Translations under genes and position numbers: made by a program
The notes under the pieces: model-generated
What the model saw: the letters and a program-made list of their open reading frames with translations, nothing else
Databases searched by the model: none
Told to the model about the DNA's origin: nothing
Assembly (NCBI RefSeq): GCF_000765215.1
Contig: NZ_JPJE01000018.1
Coordinates: 124,001 to 188,000, forward strand
DNA length: 64,000 nt
Origin: Eubacterium sp. ER2
GTDB taxonomy: Bacteria > Bacillota > Clostridia > Lachnospirales > Lachnospiraceae
Direction of reading: 5' to 3'
Shown here: positions 1 through 64,000 of the stretch, piece by piece
Layout: each line of letters starts with the position of its first letter
How positions within the stretch are numbered: position 1 is the stretch's first letter

Positions 1-579
1 TACGATCACTTTCAGAGATCCATTTTCCAGTGGGCGAAAGAGTTTCCCCGCATCACCTACATCCTGTCCGGTGATGTGAAGGAGGCAGTGCCGTCCTCCG
101 CTCCAAAGGAGAAGATACATTTCGTGGGATCAGGAGAGAGGCTGCGGATTGGAGACGGAGAGGGCACATTTCTTGTGGAGACCCTGCGGTCTACAGATGA
201 GGGCGTGGCCTTTGTGGTGGAGACTGAGGGACGGACTATCTATCACGCGGGGGATCTGAACTGGTGGCACTGGGAGGAGGAGACCGACAGGTACAACCAG
301 CTTATGAAGAAGGCCTATCAGAAGGAGATCGGAAAGCTGGAGGGGCTGCACATTGACGCCGCCTTTGTCCCCCTGGACCCAAGGCTTGGGAAGGAGTATT
401 ACTGGGGACTGGACTGGTTTATGCGCCATACGGATACAGATATCGTGTTCCCTATGCACATGCAGGGACAGTACGGTCTGTACGAACGGCTGATGGAGGA
501 GAAAACGTCAGTCGGCTACAGAGACAGAGTGGCCCACATCACAGGGGAGGGCCAGGTCTTTACATTTGACAAAATCTGA
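1..579 (+). CDS. MBL-fold metallo-hydrolase, 3' part (5' end outside window)
   Basis: The reading frame is open from base 1 and ends at TGA 577-579, so only the last 192 residues are present. The frame reads YDHFQRSIFQWAKEFPRITY before the first internal Met at base 76, so that Met is not the true start. The segment YHAGDLNWWHWEEE carries the His-x-Gly-Asp metal-binding motif of metallo-beta-lactamase-fold hydrolases, and the later PMHMQGQYG supplies the C-terminal His. The layout resembles the UlaG/YycJ-like cytoplasmic hydrolases. The N-terminal HxHxDH motif would lie upstream of the window. The substrate cannot be inferred. rnhA follows after 19 bases on the same strand. Confidence 0.85.
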   Translation, partial: YDHFQRSIFQWAKEFPRITYILSGDVKEAVPSSAPKEKIHFVGSGERLRIGDGEGTFLVETLRSTDEGVAFVVETEGRTIYHAGDLNWWHWEEETDRYNQLMKKAYQKEIGKLEGLHIDAAFVPLDPRLGKEYYWGLDWFMRHTDTDIVFPMHMQGQYGLYERLMEEKTSVGYRDRVAHITGEGQVFTFDKI

Positions 580-598
580 CACGGGAGCTTAAAAATTT

Positions 599-1084
599 AT
601 GCAGGTAAGGATATACACAGACGGGGCGGCAAGGGGCAATCCGGACGGACCGGGAGGCTATGGGGCCGTCCTTGAATATGTGGACACAAAGGGGCAGCTC
701 CACACGAGGGAGCTGTCCCAGGGATACAAGAAGACCACCAACAACCGGATGGAGCTGATGGCGGTGATCGCCGCGCTGGAGGCGCTGAACAGGCCCTGCA
801 GTGTGGAGCTCTACTCAGACTCCAAGTATGTGGTGGATGCCTTTAATCAGAACTGGATCGGCGGCTGGCTGAAAAAGGGCTGGAAGAGGGGCAAGAATGA
901 GCCGGTGAAGAATGTGGACCTCTGGCAGCGGCTTTTGAAGGCAAAAGAGCCTCACCAGGTCCGGTTCATCTGGGTGAAGGGCCACGACGGCCATCCCCAG
1001 AACGAGAGGTGCGATACCCTGGCCACTACAGCGGCGGACGGGAAGGACCTGATCGAGGATACGGGGCTTGCCAGAAATTCATAA
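599..1084 (+). CDS. rnhA: Ribonuclease HI
   Basis: A 161-residue cytoplasmic enzyme that cuts the RNA strand of RNA/DNA hybrids. The four catalytic carboxylates are in place: Asp8 in [10 protein letters not shown], Glu52 in NNRMELMAV, Asp74 in LYSDSKYV and Asp139 in NERCDTLA. His129 lies in the flexible [10 protein letters not shown] loop, and the basic handle [11 protein letters not shown] is present, so this is the full bacterial type HI. The start has only a modest GGGAGC sequence 11 bases upstream. The rnpB promoter lies inside the last codons of this gene. Confidence 0.97.
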
Positions 1085-1096
1085 TTGTGATAAAAT
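1068..1096 (+). promoter_or_regulatory. Promoter of rnpB
   Basis: TTGCCA at 1068-1073 and TAAAAT at 1091-1096 are separated by exactly 17 bases. The predicted start near 1103 is a few bases before the first paired base of the RNase P RNA at 1111. The -35 element lies within the rnhA coding end. Confidence 0.75.
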
Positions 1097-1110
1097 CGAA
1101 ATTCGTGAGA

Positions 1111-1458
1111 CCAGGTATAACAGGTGATCGCGGCTGCATATGCCGAAAGGCAGCAGGTGAGGAAAGTCCGGGCTTCACAGGGCAGGATGCCGGATAACGT
1201 CCGGTGGAGGCAACTCCAAGGCCAGTGCAACAGAAATGTACCGCCGGGATCTTCCCGGTAAGGGTGGAAGGGCAGTGTAAGAGACTACCGCCCTCCTGGT
1301 AACAGGAGGGGCACATGTAAACCCCATCCGAAGCAAGACCGGAACGAGACAATGCGGCGGCCCGCCGCGTCTCAGGTTGGTCGCTTGAGCCTGCCGGTGA
1401 CGGCAGGCCTAGATAGATGATCACCCAACGACATAACCCGGCTTATCGTTATGCCTGG
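1111..1458 (+). ncRNA. rnpB: RNase P RNA, class A (M1-type)
   Basis: This is the catalytic RNA that matures tRNA 5' ends. The ends pair to form helix P1: CCAGGTATAAC at the 5' end with GTTATGCCTGG at the 3' end. The universally conserved GAGGAAAGTCCGGGC segment lies near 1160-1175, the ACAGAAA element near 1228, and the AGATAGATGATC segment near the 3' end (1411-1423). The order and spacing fit the bacterial class A fold with a total length of about 348 bases. The short reading frames over this region are not genes. Confidence 0.96.
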
Positions 1459-1482
1459 TTTTACACAATTACGACAATTGTT

Positions 1483-1525
1483 AATTCCAGACGTAACACT
1501 TTTAAAAAGTATTACGTCTGGAATT
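1483..1525. repeat. Near-perfect 19-bp inverted repeat
   Basis: The arms AATTCCAGACGTAACACTT (1483-1501) and its complement at 1507-1525 match at 18 of 19 positions, with a 5-base loop. It lies just after rnpB, has no T-run of its own, and is followed by a separate terminator. It could be a small palindromic repeat element or an RNA hairpin. Confidence 0.75.
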
Positions 1526-1560
1526 CATATAACTGGTGTATAAATGTGTACGACTATGAG

Positions 1561-1589
1561 AAAAAAGACTGCGTTTGCAGTCTTTTTTT
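1561..1589 (+). terminator. Rho-independent terminator after rnpB
   Basis: A 12-bp stem of AAAAAAGACTGC with its complement, loop GTTT, running straight into seven T residues. The A-rich left side means it can also work on the other strand. Confidence 0.85.
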
Positions 1590-1660
1590 GTTGATAACAC
1601 ACAATATATTATGATACAAATTTCACAAAAATCGGGGGCGGATTATAGTAAAGATGACGA

Positions 1661-1694
1661 TTGACAAAATTATAACGATGAGATATAGTTATAA
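1661..1694 (+). promoter_or_regulatory. Promoter of hypE-hypD with an overlapping dyad
   Basis: TTGACA at 1661-1666, a 17-base spacer and TATAGT at 1684-1689 form a near-consensus sigma-A promoter. A 7-bp inverted repeat, TTATAAC (1670-1676) and GTTATAA (1688-1694), brackets the -10 region and looks like a repressor site. AACGAT recurs at 1674, 1696 and 1726. The motif differs from the TGTATACA sites of the nearby GntR gene. Confidence 0.7.
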
Positions 1695-1756
1695 CAACGA
1701 TTAGACTAAAGTTCAAACGATGGTTTATACAGCAGAAACATGTACAGGAGAGTGCG

Positions 1757-2665
1757 ATGAAAAATATAACAAACATACAGAAGTTTTCCATCCACGACGG
1801 CGACGGGATACGGACGACAGTTTTTTTCAAGGGGTGTCCGCTGAAATGCGAGTGGTGCCATAACCCGGAGACCCAGAGATTTGAAAAGGAAATGCAGGTA
1901 GACAGGGAAAAATGCACAGGGTGCGGCACCTGTCAGGCCGTCTGTCCGGCAGGTGCGGTACATATGGAGGAAGGGCAGCCTGTCCTGGAAGCGGAAGCCT
2001 GTACACTCTGCGGGAAATGTGTGAATTTCTGCCCGGCAGGGATCCGGGAGATCGTGGGGCAGGAGTATTCAGTCAAAGATCTGGTAGGAGAGCTGATGAA
2101 GGATCAGATGTTTTACGAGGAGTCCGGCGGCGGGGTGACCTTTTCCGGCGGAGAGGTCATGGCCATGGATATGGACTTTATCCTTGCGGCGGCAAAAGAG
2201 CTGAAGAAGCAGGATGTGTCCCTCACCATAGATACCTGCGGCTATGTGCCCTACGAGAGATTTCAGGAAATCCTCCCCTATGTGGACACCTTCCTCTACG
2301 ATGTGAAGGTGATGGATCCGGAGCTCCATAAAAAATATATCGGAACTGACAACAGGCTGATTCTTGACAACCTGGTCCGCCTTGCGCGGGACGGGGCGAG
2401 GATTTACATACGAATTCCCACGGTGAAGGAGGTCAATGGGAACGAGCGGAATATGAAGGAGACCATTGCGTTTCTCCAGGAACACGATATCCATCCGGCA
2501 CAGATCAATCTGCTGCCCTACCACGATACGGGAAGCGGAAAGTACAGAAAGCTGGATATGGAATATAAAGGCACAGATCTGCACGCGCCAGACAGAGAAG
2601 AGATGGAAGCGCTGGCAGCGCTCTTTGCAGACGCAGGTTTTAAAAACACCAAAATAGGAGGGTAA
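1757..2665 (+). CDS. hypE: Glycyl radical enzyme activase (HypD-activating, radical SAM)
   Basis: A 302-residue radical SAM protein that installs the glycyl radical on its partner enzyme, here the adjacent HypD. The SAM-cluster motif CxxxCxxC is C27, C31 and C34 in FKGCPLKCEWCHNPE. Two extra 4Fe-4S sites, C53/C56/C59/C63 and C82/C85/C88/C92, form the ferredoxin-like insert found in activases of dehydratase-type glycyl radical enzymes but absent from PflA. SGGE near residue 130 contacts SAM. AGGAG lies 6 bases before the ATG. The stop is 4 bases before the hypD start and the hypD ribosome site lies inside this gene, so the two are translationally coupled. Assignment to HypD rests on the partner. 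Confidence 0.93.
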   Translation: MKNITNIQKFSIHDGDGIRTTVFFKGCPLKCEWCHNPETQRFEKEMQVDREKCTGCGTCQAVCPAGAVHMEEGQPVLEAEACTLCGKCVNFCPAGIREIVGQEYSVKDLVGELMKDQMFYEESGGGVTFSGGEVMAMDMDFILAAAKELKKQDVSLTIDTCGYVPYERFQEILPYVDTFLYDVKVMDPELHKKYIGTDNRLILDNLVRLARDGARIYIRIPTVKEVNGNERNMKETIAFLQEHDIHPAQINLLPYHDTGSGKYRKLDMEYKGTDLHAPDREEMEALAALFADAGFKNTKIGG

Positions 2666-2669
2666 AAGG

Positions 2670-5048
2670 ATGGCAAAATTGCGTGGCATGAACGAAAGGA
2701 TCCAGAAGCTCAGGGAGATCAGCGTGAACACACCGGTTCACATCGATCTTGAGAGGGCGAAGATCGAGACAGATTTCTACAAGGAAAATGACGGGAAATA
2801 TTCCATTCCGGTTATGCGAGCCATGACGCTGAAGGAGTATTTCTCCAAAAAGACGCTGTACCTTGGAGACGGGGAGCTGATCGTCGGGGAAAAGGGAAAG
2901 GATCCCCAGGCATCCCCCACATTTCCGGAGCTGTGCTGCCACAGCGAGGAGGATATGATCGTCATGAGCGAGAGGGAGCTCGTGTCCTTCAAGACGACAG
3001 AGGAGGACCGCAAGCTCCAGCGAGAGGAGATCATCCCCTACTGGACAGGGCGCAGCATGAGAGAAAAGCTCCTCTCCAGGATGACCCCGGAGTGGCATGA
3101 CTGCTACGAGGCTGGCATGTTCACGGAATTTATGGAGCAGAGAGGCCCGGGACATACCTGCGGCGGAGAGCAGGTGTTCACCACCGGCTATATGGAGTAC
3201 AAAGAGAAGATTAAAAAGACCATGGATGCCCTGGACTACATGAACGATCCGGACGCTGTCGACAAATGTGAGGAGCTCAAGGCCATGGACATTGCCTGCG
3301 ACGCTGTCATCATCCTGGGTGAGCGCTACCACAGCCTGGCTCTTGAGATGGCGCAGAAGGAGGAGGATGAGACCAGGAAGGCTGAGCTGCTCCAGATCGC
3401 TGCCAACCTGGAGGTAGTTCCTGCCCACAGGCCCCAGACCTACTGGCAGGCAATCCAGCTCTACTGGTTCACGCACCTCGCGGTCACAACAGAGCTGAAT
3501 CCATGGGACGCTTTCAGCCCTGGAAGACTGGATCAGCACCTGTACCCGTACTATGAGAGGGACGTGGAGGCAGGCATCCTGGACGATGAGAAGGCCCTCG
3601 AGCTTCTGGAGTGCCTGTGGGTGAAATTCTACAACCAGCCGGCGCCTGTAAAGGTGGGTATCACGCTGAAGGAGAGCGCTACCTACACGGATTTTGCCAA
3701 TATCAACACTGGCGGCGTGACGCCTGACGGCCGCAATGGAGTCAATAATGTCAGCTATCTGATCCTGGACTGCATGGACGAGATGAAGCTGGTGCAGCCC
3801 AACTCCAATGTGACTATCAGCAAGAAGACGCCCGCCAAATTCCTGAAGAGAGCCTGCGAGATTTCAAGGAAGGGCTGGGGACAGCCCGCCTTCTACAACA
3901 CGGAGGCCCAGATTATGGAGCTTGTCAATGCCGGCAAGAAGCTGGAGGACGCCAGAAGGGGCGGCTCCTCGGGGTGCGTGGAGACAGGTGCCTGGGGAAG
4001 CGAAGCCTACATCCTGACCGGATACCTGAATATTCCCAAGGTGTTCCAGCTCACGCTGTTCAACGGCTTTGACCAGTACAGCGGAAAGCAGATCGGTCTG
4101 AAGCTGGGCTATGCCAGGGATTTCAAGACCTACGACGAGCTCTGGGATGCCTTCAAGAAGCAGCTGGAGTATATCGTGGACGTAAAGATACGAGGCAACA
4201 ATGTGATTGAGGAGCTGTACGCCAAGGAGATGCCGGCCCCCTGTCTGTCTGTTGTGACAAACGACTGCATCTCCAACGCGAAGGACTACAATGCAGGCGG
4301 CGCCAGATACAACACAAACTACATCCAGGGCGTGGGAATCGGCACAGTCACCGACTGTATCGCAGCTGTAAAATACAATGTCTACGACAAGAAAAACTTT
4401 ACCATGGAGGAGCTCATTGAGGCCATGGAGCACGACTATGAGGGCTATGACGCCATTTACCGCATGGTTCATGACAGGACTCCGAAATACGGCAATGATG
4501 ACGACTACGCGGACAGCATCATGCAGGATGTGTTTGAGCTCTACAGGAGCACCATCACAGGCCGCCCGAACATGAAGGGCGGAAAGTACGGCGTAGATAT
4601 GCTGCCCACAACCTGCCATGTGTACTTTGGGGATGTGATCCTGGCAACACCCAATGGCAGAAAGGCCCACAAGCCTGTATCAGAGGGCATTTCTCCGGAG
4701 AAATCCGCAGACACCAACGGCCCCACAGCTGTGATCAAATCCTGCTCCAAGATGGATCATCTGGCGACCGCGGGCACGCTTCTGAACCAGAAGTTTACGC
4801 CTGACGTGGTGGCCGGCGAGGAGGGCCTGAACAATATGGCCAGCCTGATCCGGTCCTACTTCGCCATGGACGGACATCACATCCAGTTTAACGTGGTGGA
4901 CCGCCAGACCCTCATCAATGCCCAGAAGCATCCGGAGGACTATAAAGACCTGATCGTCCGGGTGGCGGGATACAGCGATTTCTTCCGCAATCTGGATAAG
5001 CCTCTGCAGGACGAGATCATCAACCGCACGGAGCAGTCCTTTAATTAA
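2670..5048 (+). CDS. hypD: trans-4-Hydroxy-L-proline dehydratase (glycyl radical enzyme)
   Basis: A 792-residue glycyl radical enzyme that dehydrates trans-4-hydroxy-L-proline to pyrroline-5-carboxylate in the cytoplasm. The thiyl Cys436 and base Glu438 lie in GSSGCVETG, and the radical Gly767 lies in RVAGYSD. Asp280 (NPWDAF) and His162 (PGHT) match, with a constant offset of two, the substrate residues D278 and H160 described for the Clostridioides difficile enzyme (C434, E436, G765). The remainder follows that protein closely as I recall it, and it has the usual length. The activase precedes it and a P5C reductase gene lies nearby, as in known hyd-proline clusters. It is unrelated to the hydrogenase-maturation protein of the same symbol. 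Confidence 0.95.
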   Translation: MAKLRGMNERIQKLREISVNTPVHIDLERAKIETDFYKENDGKYSIPVMRAMTLKEYFSKKTLYLGDGELIVGEKGKDPQASPTFPELCCHSEEDMIVMSERELVSFKTTEEDRKLQREEIIPYWTGRSMREKLLSRMTPEWHDCYEAGMFTEFMEQRGPGHTCGGEQVFTTGYMEYKEKIKKTMDALDYMNDPDAVDKCEELKAMDIACDAVIILGERYHSLALEMAQKEEDETRKAELLQIAANLEVVPAHRPQTYWQAIQLYWFTHLAVTTELNPWDAFSPGRLDQHLYPYYERDVEAGILDDEKALELLECLWVKFYNQPAPVKVGITLKESATYTDFANINTGGVTPDGRNGVNNVSYLILDCMDEMKLVQPNSNVTISKKTPAKFLKRACEISRKGWGQPAFYNTEAQIMELVNAGKKLEDARRGGSSGCVETGAWGSEAYILTGYLNIPKVFQLTLFNGFDQYSGKQIGLKLGYARDFKTYDELWDAFKKQLEYIVDVKIRGNNVIEELYAKEMPAPCLSVVTNDCISNAKDYNAGGARYNTNYIQGVGIGTVTDCIAAVKYNVYDKKNFTMEELIEAMEHDYEGYDAIYRMVHDRTPKYGNDDDYADSIMQDVFELYRSTITGRPNMKGGKYGVDMLPTTCHVYFGDVILATPNGRKAHKPVSEGISPEKSADTNGPTAVIKSCSKMDHLATAGTLLNQKFTPDVVAGEEGLNNMASLIRSYFAMDGHHIQFNVVDRQTLINAQKHPEDYKDLIVRVAGYSDFFRNLDKPLQDEIINRTEQSFN

Positions 5049-5062
5049 GAGTCGAATTGACA

Positions 5063-5092
5063 TTGACAAAATTTGATATTCTGCTATATTAT
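5063..5092 (+). promoter_or_regulatory. Promoter-like sequence directly before the hypD terminator
   Basis: TTGACA at 5063-5068 with TATATT at 5085-5090 (16-base spacer) or TATTAT at 5087-5092 (18-base spacer). Transcripts from here would start about 5098 and meet the terminator at once. Confidence 0.4.
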
Positions 5093-5098
5093 CAAACT

Positions 5099-5142
5099 AA
5101 GGCAAGGAAGTCTGAAATAAATCAGACCAACTTGCCTTTTTT
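5099..5142 (+). terminator. Rho-independent terminator after hypD
   Basis: AGGCAAG pairs with CTTGCCT, enclosing a second stem AGTCTGA with TCAGAC(C), followed by six T residues. A small internal loop separates the two stems. Confidence 0.8.
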
Positions 5143-5244
5143 GTTTTATAAAAAAGTCGGCGTGTATTTTTGAGATAATCGCTTGAACACGCTGGAAATT
5201 GCGCCACAATAGCGGTGGCCTTGCGCTAAGGATAACGGCCTGAA

Positions 5245-5779
5245 ATGGCCGGCTACAGGAGAAGGATGCAGTTGAGAGAGATGAGCCGGGACAGACAGAT
5301 TGTGGAAAAGGATATGGAGACCTTATACCTGGGAAACTTAAAGACTGTGGAGTCTGACCTGACGCTGCCGGATAAGGGAGCGCAGGGATCGGATATCCGA
5401 TGGAGCTCCGGGGAGGAGAGATTTCTCACCAGTTCAGGGAAGGTGACCAGACCTCTGCCCGGGATGGGCAACAGAGAGGTAACGCTGACCGGGACGTTTG
5501 CCTTCGGAGAGATCCGGGAGAAGAAAGAGTACAAGGATAGGAACCTACATGTGGCACGGAGGAGCCCACCATATCGGGTTTGATGTCCACGATGTAGTGA
5601 AGCAGCCGGATGAGGTTGCGCCCGGAATGGTATTCTGCATTGACGTGGGCATCTATCACGAGGAGTGGGGCATCGGCTTCCGACTGGAGGACAACTGCCT
5701 GGTGACAGAGGATGGATGTGAAAATCTGTCCCGTGACATTCCAAGGACGACAGAGGACATAGAAGCGGTCATGAACTAG
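5245..5779 (+). pseudogene. Chimeric remnant: atrophied bacterial Ig domain joined to an aminopeptidase P C-terminus
   Basis: Two unrelated fragments lie end to end in different frames. Frame 1 (ATG 5266 with AGGAGAAGG upstream, stop at 5583) gives about 100 residues with the signature of the atrophied bacterial Ig domain of secreted glycosidases: SDLTLPDKGAQGSDIRWSS, then GKVTRPLPGMGN and EVTLTGTFAFGEI. Frame 2 (about 5549-5779) gives the C-terminal part of an M24 Xaa-Pro aminopeptidase: WHGGAHHIGFDVHD, then GMVFCIDVGIYHEEWGIGFR and LVTEDGCENLS. The metal-binding N-terminal part of the M24 domain is missing and there is no signal peptide, so neither part should be functional. The junction is near 5535-5550. 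Confidence 0.7.
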
Positions 5780-5785
5780 GGAAAT

Positions 5786-6454
5786 CTATTCTCCGGGCTC
5801 TGCGGTATCCTGCTTCATCAGCGCGCAGTCCATGCCGGTAGTAAAGTGGTCGTCCCTGAGGATGGCGTAGGCATTTTCATAATCGCCGGCGCGCATAAGC
5901 TCCACCATCTTTTTCAGGTTTTCATTGGTGCGGTCAATGTCCATGCCGTTCCTGACAGAGAACTGGCCCATGCGGATCAGCTCTGACAGATTGTTCTCGT
6001 ATATCCTGTCAACCCGGCTGTTTTCCAGCACGCTGACGATTTCCATATGCATGGCTGTGTCGGCCACCTCCCAGGCGTAGATGTCGGAGGCGGCGGCACA
6101 CATGCGCACCACCTTTTCCTCGATGCGGAAGGAGTACTCCTCATTTCTGCCGGAGGTAAAGATGAGCCGGAAGGCGGCTCCCTCCAGAAGCTCCCGGAGC
6201 TGGTAGATCTCCCGGATGTCTTTTTCTGTGATTTCTTTTACTGTCATGGATTTATAGTAGTCTGTGACGATGAGCCCCTCTGTCTGCAGCATCCGGATGG
6301 CTGTGCGGACGGGACTGCGGCTCATGCCCAGATCCCGGGCCAGCCGGCTCTCCGTCAGAGTCATGCCCGGCGGGTAGGTCATATTCAGTATATTCGTCTT
6401 GATCGTCTCATAGGCCTGGTCGGCAAGAGAGACACTCTTTTCTTTCTGCGGCAT
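5786..6454 (-). CDS. GntR-family (FadR-type) transcriptional regulator
   Basis: A 222-residue regulator: N-terminal winged helix (about 10-75, with SLADQAYETIKTNIL, LTESRLARDLGMSRSPVR and LQTEGLI) followed by an all-helical FCD effector domain with the metal-ligand-like spacing D..H..H near VADTAMHMEIV. The start MPQKEK is chosen because AAGGAG lies just upstream at 6470; longer versions read through the promoter. It is divergent from proC. A perfect TTTGTATACAAA palindrome overlaps its own promoter and two more TGTATACA copies lie over the proC start, so autoregulation plus control of proC is the likely role. The ligand is unknown; hydroxyproline, proline or P5C are candidates from context. 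Confidence 0.9.
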   Translation of the reverse strand: MPQKEKSVSLADQAYETIKTNILNMTYPPGMTLTESRLARDLGMSRSPVRTAIRMLQTEGLIVTDYYKSMTVKEITEKDIREIYQLRELLEGAAFRLIFTSGRNEEYSFRIEEKVVRMCAAASDIYAWEVADTAMHMEIVSVLENSRVDRIYENNLSELIRMGQFSVRNGMDIDRTNENLKKMVELMRAGDYENAYAILRDDHFTTGMDCALMKQDTAEPGE

Positions 6455-6481
6455 GAAAATCCAACTCCTTGTATTAAGATC

Positions 6482-6495
6482 ATTTGTATACAAAT
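6482..6495. promoter_or_regulatory. GntR operator O1
   Basis: The perfect 14-bp palindrome ATTTGTATACAAAT abuts the -10 of the regulator's own promoter (minus strand TATAAT at 6499-6494, with TTGCCT at 6522-6517 and a 17-base spacer). It suits autorepression. Confidence 0.75.
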
Positions 6496-6522
6496 TATAA
6501 CGTGAAAAAAAGCGACAGGCAA
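6494..6522 (-). promoter_or_regulatory. Promoter of the GntR regulator gene
   Basis: On the minus strand TTGCCT (6522-6517), a 17-base spacer and a perfect TATAAT (6499-6494). Transcription would start about 6487, inside operator O1. Confidence 0.7.
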
Positions 6523-6534
6523 TAGCTCTTTTCC

Positions 6535-6563
6535 TTGACAGAGGGAATAGGGGATGGTATATT
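6535..6563 (+). promoter_or_regulatory. Promoter of proC
   Basis: TTGACA (6535-6540), 17 bases, TATATT (6558-6563). The predicted start near 6570 is followed at once by the two downstream GntR operators. Confidence 0.75.
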
Positions 6564-6573
6564 ATAAACAAAA

Positions 6574-6601
6574 TTGTATACAAATTTAAATAATGTATAC
6601 A
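6574..6601. promoter_or_regulatory. GntR operators O2 and O3
   Basis: TTGTATACAA (6574-6583) and ATGTATACAA (core 6594-6601) share the core of O1. Their centres are 19 bases apart. Both lie just after the proC transcription start, where a bound repressor would block transcription. Confidence 0.7.
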
Positions 6602-6621
6602 AACAAGAGGAGGATATAAGG

Positions 6622-7416
6622 ATGAAACTTGGATTTATCGGGACAGGAAATATGGCTACCGCTATGATGGGAGGGATTATTGAAAATCACATCGCTTCCC
6701 CGGAGGAGATCATCGGCGCGGATCCATTTGCGCCAGGGCGTGAGAGAGTAAAAGAGAAATACGGTATCCGGGTGACTGCGGACAACAATGAGGTCGTGAA
6801 AAACGCCGAGGTCGTTATTCTCTCTGTAAAGCCCCAGTTTTATGCGGACGTGATCGCGGGGATCAGAGACGATGTGACGGACAGCCACCTGATCATCACC
6901 ATTGCGCCCGGAAAGACGCTGTCCTGGCTGGCGGATCAGTTCCAGAAGCCGGTGAAGATCGTGCGCACCATGCCGAACACGCCGGCCATGGTGGGAGAGG
7001 GCATGACAGGAGCCTGCAAAAACGCCTATGTGACAGATGAGGATATGGAGAAGGCACTCTCCATCCTGAACGGATTTGGCAAGGCGGAGCTGATCCCAGA
7101 GCAAATGATGGACGCCGTCGTGGCGGTCAGCGGAAGTTCACCGGCCTATGTGTTCGTGATGATCGAGGCCATGGCGGACGCGGCCGTATCCGGCGGAATT
7201 CCCAGAAGCCAGGCTTACAAATTCGCGGCGCAGGCTGTGCTGGGAAGCGCGAAGATGGTGCTCGAGACTGGCAAGCATCCGGGTGAGCTGAAGGATATGG
7301 TGTGCTCACCGGCCGGGACGACCATCGAGGCGGTCCGCGTGTTGGAGGAGAAGGGCTTTAGGAGCGCCATCATCGAGGCTATGAAAAAATGTGAGGAGAT
7401 ATCTAAAAGTCTGTAA
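6622..7416 (+). CDS. proC: Pyrroline-5-carboxylate reductase
   Basis: A 264-residue NAD(P)H enzyme that reduces pyrroline-5-carboxylate to L-proline, the step after HypD. The Rossmann motif GFIGTGNMATAM opens the protein, SVKPQ and MPNTPAMVGEG follow, and the family signature region VSGSSPAYVF with the C-terminal SPAGTTIEAV covers the active site. The start MKLGFIG is preceded by AGAGGAGG (6607-6614); the upstream Met codons overlap the operators. It has its own regulated promoter and a strong terminator, so it is a single-gene unit. In known hydroxyproline users proC sits next to hypD, which supports a catabolic role in addition to proline synthesis. Confidence 0.96.
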   Translation: MKLGFIGTGNMATAMMGGIIENHIASPEEIIGADPFAPGRERVKEKYGIRVTADNNEVVKNAEVVILSVKPQFYADVIAGIRDDVTDSHLIITIAPGKTLSWLADQFQKPVKIVRTMPNTPAMVGEGMTGACKNAYVTDEDMEKALSILNGFGKAELIPEQMMDAVVAVSGSSPAYVFVMIEAMADAAVSGGIPRSQAYKFAAQAVLGSAKMVLETGKHPGELKDMVCSPAGTTIEAVRVLEEKGFRSAIIEAMKKCEEISKSL

Positions 7417-7447
7417 GAGCAGTGTCTGTGGAAGCTCACGGCAGCAG

Positions 7448-7480
7448 GGCGGAGGTTTTCGTTTTCCTCCGCCTTTTTTT
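7448..7480 (+). terminator. Terminator after proC
   Basis: GGCGGAGG (7448-7455) pairs with CCTCCGCC (7466-7473), followed by seven T residues. Confidence 0.9.
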
Positions 7481-7530
7481 GTGCTAAAATAGAAAAGTAT
7501 ATAATAATGAATGAAATAGGTGACAAAGCT

Positions 7531-8130
7531 ATGGAGAAGACAGAAGAAAAGAGAAGTGTGAAGAGCAGGATCATCTCGGCTGCCTGGGAGCTGTTCCGCG
7601 ACAAGGGCTTTGGCCGGACGACTGTAGATGACATTATTGAGAAATCCGGGACATCCAAGGGCTCCTTTTACTACTATTTCAGCGCAAAGGACGAGCTGCT
7701 GAACACGCTGGCGGAAATGCTGGACGACTACTACGGGGATCTGGAAAGGAAGCTGGAGCCCGGGACAGACTGCTTTGAGAAGCTCCTGTATCTGAACAGG
7801 GAGGTCCATGCCATGATGGAGGAAAACATCAGCATGGAGCTTCTGGCCTCTCTCTATTCCACCCAGCTGGTGGCACAGGGGGAAAGCCAGCTTTTAAATG
7901 AGAACCGGAAATACTACAAGCTGATCTCCGGGATCGTGGAGGAGGGACAGAAGAAGGGAGAAATCCGCGCGGATGTGCCTATCCGCACAGTCGTGAAATA
8001 CTACGCCATGTGCGAGAGAGCGCTTGTGACCGAGTGGTGCCTTGGGAAGGGGGACTACTCGCTGGGAGAGTACAGCAAGGAGTATTTTCCCGTCATGATG
8101 GAGCACTTCAGAGGGAAAAGCAATTCCTGA
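7531..8130 (+). CDS. TetR-family transcriptional regulator
   Basis: A 199-residue repressor. The N-terminal helix-turn-helix is typical: RIISAAWELFRDKGFGRTTV, then IIEKSGTSKGSFYYYFSAKDEL (about residues 12-55). The C-terminal ligand domain is helical and not recognisable beyond that. An upstream ATG at 7507 lies right after a TATAAT (7500-7505) and cannot be within the message, so the ATG at 7531 with AGGTGA upstream is used. It faces pyrI and shares a bidirectional terminator with it. No target gene is evident; self-control is likely. Confidence 0.9.
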   Translation: MEKTEEKRSVKSRIISAAWELFRDKGFGRTTVDDIIEKSGTSKGSFYYYFSAKDELLNTLAEMLDDYYGDLERKLEPGTDCFEKLLYLNREVHAMMEENISMELLASLYSTQLVAQGESQLLNENRKYYKLISGIVEEGQKKGEIRADVPIRTVVKYYAMCERALVTEWCLGKGDYSLGEYSKEYFPVMMEHFRGKSNS

Positions 8131-8153
8131 AGACGCAGGAAAATAGGAAGAGA

Positions 8154-8197
8154 AAAACAGGGACAGATGCGGCTTGTGCCATATCTGTCCCTGTTTT
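8154..8197. terminator. Bidirectional terminator between the TetR gene and pyrI
   Basis: A perfect 15-bp stem, AAAACAGGGACAGAT (8154-8168) with its complement (8183-8197), has A/T tails on both sides. It serves both converging genes. Confidence 0.88.
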
Positions 8198-8221
8198 GTC
8201 CAGGGCTGTCTGAAGGCTTTC

Positions 8222-8668
8222 CTATTTGGGCCTTCTCTCATATTTTTCTTCACAGTACATGCACCGGTAGATCTCATTCTCCGGGTCGGTCAGGACGAAT
8301 ACGTGATCCAGCTCCTGCTCGATGGAGGTGATGCACCTGGGGTTCTTGCACTTGATGACATTTTTGATCTTCTTGGGCAGATGGAGAGCTTTCTTCTCGA
8401 TGATCTGCTCATCCTTGATGATGTTGATAGTGATGTTGTGGTCAATAAAGCCGAGAATATCCAGATTCATAAAGTCGATGGGGCACTCGATCTTCATGAT
8501 GTCCTTTTTCCCCATCTTGCTGCTCTTGGCGTTCTTGATGATGGCCACGCAGCAGTCCAGCTGGTCCAGGTGGAGATATTTGTAGATATCCATGCTGCGG
8601 CCGGCCTGTATGTGGTCCAGAACAAAGCCCTCGGAAATGCGTCCAACATTCAATGTATTCTTAACCAT
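8222..8668 (-). CDS. pyrI: Aspartate carbamoyltransferase regulatory subunit
   Basis: A 148-residue regulatory chain that binds nucleotides and joins PyrB trimers. The zinc site is complete: C107, C112, C136 and C139 in IKCKNPRCI and YRCMYCEEKY. The N-terminal allosteric domain (about 1-95) includes GRISEGFVLDHI and the CPIDFMNLDILGFIDHN region. It lies 11 bases after pyrB on the same strand, so the holoenzyme is made from one message. Its presence implies CTP/ATP-responsive control of pyrimidine synthesis rather than a stand-alone trimer. Confidence 0.96.
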   Translation of the reverse strand: MVKNTLNVGRISEGFVLDHIQAGRSMDIYKYLHLDQLDCCVAIIKNAKSSKMGKKDIMKIECPIDFMNLDILGFIDHNITINIIKDEQIIEKKALHLPKKIKNVIKCKNPRCITSIEQELDHVFVLTDPENEIYRCMYCEEKYERRPK

Positions 8669-8679
8669 GCTTCCTCCTC

Positions 8680-9597
8680 CTACACTTCAATTTCCAGCAG
8701 TGTCAAAATGAGAGCCATGCGCACGTACACGCCGTACTGCATCTGCTTGAAATAGGCGGCTCTCGGGTCGTCGTCCACCTCCGTGGAGATCTCGTTGACA
8801 CGGGGCAGCGGATGGAGCACGTACATGTCATCCTTTGCCAGCTTCATTTTCTTTGCGTCCAGGATGTAGAAATCCTTCATGCGCACATAGTCCTCCTCGT
8901 TGAAGAAGCGCTCCTTCTGCACGCGGGTCATGTAGAGAAGATCCAGATTTGGAAGAGCCTCCTCCAGGCGGACGACCTCCTCGTAGGGAACCTGATTTTT
9001 CTCCAGCACATCGTGGCGGATGTAGCCGGGAAGTCTCAGCTCCTCCGGTGAGATCAGCACAAACTTCATGCCCGGATAGCGCACCAGCGCGTGGATCAGC
9101 GAGTGGACCGTGCGGCCGAATTTCAGGTCTCCGCACAGGCCGATAGTCATATTGCCTAAGTGTCCCTTTAAAGACCGGATGGTCATCAGGTCTGTCAGGG
9201 TCTGGGTGGGGTGCTGATGTCCTCCGTCTCCGGCGTTGATGACCGGGATGGAGGAGTGCTGGCAGGCTACCATGGGAGCGCCCTCCTTGGGATGGCGCAT
9301 AGCGCAGATGTCCGCGTAGCAGGAGATGGTGCGGATAGTGTCTGACACGCTCTCGCCCTTTGCGGCGGAGCTGGAGTCAGCGGAGGAAAATCCCATGATG
9401 CTGCCTCCTAAGTTCAGCATGGCAGCCTCGTGGCTTAAACGCGTTCTCGTGCTTGGCTCGTAGAACAGTGTGGCCAGCTTTTTCCCCTCGCAGGCGTGGG
9501 CGTACTTTTTCGGGTTTGCCTCAATATCCTCTGCCAGGTCCAGCAATTTATCCAGCTCTTCCACTGAAAAATCAAGTGGACTCATTAAATGTCTCAT
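8680..9597 (-). CDS. pyrB: Aspartate carbamoyltransferase catalytic subunit
   Basis: A 305-residue enzyme that condenses carbamoyl phosphate and aspartate in the second step of pyrimidine synthesis. The carbamoyl-phosphate loop STRTR is at 49-53 ([13 protein letters not shown]), the HPTQTLTDL motif follows, and HPLPRVNEI lies near the C-terminus. Either Met1 or Met5 could be the start; AGGAGG lies 7 to 12 bases upstream of Met1, which favours it. Only 49 bases separate it from the nitroreductase gene upstream on the same strand. Those hold a weak GTGCCT/AGGCAC hairpin (9621-9640), and I see no clear PyrR site. Confidence 0.96.
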
Positions 9598-9646
9598 AAA
9601 AACCTCCTTCGTGTTCGTGTGCCTTCTCTTGCAGGCACTGTGAAAA

Positions 9647-10183
9647 TTAACGGTAAGTCAGCAGCTCGTCCACGCTCTTTCGCTTCGGCGCCTCGGGCTC
9701 GACGTCCGGATACCCTACCGCGATCAGTGCCCCAAGCTCACGGTCAGCGGGGATGCCGAGAAGCTCTCCTATGCCGTCCTCGTCAAAAATGCCCATGATC
9801 ACTGTGCCAAGGCCCTTCTCATGGGCGGCCAGACAGAGAGTCTGGCAGGCAGCTCCCACATCGAACATCTGCCAGCGGTCTTCCTTCTTTGTGGAGAAGG
9901 AGCCGTCACGTTCAAAGCCGCTGCGTCCCTTCACAAAGGTGACGGCAAGGAGAAGCGGTGCCTGGCGGATAATATGACTGTTGAATGACGGGGTGAAATC
10001 ATCGGCAATTTTCGTGAGAATAGAAGTGTATTCGATAGCGATATAGCGTGTAATCTGACTGTTTTTCCAGGAAGGAGAATAGGATGCCGCCTGGATCACT
10101 GACTCCAGAAGCTCATGTCCTACAGGATCCGGCTTGAATTTGCGGATACTTCTTCTGCTGAAAATACAATCCATGGTGTTCAT
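9647..10183 (-). CDS. Nitroreductase-family FMN oxidoreductase
   Basis: A 178-residue flavoprotein. [14 protein letters not shown] near the N-terminus is the FMN phosphate-binding motif, with SPSWKNSQ and the later [13 protein letters not shown] completing the NfsB/Frp-like fold. AGGAGG precedes the ATG at 10183, which is preferred over the longer frame. It runs in the same direction as pyrBI and may be co-transcribed. The natural substrate is unknown: members reduce quinones, nitro compounds or enoates, or act on flavin itself. It is divergent from pheA. Confidence 0.9.
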
Positions 10184-10324
10184 ACTGTTCGTCCTCCTTT
10201 TTAGATCAATCAACCGTACCTACATCATATAATAAATACCAAAGATTTTCAATGTCTGACATGGATTTTGGCGGGGAGTTGTATTATAATACCTTTTAGT
10301 ATGTGTACAAAAGGAGACAGAAAA

Positions 10325-11455
10325 ATGGCAGAATTAGAGGAATTAAGAGAGCATCTGGCGCAGATCGACAGCCAGATCGCGGAGCTGTATAAAAGCCGGG
10401 TGCAGGTGTGCGAGAAGATCGGCGATATCAAGATAGATGCGGGAAAAAAAGTGTTTGACAAGAAGAGGGAGAAGGATCAGCTTGCCAGGATCACCCGGAA
10501 TGTGGACGATGAATTCCTGCGGCTGGGACTGACAGAGCTCTTTGAGCAGCTCATGTCCCAGAGCCGCAAGATGCAGTACCAGATGCTGACAAAGAAGGGA
10601 GCCCTGGGGAGACTGCCCTTTATCGGCGTGGACAAGCTGGACTATGAACACTCCAGGATCGTCTTCCAGGGGACGGACGGAGCCTACTCCCAGGCCGCCA
10701 TGTTCGCCTACTTTGGAAAGGATGTGAACAGCTTCCACGTGCAGACCTTCCGGGATGCCATGGAGGCCATCGAGGAGGGCTCGGCGGACTTTGCGGTTCT
10801 TCCCATTGAGAATTCTTCCGCCGGAGTGGTGAGCGAGGTCTACGACCTGCTGGTGGAATTTGAAAACTACATCGTAGGGGAGATCATCCTTCCCATCGAC
10901 CACGCCCTGGCCAGCGTGGAGGGGGCGACTCTCGACACGATCAAGACGGTCTACTCGCACCCTCAGGCGCTGATGCAGAGCTCCAAATACCTGGACGACC
11001 AGCCTGGGTGGCAGAGGATCAGCGCCCCCAACACGGCAGTGGCGGCGAAAAAAGTGCTGGAGGACGGAGATATCACCCAGGCGGCCATCTGCAGTGAGCA
11101 TGCGGCTCAGATTTACGGGCTGAAGATACTGGACCGGAAGATCAACTACAATGACAACAACTCCACCCGGTTCATCATTGTGACCAACCAGAAGATTTTC
11201 TTAAAGGATGCCAAAAAGATCAGCATCTGCTTTGAGGTGGATCACTCCAGCGGTTCCCTCTACCATCTGCTGGCACATTTTACCTACAACAACCTGAACA
11301 TGTCCAAGATCGAGTCCCGCCCGGTGGAGGGACGGACATGGGAGTACCGGTTCTTTGTGGACTTTGAGGGAAACATGGGAGAGGGCGCGGTGAAGAACGC
11401 CATCCGGGGCCTGCGGGAGGAGTCCAAGAGCCTGAAGATACTCGGAAATTATTGA
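10325..11455 (+). CDS. pheA: Bifunctional chorismate mutase / prephenate dehydratase
   Basis: A 376-residue enzyme that makes phenylpyruvate from chorismate. Residues 1-85 are an AroQ chorismate mutase (LREHLAQIDSQIAELY, then RVQVCEKIGDIK). Residues about 100-280 are the dehydratase, with GTDGAYSQAA, LPIENSSAG and NDNNSTRFIIV. The C-terminal ACT domain (about 290-376) carries the phenylalanine-binding ESRP motif in NMSKIESRPVEG. AAAAGGAGA lies 9 bases before the ATG. A TATAAT at 10285-10290 marks the promoter, although its -35 is poor. The DUF815 gene follows after 18 bases and is probably co-transcribed. Confidence 0.96.
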   Translation: MAELEELREHLAQIDSQIAELYKSRVQVCEKIGDIKIDAGKKVFDKKREKDQLARITRNVDDEFLRLGLTELFEQLMSQSRKMQYQMLTKKGALGRLPFIGVDKLDYEHSRIVFQGTDGAYSQAAMFAYFGKDVNSFHVQTFRDAMEAIEEGSADFAVLPIENSSAGVVSEVYDLLVEFENYIVGEIILPIDHALASVEGATLDTIKTVYSHPQALMQSSKYLDDQPGWQRISAPNTAVAAKKVLEDGDITQAAICSEHAAQIYGLKILDRKINYNDNNSTRFIIVTNQKIFLKDAKKISICFEVDHSSGSLYHLLAHFTYNNLNMSKIESRPVEGRTWEYRFFVDFEGNMGEGAVKNAIRGLREESKSLKILGNY

Positions 11456-11473
11456 TGCGGAGGGAGAAACGAT

Positions 11474-12763
11474 ATGAGAATACACGAGCTGATCATCTAT
11501 AAAAATCTGGAGCAGGAGCAGATCCTGAACGACATGACGTTCCTGATGGAAAACTACGACAATGAGTACTACAACCAGGAGGACCTCAAAAGCCTTCTCT
11601 TTGAGTGTACGGGAAGCATACTGGAGCTGTGCGTGGATCACGGCTTTGAGGGAAATCTCTGGCACGACTACCTGACCTTCCTTCTGGCAAACGACGAGAA
11701 CGCCTACAGCACCTCCTGCGAGATCGTGGGGGAGACAGGCGGAAGCATCAACAAGGTGGCGCTCCACGATTTTGAAATCTTCAAGGAGCTGTTTGACTAC
11801 GACTTCTCAGCCATGGAGGCAGGCCTCGGCGTGGACTGCGTCTCCATGATCCTCACTTACACCGGGTCAGGCACCCACGGCAGCGTGTTCAACGGCCGCA
11901 TCCGTGACCGGATCTGCGCCCTGGCAAGGAGTCTGGGACAGACGCAGGGGGCGGAGGAGTTCAAGGCCTCTGTGACCCAGTTCTACAAGGAGTTCGGCGT
12001 GGGCAAGCTGGGGCTTCACAAGGCCTTCCGGGTAGCTCACGACGAGGAGGGCGTGCACATTGTACCCATTACAAAGATCGCCCACGTGCAGCTGGACGAG
12101 CTGGTGGGCTATGAGAGCGCCAAGAAAAAGCTGATCGACAATACGGAGGCCTTTGTGAAGGGCCGCCGGGCCAACAACTGCCTCCTCTTCGGGGATGCGG
12201 GAACCGGGAAATCCTCCTCCATCAAGGCTATCCTCAACAAATACTACGACCAGGGACTGCGGATGATCGAGGTGTACAAGCACCAGTTCCAGGACCTCAA
12301 TGACGTCATCGCCCAGATCAAGAACCGGAACTACAAGTTTATCATTTACATGGACGACCTCTCCTTTGAGGAGTTCGAGATCGAGTATAAATATCTGAAG
12401 GCAGTCATCGAGGGCGGGCTGGAGAAAAAGCCGGACAACGTACTCATCTACGCTACCTCCAACCGCCGGCATCTCATCCGGGAGACCTTCCGGGATAAGG
12501 AAGAGATGGACGAGGAGCTGCACACAAACGACACGGTGCAGGAGAAGCTATCTCTGGTGGCAAGATTTGGCGTCACCATCTACTTTGGAAAGCCGGCCAA
12601 GAAGGAGTTCCAGGAGATCGTCCGTCAGCTGGCAAAGAGAAACGGCATCGAGATGGACGAGGAGCAGCTTCTTCTGGAAGCCAACCGCTGGGAGCTGAAC
12701 CACGGCGGCATGTCCGGCCGGACAGCTCAGCAGTTTATCGACTACCTGCTTGGGATGGAGTAG
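11474..12763 (+). CDS. DUF815 ATP-binding protein (AAA-type)
   Basis: A 429-residue cytoplasmic ATPase. The Walker A motif GDAGTGKSS is at about 240-248, the Walker B region FIIYMDDLSFEEFE near 292-305, and IYATSNRRHLIRETF supplies a sensor-1-like Asn. The 200-residue N-terminal part is helical and acidic and has no motif I recognise. The DUF815 family is widespread in bacteria, and I know of no settled function. Linkage to pheA may be incidental. Confidence 0.88.
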   Translation: MRIHELIIYKNLEQEQILNDMTFLMENYDNEYYNQEDLKSLLFECTGSILELCVDHGFEGNLWHDYLTFLLANDENAYSTSCEIVGETGGSINKVALHDFEIFKELFDYDFSAMEAGLGVDCVSMILTYTGSGTHGSVFNGRIRDRICALARSLGQTQGAEEFKASVTQFYKEFGVGKLGLHKAFRVAHDEEGVHIVPITKIAHVQLDELVGYESAKKKLIDNTEAFVKGRRANNCLLFGDAGTGKSSSIKAILNKYYDQGLRMIEVYKHQFQDLNDVIAQIKNRNYKFIIYMDDLSFEEFEIEYKYLKAVIEGGLEKKPDNVLIYATSNRRHLIRETFRDKEEMDEELHTNDTVQEKLSLVARFGVTIYFGKPAKKEFQEIVRQLAKRNGIEMDEEQLLLEANRWELNHGGMSGRTAQQFIDYLLGME

Positions 12764-12787
12764 ACAAACGGAATAGACAGAAAGCAG

Positions 12788-12822
12788 AAAAGAGGAGGAG
12801 CCTTATCGGTTCTTCCTCTTTT
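12788..12822. terminator. Bidirectional terminator between the DUF815 gene and rqcH
   Basis: A 15-bp stem with two G-U pairs, AAAAGAGGAGGAGCC (12788-12802) with 12808-12822, loop TTATC. A/T tails lie on both sides. Confidence 0.85.
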
Positions 12823-12832
12823 TATTCTGTCG

Positions 12833-14569
12833 CTATTTTACTTCTTCAATTCCGCTGATATCCGAGTCGATGACAAGAGAGTAGTTGGTGTGGTAGATGA
12901 CAAAGCCGGGCTTTCCGCCGCCGGGCTTTTTCACGTGCTTCTTCTCTATATAATCCACCTCCACCTTGTCGCCTCCCCGGCTCTTTGAGTAGTAGGCGGC
13001 CAGCCGACCGGCCTCCTCAAAGGTGCGGTCCGGCAGCTCCTCCCCGCCGGATTTCACGATGACGTGGGAGCCGGGCACCTTCTTGGCGTGGAACCACCAG
13101 TCATTTCCCGAGGCGAAGTGGAAGGTCAGCTCCTCGTTCTGGAGATTGTTCTTCCCTACATAGATATGGTAGCCATCGCTGGAGATGTAGTGGAAGGGGC
13201 GGCTTGTGATGCGCACCTTCTGTTTGGTACTCCGGCGGCGGATGTAGCCTGTCTGGGTCAGCTCCTCCTTGATCTGGACCAGGTCCTCCTCGGCCCGGGC
13301 GATGTCCAGGGCATTGCTGATGGACTCCAGGTACTCGATGTCCTCCCGGGTCTCCTCGATGAGCTGGCTTAATGCCTCAAAGGTGCGCTTCTGCTTGTTG
13401 TATTTTGCAAAATAGCGCTGGGCGTTCTCGGCGGGAGTCATGTGCTCATCCAGAGGGATGGTGACCTCCTCGTTGGTGTAGTAGTTGAGGGCGGCAAGCT
13501 GCTTCGCGCCCGGCTCCAGTCCGTAGCCGTAGGTGTTGATCAGCTCCCCGTAGACCTTGAATTTGTCCCGGCCTTCTGTGTCCCTTAACTGTCTGGACTG
13601 CAGGTCGTATTTCTTCCGGTTCCTCTCCAGAGCAGTCTGGACTACGTGCCGCAGGTCCGCGGACTTCTGCCGGATGCGGGTCAGGGACTCCCGGGAGGAG
13701 TAGTAGGTGCGGATCACCTGGGAGATAGAGGGGAATTCCTCTCTCCTGTAGTTGGAGAAATGGCTTAAGGGCAGCGCGGAAAACTCCTTTGGCTCCCTGC
13801 CCTCATAGTAGATGGCCGGGGAGAAGTCGCCCAGGCTCACCTGCTCAATGTAGTAGCTGAATTGCCGGTACAGATGGACCAGCATGTCCCCGGAGAGATC
13901 CTCGGCCGTCATTCGGGACTCCAGGGCTGCCAGATAACAGATCTCCTCAGCCACCACCGGGCTGATGCCGGTGAAGCTGGTGTACAGGGCCTTGGAGAGG
14001 GGGCCGCCCTTTGTCCTGAGAGCGGTGATGAAGTCCTCCTGGGCCACGGTCAGGGGATCCAGCTTGTGCATGGTGTCCGGGATGAAGTAGTCCCGGCCCG
14101 GCAGCACCTCCCGGACAGAGCTTGTCTGGGCGGATATATGCTTAATGCTGTCGATGATGCGGTCGCTGTCATCGCAGAAGATGATGTTGCTGTGCTTCCC
14201 CATCAGTTCCACAATGAGAGTCTTGCTGCACAGGTCCCCCATCTCGTCCAAGTGCTCGATCTCGAAGCGGATGATGCGCTCCATCTTCGGCTGGCTGATG
14301 GATATGATGCGCCCGCTGCCGATGTGCTTGCGCAGCAGCATGCAAAAGCCCGGGGCCTGCATGGGGCTCGTCTTGTTTTCATCAGTGAGATATATAAGAG
14401 GAAGGGAGGCGCTGGCACAGATGCACAGCCGCCTCTGACCGGCCGCAGTCTTGACCGTCAGGAGCAGCTCGTCCGCCTCGGGCTGGGCGATCTTGCTGAT
14501 GCGCCCGCCCTCCAGGGTCTCCTTCAATTCTTTCGTCACAGCTGCTATGGTAATTCCGTCAAAAGCCAT
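12833..14569 (-). CDS. rqcH: Ribosome quality control factor RqcH (NFACT family)
   Basis: A 578-residue homologue of eukaryotic Rqc2/NEMF, often annotated as fibronectin-binding protein A. On stalled 50S subunits RqcH directs addition of alanine tails for degradation. It has the NFACT-N domain (MAFDGITIAAVTKEL, HIGSGRI), a central coiled-coil region (about 290-430) and the C-terminal NFACT-R domain with PGSHVIVKSGGEELPDRT. The paired residues used for tRNA-dependent tailing in Bacillus subtilis, D97-R98, are Glu97-Arg98 here. The minus-strand promoter is TTTCCA, 17 bases, TATACT near 14622-14650, with a 14-base tandem repeat just after it. Confidence 0.93.
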   Translation of the reverse strand: MAFDGITIAAVTKELKETLEGGRISKIAQPEADELLLTVKTAAGQRRLCICASASLPLIYLTDENKTSPMQAPGFCMLLRKHIGSGRIISISQPKMERIIRFEIEHLDEMGDLCSKTLIVELMGKHSNIIFCDDSDRIIDSIKHISAQTSSVREVLPGRDYFIPDTMHKLDPLTVAQEDFITALRTKGGPLSKALYTSFTGISPVVAEEICYLAALESRMTAEDLSGDMLVHLYRQFSYYIEQVSLGDFSPAIYYEGREPKEFSALPLSHFSNYRREEFPSISQVIRTYYSSRESLTRIRQKSADLRHVVQTALERNRKKYDLQSRQLRDTEGRDKFKVYGELINTYGYGLEPGAKQLAALNYYTNEEVTIPLDEHMTPAENAQRYFAKYNKQKRTFEALSQLIEETREDIEYLESISNALDIARAEEDLVQIKEELTQTGYIRRRSTKQKVRITSRPFHYISSDGYHIYVGKNNLQNEELTFHFASGNDWWFHAKKVPGSHVIVKSGGEELPDRTFEEAGRLAAYYSKSRGGDKVEVDYIEKKHVKKPGGGKPGFVIYHTNYSLVIDSDISGIEEVK

Positions 14570-14592
14570 ATAGATTACAGTCCTTTCTGTCT

Positions 14593-14622
14593 CAAGTGTT
14601 CACAGTGCCAAGTGTTCACAGT
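14593..14622. repeat. Tandem 14-base repeat in the rqcH leader
   Basis: CAAGTGTTCACAGT occurs at 14593-14606 and again at 14609-14622, a period of 16 bases. The pair lies directly downstream of the rqcH -10 sequence, at the expected transcription start. Confidence 0.7.
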
Positions 14623-14649
14623 ATACCACAGAAAGGGAGTTTTGGAAAG

Positions 14650-14678
14650 TTGACGGGGGAGGGGAAATGAATTATAAT
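14650..14678 (+). promoter_or_regulatory. Promoter of the yicC-gmk-rpoZ operon
   Basis: TTGACG (14650-14655), a 17-base purine-rich spacer and a perfect TATAAT (14673-14678). The yicC ATG lies 37 bases beyond. Confidence 0.75.
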
Positions 14679-14714
14679 AATGCAGTATGAAAAAGCGAAA
14701 ACGAGGTTGCCAAA

Positions 14715-15596
14715 ATGATAAAGAGTATGACAGGCTTCGGCAGATGTGAGCTCTCAGACGGAGAGCGGAAATTCACAGTGGAGATGAAGGGTGTGAACCA
14801 CCGCTATCTGGATGTCAACATCCGCATGCCGAAGAAGCTGAATTTTTTTGAGACATCCATCCGCAGTCTTTTGAAGCAGTCCGTATCCAGGGGCAAGGTG
14901 GATATTTTCATTACCTATGAGGATCTGTCCGAGGGGCAGGCGGTGCTGAAATACAACGCCTCACTGGCAAAAGAGTACATGGAGAGCCTCAGGGAGATGG
15001 AGGAGCAGTTTGGTCTGGAAAATGATGTCCGTGTATCCACTCTCTCCCGGTATCCGGAGGTCCTTACCATGGAGGAGCAGGCGCTGGACGAGGAGGAGAT
15101 ATGGAACTGCCTGAAGAAGGCTATGGAGGGCGCTATCTCCCAGTTTGTGGAGACCCGGACCCTGGAGGGCGAAAATCTCCGCAGAGATATCATTGACAAG
15201 CTGGACGGCATGGCGGAGCTGGTGGAATTTATCGAAGTGAGATCTCCTAAGATCATTGCCGAGTACAGGGAAAAGCTGGAGGAGAAGGTGAGGGAGCTCC
15301 TTGCCGACACCCAGATTGACGACAGCCGCATCGCCGCGGAGGTAGTCATCTTTGCGGACAAGATCTGCACGGACGAGGAAGTGGTGAGGCTGAAAAGCCA
15401 CATCAGCCACATGAAGGACGTGCTTCTGTCCGATGAGGCCGGTATAGGAAGAAAGCTGGACTTTATCGCCCAGGAGATGAACAGGGAGGCGAACACCATC
15501 CTCTCCAAGGCGAACGACCTGGAGGTCTCCAACAGGGGCATTGACCTGAAGACAGAGATCGAGAAGGTAAGAGAGCAGATACAGAACATAGAGTAG
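14715..15596 (+). CDS. yicC: YicC-family endoribonuclease
   Basis: A 293-residue protein with the family's N-terminal signature MIKSMTGFGR and EMKGVNHRYLD, and the C-terminal DUF1732 region with GRKLDFIAQEMNREANTI and SKANDLE. YicC-type proteins have been shown to be RNA-cleaving enzymes in other bacteria. The length matches the family. It leads an operon with gmk and rpoZ, the usual Firmicute order, although the remA gene often found between them is absent here. Confidence 0.94.
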   Translation: MIKSMTGFGRCELSDGERKFTVEMKGVNHRYLDVNIRMPKKLNFFETSIRSLLKQSVSRGKVDIFITYEDLSEGQAVLKYNASLAKEYMESLREMEEQFGLENDVRVSTLSRYPEVLTMEEQALDEEEIWNCLKKAMEGAISQFVETRTLEGENLRRDIIDKLDGMAELVEFIEVRSPKIIAEYREKLEEKVRELLADTQIDDSRIAAEVVIFADKICTDEEVVRLKSHISHMKDVLLSDEAGIGRKLDFIAQEMNREANTILSKANDLEVSNRGIDLKTEIEKVREQIQNIE

Positions 15597-15633
15597 AAAT
15601 ATAAATATAGAAAAAAGATAGAAGAGCGGGGAC

Positions 15634-16269
15634 ATGAGCATGAACGAGCAAAAAGGAATTCTGACCGTCATATCCGGTTTCTCCGGGGCGGGAAAGGGAA
15701 CTGTGCTGAAAAGGCTTCTGACAAAGTACGACAATTACGCCCTTTCCATCTCAGCCACCACGAGAGCTCCCAGAGAGGGGGAGGAGAACGGCAGGGAATA
15801 TTTTTTCAAAACAAGGGAAGAATTTGAAAAAATGATTGCGAAAGACGAACTGATAGAGTATGCTATGTACGTGAATAATTACTATGGCACGCCTAAGGCG
15901 TACGTGCAGGAGCAGCTCTCCCAGGGAAAGGATGTGATCCTGGAGATCGAGGTTCAGGGGGCCCTGAAGATCAAGGAAAGGTTCCCGGATGCCCTCCTTA
16001 TTTTCATCACACCGCCCAGCGCGGGTGAGCTGAAGAGAAGGCTCACGGACAGAGGGACGGAAGCTCCTGAGGTGGTTGAGGAGAGAATGAGGACAGCGGC
16101 CAGGGAGTCCGGCTTCATGGAAGCCTACGACTACATCATTCTCAACGAGAGGGACCGGCTGGAGGAGTGTGTGGATAAGGTCCACGGCGTCATTTCAGCG
16201 GAGCACGCAAGAAGTACGCGCAGTCAGGCATTTATTGAACATATGAAAGAGGATTTGAAAGGAGAATAG
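15634..16269 (+). CDS. gmk: Guanylate kinase
   Basis: A 211-residue kinase that converts GMP and ATP to GDP and ADP. The P-loop is GFSGAGKGTV (about 15-24), followed by the GMP-binding SATTRAPREGEENGREYFF and IEVQGALKI. Two in-frame ATGs lie 6 bases apart, and the exact start is not decisive. rpoZ follows after 4 bases, so nucleotide supply and an RNA polymerase subunit are made together. Confidence 0.97.
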   Translation: MSMNEQKGILTVISGFSGAGKGTVLKRLLTKYDNYALSISATTRAPREGEENGREYFFKTREEFEKMIAKDELIEYAMYVNNYYGTPKAYVQEQLSQGKDVILEIEVQGALKIKERFPDALLIFITPPSAGELKRRLTDRGTEAPEVVEERMRTAARESGFMEAYDYIILNERDRLEECVDKVHGVISAEHARSTRSQAFIEHMKEDLKGE

Positions 16270-16273
16270 GAAT

Positions 16274-16516
16274 ATGCTGCATCCATCATACACGGATCTG
16301 ATGAAAGTAGTGAACAAAGACGTGGAGGAGGGCGAGACAAAGGTCGTCAACAGCCGGTATTCCATCGTCATGGCGACAGCCAAGAGAGCCAGACAGCTCA
16401 TTGACGGCGATGTGCCTCTGGTAAAGACAAAGGACGGCGAGAAGCCGCTCTCCATTGCCATCGATGAACTGAACAGCGGCAAGATCACGATCATCGCAGA
16501 GGACTCTGAAGAATAA
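16274..16516 (+). CDS. rpoZ: RNA polymerase omega subunit
   Basis: An 80-residue subunit that helps assemble and stabilise the beta' chain. The signature SRYSIVMATAKRARQL is at about 27-42, followed by KPLSIAIDELNSGKI. AAAGGAGAA precedes the ATG. A GC-rich hairpin after the gene separates it in part from rimO. Confidence 0.95.
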   Translation: MLHPSYTDLMKVVNKDVEEGETKVVNSRYSIVMATAKRARQLIDGDVPLVKTKDGEKPLSIAIDELNSGKITIIAEDSEE

Positions 16517-16531
16517 GCGGACGAAAATGAT

Positions 16532-16565
16532 AAGGCAGATGCTTTTACAAGGTATCTGCCTTTCT
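16532..16565 (+). terminator. Weak terminator or attenuator between rpoZ and rimO
   Basis: AAGGCAGAT (16532-16540) pairs with ATCTGCCTT (16554-16562), but the T-run is only three long before CTGACTG. Partial read-through into rimO is likely. Confidence 0.6.
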
Positions 16566-16585
16566 GACTGAAAGGAGATAAAGCT

Positions 16586-17908
16586 ATGAATGTGCTTTTT
16601 ATATCGCTGGGGTGCGACAAGAACCTGGTGGACTCGGAGGTCATGATCGGCCTGCTGGCGGACAGGGGCTACCAGATGACGGACGATGAGACACAGGCAG
16701 ACGTCATCGTTATCAACACCTGCTGCTTTATCCATGACGCCAAGGAGGAGAGCATCCAGACTATCCTGGAAATGGCGGAGTACAAGAAGACCGGGACCTT
16801 AAAGGCCCTCATCGTCACCGGCTGTCTGGCCCAGAGATACCAAAATGAGATCCTGGAGGAGATACCCGAGGTGGACGAGGTGCTGGGCACCACATCCTAC
16901 GACAAAATAGTGGACGCCATCCAGGAGGCCCTGGAGGGAAAAAGCGGCGTCAGGATAGGGGATATCGACGCCCTGCCCCTGCCTGAGACGAAACGTCTTG
17001 TGACCACAGGCGGACATTTCGCCTACCTGAAGATCGCGGAAGGATGCGACAAGCACTGCACCTACTGCATTATCCCGAAGATACGGGGCAATTACCGCAG
17101 CGTGCCTATGGAGCGCCTTGTGAAGGAGGCGCAGGCCCTGGCGGAGGACGGCGTGAAGGAGTTGATCCTGGTGGCCCAGGAGACCACCATCTACGGGGTG
17201 GACCTGTACGGGGAGAAATCCCTTCACCGGCTGCTCAGGGAGCTGTGTAAGATCAGCGGCATACGGTGGATCCGCATCCTCTACTGCTACCCGGAGGAGA
17301 TTGATGATAACCTTATCCAGGTCATGAAGGAGGAGCCCAAGATCTGTCACTACCTGGATCTGCCTATCCAGCACGCCAGCACGGAGATCCTTGGCAGAAT
17401 GGGACGGCGCACATCGAGAGAGGACTTAGAGGAGATCATCGGGAAGCTGAGACGGGAGATACCGGATATTGCCATCCGCACCACTCTAATCACCGGATTT
17501 CCCGGGGAGACAAAGGAGCAGCACGAGGAGCTGATGGACTTTGTGGACCAGATGGAATTCGACAGGCTGGGCGTCTTCACCTACTCCCCGGAGGAGGGGA
17601 CACCGGCGGCCGAGATGGAGGATCAGATCCCGGAGGAAGTAAAGGAGGACCGGCAGGCGGAGCTGATGGAGCTCCAGCAGGAGATCGCCTTTGACCTGGC
17701 TGAGGATATGATCGGCCGGGAGGTGCTGGTCATGATCGAGGGAAAGGTGGCCGACGAGAACGCCTACGTGGGCAGGACCTACAAGGACGCCCCGAATGTG
17801 GACGGTCTCATTTTCGTAAATACAGATGAGGAACTGATGTCCGGCGATTTTGCCAGAGTGAAAGTCACAGGGGCAGCAGAATACGATTTGATAGGAGAGT
17901 TAATGTAA
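16586..17908 (+). CDS. rimO: Ribosomal protein S12 methylthiotransferase
   Basis: A 440-residue radical SAM enzyme that adds a methylthio group to an aspartate of ribosomal protein S12. The N-terminal domain binds an auxiliary cluster (ISLGCDKNLVDSE, NTCCFIHDAKEES, VTGCLAQRY), the SAM cluster is CDKHCTYCIIP, and the C-terminal TRAM domain includes GREVLVMIEGKV. The CDKNLVDSE motif and the length distinguish RimO from MiaB. AAAGGAGAT precedes the ATG. The gene ends 1 base before pgsA, in the same transcription unit. Confidence 0.95.
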   Translation: MNVLFISLGCDKNLVDSEVMIGLLADRGYQMTDDETQADVIVINTCCFIHDAKEESIQTILEMAEYKKTGTLKALIVTGCLAQRYQNEILEEIPEVDEVLGTTSYDKIVDAIQEALEGKSGVRIGDIDALPLPETKRLVTTGGHFAYLKIAEGCDKHCTYCIIPKIRGNYRSVPMERLVKEAQALAEDGVKELILVAQETTIYGVDLYGEKSLHRLLRELCKISGIRWIRILYCYPEEIDDNLIQVMKEEPKICHYLDLPIQHASTEILGRMGRRTSREDLEEIIGKLRREIPDIAIRTTLITGFPGETKEQHEELMDFVDQMEFDRLGVFTYSPEEGTPAAEMEDQIPEEVKEDRQAELMELQQEIAFDLAEDMIGREVLVMIEGKVADENAYVGRTYKDAPNVDGLIFVNTDEELMSGDFARVKVTGAAEYDLIGELM

Positions 17909-17909
17909 G

Positions 17910-18452
17910 ATGAATTTGCCAAATAAACTGACCGTACTGCGGGTAATCATGGTACCATTTTTTGTGTTTTTCATGCTCACGGATTTCGCGGGGGACGCCG
18001 GCAAATGGATCGCCCTCGTCCTTTTCTGCCTGGCAAGCCTGACAGACATGCTGGACGGCAAGATTGCCAGAGCCCGGAACCTGGTGACTAACTTCGGTAA
18101 ATTTATGGACCCTTTGGCGGATAAGCTGCTTGTGTGCTCTGCCATGATCTGTCTCATTCCGGCGGGCAAGCTGCCGGCCTGGGTGGTCATCGTCATCATC
18201 GCGCGGGAGTTCATCATCAGCGGGTTCCGGCTGGTGGCGGCCGACAGCGGCATCGTTATCGCGGCCAGCTACTGGGGAAAATTCAAGACCGTGTCCCAGA
18301 TGTTCATGGTGATCGTGCTGATCGCTGACCTGGGCGGCGTATTTGATACAGTGGGTACTGTGCTTATCTGGATCGCCCTGATACTGACAGTGGTATCACT
18401 GATCGATTATATTGCGAAAAATGTAGAAGTGCTGACAAAGGGAGGAATGTAG
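17910..18452 (+). CDS. pgsA: CDP-diacylglycerol-glycerol-3-phosphate 3-phosphatidyltransferase
   Basis: A 180-residue inner-membrane enzyme that makes phosphatidylglycerol phosphate. The CDP-alcohol phosphotransferase motif appears as LTDMLDGKIARARNLVTNFG with FMDPLADK, matching D-G-x2-A-R-x8-G-x3-D-x3-D. About six membrane segments are visible. The position between rimO and cinA is a common Firmicute arrangement. The gene starts 1 base after rimO and ends 1 base before cinA. Confidence 0.95.
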   Translation: MNLPNKLTVLRVIMVPFFVFFMLTDFAGDAGKWIALVLFCLASLTDMLDGKIARARNLVTNFGKFMDPLADKLLVCSAMICLIPAGKLPAWVVIVIIAREFIISGFRLVAADSGIVIAASYWGKFKTVSQMFMVIVLIADLGGVFDTVGTVLIWIALILTVVSLIDYIAKNVEVLTKGGM

Positions 18453-18453
18453 G

Positions 18454-19719
18454 ATGACAGTGGAGCTGATTTCTGTCGGTACGGAAATACTTCTCGGAAA
18501 CATCGTGAACACAAACGCCGCCTACCTGGCGGAGAAAATTGCCCTGCTGGGGCTTTCCTGCTACCACCAGAGCGTGGTGGGGGATAATGAGGAGCGGCTG
18601 GAGGACGCCATCCGGCTGGCCCTCTCAAGGTCCGACATCGTCATCTTAAGCGGCGGCCTTGGCCCCACCAAGGATGACCTGACTAAGGAAGTGACAGCAA
18701 AGGTATTTGGAAGGGAACTCTATGAGGACGCCCACTCCAAAGAGCGCATCCAGGCCTACTTTGACAAGCGGAGGGCCCAGGGCCGGGAGATTACGGCCAA
18801 CAACTGGAAGCAGGCCCTCGTCCCGGAGGGAGCCATCGTGGTGGACAACCACAACGGCACAGCCCCGGGCATCATCCTGGAGGATAAGGAAAAGGGAAAG
18901 ACGGCCATCCTTCTGCCGGGACCTCCGGGTGAGATCAAACCCATGTTTGAGAGGGATATCGCCCCCTATCTGAACAGGCTGCAGCCGGAGGGCATTTATT
19001 CGAAGATGGTGAAGATCTGCTCCATCGGAGAGAGCCAGGCGGAGACCATGGTGGCGGATCTGATGGATGAGCAGAGCAACCCCACCCTTGCACCCTACGC
19101 CAAGACCGGGGAGGTGCATTTCCGGGTGACTGCCAAGGCGGCGGACGAGGAGTCCGCCAGGAGGCTGATGGAGCCCATGCTGGCGGAGCTTGAGAAGCGG
19201 TTCGGAGACTACATCTACACCATGGACGAGGAGGTTACTTTGGAGGAGGCAGTTGTAGGCATGCTCCGGGAGAGACAGATGACAGTCACAACAGCCGAGT
19301 CCTGTACCGGGGGCCTGCTGGCAGGCAGGATCATGAACGTGCCAGGGGCCTCCAATGTGTACAAAGAGGGATATATCACCTACTCCAATGAGGCCAAGGA
19401 AAAGCTCCTTGGCGTGGAACACAGCACTCTGGAGAGCGTGGGGGCGGTAAGCCCTGAGACAGCGGAGCAGATGGCCCGGGGAGCGGCCCGCCAGGCAGGC
19501 GCGGACGCGGCTCTCTCTGTCACCGGCATTGCCGGACCGGACGGGGGAACGCCGGGGAAACCGGTGGGCCTTGTGTATGTCGGGTGCTGTGTCAGGGGAA
19601 AGACCCGGGTGGAGGAATTCCGCTTTACCGGGAACCGCAGCAAGAACAGAGACTATGCTGTTGTCAGAGCGCTGACCCTGCTCCGGGAGGAACTGCTCAG
19701 GACAGAGGACAAGGCATAG
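18454..19719 (+). CDS. cinA: CinA: nicotinamide-nucleotide amidase / MoCF-domain protein
   Basis: A 421-residue two-domain protein. Residues 1-170 are a molybdopterin-binding-like domain (ISVGTEILLGNIVNTNA, SGGLGPTKDD, LPGPPGE) and residues about 260-415 are the amidase that recycles NMN, with the TTAESCTGGLL motif and SVTGIAGPDGG. CinA is linked to competence in some Firmicutes. GGAGGAATGTAGG precedes the ATG. The usual neighbour recA is not downstream here. Confidence 0.94.
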   Translation: MTVELISVGTEILLGNIVNTNAAYLAEKIALLGLSCYHQSVVGDNEERLEDAIRLALSRSDIVILSGGLGPTKDDLTKEVTAKVFGRELYEDAHSKERIQAYFDKRRAQGREITANNWKQALVPEGAIVVDNHNGTAPGIILEDKEKGKTAILLPGPPGEIKPMFERDIAPYLNRLQPEGIYSKMVKICSIGESQAETMVADLMDEQSNPTLAPYAKTGEVHFRVTAKAADEESARRLMEPMLAELEKRFGDYIYTMDEEVTLEEAVVGMLRERQMTVTTAESCTGGLLAGRIMNVPGASNVYKEGYITYSNEAKEKLLGVEHSTLESVGAVSPETAEQMARGAARQAGADAALSVTGIAGPDGGTPGKPVGLVYVGCCVRGKTRVEEFRFTGNRSKNRDYAVVRALTLLREELLRTEDKA

Positions 19720-19746
19720 ATACCATAGAAAAAGGAGGAAGATCCT

Positions 19747-21204
19747 ATGAATATACGCAGACTGGAGAGACAGGAGATGCTGGATGCCCTCCACCTTGTG
19801 TGGGACGTGTTTGCCCAGGATGTGGCGCCTCTGTACACACCGGAGGGAGTGGCTTCTTTTCAGGACTTTATCAGATATCCGAATATAGAGAGGAAGATGC
19901 AGACAGAGGGGCTTGCCCTCTTTGGCGCCTTTGAGGGAAGCCAGCTGCTGGGCGTGGGAGGGATTCTGCCCACCGGACATATCGCCCTCCTCTTTGTGAG
20001 GCGGGAGTACCAGCACAGCGGGATCGGGAAGGCTATCCTGCTGGAGATGTGCTCCTTTGCGGTTCAGACTTACCGGGTGTCGAAGTTTACGGTCAATGCT
20101 TCCCCGGGAGCGGTGGACGCCTACCGCCACATGGGTATGCATGACACAGCGCCGGAGCAGAACGCAGGCGGGATGCGCTATATCCCCATGGAGATGTGGG
20201 CAGCCTCTGTTCCCCTGAAGAAAAAGAGGGGAAAGGGAGTCTACATTGCCGCAGGCGTGGGCGCAGCCTGCCTTGTTCTCGCTGTGGTGGCGGGAGCTGC
20301 CATCTCGAGGGAGCTGCGCTACGTGGCCGAGAACGGCGTGGACGAGTATATGCAGGACGGTAGCCAGTGGGGAGATGACGGCTCCTCCATTGAGGACTGG
20401 TATGATGAATTCTACGGCGGCTACGGACAGGGCGGCTACGGACAGGCTGAGGACGGTCAGGAGGAGTCCGGCATTGACGCCATCCCGGAGTATGTGGATG
20501 AGGACTGTGGCTACGATGTGACGGAGGACAACTACATTTACACAGCGGACAATACGGGCAGCACTACCATTCAGTTTGAGGTCTACTATCCCCAGGTGGA
20601 CGGCCTGGACGCGGAGGTACAGGAGAAGGTGAACACCGCTCTCCAGGACTGCGCCCTGGACTCTGTGGATAAGCTGTACCTGTCTCCCTCTGACGAGATG
20701 AAAGAGAAGGTGCTGGGGGAGGAGTATCCGGTGCTGGCAAGCTTTGTGGAGTACAAGGTCACCTACCAGAGCCGGTCGCTCTTAAGCGTGGTATTCCAGG
20801 ATTACAGCTACGAGGGCAGTGAGAACGACTATCACGTGGCCCTCCGGTGCGTGAACGTGAACCTCCAGGATGGAACCCTCTATGAGGTGAAGGATATTGT
20901 CAATCTGGACGACAGCTTTGTCGGCCAGTGGGCGCAGGTTATGCGGGACGAGGCGGACGACGACACCTTCCTCTCGGAGCTGAGCGCGGAGGACATGAAG
21001 GCTGTCCTCGGCGGAGACACAAAGGACGGCGTCTACACACCGGAATTCTTCGTGGATGAGGACGGGCTGGAGATCGGCCTTTCCTTCCGCTATCCGGCGG
21101 ACAGCCAGGACGACAGAGGGTATGCCTGGGTGACAGCACCCTTTGACTTTGACGAGATAGGGCCCTTTGCCTCTGACAGCGGCTTCTGGGCGCTTGTTCA
21201 GTAA
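19747..21204 (+). CDS. GNAT acetyltransferase fused through a membrane helix to an extracellular domain
   Basis: A 485-residue protein of unusual design. Residues 1-150 form a GNAT domain with motif A in RREYQHSGIGKAILLEM and FTVNASPGAVDAYRHMGM. A basic stretch KKKRGKG (158-164) precedes a single hydrophobic helix (about 165-186), so the rest faces outward. Residues about 195-250 form a low-complexity linker rich in Asp, Gly and Tyr (GGYGQGGYGQ). Residues about 255-485 resemble the DUF3298/RsiV-type extracellular fold (YPQVDGLDAEVQEKVN near the start, YTPEFFVDEDGLEIGLSF later). AAAGGAGGA precedes the ATG. The GNAT substrate and the external ligand are unknown. Confidence 0.85.
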   Translation: MNIRRLERQEMLDALHLVWDVFAQDVAPLYTPEGVASFQDFIRYPNIERKMQTEGLALFGAFEGSQLLGVGGILPTGHIALLFVRREYQHSGIGKAILLEMCSFAVQTYRVSKFTVNASPGAVDAYRHMGMHDTAPEQNAGGMRYIPMEMWAASVPLKKKRGKGVYIAAGVGAACLVLAVVAGAAISRELRYVAENGVDEYMQDGSQWGDDGSSIEDWYDEFYGGYGQGGYGQAEDGQEESGIDAIPEYVDEDCGYDVTEDNYIYTADNTGSTTIQFEVYYPQVDGLDAEVQEKVNTALQDCALDSVDKLYLSPSDEMKEKVLGEEYPVLASFVEYKVTYQSRSLLSVVFQDYSYEGSENDYHVALRCVNVNLQDGTLYEVKDIVNLDDSFVGQWAQVMRDEADDDTFLSELSAEDMKAVLGGDTKDGVYTPEFFVDEDGLEIGLSFRYPADSQDDRGYAWVTAPFDFDEIGPFASDSGFWALVQ

Positions 21205-21220
21205 AGGAGAGGACTGACAG

Positions 21221-23404
21221 ATGAAAGCATTGGTTATCGCAGAAAAGCCGTCGGTGGCCCGGGACATAGCCAGAGTCCTGAAGTGCGGGAAAAATATTTC
21301 CGGTGCCATCGAGGGCGGACAGTATATCGTCACCTGGGGGCTGGGGCACCTTGTGACCCTGGCGGATCCGGAGGACTATGACCCCAAATACAAGGCGTGG
21401 AAGCTGGAGGATCTTCCCCTGATGCCAAAGGAGTTCAAGCTGGAGGTGATCCGCCAGAGCCAGAAGCAGTATCAGGCTGTGAAGGCCCAGATACACAGGA
21501 AGGACGTAGGTGAGATCATCATAGCCACAGACGCCGGACGGGAGGGGGAGCTGGTGGCCCGGCTGATCCTTGTCAAGGCGGGAAACAAAAAGCCCATCAA
21601 GAGGCTCTGGATCTCTTCCGTCACGGACAAAGCTATCCGGGAGGGCTTTGCCCGCTTGAGGAACGGGCACGACTACGATCCCCTCTACGACGCGGCCCTC
21701 TGCCGGGCGGAGGCGGACTGGCTTGTGGGCATCAACGCCACGAGAGCACTGACCTGCAGGTACAACGCCCAGCTCTCCTGCGGCAGGGTACAGACCCCCA
21801 CACTGGCCATTGTGGCCAAGAGGGAGGAACAGATACGCGGCTTTGTCCCCCGGACCTACTATGGGCTGCGGGCGTCCGCAAAGGGCATTACCCTTATATG
21901 GAAGGATGGGAAATCGGGGAGTACAAGAACCTTTGACAGAGAAAGGATCCAGGGACTCAGGAGAGCCCTGGAGGGCCGGGAGGCGGAAGTGCGGGAGGTG
22001 AAGGCCGCCCGGAAAAAGACCTGCGCGCCCCTTCTCTACGACCTGACAGAGCTCCAGAAGGACGCCTACAAACGGTTCGGCTTTTCGCCCAAGGAGACAC
22101 TGAATATCATGCAGCGGCTCTACGAGAACCACAAGGTGCTGACCTACCCAAGGACCGACTCACGGTATATCAGCAGCGATATCGTCCCCACTATAAAGGA
22201 TCGGCTGGAGGCCTGCGCTGTGGGCCCCTACCGGAAGCTGGCGGCAAAGGTGATGCGCACGGCAGTGAGCCCGAAGGCCGCCTTTGTCAATGACAAAAAG
22301 GTGTCGGATCACCACGCCATCATCCCCACAGAGCAGTATGTGGAGCTGACCCACATGACAAACGAGGAGAGAAAGATCTACGACCTGGTGGTGAGACGCT
22401 TCCTGTCTGTCCTCTATCCGCCGGCGGAGTACGAGGAGATCCAGCTGACAGCAGCCCTGGGAGAGGAGAGTTTCTACGCAAAGGGAAGGCGTATGCTGAA
22501 GGAAGGCTGGAGAGAGGTCTACGGCGCGGACGAGGAAGAGGAGAGGGAGGAGGACGAGGACGTAAAGAGCCAGTCCCTCCCCAGACTGGAGAAGGGGGAT
22601 AGGATCGAAGGCGTTCATCTTGCCGTCACAGAGGGAAAGACAAAGCCCCCTGCCCGATTTAACGAGGGAACCCTCCTGTCGGCCATGGAGAACCCGGCAG
22701 CCTACATGGAGAGCCACGACAAGCAGGCGGCAAAGACACTGGGAGAGACCGGCGGGCTTGGGACTGTGGCTACCCGGGCGGATATCATGGACAAGCTCTT
22801 TGGAAGCTTCCTCCTTGAGAAGAGAGGAAATGAGATCTATCTCACCTCCAAGGCAAAGCAGCTCCTGGAGCTGGTTCCCGCAGACCTGAAAAAACCGGAG
22901 CTGACTGCTGACTGGGAGATGAAGCTTTCACGCATCGCTGATGGAAAGCTGAAGAGAAGCGCCTTCATGCGGGATATCCGGGATTACGCCCAGGCTGTCA
23001 CGGAGGAGATCTGGACCGGCACCGGCACCTTCCGCCACGATAACCTGACCAACACGAAGTGCCCGGTCTGCGGCAAGCGGATGCTGCGGGTGAAGGGGAA
23101 GAACGCGGAGCTGCTGGTGTGCCAGGACAGAGAGTGCGGCCACCGGGAGACCATCGCCCGCACCTCCAACGCCCGGTGCCCGGTTTGCCACAAGAAGATG
23201 ATGCTGAAGGGCCAGGGGGAGGGGCAGGTGTTTGTCTGCTCCTGCGGCTACAAGGAAAAGCTGTCCGCCTTCAAGGAGCGAAGGAAGAAGGAGGGGGCAG
23301 GCGTCAGCAAGCGGGATGTCCGGAAATATCTGGACAGGCAGAAGAACGAGCCTGTCAACACGGCCTTTGCGGACGCCCTCGCGGGCATCAAGCTGGATCA
23401 GTAG
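21221..23404 (+). CDS. topB: DNA topoisomerase III (type IA)
   Basis: A 727-residue enzyme that relaxes and decatenates DNA by single-strand passage. The Toprim domain holds EKPSVARDIAR and ATDAGREGEL, and the catalytic tyrosine is Tyr309 in YPRTDSRY. Two C-terminal zinc ribbons follow: CPVCGKRM with CQDRECGH, and CPVCHKKM with CSCGYKE. The NARC-type zinc tail and the lack of conjugation genes nearby suggest the chromosomal form rather than a plasmid or ICE copy. AAAGGAGAG precedes the ATG. Confidence 0.95.
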   Translation: MKALVIAEKPSVARDIARVLKCGKNISGAIEGGQYIVTWGLGHLVTLADPEDYDPKYKAWKLEDLPLMPKEFKLEVIRQSQKQYQAVKAQIHRKDVGEIIIATDAGREGELVARLILVKAGNKKPIKRLWISSVTDKAIREGFARLRNGHDYDPLYDAALCRAEADWLVGINATRALTCRYNAQLSCGRVQTPTLAIVAKREEQIRGFVPRTYYGLRASAKGITLIWKDGKSGSTRTFDRERIQGLRRALEGREAEVREVKAARKKTCAPLLYDLTELQKDAYKRFGFSPKETLNIMQRLYENHKVLTYPRTDSRYISSDIVPTIKDRLEACAVGPYRKLAAKVMRTAVSPKAAFVNDKKVSDHHAIIPTEQYVELTHMTNEERKIYDLVVRRFLSVLYPPAEYEEIQLTAALGEESFYAKGRRMLKEGWREVYGADEEEEREEDEDVKSQSLPRLEKGDRIEGVHLAVTEGKTKPPARFNEGTLLSAMENPAAYMESHDKQAAKTLGETGGLGTVATRADIMDKLFGSFLLEKRGNEIYLTSKAKQLLELVPADLKKPELTADWEMKLSRIADGKLKRSAFMRDIRDYAQAVTEEIWTGTGTFRHDNLTNTKCPVCGKRMLRVKGKNAELLVCQDRECGHRETIARTSNARCPVCHKKMMLKGQGEGQVFVCSCGYKEKLSAFKERRKKEGAGVSKRDVRKYLDRQKNEPVNTAFADALAGIKLDQ

Positions 23405-23508
23405 ATGGACCGGCAGAAAAAATACTGAAACCAGATTGACGAATGTCGAAAATTATGAGAGAATAATTTTAGGTATGGGTTAAATATCTAACGACCCTGC
23501 AAAAATTC

Positions 23509-23534
23509 CGTACATGCAGCCAAGGGCATGTACG
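23509..23534 (+). other. Perfect 9-bp hairpin in the leader of the scaffold gene
   Basis: CGTACATGC (23509-23517) pairs with GCATGTACG (23526-23534), loop AGCCAAGG, ending 8 bases before the ribosome binding site GAAAGGAG. It has no T-run and is not a terminator. It may stabilise the message or bind a factor. Confidence 0.65.
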
Positions 23535-23555
23535 CATATCGAAAGGAGTTTTAAA

Positions 23556-24248
23556 ATGATTTATTCACATGAAGTAGAAATGATGTGTCCGGTAGCTCAG
23601 GGTGCAAATCACGGACCGGCTCCGATCCCGGAAGAAGCAAAATGGGTACAGGCTAAAGAGATCAAGGACATCTCCGGTTTTACACACGGCGTAGGCTGGT
23701 GCGCACCTCAGCAGGGAGCATGTAAGCTGACTCTGAACGTAAAGGACGGTATCATCCAGGAGGCTCTCGTAGAGACACTGGGATGCTCCGGAATGACGCA
23801 CTCCGCAGCTATGGCTTCCGAGATCCTGCCGGGAAAGACAATCCTCGAGGCTCTGAATACAGACCTTGTCTGTGACGCTATCAACACAGCCATGAGAGAG
23901 CTCTTCCTTCAGATCGTTTACGGAAGAACACAGAGCGCGTTCTCCGAGAACGGACTTGCCATCGGCGCTGGTCTGGAAGACCTCGGAAAAGGACTCCGTT
24001 CACAGGTTGGAACCATGTATGGTACATTAGCCAAAGGTCCCCGTTACCTTGAGATGGCTGAGGGATATGTAACAGGTATCGCTCTTGACGAGAACGATGA
24101 GATCATCGGATACCAGTTCGTAAACCTTGGAAAGCTGACAGACTTTATCAAAAACGGCGATACACCGAACGACGCCTGGGAGAAAGCCAAAGGTCAGTAC
24201 GGCCGGGTAGATGACGCTGTGAAGATCATCGATCCCCGCAAAGAGTAA
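23556..24248 (+). CDS. NifU-like iron-sulfur cluster scaffold protein (GGGtGRT partner)
   Basis: A 230-residue protein related to IscU/NifU scaffolds. Conserved cysteines occur at C11, C49 and C56 (GWCAPQQGACKL), C77 (ETLGCSGMTHSAAMASEIL) and C106 (DLVCDAINTAM). The C77 region parallels the GCxxSxAS cluster-binding stretch of IscU. GAAAGGAG precedes the ATG at 23556, so the upstream in-frame start is not used. Codon choice differs from the neighbours (many ACA, GCA, GTT and CGT codons), a sign of strong expression. The GGGtGRT gene follows 49 bases later. Members of this pair are widely annotated as an Fe-S assembly scaffold; I know of no defined client. Confidence 0.85.
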   Translation: MIYSHEVEMMCPVAQGANHGPAPIPEEAKWVQAKEIKDISGFTHGVGWCAPQQGACKLTLNVKDGIIQEALVETLGCSGMTHSAAMASEILPGKTILEALNTDLVCDAINTAMRELFLQIVYGRTQSAFSENGLAIGAGLEDLGKGLRSQVGTMYGTLAKGPRYLEMAEGYVTGIALDENDEIIGYQFVNLGKLTDFIKNGDTPNDAWEKAKGQYGRVDDAVKIIDPRKE

Positions 24249-24297
24249 TCGCAGGTTATCGCAAAGAATAAAGGTAATAATTCAGGAGGATACATAA

Positions 24298-25308
24298 ATG
24301 GCTTTATTTGAATCATATGAAAGAAGAATTGATAAAATCAATGAAGTGTTAAACAGCTACGGCATTGCTTCACTGGAAGAAGCTGAGAAGATCACAAAAG
24401 ATGCCGGACTGGACGTATACAACCAGATCAAAGGCATTCAGCCGATCTGCTTTGAAAATGCATGCTGGGCTTACATCACAGGTGCAGCCATCGCTATCAA
24501 GAAGGGGTGCGAGACAGCTGCAGACGCTGCCGCGGCAATCGGAGAGGGCCTGCAGGCTTTCTGTATTCCGGGATCTGTTGCTGACCAGCGTAAAGTAGGT
24601 CTTGGACACGGCAACCTTGGCAAGATGCTCCTTGAGGAGACAACAGACTGCTTCTGCTTCCTGGCAGGACACGAGTCCTTCGCAGCAGCAGAGGGAGCCA
24701 TCGGTATCGCTGAGAAAGCGAACAAAGTCCGCAAGAAACCGCTCCGCGTTATCCTGAACGGACTTGGAAAGGACGCTGCAAAGATCATTTCCAGAATTAA
24801 CGGTTTCACATACGTACAGACAGAGTACGACTACTTCACAGGCGAGCTGAAGGAAGTGCAGAGGATTGCCTACTCTGACGGACTTCGCTCCAAGGTTAAC
24901 TGCTACGGCGCAAACGATGTGCGCGAGGGTGTTGCCATCATGTGGAAAGAGGGCGTAGACGTTTCCATCACAGGTAACTCCACAAACCCGACACGTTTCC
25001 AGCATCCGGTTGCAGGAACCTACAAGAAAGAGTGTGTTGAGGCAGGAAAGAAATACTTCTCCGTTGCATCCGGCGGCGGTACAGGACGTACACTCCACCC
25101 GGACAACATGGCTGCAGGACCGGCTTCCTACGGTATGACAGACACAATGGGACGTATGCACTCTGACGCTCAGTTCGCAGGATCCTCATCCGTACCGGCT
25201 CACGTAGAGATGATGGGTCTCATCGGCGCAGGAAACAACCCGATGGTTGGTATGACTGTCGCAGTTGCCGTTTCCATCGAAGAGGCAAAGAAGGCTGGCA
25301 AATTCTAA
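24298..25308 (+). CDS. GGGtGRT-family protein of unknown function
   Basis: A 336-residue protein carrying the family's namesake GGGTGRT at residues 259-265 (SVASGGGTGRTLHPDN). Eight cysteines are scattered through it, including paired ones at 118/120 (TTDCFCFLAGHE) and 51/56 (PICFENACWAY), which with the scaffold next door suggests a metal or Fe-S link. The Gly-rich GLGHGNLGKM and ITGNSTNPTRF segments look like ligand loops. There is no membrane segment. AGGAGGATACATAA precedes the ATG. Codon choice again resembles a highly expressed gene. A strong terminator follows. The family has no established function that I know of. Confidence 0.88.
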   Translation: MALFESYERRIDKINEVLNSYGIASLEEAEKITKDAGLDVYNQIKGIQPICFENACWAYITGAAIAIKKGCETAADAAAAIGEGLQAFCIPGSVADQRKVGLGHGNLGKMLLEETTDCFCFLAGHESFAAAEGAIGIAEKANKVRKKPLRVILNGLGKDAAKIISRINGFTYVQTEYDYFTGELKEVQRIAYSDGLRSKVNCYGANDVREGVAIMWKEGVDVSITGNSTNPTRFQHPVAGTYKKECVEAGKKYFSVASGGGTGRTLHPDNMAAGPASYGMTDTMGRMHSDAQFAGSSSVPAHVEMMGLIGAGNNPMVGMTVAVAVSIEEAKKAGKF

Positions 25309-25327
25309 TCAGCCTTTGAAATGAATT

Positions 25328-25382
25328 GCTCCCCATATGGCGGACACCGGAAAATCCGGAGCTGCCATGTGGGGAGCTTTTT
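25328..25382 (+). terminator. Strong terminator after the GGGtGRT gene
   Basis: A 14-bp outer stem GCTCCCCATATGGC with GCCATGTGGGGAGC encloses an inner CCGG/CCGG stem. Five T residues follow from 25378. Confidence 0.9.
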
Positions 25383-25513
25383 ATGTCTGCATATTTATCT
25401 GGTTATAAGAAAACTGTATGAACTTGCGCCGGAGTATGATACACTGTAAGCGTCGGCATAAAATCCGGCAAAATATCAGAAGAATTTATGAGAGTGAACA
25501 GGAGAGAAGAAAG

Positions 25514-26425
25514 ATGCAGGTCAAAGCGATAACCCCCAGGGGATACTGCAAGGGCGTTGTGCGTGCAATAGAGATGGCAAAAAAGGCAAAGGACGAAAAG
25601 AAGCCCATCGTCATCCTGGGCATGATCGTCCATAACCAGTACATTGTGGATGCCCTGAAGGAGATGGGCATTGAGACCATTGATCATCCGGGGAAGACAC
25701 GTCTGGAGCTTCTGGATGAGATTGATGAGGGGACTGTGATCATCACGGCCCACGGGGCCAGCGATCAGGTGTTTGAAAAAGCTCGCGGCAAGGGACTCCA
25801 CGTCATCGACGCCTCCTGCCTGGATGTGATCAAGACCCATAATGTGATCAAGACGAGGCTGCAAGAGGGCTTTGAGGTATTATATTTTGGAAAGGCAGGG
25901 CACCCGGAGGCGGAGGGGGCTGTCTCTATCGACGCGGAAAGGGTCCACCTTATTACCAGCAAATCTGACCTTGATGGCATAGATCCGGGCAGGTCCTACG
26001 TCATCACAAACCAGACTACCATGTCCCTGTACGATGTGCAGGAGCTATGCGAATATGCGGAAAAGCTGCTGCCTTACGTACTCGTCGAGAAGGAGACATG
26101 TACAGCCACCAAGATCCGGCAGGAGGCCATCAAAAATATGGACGAGGATGTGGATATCGTGTTTATCGTGGGGGATCCCCACTCCAATAACACCCAGAAG
26201 CTGGCCGCCATCGCCCGGGAGAAACGGGAGGTCTACATGATAGAGAGCCTGGAGGATCTGGATGTGGAGCTTTTGAGAGGGAAGAGAAAGGCCGCTGTCT
26301 CCTCGGGGGCGTCCACCCCCACCTATCTGACAAACCAGGTCATTGGATTTCTGGAACAGTTTGAGGAAACTGATCCCGCCACTTACCGGAAGCCAGCCAC
26401 TGACCTGACGAAAATTCTTGACTGA
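25514..26425 (+). CDS. ispH: 4-Hydroxy-3-methylbut-2-enyl diphosphate reductase
   Basis: A 303-residue Fe-S enzyme that makes IPP and DMAPP in the last step of the MEP isoprenoid pathway. The three cluster cysteines are C12 (RGYCKGV), C102 (DASCLDV) and C196 (ETCTATKIRQ). Substrate residues include H40, H80 and H130, with the acidic pair in GHPEAEG and the SNN motif in GDPHSNNTQ. The ATG at 25514, with AGGAGAGAAG upstream, is used rather than the longer basic extension. No fused S1 domain is present, unlike many Clostridia. Confidence 0.94.
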   Translation: MQVKAITPRGYCKGVVRAIEMAKKAKDEKKPIVILGMIVHNQYIVDALKEMGIETIDHPGKTRLELLDEIDEGTVIITAHGASDQVFEKARGKGLHVIDASCLDVIKTHNVIKTRLQEGFEVLYFGKAGHPEAEGAVSIDAERVHLITSKSDLDGIDPGRSYVITNQTTMSLYDVQELCEYAEKLLPYVLVEKETCTATKIRQEAIKNMDEDVDIVFIVGDPHSNNTQKLAAIAREKREVYMIESLEDLDVELLRGKRKAAVSSGASTPTYLTNQVIGFLEQFEETDPATYRKPATDLTKILD

Positions 26426-26447
26426 CCGGTCATAGAAAGGGAACCTG

Positions 26448-27461
26448 ATGAGAGAAAAGAATTATAACCTGGAACTGATACGCATGGTGTCCTTTGTCCT
26501 GGTGATCGCCATACATGTGAGCAATTATTTCTGCCGCGGCTACGGGGAGATCCCGGACAGTGAATACCTCTTTTCGCTTGTGGTGGACACGGCGGCCAGA
26601 GTGAGCGTGCCCTGCTTTTTCATGATCACCGGGGCGCTGCTCATGGGGAGGGATGAGCCTCTTGAGAAGCATGTGAAGAGACTGATCCGGTTTTTTACCG
26701 TGCTGGTGGTGTGGAGTCTGGTCTACTATCTGTGGAATACCTTTTACATGAAGTCAGATTTTGACCTGCGGACGATCCTCTATGAGCCTGTGGAGGCGCA
26801 TCTGTGGTATCTGTATGCCATGATACCCATTTACCTGGTCCTCCCGTTCCTGCAGGTGATGTGCAGGAACTTCAGCGTAAAGCTGGAGAAAGCCTTTTTT
26901 GTAGTGACTACAGGGACGGTCATTGCCAATTACCTGCTTTGGCTGATGCACGGCGAATTTTACTACGACCCGCCTCTGATCGGGGACCGGGTCTATGTCT
27001 ATTACCTGTACGCGGGCTACTATCTCTATAAGTACAGGGCCCGCATTCGCCTCAGCCAGAGGGCGGCAGCAGCGGTATGCGCTGCGAGTCTTGCCGCCTC
27101 CTTTGGCATCACGCTGGCCGCGACGGTGGTACAGGGGGATCACTACGAGGGAGCCCTTACCTATGGCATGCCCTTTATCGTGCTGGCCTCTGCCATGTTT
27201 TTCCTCGTTATGCTCAGGCTGAGAGGTGGAAGCCTGCGGCCCGGTGAGAGGGCAAAAAGGGTCATAGATCTCTTCTGCGGGTGCTCCTTTGGGATCTATC
27301 TCATCCATATCCTGTTCCTGGACAATTACAAAAAGCATATGGAGCCCTACGATCTGTCCGCCTGGATCGCGGTGCCGGCGCTTGTGGCGAGTATCACAGC
27401 CGTATCCTTCCTGTGCGTCTGGCTGCTGCGAAGGACGAAGCTTGGACGGAAGATCACCTGA
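26448..27461 (+). CDS. Acyltransferase 3 family membrane protein
   Basis: A 337-residue integral membrane protein with about ten hydrophobic segments. The N-terminal LELIRMVSFVLVIAIHVSNY carries the catalytic His of the family, and the CFFMITGALLM segment is typical. Such enzymes O-acetylate cell-wall or surface glycans, usually on the outer face. The acceptor is unknown and no polysaccharide locus is nearby. It starts 22 bases after ispH and ends 54 bases before the aminotransferase. Confidence 0.88.
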   Translation: MREKNYNLELIRMVSFVLVIAIHVSNYFCRGYGEIPDSEYLFSLVVDTAARVSVPCFFMITGALLMGRDEPLEKHVKRLIRFFTVLVVWSLVYYLWNTFYMKSDFDLRTILYEPVEAHLWYLYAMIPIYLVLPFLQVMCRNFSVKLEKAFFVVTTGTVIANYLLWLMHGEFYYDPPLIGDRVYVYYLYAGYYLYKYRARIRLSQRAAAAVCAASLAASFGITLAATVVQGDHYEGALTYGMPFIVLASAMFFLVMLRLRGGSLRPGERAKRVIDLFCGCSFGIYLIHILFLDNYKKHMEPYDLSAWIAVPALVASITAVSFLCVWLLRRTKLGRKIT

Positions 27462-27515
27462 TACCGCAGGCAGAATAGATACACAGAAAAACTGACGCAG
27501 CAAAGGAGAAGATTT

Positions 27516-28724
27516 ATGAAATACGATTTTACTTCCATCATGGACCGGTCGGGGAAGGACGCCCTGGCCGTCGATGCCCTGGGTGCCAATCCCATGGCCC
27601 CCACGCCGCCGAAGGAGGGATTCGACTTTATCCCTATGTGGGTGGCGGATATGAATTTCGCGACTGTCCCCACTGTTGTGGAGGCGATTACAGAGCGGGC
27701 GAAGCATCCGGCCTTCGGGTATTTTGCCCCCAGTGACGCCTACTATGACTCAGTGATCCGGTGGCACAGAGACAGAAACGGTGTCACGGATCTTGTGCCT
27801 GCCTGTATCGGCTATGAAAACGGCGTGCTTGGCGGCGTGGTCAGCGCCATAAACGCGTTCTGCTCCAGGGGAGACAATGTACTCCTCCATTCTCCCACCT
27901 ACATTGGCTTTACCGGCTGCCTGACAGACAATGGCTACAACATAGTCCTTTCCCCGCTGGTTAAGGACGAGAAGAATGTCTGGCGGATGGATTTTGAGGA
28001 CATGGAGAGAAAGCTTTCGGAACATAAAATCCACGCGGCCATTTTCTGCTCTCCCCACAATCCATGCGGCCGCGTGTGGGAGCGCTGGGAGATCGAGAAG
28101 GCCATGGAGCTCTACAGGAAATACGACGTCATGGTCGTCTCGGATGAGATCTGGTCAGACATTATCCTGGAGGGACACAGGCACATTCCCACACAGAGCG
28201 TGTCGGAGGATGCGAAGATGCGCACCGCCGCCTTTTACGCGCCGTCCAAGACCTTTAATCTGGCCGGCCTGATCGGGAGCTATCACATTATTTATAATCC
28301 ATATATCAGAGACCGGATCGCAAAGGAGTCTTCCCTCAGTCACTACAACAGTATGAACGTACTGTCCATGCACGCCCTCATCGGCGCTTACAGGCAGGAA
28401 GGCCGCGAGTGGGTGGATGAGCTGCGCCAGGTCATCACCGGAAATGTGGACTATGCCTGCCGGTTTATCAAGGACCGGCTGGAGGGCCTGGAGGTCAGCC
28501 GCCCGGAAGGCACCTACATGCTTTTTGTGGACTGTACAAAGTGGTGCCGGGAGCACGGGAAAACGATCGAGGATGTGGAGCGGGCGGCCTGGGATGTGGG
28601 CGTAGGGCTTCAGGACGGCCGCATGTTCCATGGCCCTTGCCATGTCCGTATCAATCTGGCGCTGCCTTTTTCCAGAGTGCAGGAGGCCTTTGAGCGCCTG
28701 GCCAGGTACGTCTTCTGTGACTGA
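27516..28724 (+). CDS. PatB/MalY-type PLP aminotransferase (C-S lyase)
   Basis: A 402-residue fold-type I PLP enzyme. The family N-terminus is visible in IPMWVADMNF, PLP-contacting residues in SPHNPCGRVW and VVSDEIWSDI, and the Schiff-base lysine in APSKTFNLAGL. The PatB/MalY group cleaves cystathionine or cysteine conjugates, and some members are regulators, so the reaction is not fixed by sequence. AAAGGAGAAG precedes the ATG. Confidence 0.9.
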   Translation: MKYDFTSIMDRSGKDALAVDALGANPMAPTPPKEGFDFIPMWVADMNFATVPTVVEAITERAKHPAFGYFAPSDAYYDSVIRWHRDRNGVTDLVPACIGYENGVLGGVVSAINAFCSRGDNVLLHSPTYIGFTGCLTDNGYNIVLSPLVKDEKNVWRMDFEDMERKLSEHKIHAAIFCSPHNPCGRVWERWEIEKAMELYRKYDVMVVSDEIWSDIILEGHRHIPTQSVSEDAKMRTAAFYAPSKTFNLAGLIGSYHIIYNPYIRDRIAKESSLSHYNSMNVLSMHALIGAYRQEGREWVDELRQVITGNVDYACRFIKDRLEGLEVSRPEGTYMLFVDCTKWCREHGKTIEDVERAAWDVGVGLQDGRMFHGPCHVRINLALPFSRVQEAFERLARYVFCD

Positions 28725-28742
28725 ATACTTTTAGGCCGAAGA

Positions 28743-28771
28743 TTGACAAGATCCGACAATCTTACTACAAT
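28743..28771 (+). promoter_or_regulatory. Promoter of the Q/N-rich membrane protein gene
   Basis: TTGACA (28743-28748), 17 bases, TACAAT (28766-28771). The spacer contains part of an inverted repeat, AGATTG with CAATCT (28740-28745 and 28757-28762). Confidence 0.7.
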
Positions 28772-28807
28772 AAAACTATCAGAAATGAGAAGGAAGGGGA
28801 CGAAGAA

Positions 28808-29833
28808 ATGGCAAGATTTTGTACACAATGCGGAAGAAGACTGGAAGAAGGCGAGGTCTGCAACTGCACGCAGCAGAACCAGAATACTGCACAGAGCCAG
28901 AGCACGGCTGCTCCCGGAGCAGGGAGCCAGCAGCAGAGCGGCAGTCAGCAGTATAATCAGGGCATGAACGGCGGCCAGCAGAGCGCACCCTACACAAATT
29001 ATCAGGGCGGCCAGCAGCAAAATCAGGCGGCAGGCGGGCAGCAGCAATACCAGGGAGCGAATTACCAGCAGTATAACCAGGGCATGAACAGTAATCAGCA
29101 GTACGGACAGGGCATGAACGGCGGCCAGCAGTCCCAGTGGGCGGGCATGAACAGCCAGCAGATGAAGCAGATGGGAGCCCAGGCCATGGCGGGAGCCAGG
29201 AACATGTTCCGGGAGGTTCTTCCCATCCTGAAGCGCCCAGTGACAGAGACAAGAAGGATAGCCGCGGGCAACTCCCCGCTGGTGGGTCTGGAGCTGATCG
29301 GCCTGAAGGCGCTGATCATCCTGATCATTGTCCTGATCGCGGCATCCAGGATTTCCGGAATCTCTAACGGTATGATACAGATGCCTTATTTTAAGCTGAT
29401 CATACTCACTCTCCTTTTAACCGTGGGAATTGACGCCTTGGAGGCTGTGCTCCTGAATGCGTTCGCCGGCATGTTTAAGGGCAGCACCAACATAAACGCC
29501 ATGTTCTGCGTGGTGGGAAGCCGGGCGCTCTACGACGGGATTATCGCCATCGTGGCAGGCCTGCTGGCTCCGTTTTTCCTCACCGGCTCCGCCTTTGTCC
29601 TTGCGTTCGGCGGTCTGATCCTGCCCTATGTCCAGTACGGGGCTTACCGGTCGGTTGCGCAGGGGGACGATGACAGAAGAGTGTACGCGTTTTTTATCGT
29701 GAAGGTGATCTCAGCGCTTGTTCTGTATGTCATTTTCTACCTGATGGCAGCTGACATGCTGACTTCTATGATTGGAAGCGCTATGAGCGGCCTTGGCTCA
29801 GGCTTCGGTTCGGGCTTTGGCTCATACTATTAA
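28808..29833 (+). CDS. Zinc-ribbon, Q/N-rich, multi-pass membrane protein
   Basis: A 341-residue protein in three parts. Residues 1-20 form a zinc ribbon (C5, C8, C18, C20 in FCTQCGRRLEEGEVCNC). Residues about 21-120 are almost wholly Gln, Asn, Gly, Tyr and Met, with repeats of YNQGMN and QQYNQGMNGGQQ, resembling prion-like sequences. Residues about 150-325 hold five hydrophobic helices in a Yip1-like arrangement. The tail is SGLGSGFGSGFGSYY. Zinc ribbon plus membrane domain is common in Lachnospiraceae proteins of unknown role, but the Q/N segment here is long. It is followed by the selenoprotein gene after 19 bases. Confidence 0.85.
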   Translation: MARFCTQCGRRLEEGEVCNCTQQNQNTAQSQSTAAPGAGSQQQSGSQQYNQGMNGGQQSAPYTNYQGGQQQNQAAGGQQQYQGANYQQYNQGMNSNQQYGQGMNGGQQSQWAGMNSQQMKQMGAQAMAGARNMFREVLPILKRPVTETRRIAAGNSPLVGLELIGLKALIILIIVLIAASRISGISNGMIQMPYFKLIILTLLLTVGIDALEAVLLNAFAGMFKGSTNINAMFCVVGSRALYDGIIAIVAGLLAPFFLTGSAFVLAFGGLILPYVQYGAYRSVAQGDDDRRVYAFFIVKVISALVLYVIFYLMAADMLTSMIGSAMSGLGSGFGSGFGSYY

Positions 29834-29852
29834 AAAGGGAGCGTGATCCGGA

Positions 29853-30155
29853 ATGATGGTAAAGCTGAATGACCAGGCCAGGGCATATATGGAAAGGCTG
29901 GGCTGGAGCGACCTTGTGCTTGGCGTGGAGGAGTACACCAGCTGATGCGCGCCTCCGTATAAGGAGATCGTGGTAAGTTTTACCCGAGAGGACAGGGAGG
30001 CCATGGAGGCGAAGGGCTATGTGGCCGCAGAGAGCGAGGTCGGTAATGTGTATTACCCCGCGGAAGGGGTGAAGACCTCGGAGGAAATAGCCGTGAATTA
30101 CATAGAGTACCCGTGGCTTACCAGATTTGAAGTGGAAGGGATCGAGCCGTCATAG
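29853..30155 (+). CDS. CC/Se motif selenoprotein, read through in-frame UGA at codon 31
   Basis: One frame runs from ATG 29853 (or the adjacent ATG 29856) to TAG 30155, interrupted only by TGA at 29943-29945, which is followed by a Cys codon: EEYTS-U-CAPPYKEIVV. The 100-residue product matches the small CC/Se motif family, in which the first Cys may be selenocysteine. Homology-like content continues on both sides of the TGA (YVAAESEVGNVYYPAEGV, then YPWLTRFEVEGIEPS). A hairpin at 29968-29987 fits a bacterial SECIS element. A gene finder would call only the last 61 codons. Its function is unknown. It probably shares a message with the upstream membrane gene and ends at a strong terminator. Confidence 0.82.
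29968..29987 (+). other. Candidate bacterial SECIS hairpin
   Basis: A stem of eight pairs, TCG with CGA below and GGTAA with TTACC above, has a single bulged U at 29971 and a three-base GTT loop with G first. The loop begins 32 bases after the UGA, inside the usual 16-37 range. Both ends lie within the coding frame. Confidence 0.65.
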
Positions 30156-30176
30156 AGCGGGCGGCAGCTGGAAAGA

Positions 30177-30222
30177 AAACTCTGTGCAGATGAAAAACAT
30201 CGGATCTGCACAGAGTTTTTTT
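30177..30222. terminator. Terminator after the selenoprotein gene (bidirectional)
   Basis: A 16-bp stem, AAAACTCTGTGCAGAT with its complement, is followed by a run of T residues to 30222. It also faces the minus-strand gene that ends at 30224. Confidence 0.9.
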
Positions 30223-30223
30223 G

Positions 30224-30595
30224 TTAGGCAGAGACGATGGTAAAATAGTATTTCCGGTCTCCCACAGTGACCCGGAAGACAGTGTCATTGAACGTGCGCT
30301 TCCACCTGTACAGGAAGGGCATGACCTGTTCTACCTCCACATCGTATCCCTCATACATTTCTTCTCTTTGAACGGACACATCCCCGGAGCTGATGCAGAA
30401 GAGCCAGAGAGTGTCAATATCAGCGTCATGGCGCCTGGTGGAGCCCGCGTCCCACTGGACCAGATAGTCGTCCACAGGAAGCCGTGTCAGCAGGCCGTCC
30501 CTGGCAAATACAGTTGGGTTTAACCAGAAAATAAGCAGAAACAGCAGGATGACCACAGCCAAAAGACACAGCAGTCGTTTTTTCTTTGCTTTCAT
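30224..30595 (-). CDS. Small membrane-anchored or secreted protein, function unknown
   Basis: A 123-residue protein beginning KAKKKRLLCLLAVVILLFLL, a basic stretch and a hydrophobic helix (about 7-25) typical of a signal anchor. The rest is soluble, with aromatic and acidic residues (DDYLVQWDAG, VMPFLYRWKRTFND) and no cysteine motif. GGGAGGCGG precedes the ATG. I do not recognise a family. It stands alone between two opposite-strand units. Confidence 0.75.
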   Translation of the reverse strand: MKAKKKRLLCLLAVVILLFLLIFWLNPTVFARDGLLTRLPVDDYLVQWDAGSTRRHDADIDTLWLFCISSGDVSVQREEMYEGYDVEVEQVMPFLYRWKRTFNDTVFRVTVGDRKYYFTIVSA

Positions 30596-30706
30596 TTACA
30601 CCGCCTCCCTGGGGAAAATGGATATCAGGCTTCAACTCTTTCAAAAAGATACTGACAGCACCTCGACCTATGATGTAAAATTATAACACAGAAAGAGGTG
30701 AAAGCA

Positions 30707-31504
30707 ATGATTAATTACTCGGAAAACGCACAGAAGCAGTATCACACCCAGGTGGGAGAGGGGGATGTGGGACGATATGTGATCCTCCCCGGGGATCCCA
30801 AGCGGTGCGAAAAGATCGCGAAATATTTTGACAGTCCGAAGCTGATCGCGGACAGCAGGGAGTATGTGACCTACACCGGTTATCTGGAGGGGGAGAAGGT
30901 GAGCGTTACCTCCACCGGCATCGGCGGCCCGTCGGCGTCTATCGCCATGGAGGAGCTGGTTATGGCAGGGGCGGACACATTTATCAGAGTGGGCACCTGC
31001 GGCGGCATGCAGCTTGATGTGAAGAGCGGGGACATTGTGATCGCCAGCGGCGCCATCCGGATGGAGGGAACCAGCAGAGAGTACGCTCCCATTGAGTTCC
31101 CGGCGGTGGCGGACATAGGGATCACCAACGCGCTTATAGAGTCGGCGGAGGAGCTTGGGTATCCCTGCCATGTGGGCGTGGTGCAGTGCAAGGACTCCTT
31201 TTTCGGCCAGCACGCGCCGGAGACAAAGCCGGTCAGCTATGAGCTTCTGAACAAGTGGGAGGCCTGGAAGCGCCTGGGCTGCCTGGCCTCGGAGATGGAG
31301 TCGGCGGCTCTCTTTGTGGTGGCCAGCGCGCTCCGCGTCAGGGTGGGCTCCTGCTTTCTTGTCATGGCTAACCAGGAGCGGGCAAAGGCCGGGCTGGAAA
31401 ATCCGGTGGTCCACGACACAGACACAGCTGTACGGACTGCTGTGGAGGCTCTGCGCAGGATGATCCGGGCCGGGCGACAGGCCGGCAGGGAGGAGAAAAA
31501 GTGA
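30707..31504 (+). CDS. udp: Uridine phosphorylase
   Basis: A 265-residue enzyme that splits uridine with phosphate into uracil and ribose-1-phosphate. The PNP/UDP family motifs are [14 protein letters not shown] (phosphate site), [16 protein letters not shown] and RVGTCGGMQ, and the nucleoside site is [15 protein letters not shown] lies just before the ATG at 30707; the upstream GTG is not needed. It overlaps cdd by four bases (GTGA) and precedes deoC, which forms a nucleoside salvage operon. Confidence 0.93.
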
Positions 31505-31962
31505 CAGAAAGAGGACAGGTGGATAAAAAGCAAATGGATAAAGGACAGATACAGGAGCTGATCAGCGCGGCTATGGTTCAGCTTGAGAAGGCCTACGCAC
31601 CCTACTCTCACTTTAAAGTGGGGGCGGCTCTTCTAACCAAGGAGGGAAGGATCTACACAGGATGCAACATTGAAAACGCCGCCTACACCCCCACCAACTG
31701 CGGGGAGAGAACCGCTTTTTTCAAGGCAGTCAGCGAGGGAGAGCGCCACTTCCGGGCTATCTGCATTGTGGGAGGCATGGACGGCGTGCCGACAGACTAC
31801 ACGGCTCCCTGCGGGGTGTGCAGGCAGGTCATGATGGAGTTCTGCTCCCCGGAGGAATTTGAGATCATACTGGCCAGGGGAGCGGAGGACTATCAGGTGT
31901 ATAAGCTGAAGGATCTGCTGCCCCGGGGCTTTGGGCCAGGCAATCTGGAGAAGAAGGATTAG
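31501..31962 (+). CDS. cdd: Cytidine deaminase
   Basis: A 153-residue zinc enzyme that converts cytidine or deoxycytidine to uridine forms, feeding the phosphorylase before it. The zinc ligands are the Cys in [11 protein letters not shown] and the pair in [10 protein letters not shown], and the catalytic Glu is in CGERTA. The GTG start overlaps the udp stop. The first 11 residues are extra compared with typical family members, so ATG 31534 is an alternative start. Confidence 0.95.
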
Positions 31963-31986
31963 TAGAAAGAGAGGACGAAAAAGAGA

Positions 31987-32637
31987 ATGGACAGGATGGA
32001 AATATTAAGCCATGTAGACCACACGCTGCTGGCCCAGGACGCTGCCTGGGAGGATATACGGCAGATACTGGACGACGCGGTCGCCTACAGGACCGCCTCC
32101 GCCTGTATCCCGGCGGCCTATGTAAAGCGGGCGGCAGATTATGTGGAAGGGAGGCTTCCCATCTGTACGGTGATCGGCTTCCCCAACGGATACAGCACCG
32201 CGCAGGCCAAGGCTTATGAGGCCCGGGACGCTGTCGCCAACGGAGCGTCGGAGATCGATATGGTGATCCATGTGGGGGCCCTCAAAGATAAGAGATACGA
32301 TGAGATCGAGGAGGAGATCCGCAGGGTGCACGAGGCATGCCAGGGAAGGATCCTGAAGGTCATTATCGAGACCTGCCTCCTCACAGAGGAGGAGAAGATC
32401 GCCATGTGTGACATCGTCACAAGAGCCGGTGCGGAGTACATCAAGACATCCACCGGATTTTCCAGCGGCGGAGCCACCTTTGCGGACGTGGAGCTCCTGA
32501 GAAAGCATGTGGGAGAAGGAGTGAAGGTCAAGGCGGCCGGGGGCATCCGCTCCTTTGAGGATGCGGAGAGGTTCCTGGAGCTGGGGGCTGACCGGCTGGG
32601 CACAAGCAGGCTGGTAAAGCTGATGAAAAACAGTTGA
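31987..32637 (+). CDS. deoC: Deoxyribose-phosphate aldolase
   Basis: A 216-residue class I aldolase that splits deoxyribose-5-phosphate to glyceraldehyde-3-phosphate and acetaldehyde. The Schiff-base lysine is in [12 protein letters not shown], with [13 protein letters not shown] near the C-terminus and DHTLLAQDA at the start. It completes the udp-cdd-deoC salvage operon. There is no terminator before the T-box promoter, so some read-through to the T-box region is possible. Confidence 0.96.
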
Positions 32638-32649
32638 TAAAAAAATAAA

Positions 32650-32679
32650 TTGACAGACAAGTGTGTCCGGTGCTATACT
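32650..32679 (+). promoter_or_regulatory. Promoter of the T-box operon
   Basis: TTGACA (32650-32655), an 18-base spacer and TATACT (32674-32679). The start would be near 32686, just before the leader's first stem. Confidence 0.75.
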
Positions 32680-32685
32680 AACTAC

Positions 32686-32957
32686 CATAAACCGGAGACG
32701 GGGAAGTTGTATTGCCAAACGGTCTGCAGCGAATTCGGGATGGTGGAAGCCGAAGAGATGTCAGTGGCAGTAAGTGGGCCCCGGAGGGCGATGTGAAAGG
32801 AAGAGCTTCCGAGTAGCCGAGACGCAAGGCCAGCGTTAGAGGGCCAGGGATGTGATGGCATTCCGGCAGAGTGGGCATATCTATGGGATATGTCAAACAG
32901 GGTGGTACCGCAGGTTTTTACCTGTCCTTGAAGTATTTTCAGGGACAGGTTTTTTTA
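32686..32957 (+). promoter_or_regulatory. T-box leader (tRNA-sensing attenuator), probable Trp specifier
   Basis: Stem I closes with CGGGG (32699-32703) and CCCCG (32779-32783). The apical part TTCGGGATGGTGGAAGCCGAA is typical of Stem I. The specifier bulge TAAG-TGG-G puts TGG (32775-32777), a Trp codon, in the reading position by analogy with the glyQ leaders. The T-box AGGGTGGTACCGC is at 32899-32911, followed by a terminator, ACCTGTCC (32920-32927) with GGGACAGGT, and a T-run to 32957. The acceptor-pairing base in TGGT would favour a discriminator A, whereas Trp tRNAs usually have G, so the specificity is not certain. It controls the TIGR04076/AKR/NhaC-type genes. Confidence 0.88.
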
Positions 32958-33040
32958 TTTTACAGGAAAGTCCTTCGGGCTTTACTTTTGCAGGAAATCT
33001 GTCAGCCGGATGCAGGGAAAGACAGTCTGGAGGTGAGAAA

Positions 33041-33412
33041 ATGGATGACAGCTTTATGCTTTATGACCTGAAGGTGGAAGTGGTCGGGTCGGAGAAGCCC
33101 ATGGTGTGCAGCCACAGGGAGGGAGACTATTTTCTGGTGATCGGAGAAAATCTTGTCTTTCCGGAAAACAATTCCTTTTCCATGTACGCCCTGAGCGCGC
33201 TGCTCCCCCTGCTTCCCGCAAAGCAGCGGGTGCTGGATCAGAATGACTGGATGCTCTCGGACAGCGTCATCGCCTGTCCGGACCCGAACTGCGGGGCAAG
33301 ATTTAAGATTACCCGTATCGGGAAACGGAAATTCAGCCACGGCGCGTGTACAGTGGAACCTCTCTACAGGGAAGAAAATGAAAAGACAGAAAAAGGAGAA
33401 GACAGACTATGA
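33041..33412 (+). CDS. TIGR04076-family protein
   Basis: A 123-residue protein with the family's N-terminal YDLKVEVV and GDYFLVIGENLVFPE and a single Cys pair in ACPDPNCGARFKITR. There is no signal peptide. GGAGGTGAGAAA precedes the ATG. The stop overlaps the next start (ATGA), so it is translationally coupled to the aldo/keto reductase. The family is small, common in anaerobes, and without a known function. It is the first gene after the T-box. Confidence 0.85.
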   Translation: MDDSFMLYDLKVEVVGSEKPMVCSHREGDYFLVIGENLVFPENNSFSMYALSALLPLLPAKQRVLDQNDWMLSDSVIACPDPNCGARFKITRIGKRKFSHGACTVEPLYREENEKTEKGEDRL

Positions 33413-34458
33413 CAGAGAAGATCGAACTTACAGAAGGCTATAAGATAAGCAGAGTGATCAACGGGTGCTGGCAGCTGTCGGAGGGACACAGCATCAAGAA
33501 TGATCTGGATTTTGACGACGTGATGCGGGCCTTCCACATGCTGGCGGAGAGAGGATTTACTACCTTTGACTGCGGCGATATCTACACAGGGGTGGAGGAG
33601 TTCCTGGGAAAATTCGTGCTGGAGCTGAAAAATGGCAGAGGCGTCTCCCCGGCAGACATCCAGATCCACACAAAATACGTACCGGATCTGGATATGCTGG
33701 ACAAAGTGGATTTCCAGTACACGGAGAAGATCATTGACAGGAGCCTTAGAAGACTGAACCGGGACGTGCTGGACATGGTGCAGTTCCACTGGTGGGATTA
33801 CGATGTGCCGGGATGCGTGGAGACAGCCGGGTATCTGTGCAGGCTGAAGGAGAAGGGAAAGATCCGCAATATCAGCGTCACCAATTTCGATACAGCCCAC
33901 CTGGCAGAGCTGGTGGACGCGGGAATTCCGGTAGTTACAAGCCAGACCCAATACTCCGTGTTTGACAGAAGGCCGGAGAAGGGATATCTGGATTACCTGA
34001 AGCAGCATCACATTCCTATGCTCTGCTACGGAACCCTGTCCGGCGGATTCCTGGCAGAGAGATGGATCGGGAAGAAGATGGAGGAGCCGGAGACAAGGTC
34101 CCAGGTGAAATATATGCAGGTCATCGAGGACTCCCTTGGCTGGGACGGCTACCAGCAGCTTCTTCTCATACTGAAGGATATCGCGGAGAAATACGGTGTA
34201 GGCATATCCCAGGTGGCGTCCCGGTACATTTTGAGCCAGGAGGGTGTGGGAGCAGCCATCATTGGCGTCAGGAACAGCCGCCACGTGGAAGACAATATGC
34301 GGATCTTTTCTTTTGAACTCTCCGGGGAAGATATACAGAGGATCCGGAGCTTCCTTGAGCAGTACCCTACAGTAGAGGGGGAGCCCTTCCAGCAGGAGAG
34401 GACCGTGGGCTCCAAGTACAGGAGCATCATGTGGATGAACTTAAGCGAGGAAGAGTAG
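33409..34458 (+). CDS. Aldo/keto reductase
   Basis: A 349-residue NAD(P)H oxidoreductase. The catalytic tetrad is visible as Asp and Tyr in FDCGDIYTGVEE, Lys in HTKYV and His in VQFHWWDY. The TIM-barrel cofactor end is IIGVRNSRHVEDN. The active-site loop and the N-terminal part differ from well-known members, and I cannot name the substrate. It is coupled to the TIGR04076 gene and followed after 49 bases by the transporter. Confidence 0.9.
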   Translation: MTEKIELTEGYKISRVINGCWQLSEGHSIKNDLDFDDVMRAFHMLAERGFTTFDCGDIYTGVEEFLGKFVLELKNGRGVSPADIQIHTKYVPDLDMLDKVDFQYTEKIIDRSLRRLNRDVLDMVQFHWWDYDVPGCVETAGYLCRLKEKGKIRNISVTNFDTAHLAELVDAGIPVVTSQTQYSVFDRRPEKGYLDYLKQHHIPMLCYGTLSGGFLAERWIGKKMEEPETRSQVKYMQVIEDSLGWDGYQQLLLILKDIAEKYGVGISQVASRYILSQEGVGAAIIGVRNSRHVEDNMRIFSFELSGEDIQRIRSFLEQYPTVEGEPFQQERTVGSKYRSIMWMNLSEEE

Positions 34459-34507
34459 GAGAGAGATACACACAGACATACAGATCATAGGAACAGGAGG
34501 TATTATC

Positions 34508-36004
34508 ATGGAGCAGCAGAGAAACACGCAGACAAGGGAAAGACTGGAATTTCGCGGCGGATGGGGCATGGCTTTTCTGCCGGTGGCGATCTTCCTCTTT
34601 TTCTGTATCCTGTACTTTGTCGTCTTTAAGGCGTTTGAGATGTACGCGCTTGCCATGGGAGCCTTTGTGGGGCTTCTCGTGGGCGCTGTGTTTGTTAAGA
34701 AAGGACAGTATGACCGTTTCTGGGAGGCGGTCTACGAGGGAGCGAAGGAGGCGGTGTCCATCGGCATCCTTCTTCTGATCATCGGCATGTTCGCTTCTAT
34801 GATCAAGGCCGCTGATATTTCTTCCGGCTTTGTATGGCTGGCAGACTACTTTCATGTTAGCGGCGGGCTCTTTACGGCATTTACCTTTTTTGCCGTCTGT
34901 GTCATAGCCACGGCCACAGGATCCTCCCTGGGAACCATGTTTACCTGCTTCCCTATCTTTTACCCGGCAGGCATCCTGCTGGGAAGCAATGCACCAGTGC
35001 TGGCCGGAGCCATTGTGGGCGGCGCCATCTTCGGCGATAATCTGGCGCCTATCTCGGATACCACCATCATCTCAGCCGGAACCCAGGAGTACAGGAACCG
35101 GCCGGGAACCGCGGATGTGGGAGGATGCGTGTCCACCCGCCTGAAATATTCCCTTGTGGCAGCCACTCTGTCCTTCGCTCTGTTCTGGGCCTTTGGCGGA
35201 GGCGGAACAGCAGGGACAGGAGGGGAGGAGATATTGGCCGGAAATATGAACCCGTCCACCCTGATCATGCTCATACCTGTGGCGGTGATGCTGGTGCTCG
35301 CGGTGAAGACGAGAAACATTTACAAGGCCATCACAGCCGGCATCCTTCTGGGCACAGTGATCGGCCTGGCATTCAGACTTCTCACCTTTGGTGACGTGAT
35401 CTCCATTCAGGACGGGGCCCCGGCAGGATTTCTGACAGACGGCATCAGCGGTATGATGGCTACGGTAGTTCTGGTGCTCTCCGTGTACGGCATCATGGGT
35501 GTGCTCACAGCGGCAGGCGTCCTGGACCGGATCGCGGAGACAATCCTGTCGAGCCGCCTCGGAAAGAGCGCAAGAGGTGCGGAGGTGGCCATGATGCTTG
35601 GCATCTCCGTCACCACTCTGATCTTCGGCGGGGTGACCAGCGCATCCATGGCGACCTTTGGAAAGATCCAGAATGAGATCGGCAAGCGGGCCGGGCTTCA
35701 TCCATACCGCCGGGCCAACCTGCTGGACGGCTTTGCCAATGCCATTGTGCTGAATGTGCCCTTCCTGAGCGTGTTTGTCTTCATAGGCACCTCCCTGACA
35801 GAGGGCTACGACATAGCGGCGCCCCTCACCGTCACACAGGTGGGAGGCAGCATGTTCTACAGCATGATGCTGTTTCTCGTCCTTCTTTTTTCTGTCATCA
35901 CAGGATGGGGCAGAGATTTTGAGGGGGAGAACGGCGAGCCTGTTAGAGCGAAGACCCTGACAGGAGAGAAGGCGGCCGGGCGGAAGAGCGCCCTGGAGGC
36001 TTAA
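34508..36004 (+). CDS. NhaC-type antiporter / candidate amino acid transporter
   Basis: A 498-residue membrane protein with about twelve hydrophobic segments. The motif FGDNLAPISDTTIISAG is the signature of the NhaC/ArsB-like ion transporter family. NhaC-family proteins behind T-boxes have been proposed to carry amino acids, so a Trp or related-compound transporter is an inference from context; a Na+/H+ antiporter is the default reading. AGGAGGTATTATC precedes the ATG. It is the last gene of the T-box unit. Confidence 0.88.
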   Translation: MEQQRNTQTRERLEFRGGWGMAFLPVAIFLFFCILYFVVFKAFEMYALAMGAFVGLLVGAVFVKKGQYDRFWEAVYEGAKEAVSIGILLLIIGMFASMIKAADISSGFVWLADYFHVSGGLFTAFTFFAVCVIATATGSSLGTMFTCFPIFYPAGILLGSNAPVLAGAIVGGAIFGDNLAPISDTTIISAGTQEYRNRPGTADVGGCVSTRLKYSLVAATLSFALFWAFGGGGTAGTGGEEILAGNMNPSTLIMLIPVAVMLVLAVKTRNIYKAITAGILLGTVIGLAFRLLTFGDVISIQDGAPAGFLTDGISGMMATVVLVLSVYGIMGVLTAAGVLDRIAETILSSRLGKSARGAEVAMMLGISVTTLIFGGVTSASMATFGKIQNEIGKRAGLHPYRRANLLDGFANAIVLNVPFLSVFVFIGTSLTEGYDIAAPLTVTQVGGSMFYSMMLFLVLLFSVITGWGRDFEGENGEPVRAKTLTGEKAAGRKSALEA

Positions 36005-36023
36005 GGAAGAAAATGATTGGAGA

Positions 36024-36055
36024 GAACCCCCGGATAGTTGCCGGGGGTTCATTTG
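36024..36055. terminator. Terminator after the NhaC-type gene
   Basis: GAACCCCCGG (36024-36033) pairs with CCGGGGGTTC (36041-36050). The downstream T-run is short (ATTTG). Confidence 0.7.
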
Positions 36056-36107
36056 TCAGCCGCCCATTTTATTATTTCCTCTTTCAGCATACCTCAACCA
36101 TATTCGA

Positions 36108-36827
36108 TCAATATATCAGCAGACAATTGGTGCGCCGGATTTCTGAAAGAATGTCTTTGGTGGAGATGGTCAGTTCACTTTTCAGCTTGGAATCTTCTTT
36201 TAAGGGACTTAAGGAAAAGATAACCTTAAAAGAGGTGGGACTGCGGAGCGACTCGGAAAGTCCCAATAAAAGTCCATTGGATGTCCCATGGGTATGAAAG
36301 GGAGATTTCGCATAAATATAGATCTGATCCGAAACATTGTGGGGATTATCCAGTCGCATTGTGACATGTGAATCATAATAGTTTATACTGCCATAGTAAA
36401 TGAAAGCTGATTTCGAATAGTTTTTTGTGCTTTCAATATCGTAATATAAAATGATTTTGTCACTGGTTTTTTCTGTTTCATATTTGTCCTTTACAATTTT
36501 CAGAGCACATACATAAAATTTTTTGTCCACTCCGAAATAGGAATACATATAAAAGAGATCCGACTGCTGAAAGAAATTGCCTGCTGAAAGAAAATTGGTA
36601 TTCGTCGGAGCTGCTGACCTGTCGAAATCCACAAGCTGGTTTACTGTTATGTTCAAAGCGTCTGCTATTTCAAAAAGAGTTTCTATATCTAATACAATTT
36701 TTCCGGATTCATATTTGGATAATGTGGAAGGACTTTTTAATATAAGCTTGGAAAATTCTTCTAACGAAAGATGACGCTGCCTGCGGAAAAATTTAATTCT
36801 TTCTCCAATTTTCTGACTTACTAACAC
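36108..36827 (-). CDS. XRE-family transcriptional regulator
   Basis: About 239 residues. The N-terminal helix-turn-helix is LSLEEFSKLILKSPSTLSKYESGKIV with NITVNQLVDFD. The remaining 170 residues lack a recognisable ligand domain and are rich in Tyr, Ser and Lys. The start is placed at GTG 36827 because AAAAGGGGG lies just upstream; the ATG at 36872 has no ribosome site. The gene is AT-rich compared with its surroundings. An 11-bp inverted repeat lies between it and the divergent MFS gene. A peptide or proline-responsive role is suggested only by the neighbours. Confidence 0.85.
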   Translation of the reverse strand: MLVSQKIGERIKFFRRQRHLSLEEFSKLILKSPSTLSKYESGKIVLDIETLFEIADALNITVNQLVDFDRSAAPTNTNFLSAGNFFQQSDLFYMYSYFGVDKKFYVCALKIVKDKYETEKTSDKIILYYDIESTKNYSKSAFIYYGSINYYDSHVTMRLDNPHNVSDQIYIYAKSPFHTHGTSNGLLLGLSESLRSPTSFKVIFSLSPLKEDSKLKSELTISTKDILSEIRRTNCLLIY

Positions 36828-37198
36828 AAAAATCCCCCTTTTCAACAATAATATCTGGTTTTGCTGGAACATTGATGTGTTTTTATTATTTTATCTGTTA
36901 ATTGATAAAAACACAACAAAGATTGATTTAAAATGCTTATGAAAGTGAAAATAATTAAAAAATAGGTTTATTTTAAATTTTAATAGACAAAAACAATAAA
37001 AAATTTCGTTTAGAGAAAAAAATAATAAATAAAGTGGATTTTGAGGAGAATTCTGATGAATAGAAAAGGGATAAAAGTTTGTTTATAATATAACAAAGAT
37101 CTTTAAAACATCCTTTTAAAAAGTATACCTGCAGATATGTAAAGAGGAATCGCAACACAGAAAAGGAAAGCAAGATACGAGAGAAGGAGGAATGTGAT
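36828..37198. other. AT-rich intergenic region with dyad and MFS promoter
   Basis: A 371-base non-coding stretch, much richer in A and T than most of the window. It holds an 11-bp inverted repeat (36876-36915), a perfect TATAAT at 37084-37089 without a good -35, and the ribosome site GAAGGAGGAAT before the MFS gene. I see no gene in it. Confidence 0.7.
36876..36915. promoter_or_regulatory. Operator-like dyad between the XRE and MFS genes
   Basis: TGTGTTTTTAT (36876-36886) and its exact complement ATAAAAACACA (36905-36915) are separated by 18 bases. It lies about 50 bases upstream of the XRE start and is a candidate XRE binding site. Confidence 0.6.
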
Positions 37199-38494
37199 AT
37201 GGAGCAGAACACCCAGGCAGGATATAAGAAAAACAGAATTATCATTCTGTTGATTGCTCTGGCAGGAATGAGTGTTTATCTTTTGCCATATTTTCGCAGC
37301 TACTATTATGACGCATATTTAGCATACTTTGGTATTAATGATATGCAGATGGGTATGCTGGGAAGCGCATATGGAGCATTGGCAATCGTGGGATACTGTT
37401 TAGGAGGCTGGGTGGCAGACCGGGCTCCGCTGAAGATTGTTGTCCCTGGATCTCTGATCGTAACAGGAGTAGCTGGATTAATTCTTCTTTTAAAACCGCC
37501 ATTTCCTGTACATGTAGCTGTTTACGCAATATGGGGAATCACGACAATACTGACCTTCTGGAATCCCCTTATGAAGGTTCTGCGAAGCTTAAGCCGGCCG
37601 GAAGAGCAGGCAAGGGGATATGCTCTGTTTGACATGGGGCGTGGTATTTTAAACTTTGCATCCGGTATTGTGATCATGGCAGCTTTTACTGCGGCCTGCC
37701 GCGTGGTAGGTGATCATGCAGGTATGACCGGACTTATCATATTTTATGATTTAGAGGCTATTATCGTAGGTATTATCTGCTATTTCGCACTCAGGAACAG
37801 ACTGCCTGACTTTACAAAGGAGAAAGGCGAGAAAAAATCCAACTTTGGACGGGAAGTGCTTCATGCGCTTAAAATGCCTACAACCTGGATGCTGGTCATC
37901 ATCATGTTTGCTACATACGGTGTTATTATAAGCTATACATATGTTGTGCCTTACTGTACAGCGGCCTTCGGTATGTCAGCAGCTTTGGCAGGTATTATGG
38001 GATATGCGGCAAATGGATTTCGATTTGCGGGCTGTTGGATTGGCGGCCAGATAGCGGACCGAAAAGGATTGTCCGCCATGATGCTGGCAGATATAGCACT
38101 GATGATGGTTGGTGTGGCCGGTCTGATGCTGATGCCCCAGTCCATGAATTTTATGTGGCTGCTGATTTTGTTTATTGCCATTTTGTGTATGTCCATGTAT
38201 TCAGCTCAGGCTCTGCATTATGCCGTTATGGAGGAAGGAAGCTATCCGGTTGAGACGATGGGCGCGGCAACATTTATCATAACGCCGCTTGGCTATGGCG
38301 CTGAAAGTGTGATGCCTCTGTTTAATGGATGGTGCCTTTCTACATTTGACGGTGTGCTTGGATACCGTTACATGTTTGGCGGCTTTTTGGTACTTCTCGC
38401 TATTGGATTTATCGCCTGTCTCATTTTCAGAGCATGTACAAAGGAGCGTAGAGCTGAGCTTGCACGGCTGAGAAAAGAAGACAAAAATAAGTAA
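37199..38494 (+). CDS. MFS transporter (possible peptide or amino acid uptake)
   Basis: A 431-residue protein with twelve hydrophobic segments and the MFS motif GGWVADRAPLK between helices 2 and 3, and GGQIADRKGLS between helices 8 and 9. The sequence resembles no named subgroup that I recognise. It is less GC-rich than the surrounding core genes and follows AGAAGGAGGAATG. Co-transcription with the prolidase-like gene downstream (43 bases) suggests uptake of proline-containing dipeptides, which is inference. Confidence 0.85.
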   Translation: MEQNTQAGYKKNRIIILLIALAGMSVYLLPYFRSYYYDAYLAYFGINDMQMGMLGSAYGALAIVGYCLGGWVADRAPLKIVVPGSLIVTGVAGLILLLKPPFPVHVAVYAIWGITTILTFWNPLMKVLRSLSRPEEQARGYALFDMGRGILNFASGIVIMAAFTAACRVVGDHAGMTGLIIFYDLEAIIVGIICYFALRNRLPDFTKEKGEKKSNFGREVLHALKMPTTWMLVIIMFATYGVIISYTYVVPYCTAAFGMSAALAGIMGYAANGFRFAGCWIGGQIADRKGLSAMMLADIALMMVGVAGLMLMPQSMNFMWLLILFIAILCMSMYSAQALHYAVMEEGSYPVETMGAATFIITPLGYGAESVMPLFNGWCLSTFDGVLGYRYMFGGFLVLLAIGFIACLIFRACTKERRAELARLRKEDKNK

Positions 38495-38537
38495 CTTTTG
38501 AACGTCTTGTATCTGGAAAGGATTGGAGGAAAGAAAA

Positions 38538-39623
38538 ATGTTAGATCAACAGAGAGTACAGAACGTAATCAGCAACATGAAAACAGTAGGATTAAAACAG
38601 ATCCTGGTGGGTGATGATCCGTCTATTTTCTATCTGACCGGGCGCTTCGTAAATCCTATGGAAAGATGCGGAGCCATTTTGATCAAGGACAATGGGGAAA
38701 TCCATGCTTTTATGAATAACCTGTTCTGCTTTGATCCGATGGACGGAATGACAATGCATTACTATGCGGACGGGGAAAATCCGTATGCGCTTATAGCGAA
38801 GGAACTGGAGCCGGGAAAGGTTGGATTTGATAAAAACTGGGCCTCGAAACATACGATTTCTGTTCTGCAGGAAAGAGACGACCTCATCCCTGTAATTGGG
38901 TCAGATTGTGTAGACTGGTGCAAGGCCAGGAAGGACGAGAAGGAGAGAGAGCTTCTGAGGCAGGCCGCTCATGTAAATGATATGGCTGTTGAGTTTGCCA
39001 TCAACCATATTGATCCCGCCTTAGATGAAAAACAGCTTTCCGACATGATCGAGGAGTTCTTTGAAGAGCATGGTGCTGTGCAGGACATGCAGCTTCAATA
39101 TGTATGCTACGGGAAAAATGCGGCTGAGCCGCATCACGGAGCAGTGGCAGGAGAAACGTTAAAGGAAGGCGATGCCGTTCTGTTTGATCTGTGGGCTCCG
39201 ATCAATAATTACTGGTGCGATATGACAAGAACCGTATTTTATAAATCTGTCACAGAAGAACACAGGAAGGTATACGAAATTGTCAAGAAGGCCCAGCAGG
39301 CTGCAATAGATTTTGTAAAGCCGGGTGTGAAAATGTCTGACATTGATGCGGCTGCCAGGAAAGTCATATCTGATGCCGGATATGGAGATAAATTCCTCAC
39401 GCGTACAGGTCATGGCGTTGGCATGACCGTCCATGAGCCGCCGGAAGCAAGCGCTTCATGCGATCTCATCGCTGAGCCGGGAATGTGCTTCTCTATTGAG
39501 CCAGGTATCTACTTAAAGGATGATGTTGGTGTAAGGATAGAGGATCTTGTCATCGTGACAGAGGATGGATGCGAAGTGTTGACCAAATATCCAAAAGACC
39601 TGCAGATTGTAGGAAATGATTAA
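38538..39623 (+). CDS. pepQ: M24 Xaa-Pro dipeptidase/aminopeptidase
   Basis: A 361-residue metallopeptidase that removes residues next to proline. The five metal ligands are visible: Asp in DLWAPINNYWCDMTRT, a second Asp in the same stretch, His in TGHGVGMTVHE, Glu in FSIEPGIYL and Glu in GVRIEDLV. The N-terminal creatinase-like domain covers about 1-130. GGAGGA lies before ATG 38538; the upstream TTG start is unlikely. The symbol is by similarity, since PepQ and PepP cannot be told apart firmly. It forms a two-gene unit with the MFS transporter. Confidence 0.88.
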   Translation: MLDQQRVQNVISNMKTVGLKQILVGDDPSIFYLTGRFVNPMERCGAILIKDNGEIHAFMNNLFCFDPMDGMTMHYYADGENPYALIAKELEPGKVGFDKNWASKHTISVLQERDDLIPVIGSDCVDWCKARKDEKERELLRQAAHVNDMAVEFAINHIDPALDEKQLSDMIEEFFEEHGAVQDMQLQYVCYGKNAAEPHHGAVAGETLKEGDAVLFDLWAPINNYWCDMTRTVFYKSVTEEHRKVYEIVKKAQQAAIDFVKPGVKMSDIDAAARKVISDAGYGDKFLTRTGHGVGMTVHEPPEASASCDLIAEPGMCFSIEPGIYLKDDVGVRIEDLVIVTEDGCEVLTKYPKDLQIVGND

Positions 39624-39635
39624 TAATGAGCCAGG

Positions 39636-39670
39636 AAAACCCCGGAGGTCTAGCACACCTCCGGGGTTTT
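39636..39670. terminator. Bidirectional terminator between pepQ and pepT
   Basis: A perfect 14-bp stem, AAAACCCCGGAGGT (39636-39649) with 39657-39670, loop CTAGCAC. A/T-rich ends lie on both sides. Confidence 0.9.
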
Positions 39671-39725
39671 CGTTTTGCGTGTGGAAGAGTATATATATGT
39701 GACGTTTGACTTTACACTCTCAAAG

Positions 39726-40949
39726 CTACCGCATCTGCCCATACAGCTTCACCAGCTCCGTGAGTACGGCCACGGCCTGGTCCATGCCCTCCACGGTGGT
39801 GTGCTCGTAGGGACCGTGGTAGGCGTGGCCGCCGGTTCCCAGGTTGGGGCAGGGCAGCCCCATGAAGCTGAGCTGGCACCCGTCCGTGCCGCCCCGGATG
39901 GGCAGGATCCGGGGCGTGACTCCCGCAAGCTGGCAGGCCTTCCTGGCGTTCTCAATGAGGTGCATACAGTCCGCGATGACGCCTGCCATGTTCTTGTACT
40001 GGTCCGTGATGGTGAGCCTGACTGTGCCCGGACCCCACTTCTCGTTCAGGTCTTTTTCAATCAGCCGGAGGGTTTGCTTTTTCGCCTCGAAGAGGTGCTC
40101 GTCGTGATCCCGGACAATGTAGTGGAGCCGGGCGGAGGCCACGTCCCCGGACATGCCCGTGAGGTGGTAGAAGCCCTCGTAATCCTCCGTGCCCCTGGGA
40201 GTCTCCATGCCGGGCAGAAGCTGGTTGATCTCCATGGCCACCAGGGAGGCGTTGATCATGGTGTCCTTGGAGGAGCCGGGGTGGACCGCAAATCCGGTGA
40301 TCTCAAAGTCGGCTTTGCAGGCGTTAAAGTTCTCGTACTGGATCTCCCCTTCTGTGTCCCCGTCCAGAGTGTAGGCGTAGTCCGCCCCAAAGCCTTCCAC
40401 GTCAAAATGGGAGGCTCCCGTGCCGATCTCCTCATCAGGGGTGAAAGCGATAGAGATGGAGCCGTGGGGGATGCTTTCATCCCGCAGACGCTCTGCCATG
40501 GTGAGGATTTCAGCGATCCCGGCCTTGTCGTCCACACCCAGCACCGTATTTCCGTCCGAGGTGATGAGAGTGCGCCCCGCCAGGTCCGGCAGGTGAGGGA
40601 AATTTTTTACAGTAAGCGTGCGTCCGCTTGTGCCCAGGGGCAGATCCCTCCCATCGTAGTTCTCGTGGAGGACGGGACGGATGGGAGCGCTGCAGTAGTC
40701 GCTGACCGTGTCCATGTGGGCGATGAACCCAAGCTTCGGGCAGCTCTCATATCCCGGTGTGGCGGGGATGCGGCCGTATACGTAGCAGTGCTCATCCAGG
40801 CGCACGTCCTGGATGCCAAGGGCCGTCATCTCCTCTGTCAGGATGTTTGCCAGGTCAAACTGGCAGGCGCTTGAGGGGGATGTGCCGCTGCCCTCATCGC
40901 TTGGTGTGGGGATGACTACATATTTTAAGAGTCTTTCAAAGGCTTTCAT
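39726..40949 (-). CDS. pepT: Peptidase T (tripeptide aminopeptidase)
   Basis: A 407-residue M20 zinc enzyme that removes N-terminal residues from tripeptides in the cytoplasm. Metal ligands appear in order: His in GFIAHMDT, Asp in VLGVDDKAG, Glu in TPDEEIGTG, Asp in YTLDGDTEG and His in GGHAYHGPYEH. Length and order match the family. It stands alone, its 3' end meeting pepQ's terminator. A long imperfect hairpin lies in its 5' leader. Confidence 0.95.
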   Translation of the reverse strand: MKAFERLLKYVVIPTPSDEGSGTSPSSACQFDLANILTEEMTALGIQDVRLDEHCYVYGRIPATPGYESCPKLGFIAHMDTVSDYCSAPIRPVLHENYDGRDLPLGTSGRTLTVKNFPHLPDLAGRTLITSDGNTVLGVDDKAGIAEILTMAERLRDESIPHGSISIAFTPDEEIGTGASHFDVEGFGADYAYTLDGDTEGEIQYENFNACKADFEITGFAVHPGSSKDTMINASLVAMEINQLLPGMETPRGTEDYEGFYHLTGMSGDVASARLHYIVRDHDEHLFEAKKQTLRLIEKDLNEKWGPGTVRLTITDQYKNMAGVIADCMHLIENARKACQLAGVTPRILPIRGGTDGCQLSFMGLPCPNLGTGGHAYHGPYEHTTVEGMDQAVAVLTELVKLYGQMR

Positions 40950-40980
40950 GGTCGTTTCTTCCTTTCCTTGTCTGTGTCAA

Positions 40981-41023
40981 AGACCGCTCAGGATCCGCGC
41001 GATAAGCGTGGATTCCGCGGTCT
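40981..41023 (-). other. Leader hairpin of pepT
   Basis: Reading the minus strand, AGACCGC plus an inner GGAATCC arm pairs imperfectly with GGATCC and GCGGTCT, ending in TTTG. It could be an attenuator or a weak terminator. The rest of 40950-41200 holds the next gene's promoter and no other gene that I can see. Confidence 0.5.
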
Positions 41024-41114
41024 GGCTGCCCTTTTATTCTAGCTCTGTGAGGCAGGGGCGTCAAGCGGACAAGAAGGACGGCAGGCAGAAAAGATAAAAA
41101 TTTGTCAAAAGCTA

Positions 41115-41142
41115 TTGCATTTCTGCCATAGCTATGTATAAT
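41115..41142 (+). promoter_or_regulatory. Promoter of the cupin regulator / pot operon
   Basis: TTGCAT (41115-41120), a 16-base spacer and TATAAT (41137-41142). The 60-base leader contains AT-rich sequence that could bind the regulator itself. Confidence 0.65.
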
Positions 41143-41200
41143 AGAGGAGGTTCATTAATTTTTAACGAAAAGTATAGTATTAGAAAACAGGAGGTGCGGT

Positions 41201-41734
41201 GTGGATATCGGAAAGAAGCTAAAGGAGCTGCGGCTGCAGAACGACCTGACTCTGGGGGATCTGGCCTCCAGGAGCGAGCTGACAAAGGGCTTTTTGTCTC
41301 AGGTGGAGAGGAACCTGACAACCCCCAGTATTGCGACGCTGGAGGACATCCTGGAAGCCCTGGGCAGCAGTCTGTCTGAATTTTTCCGGGAGGAGGAGGA
41401 AAAGCAGATCGTCTTTCCCGTGGAGGATTTCTTTGTGGACGAGCGGGAGGACTGCACCATCGAGTGGATCGTCCCCAATGCCCAGAAGAACCAGATGGAA
41501 CCGATCATCCTGACGCTGCACCCGCGCAAAAAGAGCCAGATCATGTCCGCATACCAGGGCCAGGAATTCGGATATGTGCTCAAGGGAAGCGTGACCATTG
41601 TACAGGGGAGCAAGAAGTACAAGGTGAAGGCAAAGGAGACCTTTTACCTAGACGGGACCACAAGCCACTATCTGTACAACCACGGCAGCAGTGATGCCAG
41701 AGTGCTCTGGATCACGACGCCGCCCATGTTCTAG
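41201..41734 (+). CDS. XRE-family regulator with cupin domain, PuuR-like
   Basis: A 177-residue regulator. The helix-turn-helix is at about 6-60 (LKELRLQNDLTLGDLASRS, KGFLSQVERNLTTPSI). The cupin domain covers about 100-177 (GQEFGYVLKGSVTIVQGSKKY, DGTTSHYLYNHGS). PuuR-type proteins respond to polyamines, and its place 27 bases before potA supports such a role. The start is GTG with GGAGGTG before it. Confidence 0.92.
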   Translation: MDIGKKLKELRLQNDLTLGDLASRSELTKGFLSQVERNLTTPSIATLEDILEALGSSLSEFFREEEEKQIVFPVEDFFVDEREDCTIEWIVPNAQKNQMEPIILTLHPRKKSQIMSAYQGQEFGYVLKGSVTIVQGSKKYKVKAKETFYLDGTTSHYLYNHGSSDARVLWITTPPMF

Positions 41735-41761
41735 CATGTTCTTACAGGAAGGAGAAGTGAG

Positions 41762-43339
41762 ATGGAAGAGAAAAAACTGATAGAGTTCCGAGGCATTGTG
41801 AAAAATTTCGACGGGCAGATCGTACTGAAGGGGATCAATCTGGATATATATGAAAATGAGTTTGTCACTCTGCTCGGACCAAGCGGCTGCGGAAAGACCA
41901 CCCTGCTGCGAATCCTGGGAGGATTTCTGGACGCGGACGAGGGGTCTGTCATCTTCGACGGGGAGGAAATCAGCAAGAAGCCGCCCTATGAGCGGGAGCT
42001 GAACACAGTGTTCCAGAAATACGCTCTTTTTCCCCACCTGAGCGTGTACGAAAATATCGCTTTCGGGCTGAAGATCAAGAAGATGAGCAAGGACGTCATT
42101 GATCAGAAGGTGATGAAGATGTTAAAGCTTATCGGCCTGGAGGGCTTTGAGGACAAGAATACCACCCTCCTGTCCGGCGGGCAGCAGCAGAGGGTAGCCA
42201 TTGCAAGGGCTCTCGTCAACGAGCCAAAGGTGCTCCTTCTGGATGAGCCTCTGGCCGCCCTGGACTTAAAGCTTCGAAAGGAAATGCAGTACGAGCTGAA
42301 GAGGATCCAGCAGGAGGTAGGGATCACTTTCATCTTTGTCACCCACGACCAGGAGGAGGCGCTGACCATGTCCGACAAGATCGTGGTCATGAAGAACGGC
42401 GAGATCCAGCAGGTGGGAAGTCCCCAGGATATCTACAATGAGCCCGCCAACCGGTATGTGGCCAATTTTATCGGGGAGAGCAACATCATCCCGGCGGTTA
42501 TGGTGGAGGATTACAGGGTGCGGTTTGACGACATCACCTTTGACTGTGTGGATTTTGGATTTAAGGAAAATGAGCCTGTGGACGTGGTCATCCGGCCGGA
42601 GGATATCGACATAGTGGATGTGAAGGACGGCAAGATGACCGGGGAGGTCTTAAGCGTGCTCTTTAAGGGCGTTCACTATGAGATCATGGTGGAGACTGTG
42701 CCCGGCACAAGCGTGACGGTCAACATGCGCGTCATAAGGAACCAGGATGTGAAGAGCGAGGACGGAAAAGAGATGATCAGCGCCAACGATTTCTATGTGG
42801 ATATCGACGATGTGGAGGAGCTGGACGACAAGGAGATTATCGCCCTGTCCAACGCCCAGGCCTGGGATCCCGAGACAGATGAGTACATCTCCATCGCGAA
42901 GGTGGAGTACAGCCTGGAAAAGGAGGAAGGGAAATATCCCGTCACCTTTACCACATCAGGCGGCACCAGTATCGAGAAGACCATCTATGTGGTGGACCAG
43001 CCCTTTGTCAAGAACGAGAAGGCAAATGAGGGCGTTATGGCCTTCAATTTCTTCAAGACTGTGGATGAGATCACAGAGTCCCAGGCTCTGGACACGGATC
43101 TGAAGACATGGGCCGGCGCCCAGGGATGGAAGCTGAGCAACGAGGACGAGTCTGTGGATCTTGGCGTAGATTACGATTTCGAGCCGGAAAACGTGAAGGA
43201 GGGCGTCTACCGGATCACCTTCTCCACCACAGGCCGGGAGTTCAAGATCCACACCACAGACTACACCCAGGAGGGACAGCAGGTGGGACTCACCTTCTTC
43301 CCGGAGGATATCCATGTCATGTCCAGGGAGGTATTTTAG
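41762..43339 (+). CDS. potA: Spermidine/putrescine ABC transporter ATPase, with an extra Ig-like segment
   Basis: A 525-residue ATPase, about 150 residues longer than usual PotA. The ATPase part (1-240) has Walker [10 protein letters not shown], the signature [10 protein letters not shown] and Walker [13 protein letters not shown]. The substrate-control TOBE region begins near 270 ([15 protein letters not shown]) but is split: its last strand [17 protein letters not shown] lies at the C-terminus. In between, about 355-500, sits an acidic segment with an Ig-like strand pattern ([20 protein letters not shown] and a repeat near [16 protein letters not shown]). This is unusual for a cytoplasmic ATPase. 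It precedes potB directly. Confidence 0.92.
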
Positions 43340-44182
43340 ATGAAAAGATTTTCAACACTGGCAGTGCCCTACATCGTGTGGGCCGCGCTGATGCTGGTGC
43401 TCCCCATGGCGCTGATCGCCATGTACTCCTTTATGGAGCCGGGAAACAGCATCATATCCTTTTCCTTTACACTGGAACACTATGTGAAGTTCTTCACGGA
43501 TCCGGATTTCCTGCTGATCCTGTGGCGCTCCCTTGTGATCGCTGTGAAGACCACCATCATCTGCCTGATCCTGGGCTACCCTGTGGCGTACTTTATCGCC
43601 AGGAGCCGGGAGAAGGTGCAGAATATACTGATCCTGTGCATTACCATTCCCATGTGGATCAACATGCTGGTGAGGACCTACGCCTGGATCGGACTTCTCA
43701 GCGAGGGGGGCATCATCCAGAGAATACTCGGCCTGTTCGGTCTCGGGGACGTGGAGCTCCTCTATACAGAAGGGTCTGTTCTGCTGGGCATGGTCTACAA
43801 TTTCCTGCCCTTTATGATCCTGCAGATCCAGACCTCCCTGTCCAAGATGGATCACTCCCTCCTGGAGGCCAGCGCGGACCTGGGAGCCAGCCCGGTGCAG
43901 ACCTTCGGGCGGGTGACGCTGCCGCTGTCCCTGCCGGGCGTCATCAACGGCATCACACTGGTGTTCCTGCCGGCGGTCAGCTCCTTCTTTATCCCGAAGC
44001 TGCTGGGCGGCGGGCAGTATTTCCTCATCGGAAATATGATCGAGAACCAGTTTATCACAGTCGGTGAGTGGAACTTCGGAAGCGCCATCTCCATGATCAT
44101 GGCGGTGATCATGATGCTGCTTATGATGGCGGTGCGCAAGATTGAGCTCCACAACCAGGGAGGAAAGGGGGAGAGAGCATGA
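43340..44182 (+). CDS. potB: Spermidine/putrescine ABC transporter permease
   Basis: A 280-residue permease with about six membrane helices and the EAA loop motif EASADLGASPVQTFGRVTLP. It starts right after the potA stop and overlaps the next gene by four bases (GCATGA). It pairs with the PotC part of the following fusion to form the channel. The substrate (spermidine, putrescine or both) is inferred from the family. Confidence 0.94.
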   Translation: MKRFSTLAVPYIVWAALMLVLPMALIAMYSFMEPGNSIISFSFTLEHYVKFFTDPDFLLILWRSLVIAVKTTIICLILGYPVAYFIARSREKVQNILILCITIPMWINMLVRTYAWIGLLSEGGIIQRILGLFGLGDVELLYTEGSVLLGMVYNFLPFMILQIQTSLSKMDHSLLEASADLGASPVQTFGRVTLPLSLPGVINGITLVFLPAVSSFFIPKLLGGGQYFLIGNMIENQFITVGEWNFGSAISMIMAVIMMLLMMAVRKIELHNQGGKGERA

Positions 44183-46074
44183 AAAAGAACCGACGCCCCT
44201 TTGGGAAGATCCTGATGATCGTGATGATCGCGTTTTTCTATCTCCCCATTCTCTATATGATTGTTTTTTCCTTCAATGAGGGAAAATCGCTGACCAGCTT
44301 TACAGGCTTTTCCCTGCGCTGGTATCAGCACATGCTGGAGTCCAGCGATATGATGACAGCCCTCTATACCACCTTCAGCGTTGCCATCATTGCCACGCTG
44401 ATCTCCACAGTGGTGGGAACAGTGGCAGCCATCGGACTTTCCAGCTCAAAGAAGATCGTGCGGAATATCATGGAGCAGGTAAACAATCTGCCCATGATGA
44501 ACCCGGAGATCGTGACAGCCATCGGCTTTATGCTCCTCTTCATCACCTTTAACGTGGAGAAGGGCTATATGACCATGCTGCTGGCACACATCGCCTTCTG
44601 TATCCCCTACGTCATGCTGTCCGTCATGCCGAAGATCCGGTCCCTGGATCCCAACCTGGCGGACGCGGCCATGGATCTGGGGGCCACCCCCTTCCGGGCG
44701 CTGACAAAGGTGATCGTGCCCCAGATCACGCCCGGTATTGTATCGGGAGCGCTCATCGCCTTCACCATGTCGGTGGATGATTTTATCATTTCCTATTTTG
44801 TGACAGGGCGGGGCGTGAAGAACTTAAGTATCGTGGTCTACACCATGAGCAAGCGAGTCAACCCCAGCATCAACGCCGTGTCCACCCTGGTGGTGGTGAT
44901 CATCACCATCGTGCTCGTGGTCATCAATGTAGCTCCTGTCCTGGCGGCCAAAAGGAGCAGGAAGGCGGAGATGGGAAGGCGCAGGAGGTTTGTGCCCGCT
45001 GTGGCTGTATGCTGCGCTCTTGTCATCGGCCTCTTTGCCTTCCGGGCAGGAGGGGGAGCCGGGACAGACCGGCCCTTTGAGGGGCAGACACTGCACATCT
45101 ACAACTGGGGAGAGTACACCGGTGAGAACATCATCGGCGACTTTGAGGAGGAGACCGGAGCCACAGTTGTCATGGAGAACTTTGACTCCAACGAGCAGAT
45201 GTACATCAAGGTGGCAAACGGAGAGTCCTACGATCTGCTGGTGCCCAGCGACTATATGATCCAGCGCCTGATCCAGGAAGGATATCTGCAGAAGCTGGAC
45301 AAATCCAAGCTGGACTGCTTCGACAAGCTCTCCGACGCGGTTCTGGGACTGCCCTACGACCCGAACAACGACTACTCTGTCCCCTATTTCTGGGGCACGG
45401 TGGGGATCGTGTACGACAAGACAAAGGTAGACATCGAAGATCTGGAACAAGAGGGATACAACATTTTCCTGGACGAGAAATACAAGGGAGATGTGTACCT
45501 GTATGATTCCGAGAGGGACTCCTTTATGATGGCCCTCAAGGCTCTGGGCTACTCCATGAACACGGAGAACGAATCAGAGCTGCAGGAGGCCTACGACTGG
45601 CTTGTGCGGTGTGTGGAGACCATGGATACAGAGATCGTCACAGACGAGATCATCGACAATATGGCTCAGGGGCGCAAGGCGCTGGGACTGATCTACTCGG
45701 GGGACGCCACCTACGTCATGGCGGAGAATGAGGATATGGGGTATTTCATGCCGGAGAGCGGCACGAACCTCTGGTCCGACGCCATGGTCATCCCGAAGAA
45801 CGCCAAGAACCCGGAGCTGGCCCACGCTTTCATCAATTTTGCCAGCGACTATGACGGCGCCTACGACAACTCCAGCTATGTTGGGTACACATCCGCCAAC
45901 CAGGAGGTCATGGATGTGCTGTCCGGCGAGGGCGGGGATTTTGAGGGCATCAACGCCTACATCCCCAGGACGGACAATGAAAATGATGAGGTGTTTGTCT
46001 ACAATGAGCACACAAAGAAGATTATCAGCGATCTGTGGAGCCGGGTAAAGATTGCGGCCAGCAACGCAGATTAA
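44179..46074 (+). CDS. potCD: PotC-PotD fusion: permease joined to the polyamine-binding protein
   Basis: A 631-residue fusion. Residues 1-265 are the PotC permease, with six helices and the EAA loop DAAMDLGATPFRALTKVIVP. A further membrane helix at about 275-295 (RFVPAVAVCCALVIGLFAF) places the rest outside. Residues about 305-631 are the PotD-type binding domain, with LHIYNWGEYTGENI near its start and GLIYSGDATYVMAEN in the cleft. Tethering the receptor to the permease replaces a lipoprotein. It completes a four-gene polyamine unit with the regulator. Confidence 0.94.
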   Translation: MKKNRRPFGKILMIVMIAFFYLPILYMIVFSFNEGKSLTSFTGFSLRWYQHMLESSDMMTALYTTFSVAIIATLISTVVGTVAAIGLSSSKKIVRNIMEQVNNLPMMNPEIVTAIGFMLLFITFNVEKGYMTMLLAHIAFCIPYVMLSVMPKIRSLDPNLADAAMDLGATPFRALTKVIVPQITPGIVSGALIAFTMSVDDFIISYFVTGRGVKNLSIVVYTMSKRVNPSINAVSTLVVVIITIVLVVINVAPVLAAKRSRKAEMGRRRRFVPAVAVCCALVIGLFAFRAGGGAGTDRPFEGQTLHIYNWGEYTGENIIGDFEEETGATVVMENFDSNEQMYIKVANGESYDLLVPSDYMIQRLIQEGYLQKLDKSKLDCFDKLSDAVLGLPYDPNNDYSVPYFWGTVGIVYDKTKVDIEDLEQEGYNIFLDEKYKGDVYLYDSERDSFMMALKALGYSMNTENESELQEAYDWLVRCVETMDTEIVTDEIIDNMAQGRKALGLIYSGDATYVMAENEDMGYFMPESGTNLWSDAMVIPKNAKNPELAHAFINFASDYDGAYDNSSYVGYTSANQEVMDVLSGEGGDFEGINAYIPRTDNENDEVFVYNEHTKKIISDLWSRVKIAASNAD

Positions 46075-46095
46075 GACAGAGGAGGAAAATGAGAC

Positions 46096-46713
46096 ATGAA
46101 GGTTTTATTGATCAACGGCAGCCCCCACGCAAAGGGAAATACGGCTGCGGCCCTGGAGGAGATGAAGAAGATTTTTGACGGGGAGGGCATCGGGACAGAG
46201 ATCCTCCATATCGGGAATAAAGATATCAGGGGCTGCATTGCCTGCGGCTCCTGCGGCGACAAGGGCAAGTGTGTCTTTGACGATGAAGTCAATGCGGCGG
46301 CATCCAAATTTGAGGAATGTGACGGCCTCGTGGTGGGAAGCCCCGTGTATTACGCGTCAGCCAACGCCACGCTTGTCGCCTTTCTGGACCGCCTGTTCTA
46401 CAGCACCCACTTTGACAAGACCATGAAGGTGGGAGCCAGTGTGGTAGTGGCAAGAAGAGGCGGCCTGTCAGCCACCTTTGACGAGCTGAACAAGTATTTC
46501 ACTATCTGCGGCATGCCGGTGGCCTCCAGCCAGTACTGGAACAGCGTCCACGGGCAGGTGCCCGGTGAGGCAGCCCAGGATCCGGAGGGGCTGCAGACTA
46601 TGCGCACTCTGGCCAGGAACATGTCCTTCCTCATGAAGAGCATCGCCCTCGGCAAAAAGGAGTACGGCCTGCCGGAGAAGGAAGCCAGCCAGTTCACTAA
46701 TTTTGTGCGGTAA
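46096..46713 (+). CDS. Flavodoxin-fold NAD(P)H oxidoreductase (iron-sulfur flavoprotein-like)
   Basis: A 205-residue flavoprotein. The phosphate-binding loop is INGSPHAKGNTAAAL, and a Cys cluster CIACGSCGDKGKC at about 47-59 resembles iron-sulfur flavoproteins. VVGSPVYYASANATL is the flavin loop. GAGGAGG precedes the ATG. It lies 21 bases after the pot genes and may share their message, but a polyamine role is not implied. A strong terminator follows. Confidence 0.88.
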   Translation: MKVLLINGSPHAKGNTAAALEEMKKIFDGEGIGTEILHIGNKDIRGCIACGSCGDKGKCVFDDEVNAAASKFEECDGLVVGSPVYYASANATLVAFLDRLFYSTHFDKTMKVGASVVVARRGGLSATFDELNKYFTICGMPVASSQYWNSVHGQVPGEAAQDPEGLQTMRTLARNMSFLMKSIALGKKEYGLPEKEASQFTNFVR

Positions 46714-46763
46714 TAGATTTCCTGCGGCAGCATAGCAGGGAGAACAGTATAGGAACAGAAAAT

Positions 46764-46814
46764 GCCCGGGAGAGGAGCGCATCTTTGGAGAGCGCCCTTC
46801 CCGGGCTTCCTTTT
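46764..46814 (+). terminator. Terminator after the flavoprotein gene
   Basis: GCCCGGGA (46764-46771) pairs with TCCCGGGC (46799-46806), with an inner GCGC/GCGC stem, followed by TTCCTTTT. Confidence 0.85.
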
Positions 46815-46856
46815 GCCGGCACAGGTTCTGTCGGGGAAGGCGGAAGGAGTTCCGGA

Positions 46857-48728
46857 TCATATAGGATATGGCAGGCAGTCAAAGAGCAGGCGGCACAGAA
46901 GGCAGGCCAGAAGCCCCATCCCGGTAGGCAGAAGGACGGCCGCCAGCGTCCATTTCAGGCTGCCTGTCTCTTTGTGTATGGTCAGGCAGGTGGCGGCGCA
47001 GGGCCAGTGCATGAGGAGGAAGAGGGCCGTGCAAAGAGCGGTCTGCCAAGTCCAGCCGTTTTCGGCAAATACGGAGAAAATGATCTGAGGGTCTGCGATG
47101 TCCAGCAGGGAGCTGTTTCCCATATAGATCATGAGCATGAGGGGGATCAGGATCTCGTTTGCCGGAAGACTCAGGATAAAGGCTGTGAGAATTGTCCCAT
47201 CCAGTCCAAAAATCCGGGCCAGGGGATCCAGGAGGGCGACCAGGCGGGCCAGGAGGGAGACATCCCCCGTCCGCACATTTGCCAGAGCCCAGATGAGGAG
47301 TCCGGCCGGAGCCGCTACGGTGAGAGCCCGGCCAAGTACAAAGAGGGTTCTGTCGAGCATGGAGCGAAGGATCACCTGACCGACTTTAGGCCTCCGGTAG
47401 GGCGGAAGCTCCAGAGTGAAGGAGGAGGGCATGCCTCTAAGGAGCGTCCTGGACAGAAGAAAGGAGGCAAAGAGGGCTGCCCCTGTGCAGAACAAAAGAG
47501 TGCCGGCCAGACAGAAGGCGGTCAGAAGGGAGGCGGCAGGGCCTCTGCGCCCGCCTGCGGCGAACAGGGTGATCAGTGTCAGGAGGGCGGGAAACTTTCC
47601 GTTGCAGGGGATCAGGCAGGAGGTCAGGACTGCGATCAGCTTCTCCCTCGGAGAGTCGATAATGCGGCAGCCTGTGACGCCCACCGCGCTACAGCCAAGA
47701 CTCATGCACATGGTCAGAGCCTGCTTCCCGCAGGTGCGGCATTTCTGAAAGCACCGATCCAGGTTGAAGGCGATCCTGGGCAGGTAGCCGCTGTCCTCCA
47801 GCAGGGTGAAGAGGGGGAAAAAGATGGCCATGGGAGGCAGCATCACGGAGACCACCCAGGAGGAGACCCTGTAGACGCCGCAGATGGCCGGCTCGTACAG
47901 GGCGGAGGGAATCCCCAGGCTCTGCGCCGCTGACAGGAGTCTGCCCTCCAGGGAGGAAAGGCAGCCGGACAGCAGGGCAGAGGGGACGGAGGCGCCGCTG
48001 ACAGTGATCCAGAAAAGGAACAGAAGGAGGAGGAAGAGGATGGGAAATCCGGTGATCCTCCCGGTGAACAGAGCGTCCAGCTTCCGGTCCCTTCTGTCGC
48101 AGGCAGCACTGTCGAAGGTCACGGCCTGGCGGCAGATCTCTTCCGCGCGGCGGACAAGGTCGGCGGACTGTGCCGGAGGCTTTTGGGCGGCGGAAAGATT
48201 GCTCTTACCGCCGGGGCTTTGGGATGACTGCTCCAGAGCCCGGAGAAGAGGAGCTGTCCCTCCACGGCTTCTGGCAGAGCAGGCGGCCACCGGGATGCCG
48301 AGAAGGGTGGATAGAATATCAGTCCGGATATGTATCCCTCTCCTTGCGGCCTCGTCCATGAGGTTGACGCAGAGGATCACATGGTCAGACAGAGACAAAA
48401 GCTGCAGGGCGAGGAGAAGGCCTCGCTCCAGGCAGCAGGCGTCGCAGACCGCCACAACCAGGTCGGGGGTCTGGCTGAGAAGAAAGTCCCGCGCGATCTC
48501 CTCCTCCTGGGAGTGGGACAAAAGAGAATAGCATCCGGGAAGGTCAGTGATCTGATAGAGGACGCCTTTGTGGCGAACTGTGCCCCGGGCCAGCTCTACC
48601 GTCTTTCCGGGCCAGTTGCCCGTGTGCTGGCGCAGGCCGGTCAGAGCGTTAAAGAGCGTGCTTTTCCCCACATTGGGATTTCCTGCAAGAGCGATTGTCT
48701 TTATCGTCCATTTCTTTTCCTGATTCAA
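46857..48728 (-). CDS. feoB: Ferrous iron transporter FeoB
   Basis: A 623-residue membrane GTPase for Fe(II) uptake. The G-domain motifs are GNPNVGKST (G1), TDLPGCYSL (G3) and NLMDEA (G4). The membrane part carries the Cys-Ser gate region in CMSLGCSAVGVTGCRII and a second gate copy in IPCNGKFPALLT. It is somewhat shorter than the usual 650-770 residues. The start overlaps the feoA stop by four bases, so translation is coupled. Confidence 0.94.
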   Translation of the reverse strand: MNQEKKWTIKTIALAGNPNVGKSTLFNALTGLRQHTGNWPGKTVELARGTVRHKGVLYQITDLPGCYSLLSHSQEEEIARDFLLSQTPDLVVAVCDACCLERGLLLALQLLSLSDHVILCVNLMDEAARRGIHIRTDILSTLLGIPVAACSARSRGGTAPLLRALEQSSQSPGGKSNLSAAQKPPAQSADLVRRAEEICRQAVTFDSAACDRRDRKLDALFTGRITGFPILFLLLLFLFWITVSGASVPSALLSGCLSSLEGRLLSAAQSLGIPSALYEPAICGVYRVSSWVVSVMLPPMAIFFPLFTLLEDSGYLPRIAFNLDRCFQKCRTCGKQALTMCMSLGCSAVGVTGCRIIDSPREKLIAVLTSCLIPCNGKFPALLTLITLFAAGGRRGPAASLLTAFCLAGTLLFCTGAALFASFLLSRTLLRGMPSSFTLELPPYRRPKVGQVILRSMLDRTLFVLGRALTVAAPAGLLIWALANVRTGDVSLLARLVALLDPLARIFGLDGTILTAFILSLPANEILIPLMLMIYMGNSSLLDIADPQIIFSVFAENGWTWQTALCTALFLLMHWPCAATCLTIHKETGSLKWTLAAVLLPTGMGLLACLLCRLLFDCLPYPI

Positions 48729-49045
48729 TTGCTGTTTCCCCCTTGTTGATCATTGCTGGTTTCAGAGACAGAGGACGGAGCTTCCCATGCTATGTTCACC
48801 TGGGAGGCGTCCGCTTTGCGCAGGGCAATGACCGTCCGGCGGACCAGGTAGGCGCAGGGGTCTCCCAGAGGACTTTTGCCCGTGCATTTTACCAGGGTTC
48901 CGGGCACAAAGCCCAGATCCAGCAGGCGAAGGCGCAGACGGCAGCCCTCCCGGAAGCCCAGGATGCGTCCTTCCATTCCCGGAGCAAGATCCGCCAGGGA
49001 GCCTGACTGGGAGGAGGGAAATGTATAGGATGGCGTACTGTTCAT
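48725..49045 (-). CDS. feoA: Ferrous iron transport protein FeoA
   Basis: A 106-residue SH3-like protein that helps FeoB. The family core is LADLAPGMEGRILGF with RLLDLGFVPGTLVKC and GDPCAYLVRRTVIALRK. AAGGTGAG precedes the ATG. Low-complexity tails of Ser, Asn and Gln lie at both ends. I see no clear Fur box in the 180 bases upstream, and no FeoC gene follows feoB. Confidence 0.92.
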   Translation of the reverse strand: MNSTPSYTFPSSQSGSLADLAPGMEGRILGFREGCRLRLRLLDLGFVPGTLVKCTGKSPLGDPCAYLVRRTVIALRKADASQVNIAWEAPSSVSETSNDQQGGNSN

Positions 49046-49138
49046 GATAAGCTCACCTTGAGAAGACAGAGAGTTGTTACTTTATCCTATGCTGCCTGCC
49101 GGAAAATGCCACATCGGAAGGAGAGGAGAAAAAGGCAG

Positions 49139-49167
49139 TTGCAAAGCGAACACATGTTTGCTATGAT
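49139..49167 (+). promoter_or_regulatory. Promoter of rarA with an embedded LexA-like SOS box
   Basis: TTGCAA (49139-49144), a 17-base spacer and TATGAT (49162-49167). The spacer contains CGAACACATGTTTG (49147-49160), matching the Gram-positive LexA box CGAAC-N4-GTTYG closely. Confidence 0.65.
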
Positions 49168-49225
49168 AGACATGGTGGAGTATCGAGATAGCAGATGAGA
49201 GACAAACGAGGTGACGATTTATCAT

Positions 49226-50566
49226 ATGGAACAGATGACATTGTTTGACCAGAGGGAGGAGATGACTCCTCTGGCCAACCGGCTGCGGCCGGACACGCTG
49301 GATGATTTTGTGGGGCAGGAGCATCTGCTGGGACAAGGGAAGATGCTCCGGCAGATCATAGAGAGGGATCAGATCTCCTCCATGATCTTCTGGGGACCTC
49401 CGGGTGTGGGAAAGACGACCCTGGCCAGTATCATCGCCGGGCGGACCAATGCGGAGTTTATCAATTTCAGCGCGGTCACCAGCGGGATCAGGGAGATACG
49501 CTCGGTGATGGAGGCGGCGGAGATGAGCCGCAGGGCGGGCAGAAGAACCCTGCTCTTTGTGGACGAGATCCACAGGTTCAACAAGGCCCAGCAGGACGCC
49601 TTCCTGCCCTATGTAGAGAAGGGCAGCATCATCCTCATTGGGGCTACCACGGAAAATCCTTCCTTTGAGATCAATGCCGCGCTCCTGTCCAGATGTCGTG
49701 TCTTTGTCCTGAAAGCGCTGGAGGAGAGGGATCTGCTCCGCCTCCTCGAGAATGCCCTGACAAATCCCAGAGGCTTTGGGGGACAGAACGTGCAGATCAC
49801 AAAAGAGCAGCTCCAGGCCATCGCCGCCTTCGCCGGAGGCGATGCAAGGACGGCGCTGAACACCCTGGAGATGGCGGTTCTCAACGGGGAGATAAAGGAG
49901 GACGGCATCCTGGTCACCCGGGAGGGGATGGAGCAGTGCATCAGCAGAAAGTCCCTTCTCTACGACAAGACAGGGGAGGAGCACTACAACATGATCTCAG
50001 CTCTCCACAAGTCCATGCGGAACAGCGACCCGGACGCGGCCATCTACTGGATGTGCCGGATGCTGGAGGGAGGGGAAAATCCTCTGTACATTGCGAGGAG
50101 ACTGATCCGCTTTGCCAGCGAGGATGTGGGGATGGCGGACAGCCAGGCTCTTCAGGTGGCGGTGGCCGCCTACCAGGCCTGCCATTTTCTGGGAATGCCG
50201 GAGTGCGATGTGCATCTGACTCACGCAGTGGTCTATCTGGCTATGGCCCCCAAGTCCAACGCTCTCTACACGGCCTGCGAGGCCTGCAAAAGAGATGTGC
50301 GGACAGGAAAGGCTGAGCCGGTTCCTCTGCAGCTTCGCAACGCGCCCACAGCTCTTATGAGGGAGCTGGATTACGGAAAGGGCTACGAGTACGCCCATGA
50401 CAGTGAGGAGAAGCTGACCGCCATGGAGTGTTTCCCCGAGTCCATGAGGGGAACCGTCTACTACCAGCCCACAGGGGAGGGGCAGGAGAGCCAGGTGAGA
50501 GACAGACTGGAAAAGATCAAGAAATGGAAAAGAGCTCATCTTGACAAAGAGGGACGTTCAGAATAA
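49226..50566 (+). CDS. rarA: Replication-associated recombination protein A (AAA ATPase)
   Basis: A 446-residue AAA protein of the RarA/MgsA/WRNIP1 group that acts at stalled forks. Walker A is GPPGVGKTT, Walker B LFVDEIHRFN, sensor 1 IGATTENPSFE, and the C-terminal tetramerisation domain includes ASEDVGMADSQAL and YLAMAPKSNALY. GAGGTG lies before the ATG at 49226. The promoter contains a LexA-like box, so induction by DNA damage is plausible. It starts the operon that ends with a YitT protein. Confidence 0.95.
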   Translation: MEQMTLFDQREEMTPLANRLRPDTLDDFVGQEHLLGQGKMLRQIIERDQISSMIFWGPPGVGKTTLASIIAGRTNAEFINFSAVTSGIREIRSVMEAAEMSRRAGRRTLLFVDEIHRFNKAQQDAFLPYVEKGSIILIGATTENPSFEINAALLSRCRVFVLKALEERDLLRLLENALTNPRGFGGQNVQITKEQLQAIAAFAGGDARTALNTLEMAVLNGEIKEDGILVTREGMEQCISRKSLLYDKTGEEHYNMISALHKSMRNSDPDAAIYWMCRMLEGGENPLYIARRLIRFASEDVGMADSQALQVAVAAYQACHFLGMPECDVHLTHAVVYLAMAPKSNALYTACEACKRDVRTGKAEPVPLQLRNAPTALMRELDYGKGYEYAHDSEEKLTAMECFPESMRGTVYYQPTGEGQESQVRDRLEKIKKWKRAHLDKEGRSE

Positions 50567-50592
50567 CATGGAAGAAAGGTATATCATTACGG

Positions 50593-51510
50593 ATGAGGAG
50601 GAAAGCGGGATGCGGGGGTCCTGCACAGAGCACTATGAAAAAATCACCGGTTTTTAAAGCGTTTCTTCTGATCCTTGGCTGTCTGTGCTGCAGCATCGCG
50701 ACCAACTGGATCATGATTCCCAACGGTCTGGCAGCGCCGGGAATCACAGGTATTTCCATGACCATTGAGCATTTCACAGGGATCAATTACGCGCTGATCT
50801 ACTATGCCATCACCATTGTCATTTTGATCATCACATGGCTAACGCTGGGGAGAAAGGATGCGTCCAATATCGTCATCCTCTCTATCCTTTACCCCATGGT
50901 TCTGTGGGTGCTGAGCTTTGTGGATGTGCAGATCATCTTTGAGGAGAAGCTCATCGCCCTGGCGGCGTTTGGAGTCCTCTACGGCGTGGGGATCGGTATT
51001 CCCTACCGGATCGGATTTTCCTATGGCGGGGATGACACGGTGGCAAAGATATTGAAGAAGACCATCTGGAAGTCCACGGAGCTGAAGAAGATCTACTCCT
51101 TTGAGGAGGTCATCATCCTTCTTTTCATGACCCTGGCCTTCAGCCTGGATCAGCTGGCCTACGCCTTTGCGGGACAGCTCATCTATGTGAACAGTATGAA
51201 CTATGTGGTGTTTAACCTGGGACCAAAGCTGTACGACGTGCAGATGATCGGGAAGAATATGGAGAAGATCGAGGATTTCGTCATCAACACTATACACAAA
51301 AGTGTGACCATCTACCACGACGCCATGGGAGGCTACTCAAAGGAGTCCAAGGTCCAGATGAGCTGCGTGTGCAATTCCAGGGAGTACGTGCAGCTCCGGG
51401 AGTTTATCAAGGAGGGAAGCTACGACTGCTTTATCAAGGTCATTCCCCTGATTCACGTATTTGGGAACAACCGTGACTTCCACAGACTGGACGATGAAAA
51501 TATCGAGTAA
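50593..51510 (+). CDS. YitT-family membrane protein (DUF2179)
   Basis: A 305-residue membrane protein with about five helices in the N-terminal half and a C-terminal cytoplasmic DUF2179 domain (about 220-290, GYSKESKVQMSCVCNSREY). The start may be ATG 50593 or ATG 50635; the latter gives the usual length. It follows rarA after 26 bases. Function is unknown. Confidence 0.87.
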   Translation: MRRKAGCGGPAQSTMKKSPVFKAFLLILGCLCCSIATNWIMIPNGLAAPGITGISMTIEHFTGINYALIYYAITIVILIITWLTLGRKDASNIVILSILYPMVLWVLSFVDVQIIFEEKLIALAAFGVLYGVGIGIPYRIGFSYGGDDTVAKILKKTIWKSTELKKIYSFEEVIILLFMTLAFSLDQLAYAFAGQLIYVNSMNYVVFNLGPKLYDVQMIGKNMEKIEDFVINTIHKSVTIYHDAMGGYSKESKVQMSCVCNSREYVQLREFIKEGSYDCFIKVIPLIHVFGNNRDFHRLDDENIE

Positions 51511-51555
51511 GAATAGCAGATTAAATGTGCTCCTGTTTGAGGGCAGCCGGCGCTC

Positions 51556-51959
51556 TCAGCTCTGGCCAAGCGTGTGGGCCGCCTTTATGACAGTATCCTG
51601 GATGAAAGCCTCTCCCATCCGGGTGTCCAGACAGAGGTGGTAGTTGGGGGCAGATCCCCAGGGACGCCGGGTGTAGTAGTGATAGTACTCCGCCCGGTGC
51701 TGGTCTGTCTGACGGATTTTCTGGCGTGCCTTCTCCTCAGTCAGTCCCTCTCGTGACATGATATAAGCTGCAGCGCAATGAGAAACAGGCTGAATATGAC
51801 AGTGAAGGTTCCCAGTGTCATGGGGAAGTGCAGACTAAGCACATAGGGGATGGAAGAAATAGGAGAGGTGCCAAGATCCGCCTTTGTGATCAGGCTCACC
51901 CCGAATGCATTGATAAAAAGTCCGATAAAAAATAAGATATAGCGTTTTAATTTTTCCAA
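51556..51959 (-). pseudogene. Deletion remnant of a YczE-like / cytidylate-kinase-like gene
   Basis: Two minus-strand pieces lie in different frames. 51959-51741 gives the N-terminal 72 residues of a YczE/DUF6198-type membrane protein (FINAFGVSLITKADLGTSPI). 51759-51556 gives the C-terminal part of a cytidylate-kinase-like domain (REGLTEEKARQKIRQTD, then WGSAPNYHLCLDT). In related bacteria these occur together in one longer gene. Here the middle is missing and the frame changes at the join near 51745-51755, which indicates an internal deletion. The remnant lies 3 bases after the marR-type gene. Confidence 0.7.
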
Positions 51960-51962
51960 ATT

Positions 51963-52397
51963 TTATCTGCCTCCTTCTGAAAGATTATCGTAGATTCTCT
52001 GGAAAATTCTCATGAATACCTCCCGATCCTCTTCTGCTATGCCCTGAAAAGCCTGTTCCTCCAGGCGCAGAAAGGCGTCCCTGACTGCCTCCTGGTCTCT
52101 TCGGCCGGAGGGGGTTAAAAAGACATGGAGAGAACGCCGGTTGCCGTCAAGCATCCTGCGCTGGATCATATTTTTCTGTTCCATCCGGTTCAGAACGGCG
52201 GTCAGAGATCCGGGCTCTATGTGGCAGGCCGCCGCGATTTCTTTCTGGGTGGCCCCGTTGTGGTCCTGGAGATAGTCCAGTACCTTGGGCTGGCCGGCTG
52301 TGAGCTGACGGCACTTCAGGCTGTCCAGGAGACGCCTGTGAAACATGGCGTGGACGGACATGCTGAGATAGTGGAAAGAAAGCTTCTGAGCATACAT
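51963..52397 (-). CDS. MarR-family transcriptional regulator
   Basis: A 144-residue winged-helix regulator: ATQKEIAAACHIEPGSLTAVLNRMEQKNMIQRR is the DNA-binding region, and RSLHVFLTPSGR forms the wing. AGGAGG precedes the ATG at 52397; the longer frame extends through the promoter. Two copies of TTAGAATT at 52489-52496 and 52504-52511 upstream are candidate operators. It was probably paired with the broken gene downstream. Confidence 0.9.
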   Translation of the reverse strand: MYAQKLSFHYLSMSVHAMFHRRLLDSLKCRQLTAGQPKVLDYLQDHNGATQKEIAAACHIEPGSLTAVLNRMEQKNMIQRRMLDGNRRSLHVFLTPSGRRDQEAVRDAFLRLEEQAFQGIAEEDREVFMRIFQRIYDNLSEGGR

Positions 52398-52488
52398 GGG
52401 AATGTTCCTCCTTTTGTGCATCGCCGGCAGCGTCCATGCTGTACGCACAGGCAGCATCGCACTGCAGGCGGATACTATGGATAAAATA

Positions 52489-52511
52489 TTAGAATTCAAA
52501 TAGTTAGAATT
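52489..52511. promoter_or_regulatory. TTAGAATT direct repeat upstream of the MarR gene
   Basis: TTAGAATT occurs at 52489-52496 and at 52504-52511, 15 bases apart, in an AT-rich patch about 95 bases before the marR-type start. Confidence 0.45.
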
Positions 52512-52541
52512 ATAATTATATGGAAAGGAAAAGTCAAGAAT

Positions 52542-52573
52542 AAAAAAGGAGGATGCCACAAGGCATTCTCCTT
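52542..52573 (-). terminator. Terminator after the NCS2 permease gene
   Basis: Read on the minus strand, AAGGAGAATGCC pairs with GGCATCCTCCTT (loop TTGT) and is followed by TTTTTTA. Confidence 0.85.
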
Positions 52574-52597
52574 CTTACAGTTCACTCGGATTTTTTC

Positions 52598-53953
52598 TTA
52601 TTTTGTCCCTTCTTCTTTTTTCTCCTCCTTTGGGAGTATGACGTTCAGAAGAATGGCCATCAGTGTGGCAACAACAACCGGTGAGCTTCCAAATACGGTA
52701 GTCACCCACTCGGGGAAGGCGGCCAGTGAGCCGGAGGCCTGGGTAATTCCCATGCCGAGAGCCACGGAAAGTCCCACAATGGAGGTGTTCCGGAAGTTCA
52801 TCTCCTGCTGGAAGATGAGCTTGATGCCGGTCATGGCGATGGAGGCGAACACAGATATGGTGGCGCCGCCCAGCACACACTGGGGAATGGTGGTCAGAAG
52901 ACCGGAGAACTTGGGCACAAAGCCGGCGATCATCAGGATGATGGCGGCCAGTCCCAGCACGCAGCGGTTGATGACCTTTGTAGTGGTCACAATACCCACG
53001 TTCTGGCTGTAGGTGGCTGTGGGAAGTCCTCCCAGGAAGGCGCAGAGGATGTTGCTGATGCCGTACATGACAATGCCTCCCTGCAGCTCCTTGTTCTCAG
53101 GCATCCGGTTCATGCTGCCGGATGTTGTGGCGGAGAAGTCTCCGATGGCCTGAATGGAGTTGATGGCGAACAGAAGTCCGATGGCTATGCAGGCGGAGGG
53201 CTCAAAGCTCATGGAAAAGTGCAGCGGCTGCGGAAGCTGGAAGAGCCCGGCGGACTGGACACCGGACAGATCCACAAGGCCAAAGGGGATAGCCAGAATA
53301 TAGCCGGCCACAATACCGATCAGGATGGAGGCCAGCTTAAGGAAGCCTTTGGCAAAGTGATTGAGGCCTGTCACAACAGCCAGCGTAAAAAAGGCTACAA
53401 GCCAGTTCTGCCAGGAGCCGTAGGCATCGCTGGAGGTACCGCCCGCCATATAGTTGACAGCAGTGGGGTACAGAGAAAGGCCGATAGTGAAGACGACGGT
53501 CCCTGTCACAAGGGGCGGGAACAGGATGCGGATCTTCCTTATGCAGAAGCCCACAATGATGGCGACAACGCCGCCTACCACCTGTGCGCCCAGAATGGTG
53601 GCGATGTCGTAGGTGCCTGCAATAGCCTGCATGCTGGGCACGTAGGCAAAGCTGATGCCCATGATGACAGGCAGGGCGCTTCCGAGCTGGAAATTTCCAA
53701 ATTTAATAAACGGGAAAAGCTGGAGCAGTGTGCTGATAGCGGAGCAGAACAGAGCGGCCTGTATGAGAATGACCCTGTCGCTGTCGTTGATCCCGGCCAC
53801 ACCTGCAACAATGATGGACGGCGTGACGCATCCCACGATCATGGCGACTACATGCTGCAGAGCCAGGGGCAGAGCCTGCCCGAAGGACGGCACACCGTTC
53901 AGTTCAAAAACAGACGCGTGTGTTTTCTTGACAGATGAATTTGAACCAGACAT
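52598..53953 (-). CDS. NCS2-family purine (xanthine/uric acid-type) permease
   Basis: A 451-residue permease with about fourteen membrane segments. The NCS2 signature appears as INSIQAIGDFSATT with GLPTATYSQNVGIV, close to the xanthine/uric acid (PbuX/UacT) subgroup. GALP-like FGNFQLGSALPVIMG is present early. The start has AGGAGG upstream. I looked for a purine riboswitch in the 180-base leader and found none. It stands alone. Confidence 0.9.
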   Translation of the reverse strand: MSGSNSSVKKTHASVFELNGVPSFGQALPLALQHVVAMIVGCVTPSIIVAGVAGINDSDRVILIQAALFCSAISTLLQLFPFIKFGNFQLGSALPVIMGISFAYVPSMQAIAGTYDIATILGAQVVGGVVAIIVGFCIRKIRILFPPLVTGTVVFTIGLSLYPTAVNYMAGGTSSDAYGSWQNWLVAFFTLAVVTGLNHFAKGFLKLASILIGIVAGYILAIPFGLVDLSGVQSAGLFQLPQPLHFSMSFEPSACIAIGLLFAINSIQAIGDFSATTSGSMNRMPENKELQGGIVMYGISNILCAFLGGLPTATYSQNVGIVTTTKVINRCVLGLAAIILMIAGFVPKFSGLLTTIPQCVLGGATISVFASIAMTGIKLIFQQEMNFRNTSIVGLSVALGMGITQASGSLAAFPEWVTTVFGSSPVVVATLMAILLNVILPKEEKKEEGTK

Positions 53954-54136
53954 AATTTCCTCCTATGTACTATATAGATTTACCTTTTTCCACTGCGCGG
54001 GCAGGCCGCACAGCAAACTACCATACTACTTTATCACTAAACGGGCGAATTGCAAAGAAGAAAATCAAATCACTGGTAAATTCCTCCGCAATGCGATATA
54101 ATGGGCAAAGCGGTATTTTACAAGGAGGTTTTTGGC

Positions 54137-55009
54137 ATGGCAGATTTTGTGATCACAACAGACTCCAACTCGGATGTCCCGGAAGAATTTCTGGAGCAGT
54201 ACAAAATTCCCGTTATCCCCCAGTACTACATGTTCGGGGACACTGTATACGGGGATGAGATCAAGATGGAGCCGTCAGAATTTTATGAGACCATGAGGAA
54301 GGGAGAGCTTCCCAAATCCATGGCAAACAATCCGGAGGTGATCCGTGAAAAGTTTACGGCTATATTAAAACAGAGAAAGGATATTCTTCACATCGCTTTT
54401 TCCAGCGCCCTCAGCGGCAGCTGCCAGAACGTGCAGGTGGCGGCCAGGGACCTGATGGAGGACTTCCCGGGCAGAAGGATCCTTGTATTTGACTCCCTCA
54501 ACGCCTCCCTGGGCGAAGGGGTATCCGTCATGCGGGCGGCGCAGCTCAAAGAGGAAGGGCGATCCATGGAGGAGATCTATGATACGCTGACAGAGGAGAG
54601 AGACCATATAAATGTGTATTTCACGGTGGACGATCTTCACCATCTCCAGAGAGGCGGACGGGTCTCCAAGACGACGGCTGTGGTGGGCAGCATGATCAAC
54701 ATCAAGCCCCTTCTTACGGTGACGGCCTCCGGGGAGCTGAAGTCTGACGGTACGGTGCGGGGCAGGAAGAAAGCCCTGAAGACTCTGGTGACAAAGATGG
54801 AGCAGTCCCTTGACACGGAGCGCTTCGGCAAGGACAGGCCTGTAGCCATCGTGCACGGAGACTGCCTGGAGGACGCCAGGGCTGTGAAGGAGCAGGTGGC
54901 GGAGCTGGGCTTTGACAATATCGTGATCAATGATGTGAGCCCAAGCATCGGCACCCACGCGGGCCCCGGTGTGGTGGGACTGATCTTTTACGGGAAAACA
55001 GTACAGTAA
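54137..55009 (+). CDS. DegV-family fatty-acid-binding protein
   Basis: A 290-residue cytoplasmic protein that binds fatty acids, in Firmicutes as the FakB partner of the FakA kinase. ITTDSNSDVPEEF opens the fold, and HIAFSSALSGSCQN and HHLQRGGRVSKTTA are conserved. The C-terminal GTHAGPGVVGLIFYG binds the acyl carboxylate. AAGGAGG lies before ATG 54137; the longer frame is not used. No fakA gene is near. Confidence 0.93.
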   Translation: MADFVITTDSNSDVPEEFLEQYKIPVIPQYYMFGDTVYGDEIKMEPSEFYETMRKGELPKSMANNPEVIREKFTAILKQRKDILHIAFSSALSGSCQNVQVAARDLMEDFPGRRILVFDSLNASLGEGVSVMRAAQLKEEGRSMEEIYDTLTEERDHINVYFTVDDLHHLQRGGRVSKTTAVVGSMINIKPLLTVTASGELKSDGTVRGRKKALKTLVTKMEQSLDTERFGKDRPVAIVHGDCLEDARAVKEQVAELGFDNIVINDVSPSIGTHAGPGVVGLIFYGKTVQ

Positions 55010-55110
55010 GGGTACGATAGCAGAGGCTTTACCTGGATTTGACAAAGGCTTAATCCTTTTGTGACAATTGTATGTTAATCTTTCTATATCAACATTTTAG
55101 GACAGTGAGG

Positions 55111-55251
55111 ATGTGGAAGATGAGAAAAGAGAGAAGAAGCCGCAAAAGGATTAAAGCCGATCTGATGAGATCCTACTACAGCATGGAATCAAAGGTGGAC
55201 GCCAAGGCAAGGGAAGTGTTTAAGAGAAAGCCCTACACGGCGGCGCACTAG
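55111..55251 (+). CDS. Small basic ORF, 46 residues
   Basis: A 46-codon ORF starting MWKMRKERRSRKRIKADLMR, with 16 Lys/Arg residues and a helical, amphipathic look. It is followed by a good terminator and preceded by TTGACA at 55039 with a poor -10. The ATG at 55111 or 55120 has only GTGAGG upstream. I do not recognise a family, and a nucleic-acid-binding role is only a guess from charge. Confidence 0.55.
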   Translation: MWKMRKERRSRKRIKADLMRSYYSMESKVDAKAREVFKRKPYTAAH

Positions 55252-55280
55252 AGATGGCATGCGGTACAGATCCTGAGAGT

Positions 55281-55325
55281 ATCCCATATCAGTCCGGAAA
55301 GAAAAGACGGATATGGGATTTTTTT
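55281..55325 (+). terminator. Terminator after the small basic ORF
   Basis: ATCCCATATC (55281-55290) pairs exactly with GATATGGGAT (55310-55319), followed by a run of T residues to 55325. Confidence 0.88.
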
Positions 55326-55376
55326 CTGCTTAAATGCAAAGGCAGCTAAAAAACATAGGAAGAGGCATTCAGTATT

Positions 55377-56291
55377 ATGACAAATATGGAAAGAAGAGAG
55401 GCGATGAGAGGGATGTCCATCGCCCTCATTGGAGGGATATTCTGGGGACTGGCAGGCGTCTTTGGACAGTTCTTATTTGAGTATAAGGGGACAAACGCCA
55501 GGTGGCTTGTCAGCGTCCGGCTTGTGATCGCGGGCATCCTGCTCCTGTCCACAGTGCTTGTCAAGCAGAGGAATACCTTCTGGAAGATCTGGACAGACAA
55601 AAGGGACGCTCTTATCCTTGTCCTCTTTGCCATCTTCGGGATGGCTGGCTGCCAGCTCTCCTACTACACGGCGGTGGAGCTCTCCAACGCGGGGACAGCC
55701 ACGGTGCTGCAGTACACAGCGCCGGTGCTGATCCTGGGGTATGAGTCTGTCCGCATGAGGAGGTGCCCGAAGGGCTTTGAGATTGCAGCCCTGATCCTGG
55801 CGCTGGGAGGGACGTTTCTTCTGGCCACCCACGGAAATGTCCGAACCATGGCCCTTTCCGGGGAGGCTCTGGCCTGGGGGCTTTTGTCCGCGGTCATGAT
55901 GGCTGTGTATAATCTGCTCCCCACAAAGCTTATGAAAAAGTACGGCACCTTCTGTGTCATCGGCTGGGGTATGCTGGTGGGCGGCATTGTGCTGTCCGCC
56001 TTTACCCGCCCCTGGCATGTGGCCGGGCACTGGGATCTGGAGGCGGTGGGAGCTCTGGCGGTGGTCATCGTTGTGGGAACAGTGCTGTCCTTCTCCTTCT
56101 ATATGGAGGGAGTGCGTATGATCGGGGCGGCAAAGGCCAGCCTGCTGGCCTCTGTGGAGCCTGTCACAGCCACTGTGGCATCGGCCCTTATCATGCATGT
56201 TGTGTTTGCGGGGATAGATGTGGCTGGCATCCTGTGCATTCTGGCTGCGGTGCTCCTTTTATCTCTGCCGGGACTGAAAAAAGACAGGTAA
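55377..56291 (+). CDS. EamA/DMT-superfamily transporter
   Basis: A 304-residue transporter with ten hydrophobic segments in two EamA repeats (GIFWGLAGVFGQFL, then GLLSAVMMAVYNLLP). The C-terminal EPVTATVASALIM is typical of the family. Met4 at 55386 is an alternative start. The substrate is unknown; family members export amino acids or metabolites. It is 54 bases ahead of the DUF362 gene. Confidence 0.9.
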   Translation: MTNMERREAMRGMSIALIGGIFWGLAGVFGQFLFEYKGTNARWLVSVRLVIAGILLLSTVLVKQRNTFWKIWTDKRDALILVLFAIFGMAGCQLSYYTAVELSNAGTATVLQYTAPVLILGYESVRMRRCPKGFEIAALILALGGTFLLATHGNVRTMALSGEALAWGLLSAVMMAVYNLLPTKLMKKYGTFCVIGWGMLVGGIVLSAFTRPWHVAGHWDLEAVGALAVVIVVGTVLSFSFYMEGVRMIGAAKASLLASVEPVTATVASALIMHVVFAGIDVAGILCILAAVLLLSLPGLKKDR

Positions 56292-56345
56292 TGGAAAGAT
56301 ACAGAGAAATCCAGAAAAAATATAAAGAATAAAGAGGAGAAAGCA

Positions 56346-57470
56346 ATGGAAAAATCAAAAGTGTATTTTACTGACCTCCGGGCTCTGCCTGGAACCAACC
56401 TTCCCCGGAAGCTGCAGAAGCTGATCAAAAAGGCGGGCATCGGGGAGATTGATTTTGAGAAGAAGATGACGGCCATCAAGATCCATTTCGGAGAGCCGGG
56501 CAATCTGTCTTTCCTTCGGCCAAACTATGCCAAGGCGGTGGCAGACGTGATCAAGGAGCTGGGAGGACGTCCCTTCCTGACAGACTGCAACACACTCTAT
56601 GTGGGCAGAAGAAAGGATGCGCTGGAGCACCTTTCCGCAGCCTATGAGAACGGGTTTAACATCCTATCCACAGGCTGCCATATTATTATTGCCGACGGCC
56701 TGAAGGGGACAGATGAGGCCTATGTGCCGGTGCGGGGAGGAGAGCTGGTCAAGGAGGCGAAGATCGGCCGGGCCATTATGGACGCGGACATCTTTATCAG
56801 CCTCAACCATTTTAAAGGGCATGAGGCCACCGGATTCGGCGGAGCCCTCAAGAACATTGGCATGGGCTGCGGGAGCAGAGCCGGCAAGATGGAGCAGCAC
56901 AATAGCGGCAAGCCGACTGTGGACAGGGAGCACTGTGTGGGCTGCCGCGTCTGTTCAAAGAACTGCGCCCACGGCGCTATTTCCTTCCCGGAGAAGAAGG
57001 CCAGCATTGACCACGACAAATGCGTGGGCTGCGGACGGTGCCTGGGAGCCTGCAACTTTGACGCCATCTACAACGAGAACAGCTCCGCGGTGAAGGATCT
57101 GGATATGAAGATCGCGGAGTACTCCAAGGCGGTGCTGGACGGCAGACCGAATTTCCACATCAACCTGGTCATCGATGTATCGCCCTACTGTGACTGCCAT
57201 GCGGAGAACGATCTTCCCATCCTGCCGGATGTGGGCATGTTCGCCAGCTTTGATCCGGTGGCCCTGGACCAGGCCTGCGCGGATGCCTGCAACGCGCAGC
57301 AGCCCATACCGGGAAGCCTTCTGGACGACCGGATGCACGAGCGCGATTTCTGCGATCACCACGACCACTTTGTCAACACCACGCCGGAGAGCGAGTGGGA
57401 GACCTGTCTGGCCCATGCGGAGAAGATCGGCATCGGCACAAGGGAGTATGAGCTGATCGAAGTGAAATAG
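56346..57470 (+). CDS. DUF362 iron-sulfur protein with two 4Fe-4S sites
   Basis: A 374-residue protein. Residues 1-190 and 270-374 form the DUF362 fold (IKIHFGEPGNLSFLRP, LNHFKGHEATGFGGALKN, PDVGMFASFDPVALDQA). Residues about 195-245 hold two ferredoxin-like clusters, CVGCRVCSKNCAHGAI and CVGCGRCLGACNFDAI. It may bind a flavin or another redox partner. AGAGGAGAAAGC precedes the ATG. A DUF362 ferredoxin of this size is frequent in Clostridia, but I know of no agreed reaction. Confidence 0.9.
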   Translation: MEKSKVYFTDLRALPGTNLPRKLQKLIKKAGIGEIDFEKKMTAIKIHFGEPGNLSFLRPNYAKAVADVIKELGGRPFLTDCNTLYVGRRKDALEHLSAAYENGFNILSTGCHIIIADGLKGTDEAYVPVRGGELVKEAKIGRAIMDADIFISLNHFKGHEATGFGGALKNIGMGCGSRAGKMEQHNSGKPTVDREHCVGCRVCSKNCAHGAISFPEKKASIDHDKCVGCGRCLGACNFDAIYNENSSAVKDLDMKIAEYSKAVLDGRPNFHINLVIDVSPYCDCHAENDLPILPDVGMFASFDPVALDQACADACNAQQPIPGSLLDDRMHERDFCDHHDHFVNTTPESEWETCLAHAEKIGIGTREYELIEVK

Positions 57471-57504
57471 AGGACACAATGATTATAAAGTGAGACAGAC
57501 GGCA

Positions 57505-57556
57505 AAAAGCTGACCCTGCCGAGGCGACAAAGGCCTCTAGCGCAGGGTCAGCTTTT
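57505..57556. terminator. Bidirectional terminator between the DUF362 and VWA genes
   Basis: A 15-bp stem, AAAAGCTGACCCTGC (57505-57519) with 57542-57556. The right arm covers the last codons of the VWA gene. Confidence 0.88.
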
Positions 57557-59303
57557 GTATCTGCTGCTGTATGAGCACCCCGGCGGCCTCGCTGAAGCGC
57601 TCCATTTTCTCTATGCGGACAAAATCATTGCCAAAGATCTCCCGGGCGGCGCTGGTGTCCCCGTCGGCGCCGGTCAGGATGCCGCACACGTATACATCCT
57701 TTTTCCGCAGGGCCCGGACCTCAGCGGCAGTGTCCTTCACGCCGGCCTGACCGGAGTAGTCCTGGCTCACAAGCCTCCTGGAGGAACCGGCTGGGGTGGC
57801 GGGGATCCGCCGGTCGTCGTTAGGGCTGGCGTCGGTGAGGACGATGAGAAGGCGATTCCTTGCAGGAGAGTCCTCCATCAGGTGCCCGGCGCCCCGGAGG
57901 GCCAGGCCGTCCCTGTTCCATCCGGCCGCGAAATACCGGAAGATGTGCTCCGCCTGTCCCGGATCTGTCTGGCTGTAGTCCACAAACCTCTGTAGGACCG
58001 TGTAGCCCCGGACGCTGAGAAAGGAGAAGACCTGTACCGGTATGCGGCAAAGCTGCAGGCTTCGGGCGATGACATAGCCCTGGGCCGCGATGATCTCCTG
58101 GCTCTGAAGCCGTGAGGCGGAGGCGTCCAGCATCAGATCCACAGAGAAGTCTGCCTCCGACTCATCCAGCGTGTCCATGAAGACCCGTGGATCGTCCAGG
58201 TAGAGTCCCCTCCAGATCTGGGAGGGGAAGAGGACGCCGGACCGGCTGCGGACCCGGATGGGCTGGGGATAGACCAGAAGACTGCTTCGTATCTGTTCCG
58301 AGAGCCGGGTGATGCTGGCCCTGTAGAGCCTGTATCTGCCCTGGAAATGTGCTTTATTCCTGTACATCTGGGCGGCGGCGTCCCGCCGAACCTTCTGCAC
58401 CGCGGTGTCCGGGGAGGGGGCGGCTCCCTGCTGGCCGTCTGTAAAATAGAGATGGCATCTGGCATGGGCGTCCCGGCACAGCTCATCCTCGATCCGCCGC
58501 CATTCCTCCTCCGTGTACAGAGGCTTTCCAAAGCAGCCCTCTATATAGAGGAGATCCGCCTTCTGGACAGCCGGGTTCTGGCGGCCCACATCCAGGCCTC
58601 TGCGTCCTTCGGCGACCCGGCCCTCCCCGGGGATGACGCCGGTCATGAGGAGCGTGTCCGTGCGGACCAGGCGGGAGGGGAGTCTGCGAAGAAGGAAGCG
58701 GCGGAGCTTTTGGCGAAGGCCGGCCAGGACAGAGGGACGTCCGGGGGAGGAGAGGATCGGGAAATATCTGCGGAAGACCTGAAGGGTCCGCTCTCTGATC
58801 TCCTGCGCTGTCATGGCCCCATCGTACTGGAGGTCTGCAAAGAGTCGCCTCTCCCAGGGGTTCACAAGGCCCGCCTCCTTTCCCAGGACCAGACGGCACC
58901 GGGCTGCCTGGAGAGCGTAGACAAGACTGTTCTGGGCCATCCACTGCTGCCGGGATCGGGACAGCTCCTGGGCGAAGAATGTTTCTGCATGGCGCAGGCG
59001 CATTTCGGACAGCACAGGCCGCTGGGCTGATTCCCTCTCATAGGCGCAGCTTTCCAGGGCGACCCAGAGAAGGCCGTCCAGCGTTTCCCGGAGGAAAGAG
59101 CGGTTGATCTGGTCAAAGAGCTCCCCCATGATGTCCGGGTCATACCACTTGTGTACATATCCGATGATGGAGTTCATGTAAAAGTCCGGCTCCCCGTCCT
59201 GCCAGAAGGCGGTGAAGGAAGGGGTGAAGGAGTAGTCGCCGGCGGCAGTCCATATGATATTTAGAGCCCGCCTCTGAGGGCGGGGAAGCTTCTTTTCCTG
59301 CAT
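57537..59303 (-). CDS. VWA-domain protein partnering a MoxR ATPase
   Basis: About 588 residues. The C-terminal von Willebrand A domain (about 390-588) has a MIDAS in DLMLDASASRLQSQE and a Thr/Asp pair in LTDASPNDDR. The N-terminal part is Arg-rich and helical. The start MQEKKLPRPQR at 59303 follows AGAGAGG; the longer frame would overlap the upstream gene. It is directly downstream of the AAA gene, as in NorQ/NorD, CbbQ/CbbO and RavA/ViaA pairs. These remodel or activate other proteins, but no client gene is beside it. Confidence 0.87.
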   Translation of the reverse strand: MQEKKLPRPQRRALNIIWTAAGDYSFTPSFTAFWQDGEPDFYMNSIIGYVHKWYDPDIMGELFDQINRSFLRETLDGLLWVALESCAYERESAQRPVLSEMRLRHAETFFAQELSRSRQQWMAQNSLVYALQAARCRLVLGKEAGLVNPWERRLFADLQYDGAMTAQEIRERTLQVFRRYFPILSSPGRPSVLAGLRQKLRRFLLRRLPSRLVRTDTLLMTGVIPGEGRVAEGRRGLDVGRQNPAVQKADLLYIEGCFGKPLYTEEEWRRIEDELCRDAHARCHLYFTDGQQGAAPSPDTAVQKVRRDAAAQMYRNKAHFQGRYRLYRASITRLSEQIRSSLLVYPQPIRVRSRSGVLFPSQIWRGLYLDDPRVFMDTLDESEADFSVDLMLDASASRLQSQEIIAAQGYVIARSLQLCRIPVQVFSFLSVRGYTVLQRFVDYSQTDPGQAEHIFRYFAAGWNRDGLALRGAGHLMEDSPARNRLLIVLTDASPNDDRRIPATPAGSSRRLVSQDYSGQAGVKDTAAEVRALRKKDVYVCGILTGADGDTSAAREIFGNDFVRIEKMERFSEAAGVLIQQQIQKLTLR

Positions 59304-59325
59304 GTTCTGGTATACCGCCTCTCTG

Positions 59326-60231
59326 CTACGGCCGGAAGATGGCCTGTGCGTCTGTCTTTTTGGAAATCCTGGATGCGATGATATCCCGAACAAGGGACTG
59401 CTCGTACTCGTCCGGGGTCTTGTTTGTCAGGCCCATGTCCAGAGCCTGACAAGGGGCCAGCCCTCCCTGCATCATCCGCAGAGCACCGGTGAGTCCCCGC
59501 AGATCCAGTACCTTTTCCGTCAGCTCACCGCTCCTGCATTTATCCCTTATATCAATGAAAAGAGAGGTGAACTGCCGGACATAGTCAGGCTTCATGGCGG
59601 GAAACTCTCTGGTGAGCAGACGGGAGAGATCCTCCTTTGCGATTTCCGGCATGATAAGGATCATAAAGCGGGAGGAGAGCGCCTCGTTCAGTTCCCGCGT
59701 CCCGGCATAGCCGTAGTTCATAGTGGCGATGAACCGGGTGGCGCCGTGGATCCGGATTTTTTTATATCCGGGGATCTGGACAAAGCGGCGGAAGTCCAGG
59801 ACTGAGTGGAGGACTGCCAGAGCCTCATTCCTGGCCATATTGATCTCATCCAGCACACAGAAGCCTCCCCCTGCGGCAGCCTCGCTGACCGGGCCGGGGC
59901 GGAAGGTGACCTCCCCGTTTTTAAATGTGTCTGTCCCCAGCATGGACGCCGCGTCGGCATTGATGTGGAGGGAGACGTTGTATACCGGCCGCCCGAAGGC
60001 GGCAGCCAGATTTTCCGCCAGCACGTTTTTCCCGGTGGCTTTGGCCCCCGCCAGGAGCAGGTTTTCGCCGGCCAGAAGAGCCTGGGCAGCCTGTTCCCAC
60101 ACGTTCCTTCCATAATAAAAATAGCGGGGCGTTTCCGCAGCCTCCGTCTCCAGCGCATAGGCTTTCCTGAATTCCTTTATCCCATTGATCACCTGTGGAT
60201 CGATCTGTTCTTCCTCTAAAAATTTCAGCAC
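59326..60231 (-). CDS. MoxR-family AAA ATPase
   Basis: A 301-residue ATPase. Walker A is GAKATGKN, with Ala and Lys in place of the usual Gly residues (GxxxxGKN), Walker B is FCVLDEINMARNEA, and ATMNYGYAGTRELN is the sensor-1 region. GTG 60231 is preferred because GCGAGGG lies before it and a TATAAT lies close to the ATG at 60252. It is 22 bases ahead of the VWA gene. Confidence 0.87.
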   Translation of the reverse strand: MLKFLEEEQIDPQVINGIKEFRKAYALETEAAETPRYFYYGRNVWEQAAQALLAGENLLLAGAKATGKNVLAENLAAAFGRPVYNVSLHINADAASMLGTDTFKNGEVTFRPGPVSEAAAGGGFCVLDEINMARNEALAVLHSVLDFRRFVQIPGYKKIRIHGATRFIATMNYGYAGTRELNEALSSRFMILIMPEIAKEDLSRLLTREFPAMKPDYVRQFTSLFIDIRDKCRSGELTEKVLDLRGLTGALRMMQGGLAPCQALDMGLTNKTPDEYEQSLVRDIIASRISKKTDAQAIFRP

Positions 60232-60358
60232 AATGATCCCTCGCTTCCTCATAAATTGACAGGTGTATTATATCACTTTGGTAAAAAAATGAGAAGAATA
60301 GTCGGAATACTGAAAAAAATATTAAAATAGATCAAGAGATATTGATTAAAAAAGTTTC

Positions 60359-60398
60359 TTTACTTTTAAAATTCGCACTGTTATACTAAATTAGTGCG
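60359..60398 (+). promoter_or_regulatory. Promoter of cstA with a dyad over the -10
   Basis: TTTACT (60359-60364), 17 bases and TATACT (60382-60387). CGCACT (60374-60379) and AGTGCG (60393-60398) form an inverted repeat around the -10, a likely operator. Confidence 0.65.
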
Positions 60399-60439
60399 TA
60401 AAAGTGTAGTTTATGGAATGAGAAAAAGGAGGGAAACAT

Positions 60440-61915
60440 ATGGCAACTTTTATTATCGGTCTCGTGATCCTGTTCGTCGGCGCTGCGCTGTACGGCAAAT
60501 TCTGCGAGCATGTATTTGGGCCTGATGACAGGAAGACTCCTGCCTACACAAAACAGGACGGTCTGGACTATGTTCCCATGAGAGAGTGGAAGAACAGTCT
60601 GATCAACCTGCTGAATATTGCAGGTACAGGCCCGATCCTTGGACCTATCCAGGGAATTCTTTTCGGGCCTATCGCATTTATCACGATCCCTATCGGAAAT
60701 ATTATCGGCGGCGCTATGCACGATTACTTTTCCGGTATGATCTGTCTGCGTGACGGAGGTACACAGATGCCGGATATGATCCGCAGATACAGCAACAAAG
60801 GCGTGTACACTGTTTACCAGATTTTCTGCAGTCTGCTGCTTCTTCTGGTAGGCGCTGTATTTATCTACACACCTGGCGACATTGCCGCGACACAGGTGTT
60901 CGGCTTTGACGGAAAGGCAACCTCCGTTTCCACATGGGTGATCTACGGTGTGATCTTTGTTTACTACCTGGTCGCTACTGTATTCCCCATCGACAAGATC
61001 ATCGGACGTATCTACCCGATCTTCGGAGCAATCCTTCTGTTCTCCGCACTCGGCGTATTTGTCGGCCTTTTTGCAAAGGGCTACCCGCTGATCAACATCT
61101 GGGACAACTGGAACGGCGCTCTTGTATCCTACGGTGACTATTTCAGTGCAAACCACTTTATCCCGATCTTCTTCATCACGGTGGCATGTGGTATTCTGTC
61201 TGGATTCCACTCCACACAGACAGCCATCATCTCCCGTACAATGAAGAGCGAGCGCCAGGGCCGCATGACATTCTACAACATGATGGTTCTGGAGGGATTC
61301 ATCGCTATGGTTTGGGCTGCAGGCGCCATGGGCGTTTACAACCTGGGACTGCAGGCTGCGGATGCTTCACTTGCCACAGCTACCATCGGTGTTGTCTGCA
61401 AGGATATCCTTGGACCTGTGGGCGGCGTGATCGCTCTTCTGGGCGTCATCGTACTTCCCATCACATCCGGAGATACAGCCCTTCGCTCCCTGCGTATGGC
61501 CATCTCTGATGCCCTTCACCTTGATCAGAAAAATGTGAAAAAACGTCTGGGCCTGGCAGCTGTTATCTTCATCCTGGTTGCTGTCATCCTTGTATTTGCA
61601 AAGAGCAATGCGGAAGGATTCAACATCCTGTGGCGTTACTTCGCATGGTCAAACCAGACGCTGTCGCTGTTCGCCTTCATCGCCATCTCTGTATGGATGT
61701 TTGAGAACGGAAAAGCAAAATTTGTCTGGATGCCTCTGATCCCGGGCGCATGGTATGCCTTTGTCACAATTACATACATTGTAAACGCCAAGATCGGCTT
61801 CAATGTACCGTGGGGCGCATCCTATGTGATCGGTGTCATTGCGGCAGCCGTTTATGTCGCACTCATTATCTGGTACGGCAAAAAGCGCGCGGCACGCAAG
61901 GCGCAGAACGCATAA
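60440..61915 (+). CDS. cstA: Carbon starvation protein CstA (peptide/pyruvate transporter)
   Basis: A 491-residue membrane protein with about twelve to thirteen hydrophobic segments. CstA signatures include NIAGTGPILGPIQG, GAMHDYFSGMICLRDGG and GFHSTQTAIISRTM. CstA-type proteins import peptides or pyruvate. AAAAAGGAGGGAAAC precedes the ATG. Codon use is like that of a highly expressed gene. No linked BtsS/YpdA-type two-component genes are in the window. Confidence 0.94.
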   Translation: MATFIIGLVILFVGAALYGKFCEHVFGPDDRKTPAYTKQDGLDYVPMREWKNSLINLLNIAGTGPILGPIQGILFGPIAFITIPIGNIIGGAMHDYFSGMICLRDGGTQMPDMIRRYSNKGVYTVYQIFCSLLLLLVGAVFIYTPGDIAATQVFGFDGKATSVSTWVIYGVIFVYYLVATVFPIDKIIGRIYPIFGAILLFSALGVFVGLFAKGYPLINIWDNWNGALVSYGDYFSANHFIPIFFITVACGILSGFHSTQTAIISRTMKSERQGRMTFYNMMVLEGFIAMVWAAGAMGVYNLGLQAADASLATATIGVVCKDILGPVGGVIALLGVIVLPITSGDTALRSLRMAISDALHLDQKNVKKRLGLAAVIFILVAVILVFAKSNAEGFNILWRYFAWSNQTLSLFAFIAISVWMFENGKAKFVWMPLIPGAWYAFVTITYIVNAKIGFNVPWGASYVIGVIAAAVYVALIIWYGKKRAARKAQNA

Positions 61916-61948
61916 TGTAACAGAACCATATACACTTTGCATAGAGAG

Positions 61949-61977
61949 GGGCAGGGCCTTGACGGTCCTGCCCTTTG
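61949..61977 (+). terminator. Terminator after cstA
   Basis: A 10-bp stem with one G-U pair, GGGCAGGGCC (61949-61958) with GGTCCTGCCC (61964-61973), followed by a short T-run. Confidence 0.7.
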
Positions 61978-62066
61978 TCTGCGCGATAAAATTTAGTTTC
62001 CCGAAGAAATGATCTTTGCCGGAAAATGATTTTACAAGAGAAATGATTTTGAGAGAGGTGAATGAG

Positions 62067-62435
62067 ATGCAGCTTGCGAGCTTTGTTTTTGTGGGACTGG
62101 GCGGGGCTGTGGGAGCCATGCTCCGGTACGCTGTCAGCCTTCTGCCCTACAAGGGTACCTTCCCTGTGCTGACCCTTGCGACCAATCTGCTGGGGGCCCT
62201 GGCCATCGGCGTGATCGCCGGTATGGCGGCCAGGAGGCAGGCCCCGGAGGGGCTGGTGCTCTTCCTGAAGACGGGAGTGTGCGGCGGTTTTACGACCTTT
62301 TCCACCTTCTCACTGGAGGCCTGGCAGCTCCTGGAGAAGGGGCATCCGGGCCTTGCCGTGACTTATATGCTGCTCAGTGTCCTGGGCTGTCTTGCCGGCG
62401 TGGCTGCAGGTCTGTGGGCTGCCTCCAGGTGGTAA
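62067..62435 (+). CDS. crcB: Fluoride ion channel Fluc
   Basis: A 122-residue four-helix membrane protein that exports fluoride, working as a dual-topology dimer. The conserved GGAVGAMLRYAVS, TLATNLLGALAIG and GVCGGFTTFSTFSLE are all present, including the Asn and the Phe box. AGAGAGGTG lies before ATG 62067; the earlier in-frame start is not supported. I found no fluoride riboswitch upstream, only GAAATGATTTT-like repeats. Confidence 0.93.
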   Translation: MQLASFVFVGLGGAVGAMLRYAVSLLPYKGTFPVLTLATNLLGALAIGVIAGMAARRQAPEGLVLFLKTGVCGGFTTFSTFSLEAWQLLEKGHPGLAVTYMLLSVLGCLAGVAAGLWAASRW

Positions 62436-62678
62436 ACTCTGCCCGGCTGCGCATGGCGGAGGTAAAGGGCAGGATGACCATGACAAGAGATGGCATGTGC
62501 CCCCGGGGAACAGTCAATAGAATTCAGGCATATAGTTTGCTCGCAGCATTTGCAGAGGCCATTTTTGCTCCTATGGACTTGCCGGGAGAAAAGAAATCCT
62601 ATAAAATAGCGTCATGTGCAGTGGTTTGCCGCAAGTGTTTTCGCCAGCGGCAAAGGAAAATGAAAAGAGGTTTTACTT
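62436..62678. other. Intergenic region with the promoter of the ABC-F gene
   Basis: 243 bases. TTGCCG (62579-62584), 17 bases and TAAAAT (62602-62607) form a promoter very like that of rnpB. Its 70-base leader ends in AAAGAGG. The frame reading into it from the crcB region has no ribosome site and is not a gene. Confidence 0.6.
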
Positions 62679-64000
62679 ATGAATATCATCAACATTGAAC
62701 ATATCAGCAAGGTTTTTGGCGGCAAGACGATTTTTGAGGACGCCTCCTACGGCGTGCAGGAGGGGGACAAGGTGGGGATCATCGGCATCAACGGGACTGG
62801 AAAGACCACCCTCCTGCGCCTTGTGGCAGGGCTGGAGACACCGGATGAGGGGCAGATCGTGACCCGCAGCGGCATCCGCATGGCCTACCTCTCACAGACG
62901 CCTCAGTTTGAGGACGGGGCCACGGTCTCCTCCTGGGCCTTCAGCGGGGATCCGGATATGGACTGGAAGGTGCAGAGCAATCTCAATGAGCTGGGCATCA
63001 CGGACTGGGAAGCCCCCATCGATACCCTGTCCGGCGGGCAGAAGAAGCGGACCGCCATGGCCAGGCTGCTGGCGGACTCCTTTGATGTGCTGCTTCTGGA
63101 CGAGCCCACCAACCACCTGGATCAGGAGATGATCAGCTGGCTGGAGGACTATCTGAAATCCTTCCGGGGCACTGTTCTGATGGTGACTCACGACCGGTAT
63201 TTTCTGGACAAGGTGACAGACAGAATTCTGGAAATTGACTGGGGAAAGATTTACGGATACGAGGCGAATTATTCACAGTTCCTTGAGCTGAAGGCGGCCA
63301 GGGAGGAGAGTGAGCTTGCCTCGGAGAGAAAGAGAAAGAGCGTCCTTCGGATGGAACTGGAGTGGGCCAGGAGGGGATGCCGCGCCAGATCCACCAAGCA
63401 GAGAGCGCGGCTGGAGAGGCTGGAGGCGCTCAAGAGCCAGGCGGCCCCTGTGGCTAAGGAGACGGCCCAGATCGATTCGGTGGAGACGAGGATGGGCAGG
63501 AAGACGGTGGAGCTGCACCACATCAGCAAGAGCTATGGCGAAAATGTGATTATCCGGGATTTTGACTACATTTTCCTGAAAAATCAGAAGGTGGGGATCG
63601 TGGGGCCCAACGGCTGCGGAAAATCCACCCTGCTGAAGATCATTGCCGGGGAGGTGGAGCCGGATGGCGGACAGGTGGAAGTGGGGGAGACTGTGCGGAT
63701 AGCTTATTTCTCCCAGGAGCTGCCCCAGATGGACACAGAGCAGAGAGTCATCGACTATGTGAAGGATATAGGCGAGTATGTGCAGACAAAGGAGGGCAGG
63801 ATAAGCGCCTCCCAGATGCTGGAGCGCTTTCTCTTTACGCCGGAAATGCAGTATTCTCCGGTCGGAAAGCTGTCCGGCGGAGAGAAGAAGCGCCTTTATC
63901 TGCTTGGGATCCTGCAGTCAAACCCCAATTTCCTCGTCCTTGACGAGTGCACCAACGACCTGGACATCCCCACCATGACGATCCTGGAGGACTACCTGTC
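62679..64000 (+). CDS. ABC-F family ATPase, 5' part (3' end outside window)
   Basis: The first 440 codons of a soluble protein with two ABC domains. Domain 1 has GINGTGKTTLLRL, LSGGQKKRTAMARLL and LLLDEPTNHLD. The linker (about 200-270) is Arg-rich and helical. Domain 2 has GPNGCGKSTLLKI, LSGGEKKRLYLLGIL and LVLDECTNDLD, where the usual Pro after Glu is Cys. The protein is not a membrane transporter; ABC-F members act on the ribosome or, for some, give antibiotic resistance. AAAGAGG precedes the ATG. The subclass cannot be named from this portion. Confidence 0.92.
   Translation, partial: MNIINIEHISKVFGGKTIFEDASYGVQEGDKVGIIGINGTGKTTLLRLVAGLETPDEGQIVTRSGIRMAYLSQTPQFEDGATVSSWAFSGDPDMDWKVQSNLNELGITDWEAPIDTLSGGQKKRTAMARLLADSFDVLLLDEPTNHLDQEMISWLEDYLKSFRGTVLMVTHDRYFLDKVTDRILEIDWGKIYGYEANYSQFLELKAAREESELASERKRKSVLRMELEWARRGCRARSTKQRARLERLEALKSQAAPVAKETAQIDSVETRMGRKTVELHHISKSYGENVIIRDFDYIFLKNQKVGIVGPNGCGKSTLLKIIAGEVEPDGGQVEVGETVRIAYFSQELPQMDTEQRVIDYVKDIGEYVQTKEGRISASQMLERFLFTPEMQYSPVGKLSGGEKKRLYLLGILQSNPNFLVLDECTNDLDIPTMTILEDYL

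Follow-up and report, generated by a model that had tools for sequence, protein, structure and literature searches.

Does the TGA that interrupts a short reading frame of Eubacterium sp. ER2 encode selenocysteine (Sec), and what kind of protein would then be made? The frame lies on the forward strand at positions 29853..30155 of the window, by which we mean the entire stretch of 64,000 nucleotides that was analysed. An earlier note had described it as 101 codons that are open except for a TGA at 29943 next to a Cys codon (TS-U-C), and this description was confirmed on the sequence: the TGA at 29943-29945 (+), with TGC as the next codon, is the sole interruption, and 100 residues are specified before the closing TAG at 30153-30155. 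The translation reads MMVKLNDQARAYMERLGWSDLVLGVEEYTS-U-CAPPYKEIVV..., with Sec at position 31 adjoining Cys32, and it holds this one Cys, this one Sec and no further Cys. Two start codons are candidates, ATG 29853 and ATG 29856, the latter being favoured by the homologues, and a GGGAG at 29837..29841 (+) reads as a possible ribosome-binding site with rather long spacing. On the 3' side of the gene, a strong hairpin with a terminal U-run (30173..30222, +; fold energy -27.2 kcal/mol) is a probable transcription terminator; the terminator scan, whose loop limit is 8, detected none. The only Rfam match above gathering score in the window is the class A RNase P RNA at 1112-1461.

Conservation of the UGA and the selenocysteine machinery

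That the TGA is a true stop, leaving either a pseudogene or a gene whose product is confined to the 61-codon GTG fragment (29970-30155), is the reading that a mechanical listing of open reading frames would favour, as this fragment is all that it reports in this frame, just as had been predicted for a standard caller. Moreover, under a similarly loose rule (a length of at least 100 codons, a single TGA inside, at least 25 codons on its 5' side and at least 40 on its 3' side) the window contains 158 stop-to-stop frames, and we accordingly dropped the open frame itself as evidence. Since frames with a single TGA are not rare in the window, the case rests on comparison.

Among 299 genomes from the same family, counting that of the window, 13 yielded a match, and every match has a single in-frame stop that is TGA and falls in the same column (13/13). 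A pattern-based, non-exhaustive scan of genome_contigs recovered 14 loci from Lachnoclostridium sp. An118 (93% identity), Claveliimonas, Dorea, Faecalicatena, Merdimonas, Mordavella and uncultured relatives, all 14 with TGA in that column; a Cys-Cys form, which one of the two patterns encodes at the site of the pair and ought to have detected, was absent from these 14 loci. The family-scan sequences fall into nine, the window included, with TS-U-C-APP or a near variant (group 1), and four with C-(N/S)-T-U-(G/S)-G, i.e. CxxU (group 2). As six of the 14 genome_contigs loci encode the same protein as a family-scan member, five of these on contigs of equal length, 17 distinct group-1 sequences remain, or 21 with group 2. 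Conserved sequence in the homologues already precedes the UGA, and each homologue seen has TGA at this place. The possibility that they all begin after the UGA, which the earlier note had named as a finding that would sink its proposal, thus did not materialize, while its impression of protein-like sequence on both sides of the TGA was borne out.

These comparisons speak against a true stop. The TGA is kept in 21/21 distinct sequences, window included, on which basis we rejected the pseudogene and true-stop readings; the region before the UGA is conserved as well, and the closest pair has a dN/dS of 0.37 upstream of the UGA and of 0.17 downstream of it (dS before the UGA was not estimable in two other pairs tried). 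We consider it very improbable that the TGA terminates translation.

The genome also has the means to read UGA as Sec. SelA, SelB and SelD all score above cut-off and a tRNA-Sec with anticodon tca is found at 65.3 bits, and thus the whole set of genes that had been proposed as a check, and whose absence would have told against a selenoprotein, is present. SelD, SelA and SelB lie on one contig (C56), with the tRNA-Sec ~9 kb further. The SelD of this genome contains an in-frame TGA of its own (SKTAG-U-AAK; L018 1531-1533) and, judging from this sequence, is probably itself a selenoprotein. Across the family, SelA is above cut-off in 11/13 genomes with a homologue versus 45/299 overall (hypergeometric 1.8e-8), the genomes being, by their handles, those in which the homologues had been sought. 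In the two remaining genomes, G104 has the tRNA-Sec with SelA and SelB not above cut-off, and in G231 (82% complete) SelA, SelB and tRNA-Sec are all not above cut-off. We attribute the lack of SelA and SelB in G104 to an assembly gap or recent loss. G104 carries a group-2 homologue with its SECIS stem intact (L029, L081).

A conserved hairpin downstream of the UGA

A bacterial SECIS (bSECIS) hairpin is predicted at 29968..29987 (+), beginning 22 nt after the UGA. In the minimum-energy fold a lower stem of 3 pairs (29968-29970 with 29985-29987) is followed by the bulged U29971, a core stem of 5 pairs (29972-29976 with 29980-29984) and a GUU loop (29977-29979), in agreement with the eight pairs, bulged U and GTT loop that had been drawn by eye. 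According to a 2026 review (PMC13188914), the bSECIS model calls for G within the first two loop positions, a stem of 4-16 pairs, a loop of 3-9 nt, a distance of 16-37 nt from the UGA and an energy of -7.5 kcal/mol or lower. The GUU loop, the 5 conserved pairs (8 with the bulge) and the UGA-to-loop distance of 31 nt fall within this geometry, in line with the fit that the earlier note had claimed. The energy is -6.4 kcal/mol for the 26-nt stem alone and -12.6 kcal/mol for 53 nt including a first hairpin. Both values are unexceptional: 6.75% of synonymous recodings of the isolated 26-nt stem reach -6.4 kcal/mol, and z is -0.94 in the 53-nt fold, for which reason hairpin energy alone was dropped as evidence.

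It is conservation, as judged from the aligned sequences, that lifts the hairpin far above chance. The 5-pair core is paired in 105/105 cells from 21/21 distinct sequences of groups 1 and 2, some sequences have both partners replaced at two of the core pairs (compensatory changes), and in 0/500 shuffles was the number of paired cells, the number of cells with both partners altered or the covariation score as high as observed; for the other two of five covariation measures the alignment does not exceed the shuffles (303/500 each). Within group 1, full core pairing is seen in 17/17 sequences versus a mean of 14% and a maximum of 47% upon synonymous recoding. Stem codons are invariant (GTA 17/17, TTT 17/17) and Val and Phe codons elsewhere vary, with p 0.005 in a frozen-codon test that just three stem codons were eligible for. 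As the aligned sequences are related, the shuffle, recoding and codon figures all overstate independence. When groups 1 and 2 are compared, a stem U-A becomes C-G as Val and Thr become Ala; in this alignment RNA and protein change together. The 5-pair core alone is shared by all aligned sequences: a lower stem in the bulged register occurs in the window and the two sequences closest to it, 10/17 group-1 sequences form 3 lower pairs without a bulge, and the others form fewer.

The first small hairpin (CTCC/GGAG; 29953..29966, +) lies between the UGA and the SECIS stem. Its four pairs (4/4) are all formed in 17/17 group-1 sequences, compared with a mean of 4% and a maximum of 24% among synonymous recodings, and synonymous variation is absent there too (CCT for 16/16 Pro, GAG for 17/17 Glu).

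On the basis that the UGA at codon 31 is conserved, that it is followed by a bSECIS hairpin and that SelA, SelB, SelD and tRNA-Sec are encoded in the genome, the UGA would be read as Sec, and comparative sequence analysis thus identifies this gene, almost certainly, as a selenoprotein gene.

Kinship with CC/Se proteins and the predicted fold

The earlier note had assigned the product to the CC/Se motif group. Kinship was upheld, curated membership was not: the NCBIfam model NF041239 (Moor_selen_rel) aligns residues 1-96 to its positions 1-90 of 91 at 13.6 bits, compared with a cut-off of 40, and at E≤5 it matches only 4/13 aligned sequences. No Pfam match was obtained for the window protein at E≤10. 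In the 2026 review, the CC/Se family is entered as a hypothetical protein with a CxxU motif and one Sec, predicted in Moorella (PMC13188914). The window protein shares with this family its length, the weak full-length match, a chalcogen pair in the same loop and a model that resembles IscA, but it has TS-U-C-APP in place of CxxU (U-C with no preceding Cys), the latter motif being present in the four group-2 sequences. In profile comparisons, group 1 is linked to the broad CC/Se set at E 8e-9 and the CC/Se set to five HesB-like selenoproteins at E 1e-7, while the direct comparison of group 1 with HesB-like selenoproteins was non-significant (probability 3.7, or 36 with group 2 added); these hhalign pair values lack calibration against a database. 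We place the window gene in a new subfamily of the known CC/Se kind.

To what extent is the pair itself a feature of the wider group? NF041239 matches occur in 36/391 genomes of the class, and 55 of the 58 matches were tabulated, leaving out L053 and L054 (frames of more than 400 aa, CorC/HlyC-type by eye) and L117 (a fragment). The loop of these 55 members reads CC in 19, UC in 10, UU in 9 and CU in 7, so that 45/55 carry an adjacent pair; of the rest, nine have a Sec with no adjacent Cys or Sec and one has none of these. That Sec can occupy the first position of the pair, the second or both points to joint action of the two. The UU members, nine in all (L055-L063, L127-L135), carry TGATGA; in the class scan, run with internal stops, UU rows fall below the NF041239 cut-off, whereas the three of these nine proteins that were scanned with Cys substituted for Sec all pass it. 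Several CC- or UC-type genes (L035, L036, L040, L041, L047) adjoin genes for zf-HC2-like anti-sigma and B-box-like zinc-finger proteins, and L043 has a B-box-like zinc-finger neighbour (all named by eye). In the literature searched, which did not extend to Haft and Tolstoy 2025, the accession NF041239 appears in one paper, and no paper giving an IscA fold for CC/Se proteins, UU forms or an arsenic link was found.

An AlphaFold2 model built from 13 sequences (pLDDT 94.7) predicts a HesB/IscA A-type carrier fold for the window product. Foldseek places IscA, SufA and relatives in its top 11 rows (E from 4e-5 to 0.1, with E≤0.001 in four), at TM values of just 0.39 to 0.62, and in the rows that follow the probabilities are 0.2 or lower. 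VIA-align superimposes 86 residues on IscA (1r94) at 2.5 Å with Z 8.6, a value barely above the 7 to 8 that this tool usually gives as top score to models lacking an evident match; its ten best entries are all IscA-type, the next entry after these is at Z 2.2, and only two chains reach Z 8. The model of a UU cousin (pLDDT 94.1) retrieves the same proteins more weakly, with a best VIA-align Z of 6.3 and no Foldseek row at E 0.001. Two CC/Se members are hit by the A-type carrier profile PF01521, with per-genome E values of 2e-4 and 1e-3 but in both cases below its cut-off, and NF038090 weakly matches some CC/Se cousins, also below cut-off; PF01521 has no match in the window genome. A PDB sequence search with the alignment returned two DUF4465 proteins (E 2e-5 and 2e-4), which we took as chance: the matches are scattered stretches, none significant singly (independent E 0.2 or worse). 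IscA was absent among the 8 matches of that search.

With the A-type carriers IscA and SufA (PF01521, TIGR02011) the window protein thus shares a predicted fold. IscA has C-terminal Cys-Gly-Cys ligands. By contrast, the window protein lacks this C-terminal Cys pair, Cys32 being its sole Cys, and has two adjacent chalcogens at the first site. The position of IscA's first cysteine corresponds to Cys32 in the direct group-1 alignment and to the first residue of the pair in the broad set, and the Sec31-Cys32 pair would on these alignments straddle it. The Sec of HesB-like selenoproteins (TIGR01911, NF038090) also aligns with IscA's first cysteine, and these proteins resemble the window product in having a Sec on a HesB/IscA-type domain near this position; one of them, from Methanococcus maripaludis, was reportedly found by 75Se labelling (PMC11097638). 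They differ in that the five fetched carry G(Y/V)GU(S/G)GP and a C-terminal Cys, and 0/13 aligned sequences match TIGR01911 or NF038090 at E≤5 (HMMER filters drop most weak matches). For this HesB set six places were taken as HesB-type, L105 being omitted, L104 unused, and L103 and L106 being the same as L037 and L045. That the window gene encodes a selenoprotein and that this protein has a HesB/IscA-like fold is, as a joint statement, highly probable; what the protein does can be said less firmly.

Possible roles of the Sec-Cys pair

If the model is correct, the product folds like HesB/IscA A-type carriers with a single chalcogen site, the adjacent Sec31-Cys32, and this pair would be the working centre. 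The pair probably serves either in soft metal(loid) binding or in redox chemistry. By analogy to its cousins, we tentatively favour a role as soft metal(loid) ligand or chaperone; As(III), for one, is classically bound by adjacent thiols. ACR3, ArsA, ArsD or ArsM genes lie within ~6 kb each way at 7/9 UU loci versus 1/45 other loci, the latter being of UC type (L042/L136). This count covers 9/9 UU, 10/10 UC, 6/7 CU and 11/19 CC loci, 15 group-1 and 3/4 group-2 loci, excludes single-Sec forms and includes loci of 7 to 16 kb, some cut short by contig ends; its Fisher value of 1.6e-6 is a guide only, as the UU loci are related and the link had been noticed on part of them beforehand. At the L135 locus, ArsR/SmtB, ArsD, ACR3, ArsA and arsenite methyltransferase pass NCBIfam cut-offs, and the other loci were counted by similarity to the L135 proteins. 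A YfcE-like phosphodiesterase gene adjoins the UU genes in five arsenic-gene loci (L128, L132-L135). UU proteins share with the window protein an adjacent chalcogen pair and a similar predicted fold, but they have two Sec and, unlike the window gene, 7/9 are encoded beside ArsR, ACR3, ArsA, ArsD or ArsM genes. No ars gene was detected in 15 group-1 loci of 7 to 12 kb, and no neighbour gene is conserved across genera among the window-subfamily loci compared, where sharing is almost wholly limited to the closest relatives and otherwise concerns ordinary transporter genes (at most 5 loci). The metalloid reading is therefore carried over from the cousins.

Two other roles have to be weighed against that of a soft metal or metalloid ligand. 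The Sec-Cys pair could be a redox centre forming a selenenylsulfide, for example to reduce a protein or small-molecule substrate: adjacent chalcogen pairs, and the CxxU of group 2, resemble redox sites, and the 2026 review expects redox roles for most uncharacterised selenoproteins (PMC13188914). Yet the predicted fold is of HesB/IscA type, with no thioredoxin-like protein among the 50 Foldseek rows shown, no conserved neighbour is at hand to supply electrons, and the genes linked to the UU cousins serve arsenic handling; we place a redox role somewhat behind the soft metal(loid) one. An IscA-like carrier of iron or an Fe-S cluster with a selenolate ligand would accord with the predicted fold seen by Foldseek and VIA-align, with the sub-threshold matches of PF01521 and NF038090 to CC/Se cousins and with the lack of any PF01521 match of its own in the window genome. 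On the other hand, the C-terminal cysteines of IscA are absent, leaving one Cys and one Sec, and a match in 13/299 family genomes is few for a housekeeping carrier; we regard this role as improbable. Our preferred reading, a ligand or chaperone for a soft metal or metalloid, extends to a more speculative proposal that is itself rather doubtful: the CC/Se branch of the HesB fold may, with the window subfamily included, have given up the carriage of Fe-S clusters and come to handle soft metal(loid)s through pairs of neighbouring chalcogens (CC, UC, CU, UU). The UU proteins encoded next to arsenic genes would then buffer or chaperone As(III) as diselenolates, and the window protein would be a stand-alone relative.

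With the locus comes a coherent subfamily of selenoproteins, 17 distinct sequences with TS-U-C-APP or a motif close to it. Since the window member scores far below the cut-off of the nearest NCBIfam model, annotation that depends on this model would probably shorten the gene or miss it. For a group that is entered as hypothetical in the 2026 review (PMC13188914), a fold and a testable function are now proposed. If the proposal holds, the Sec-Cys protein of the window would serve As, Hg, Se or another soft element.
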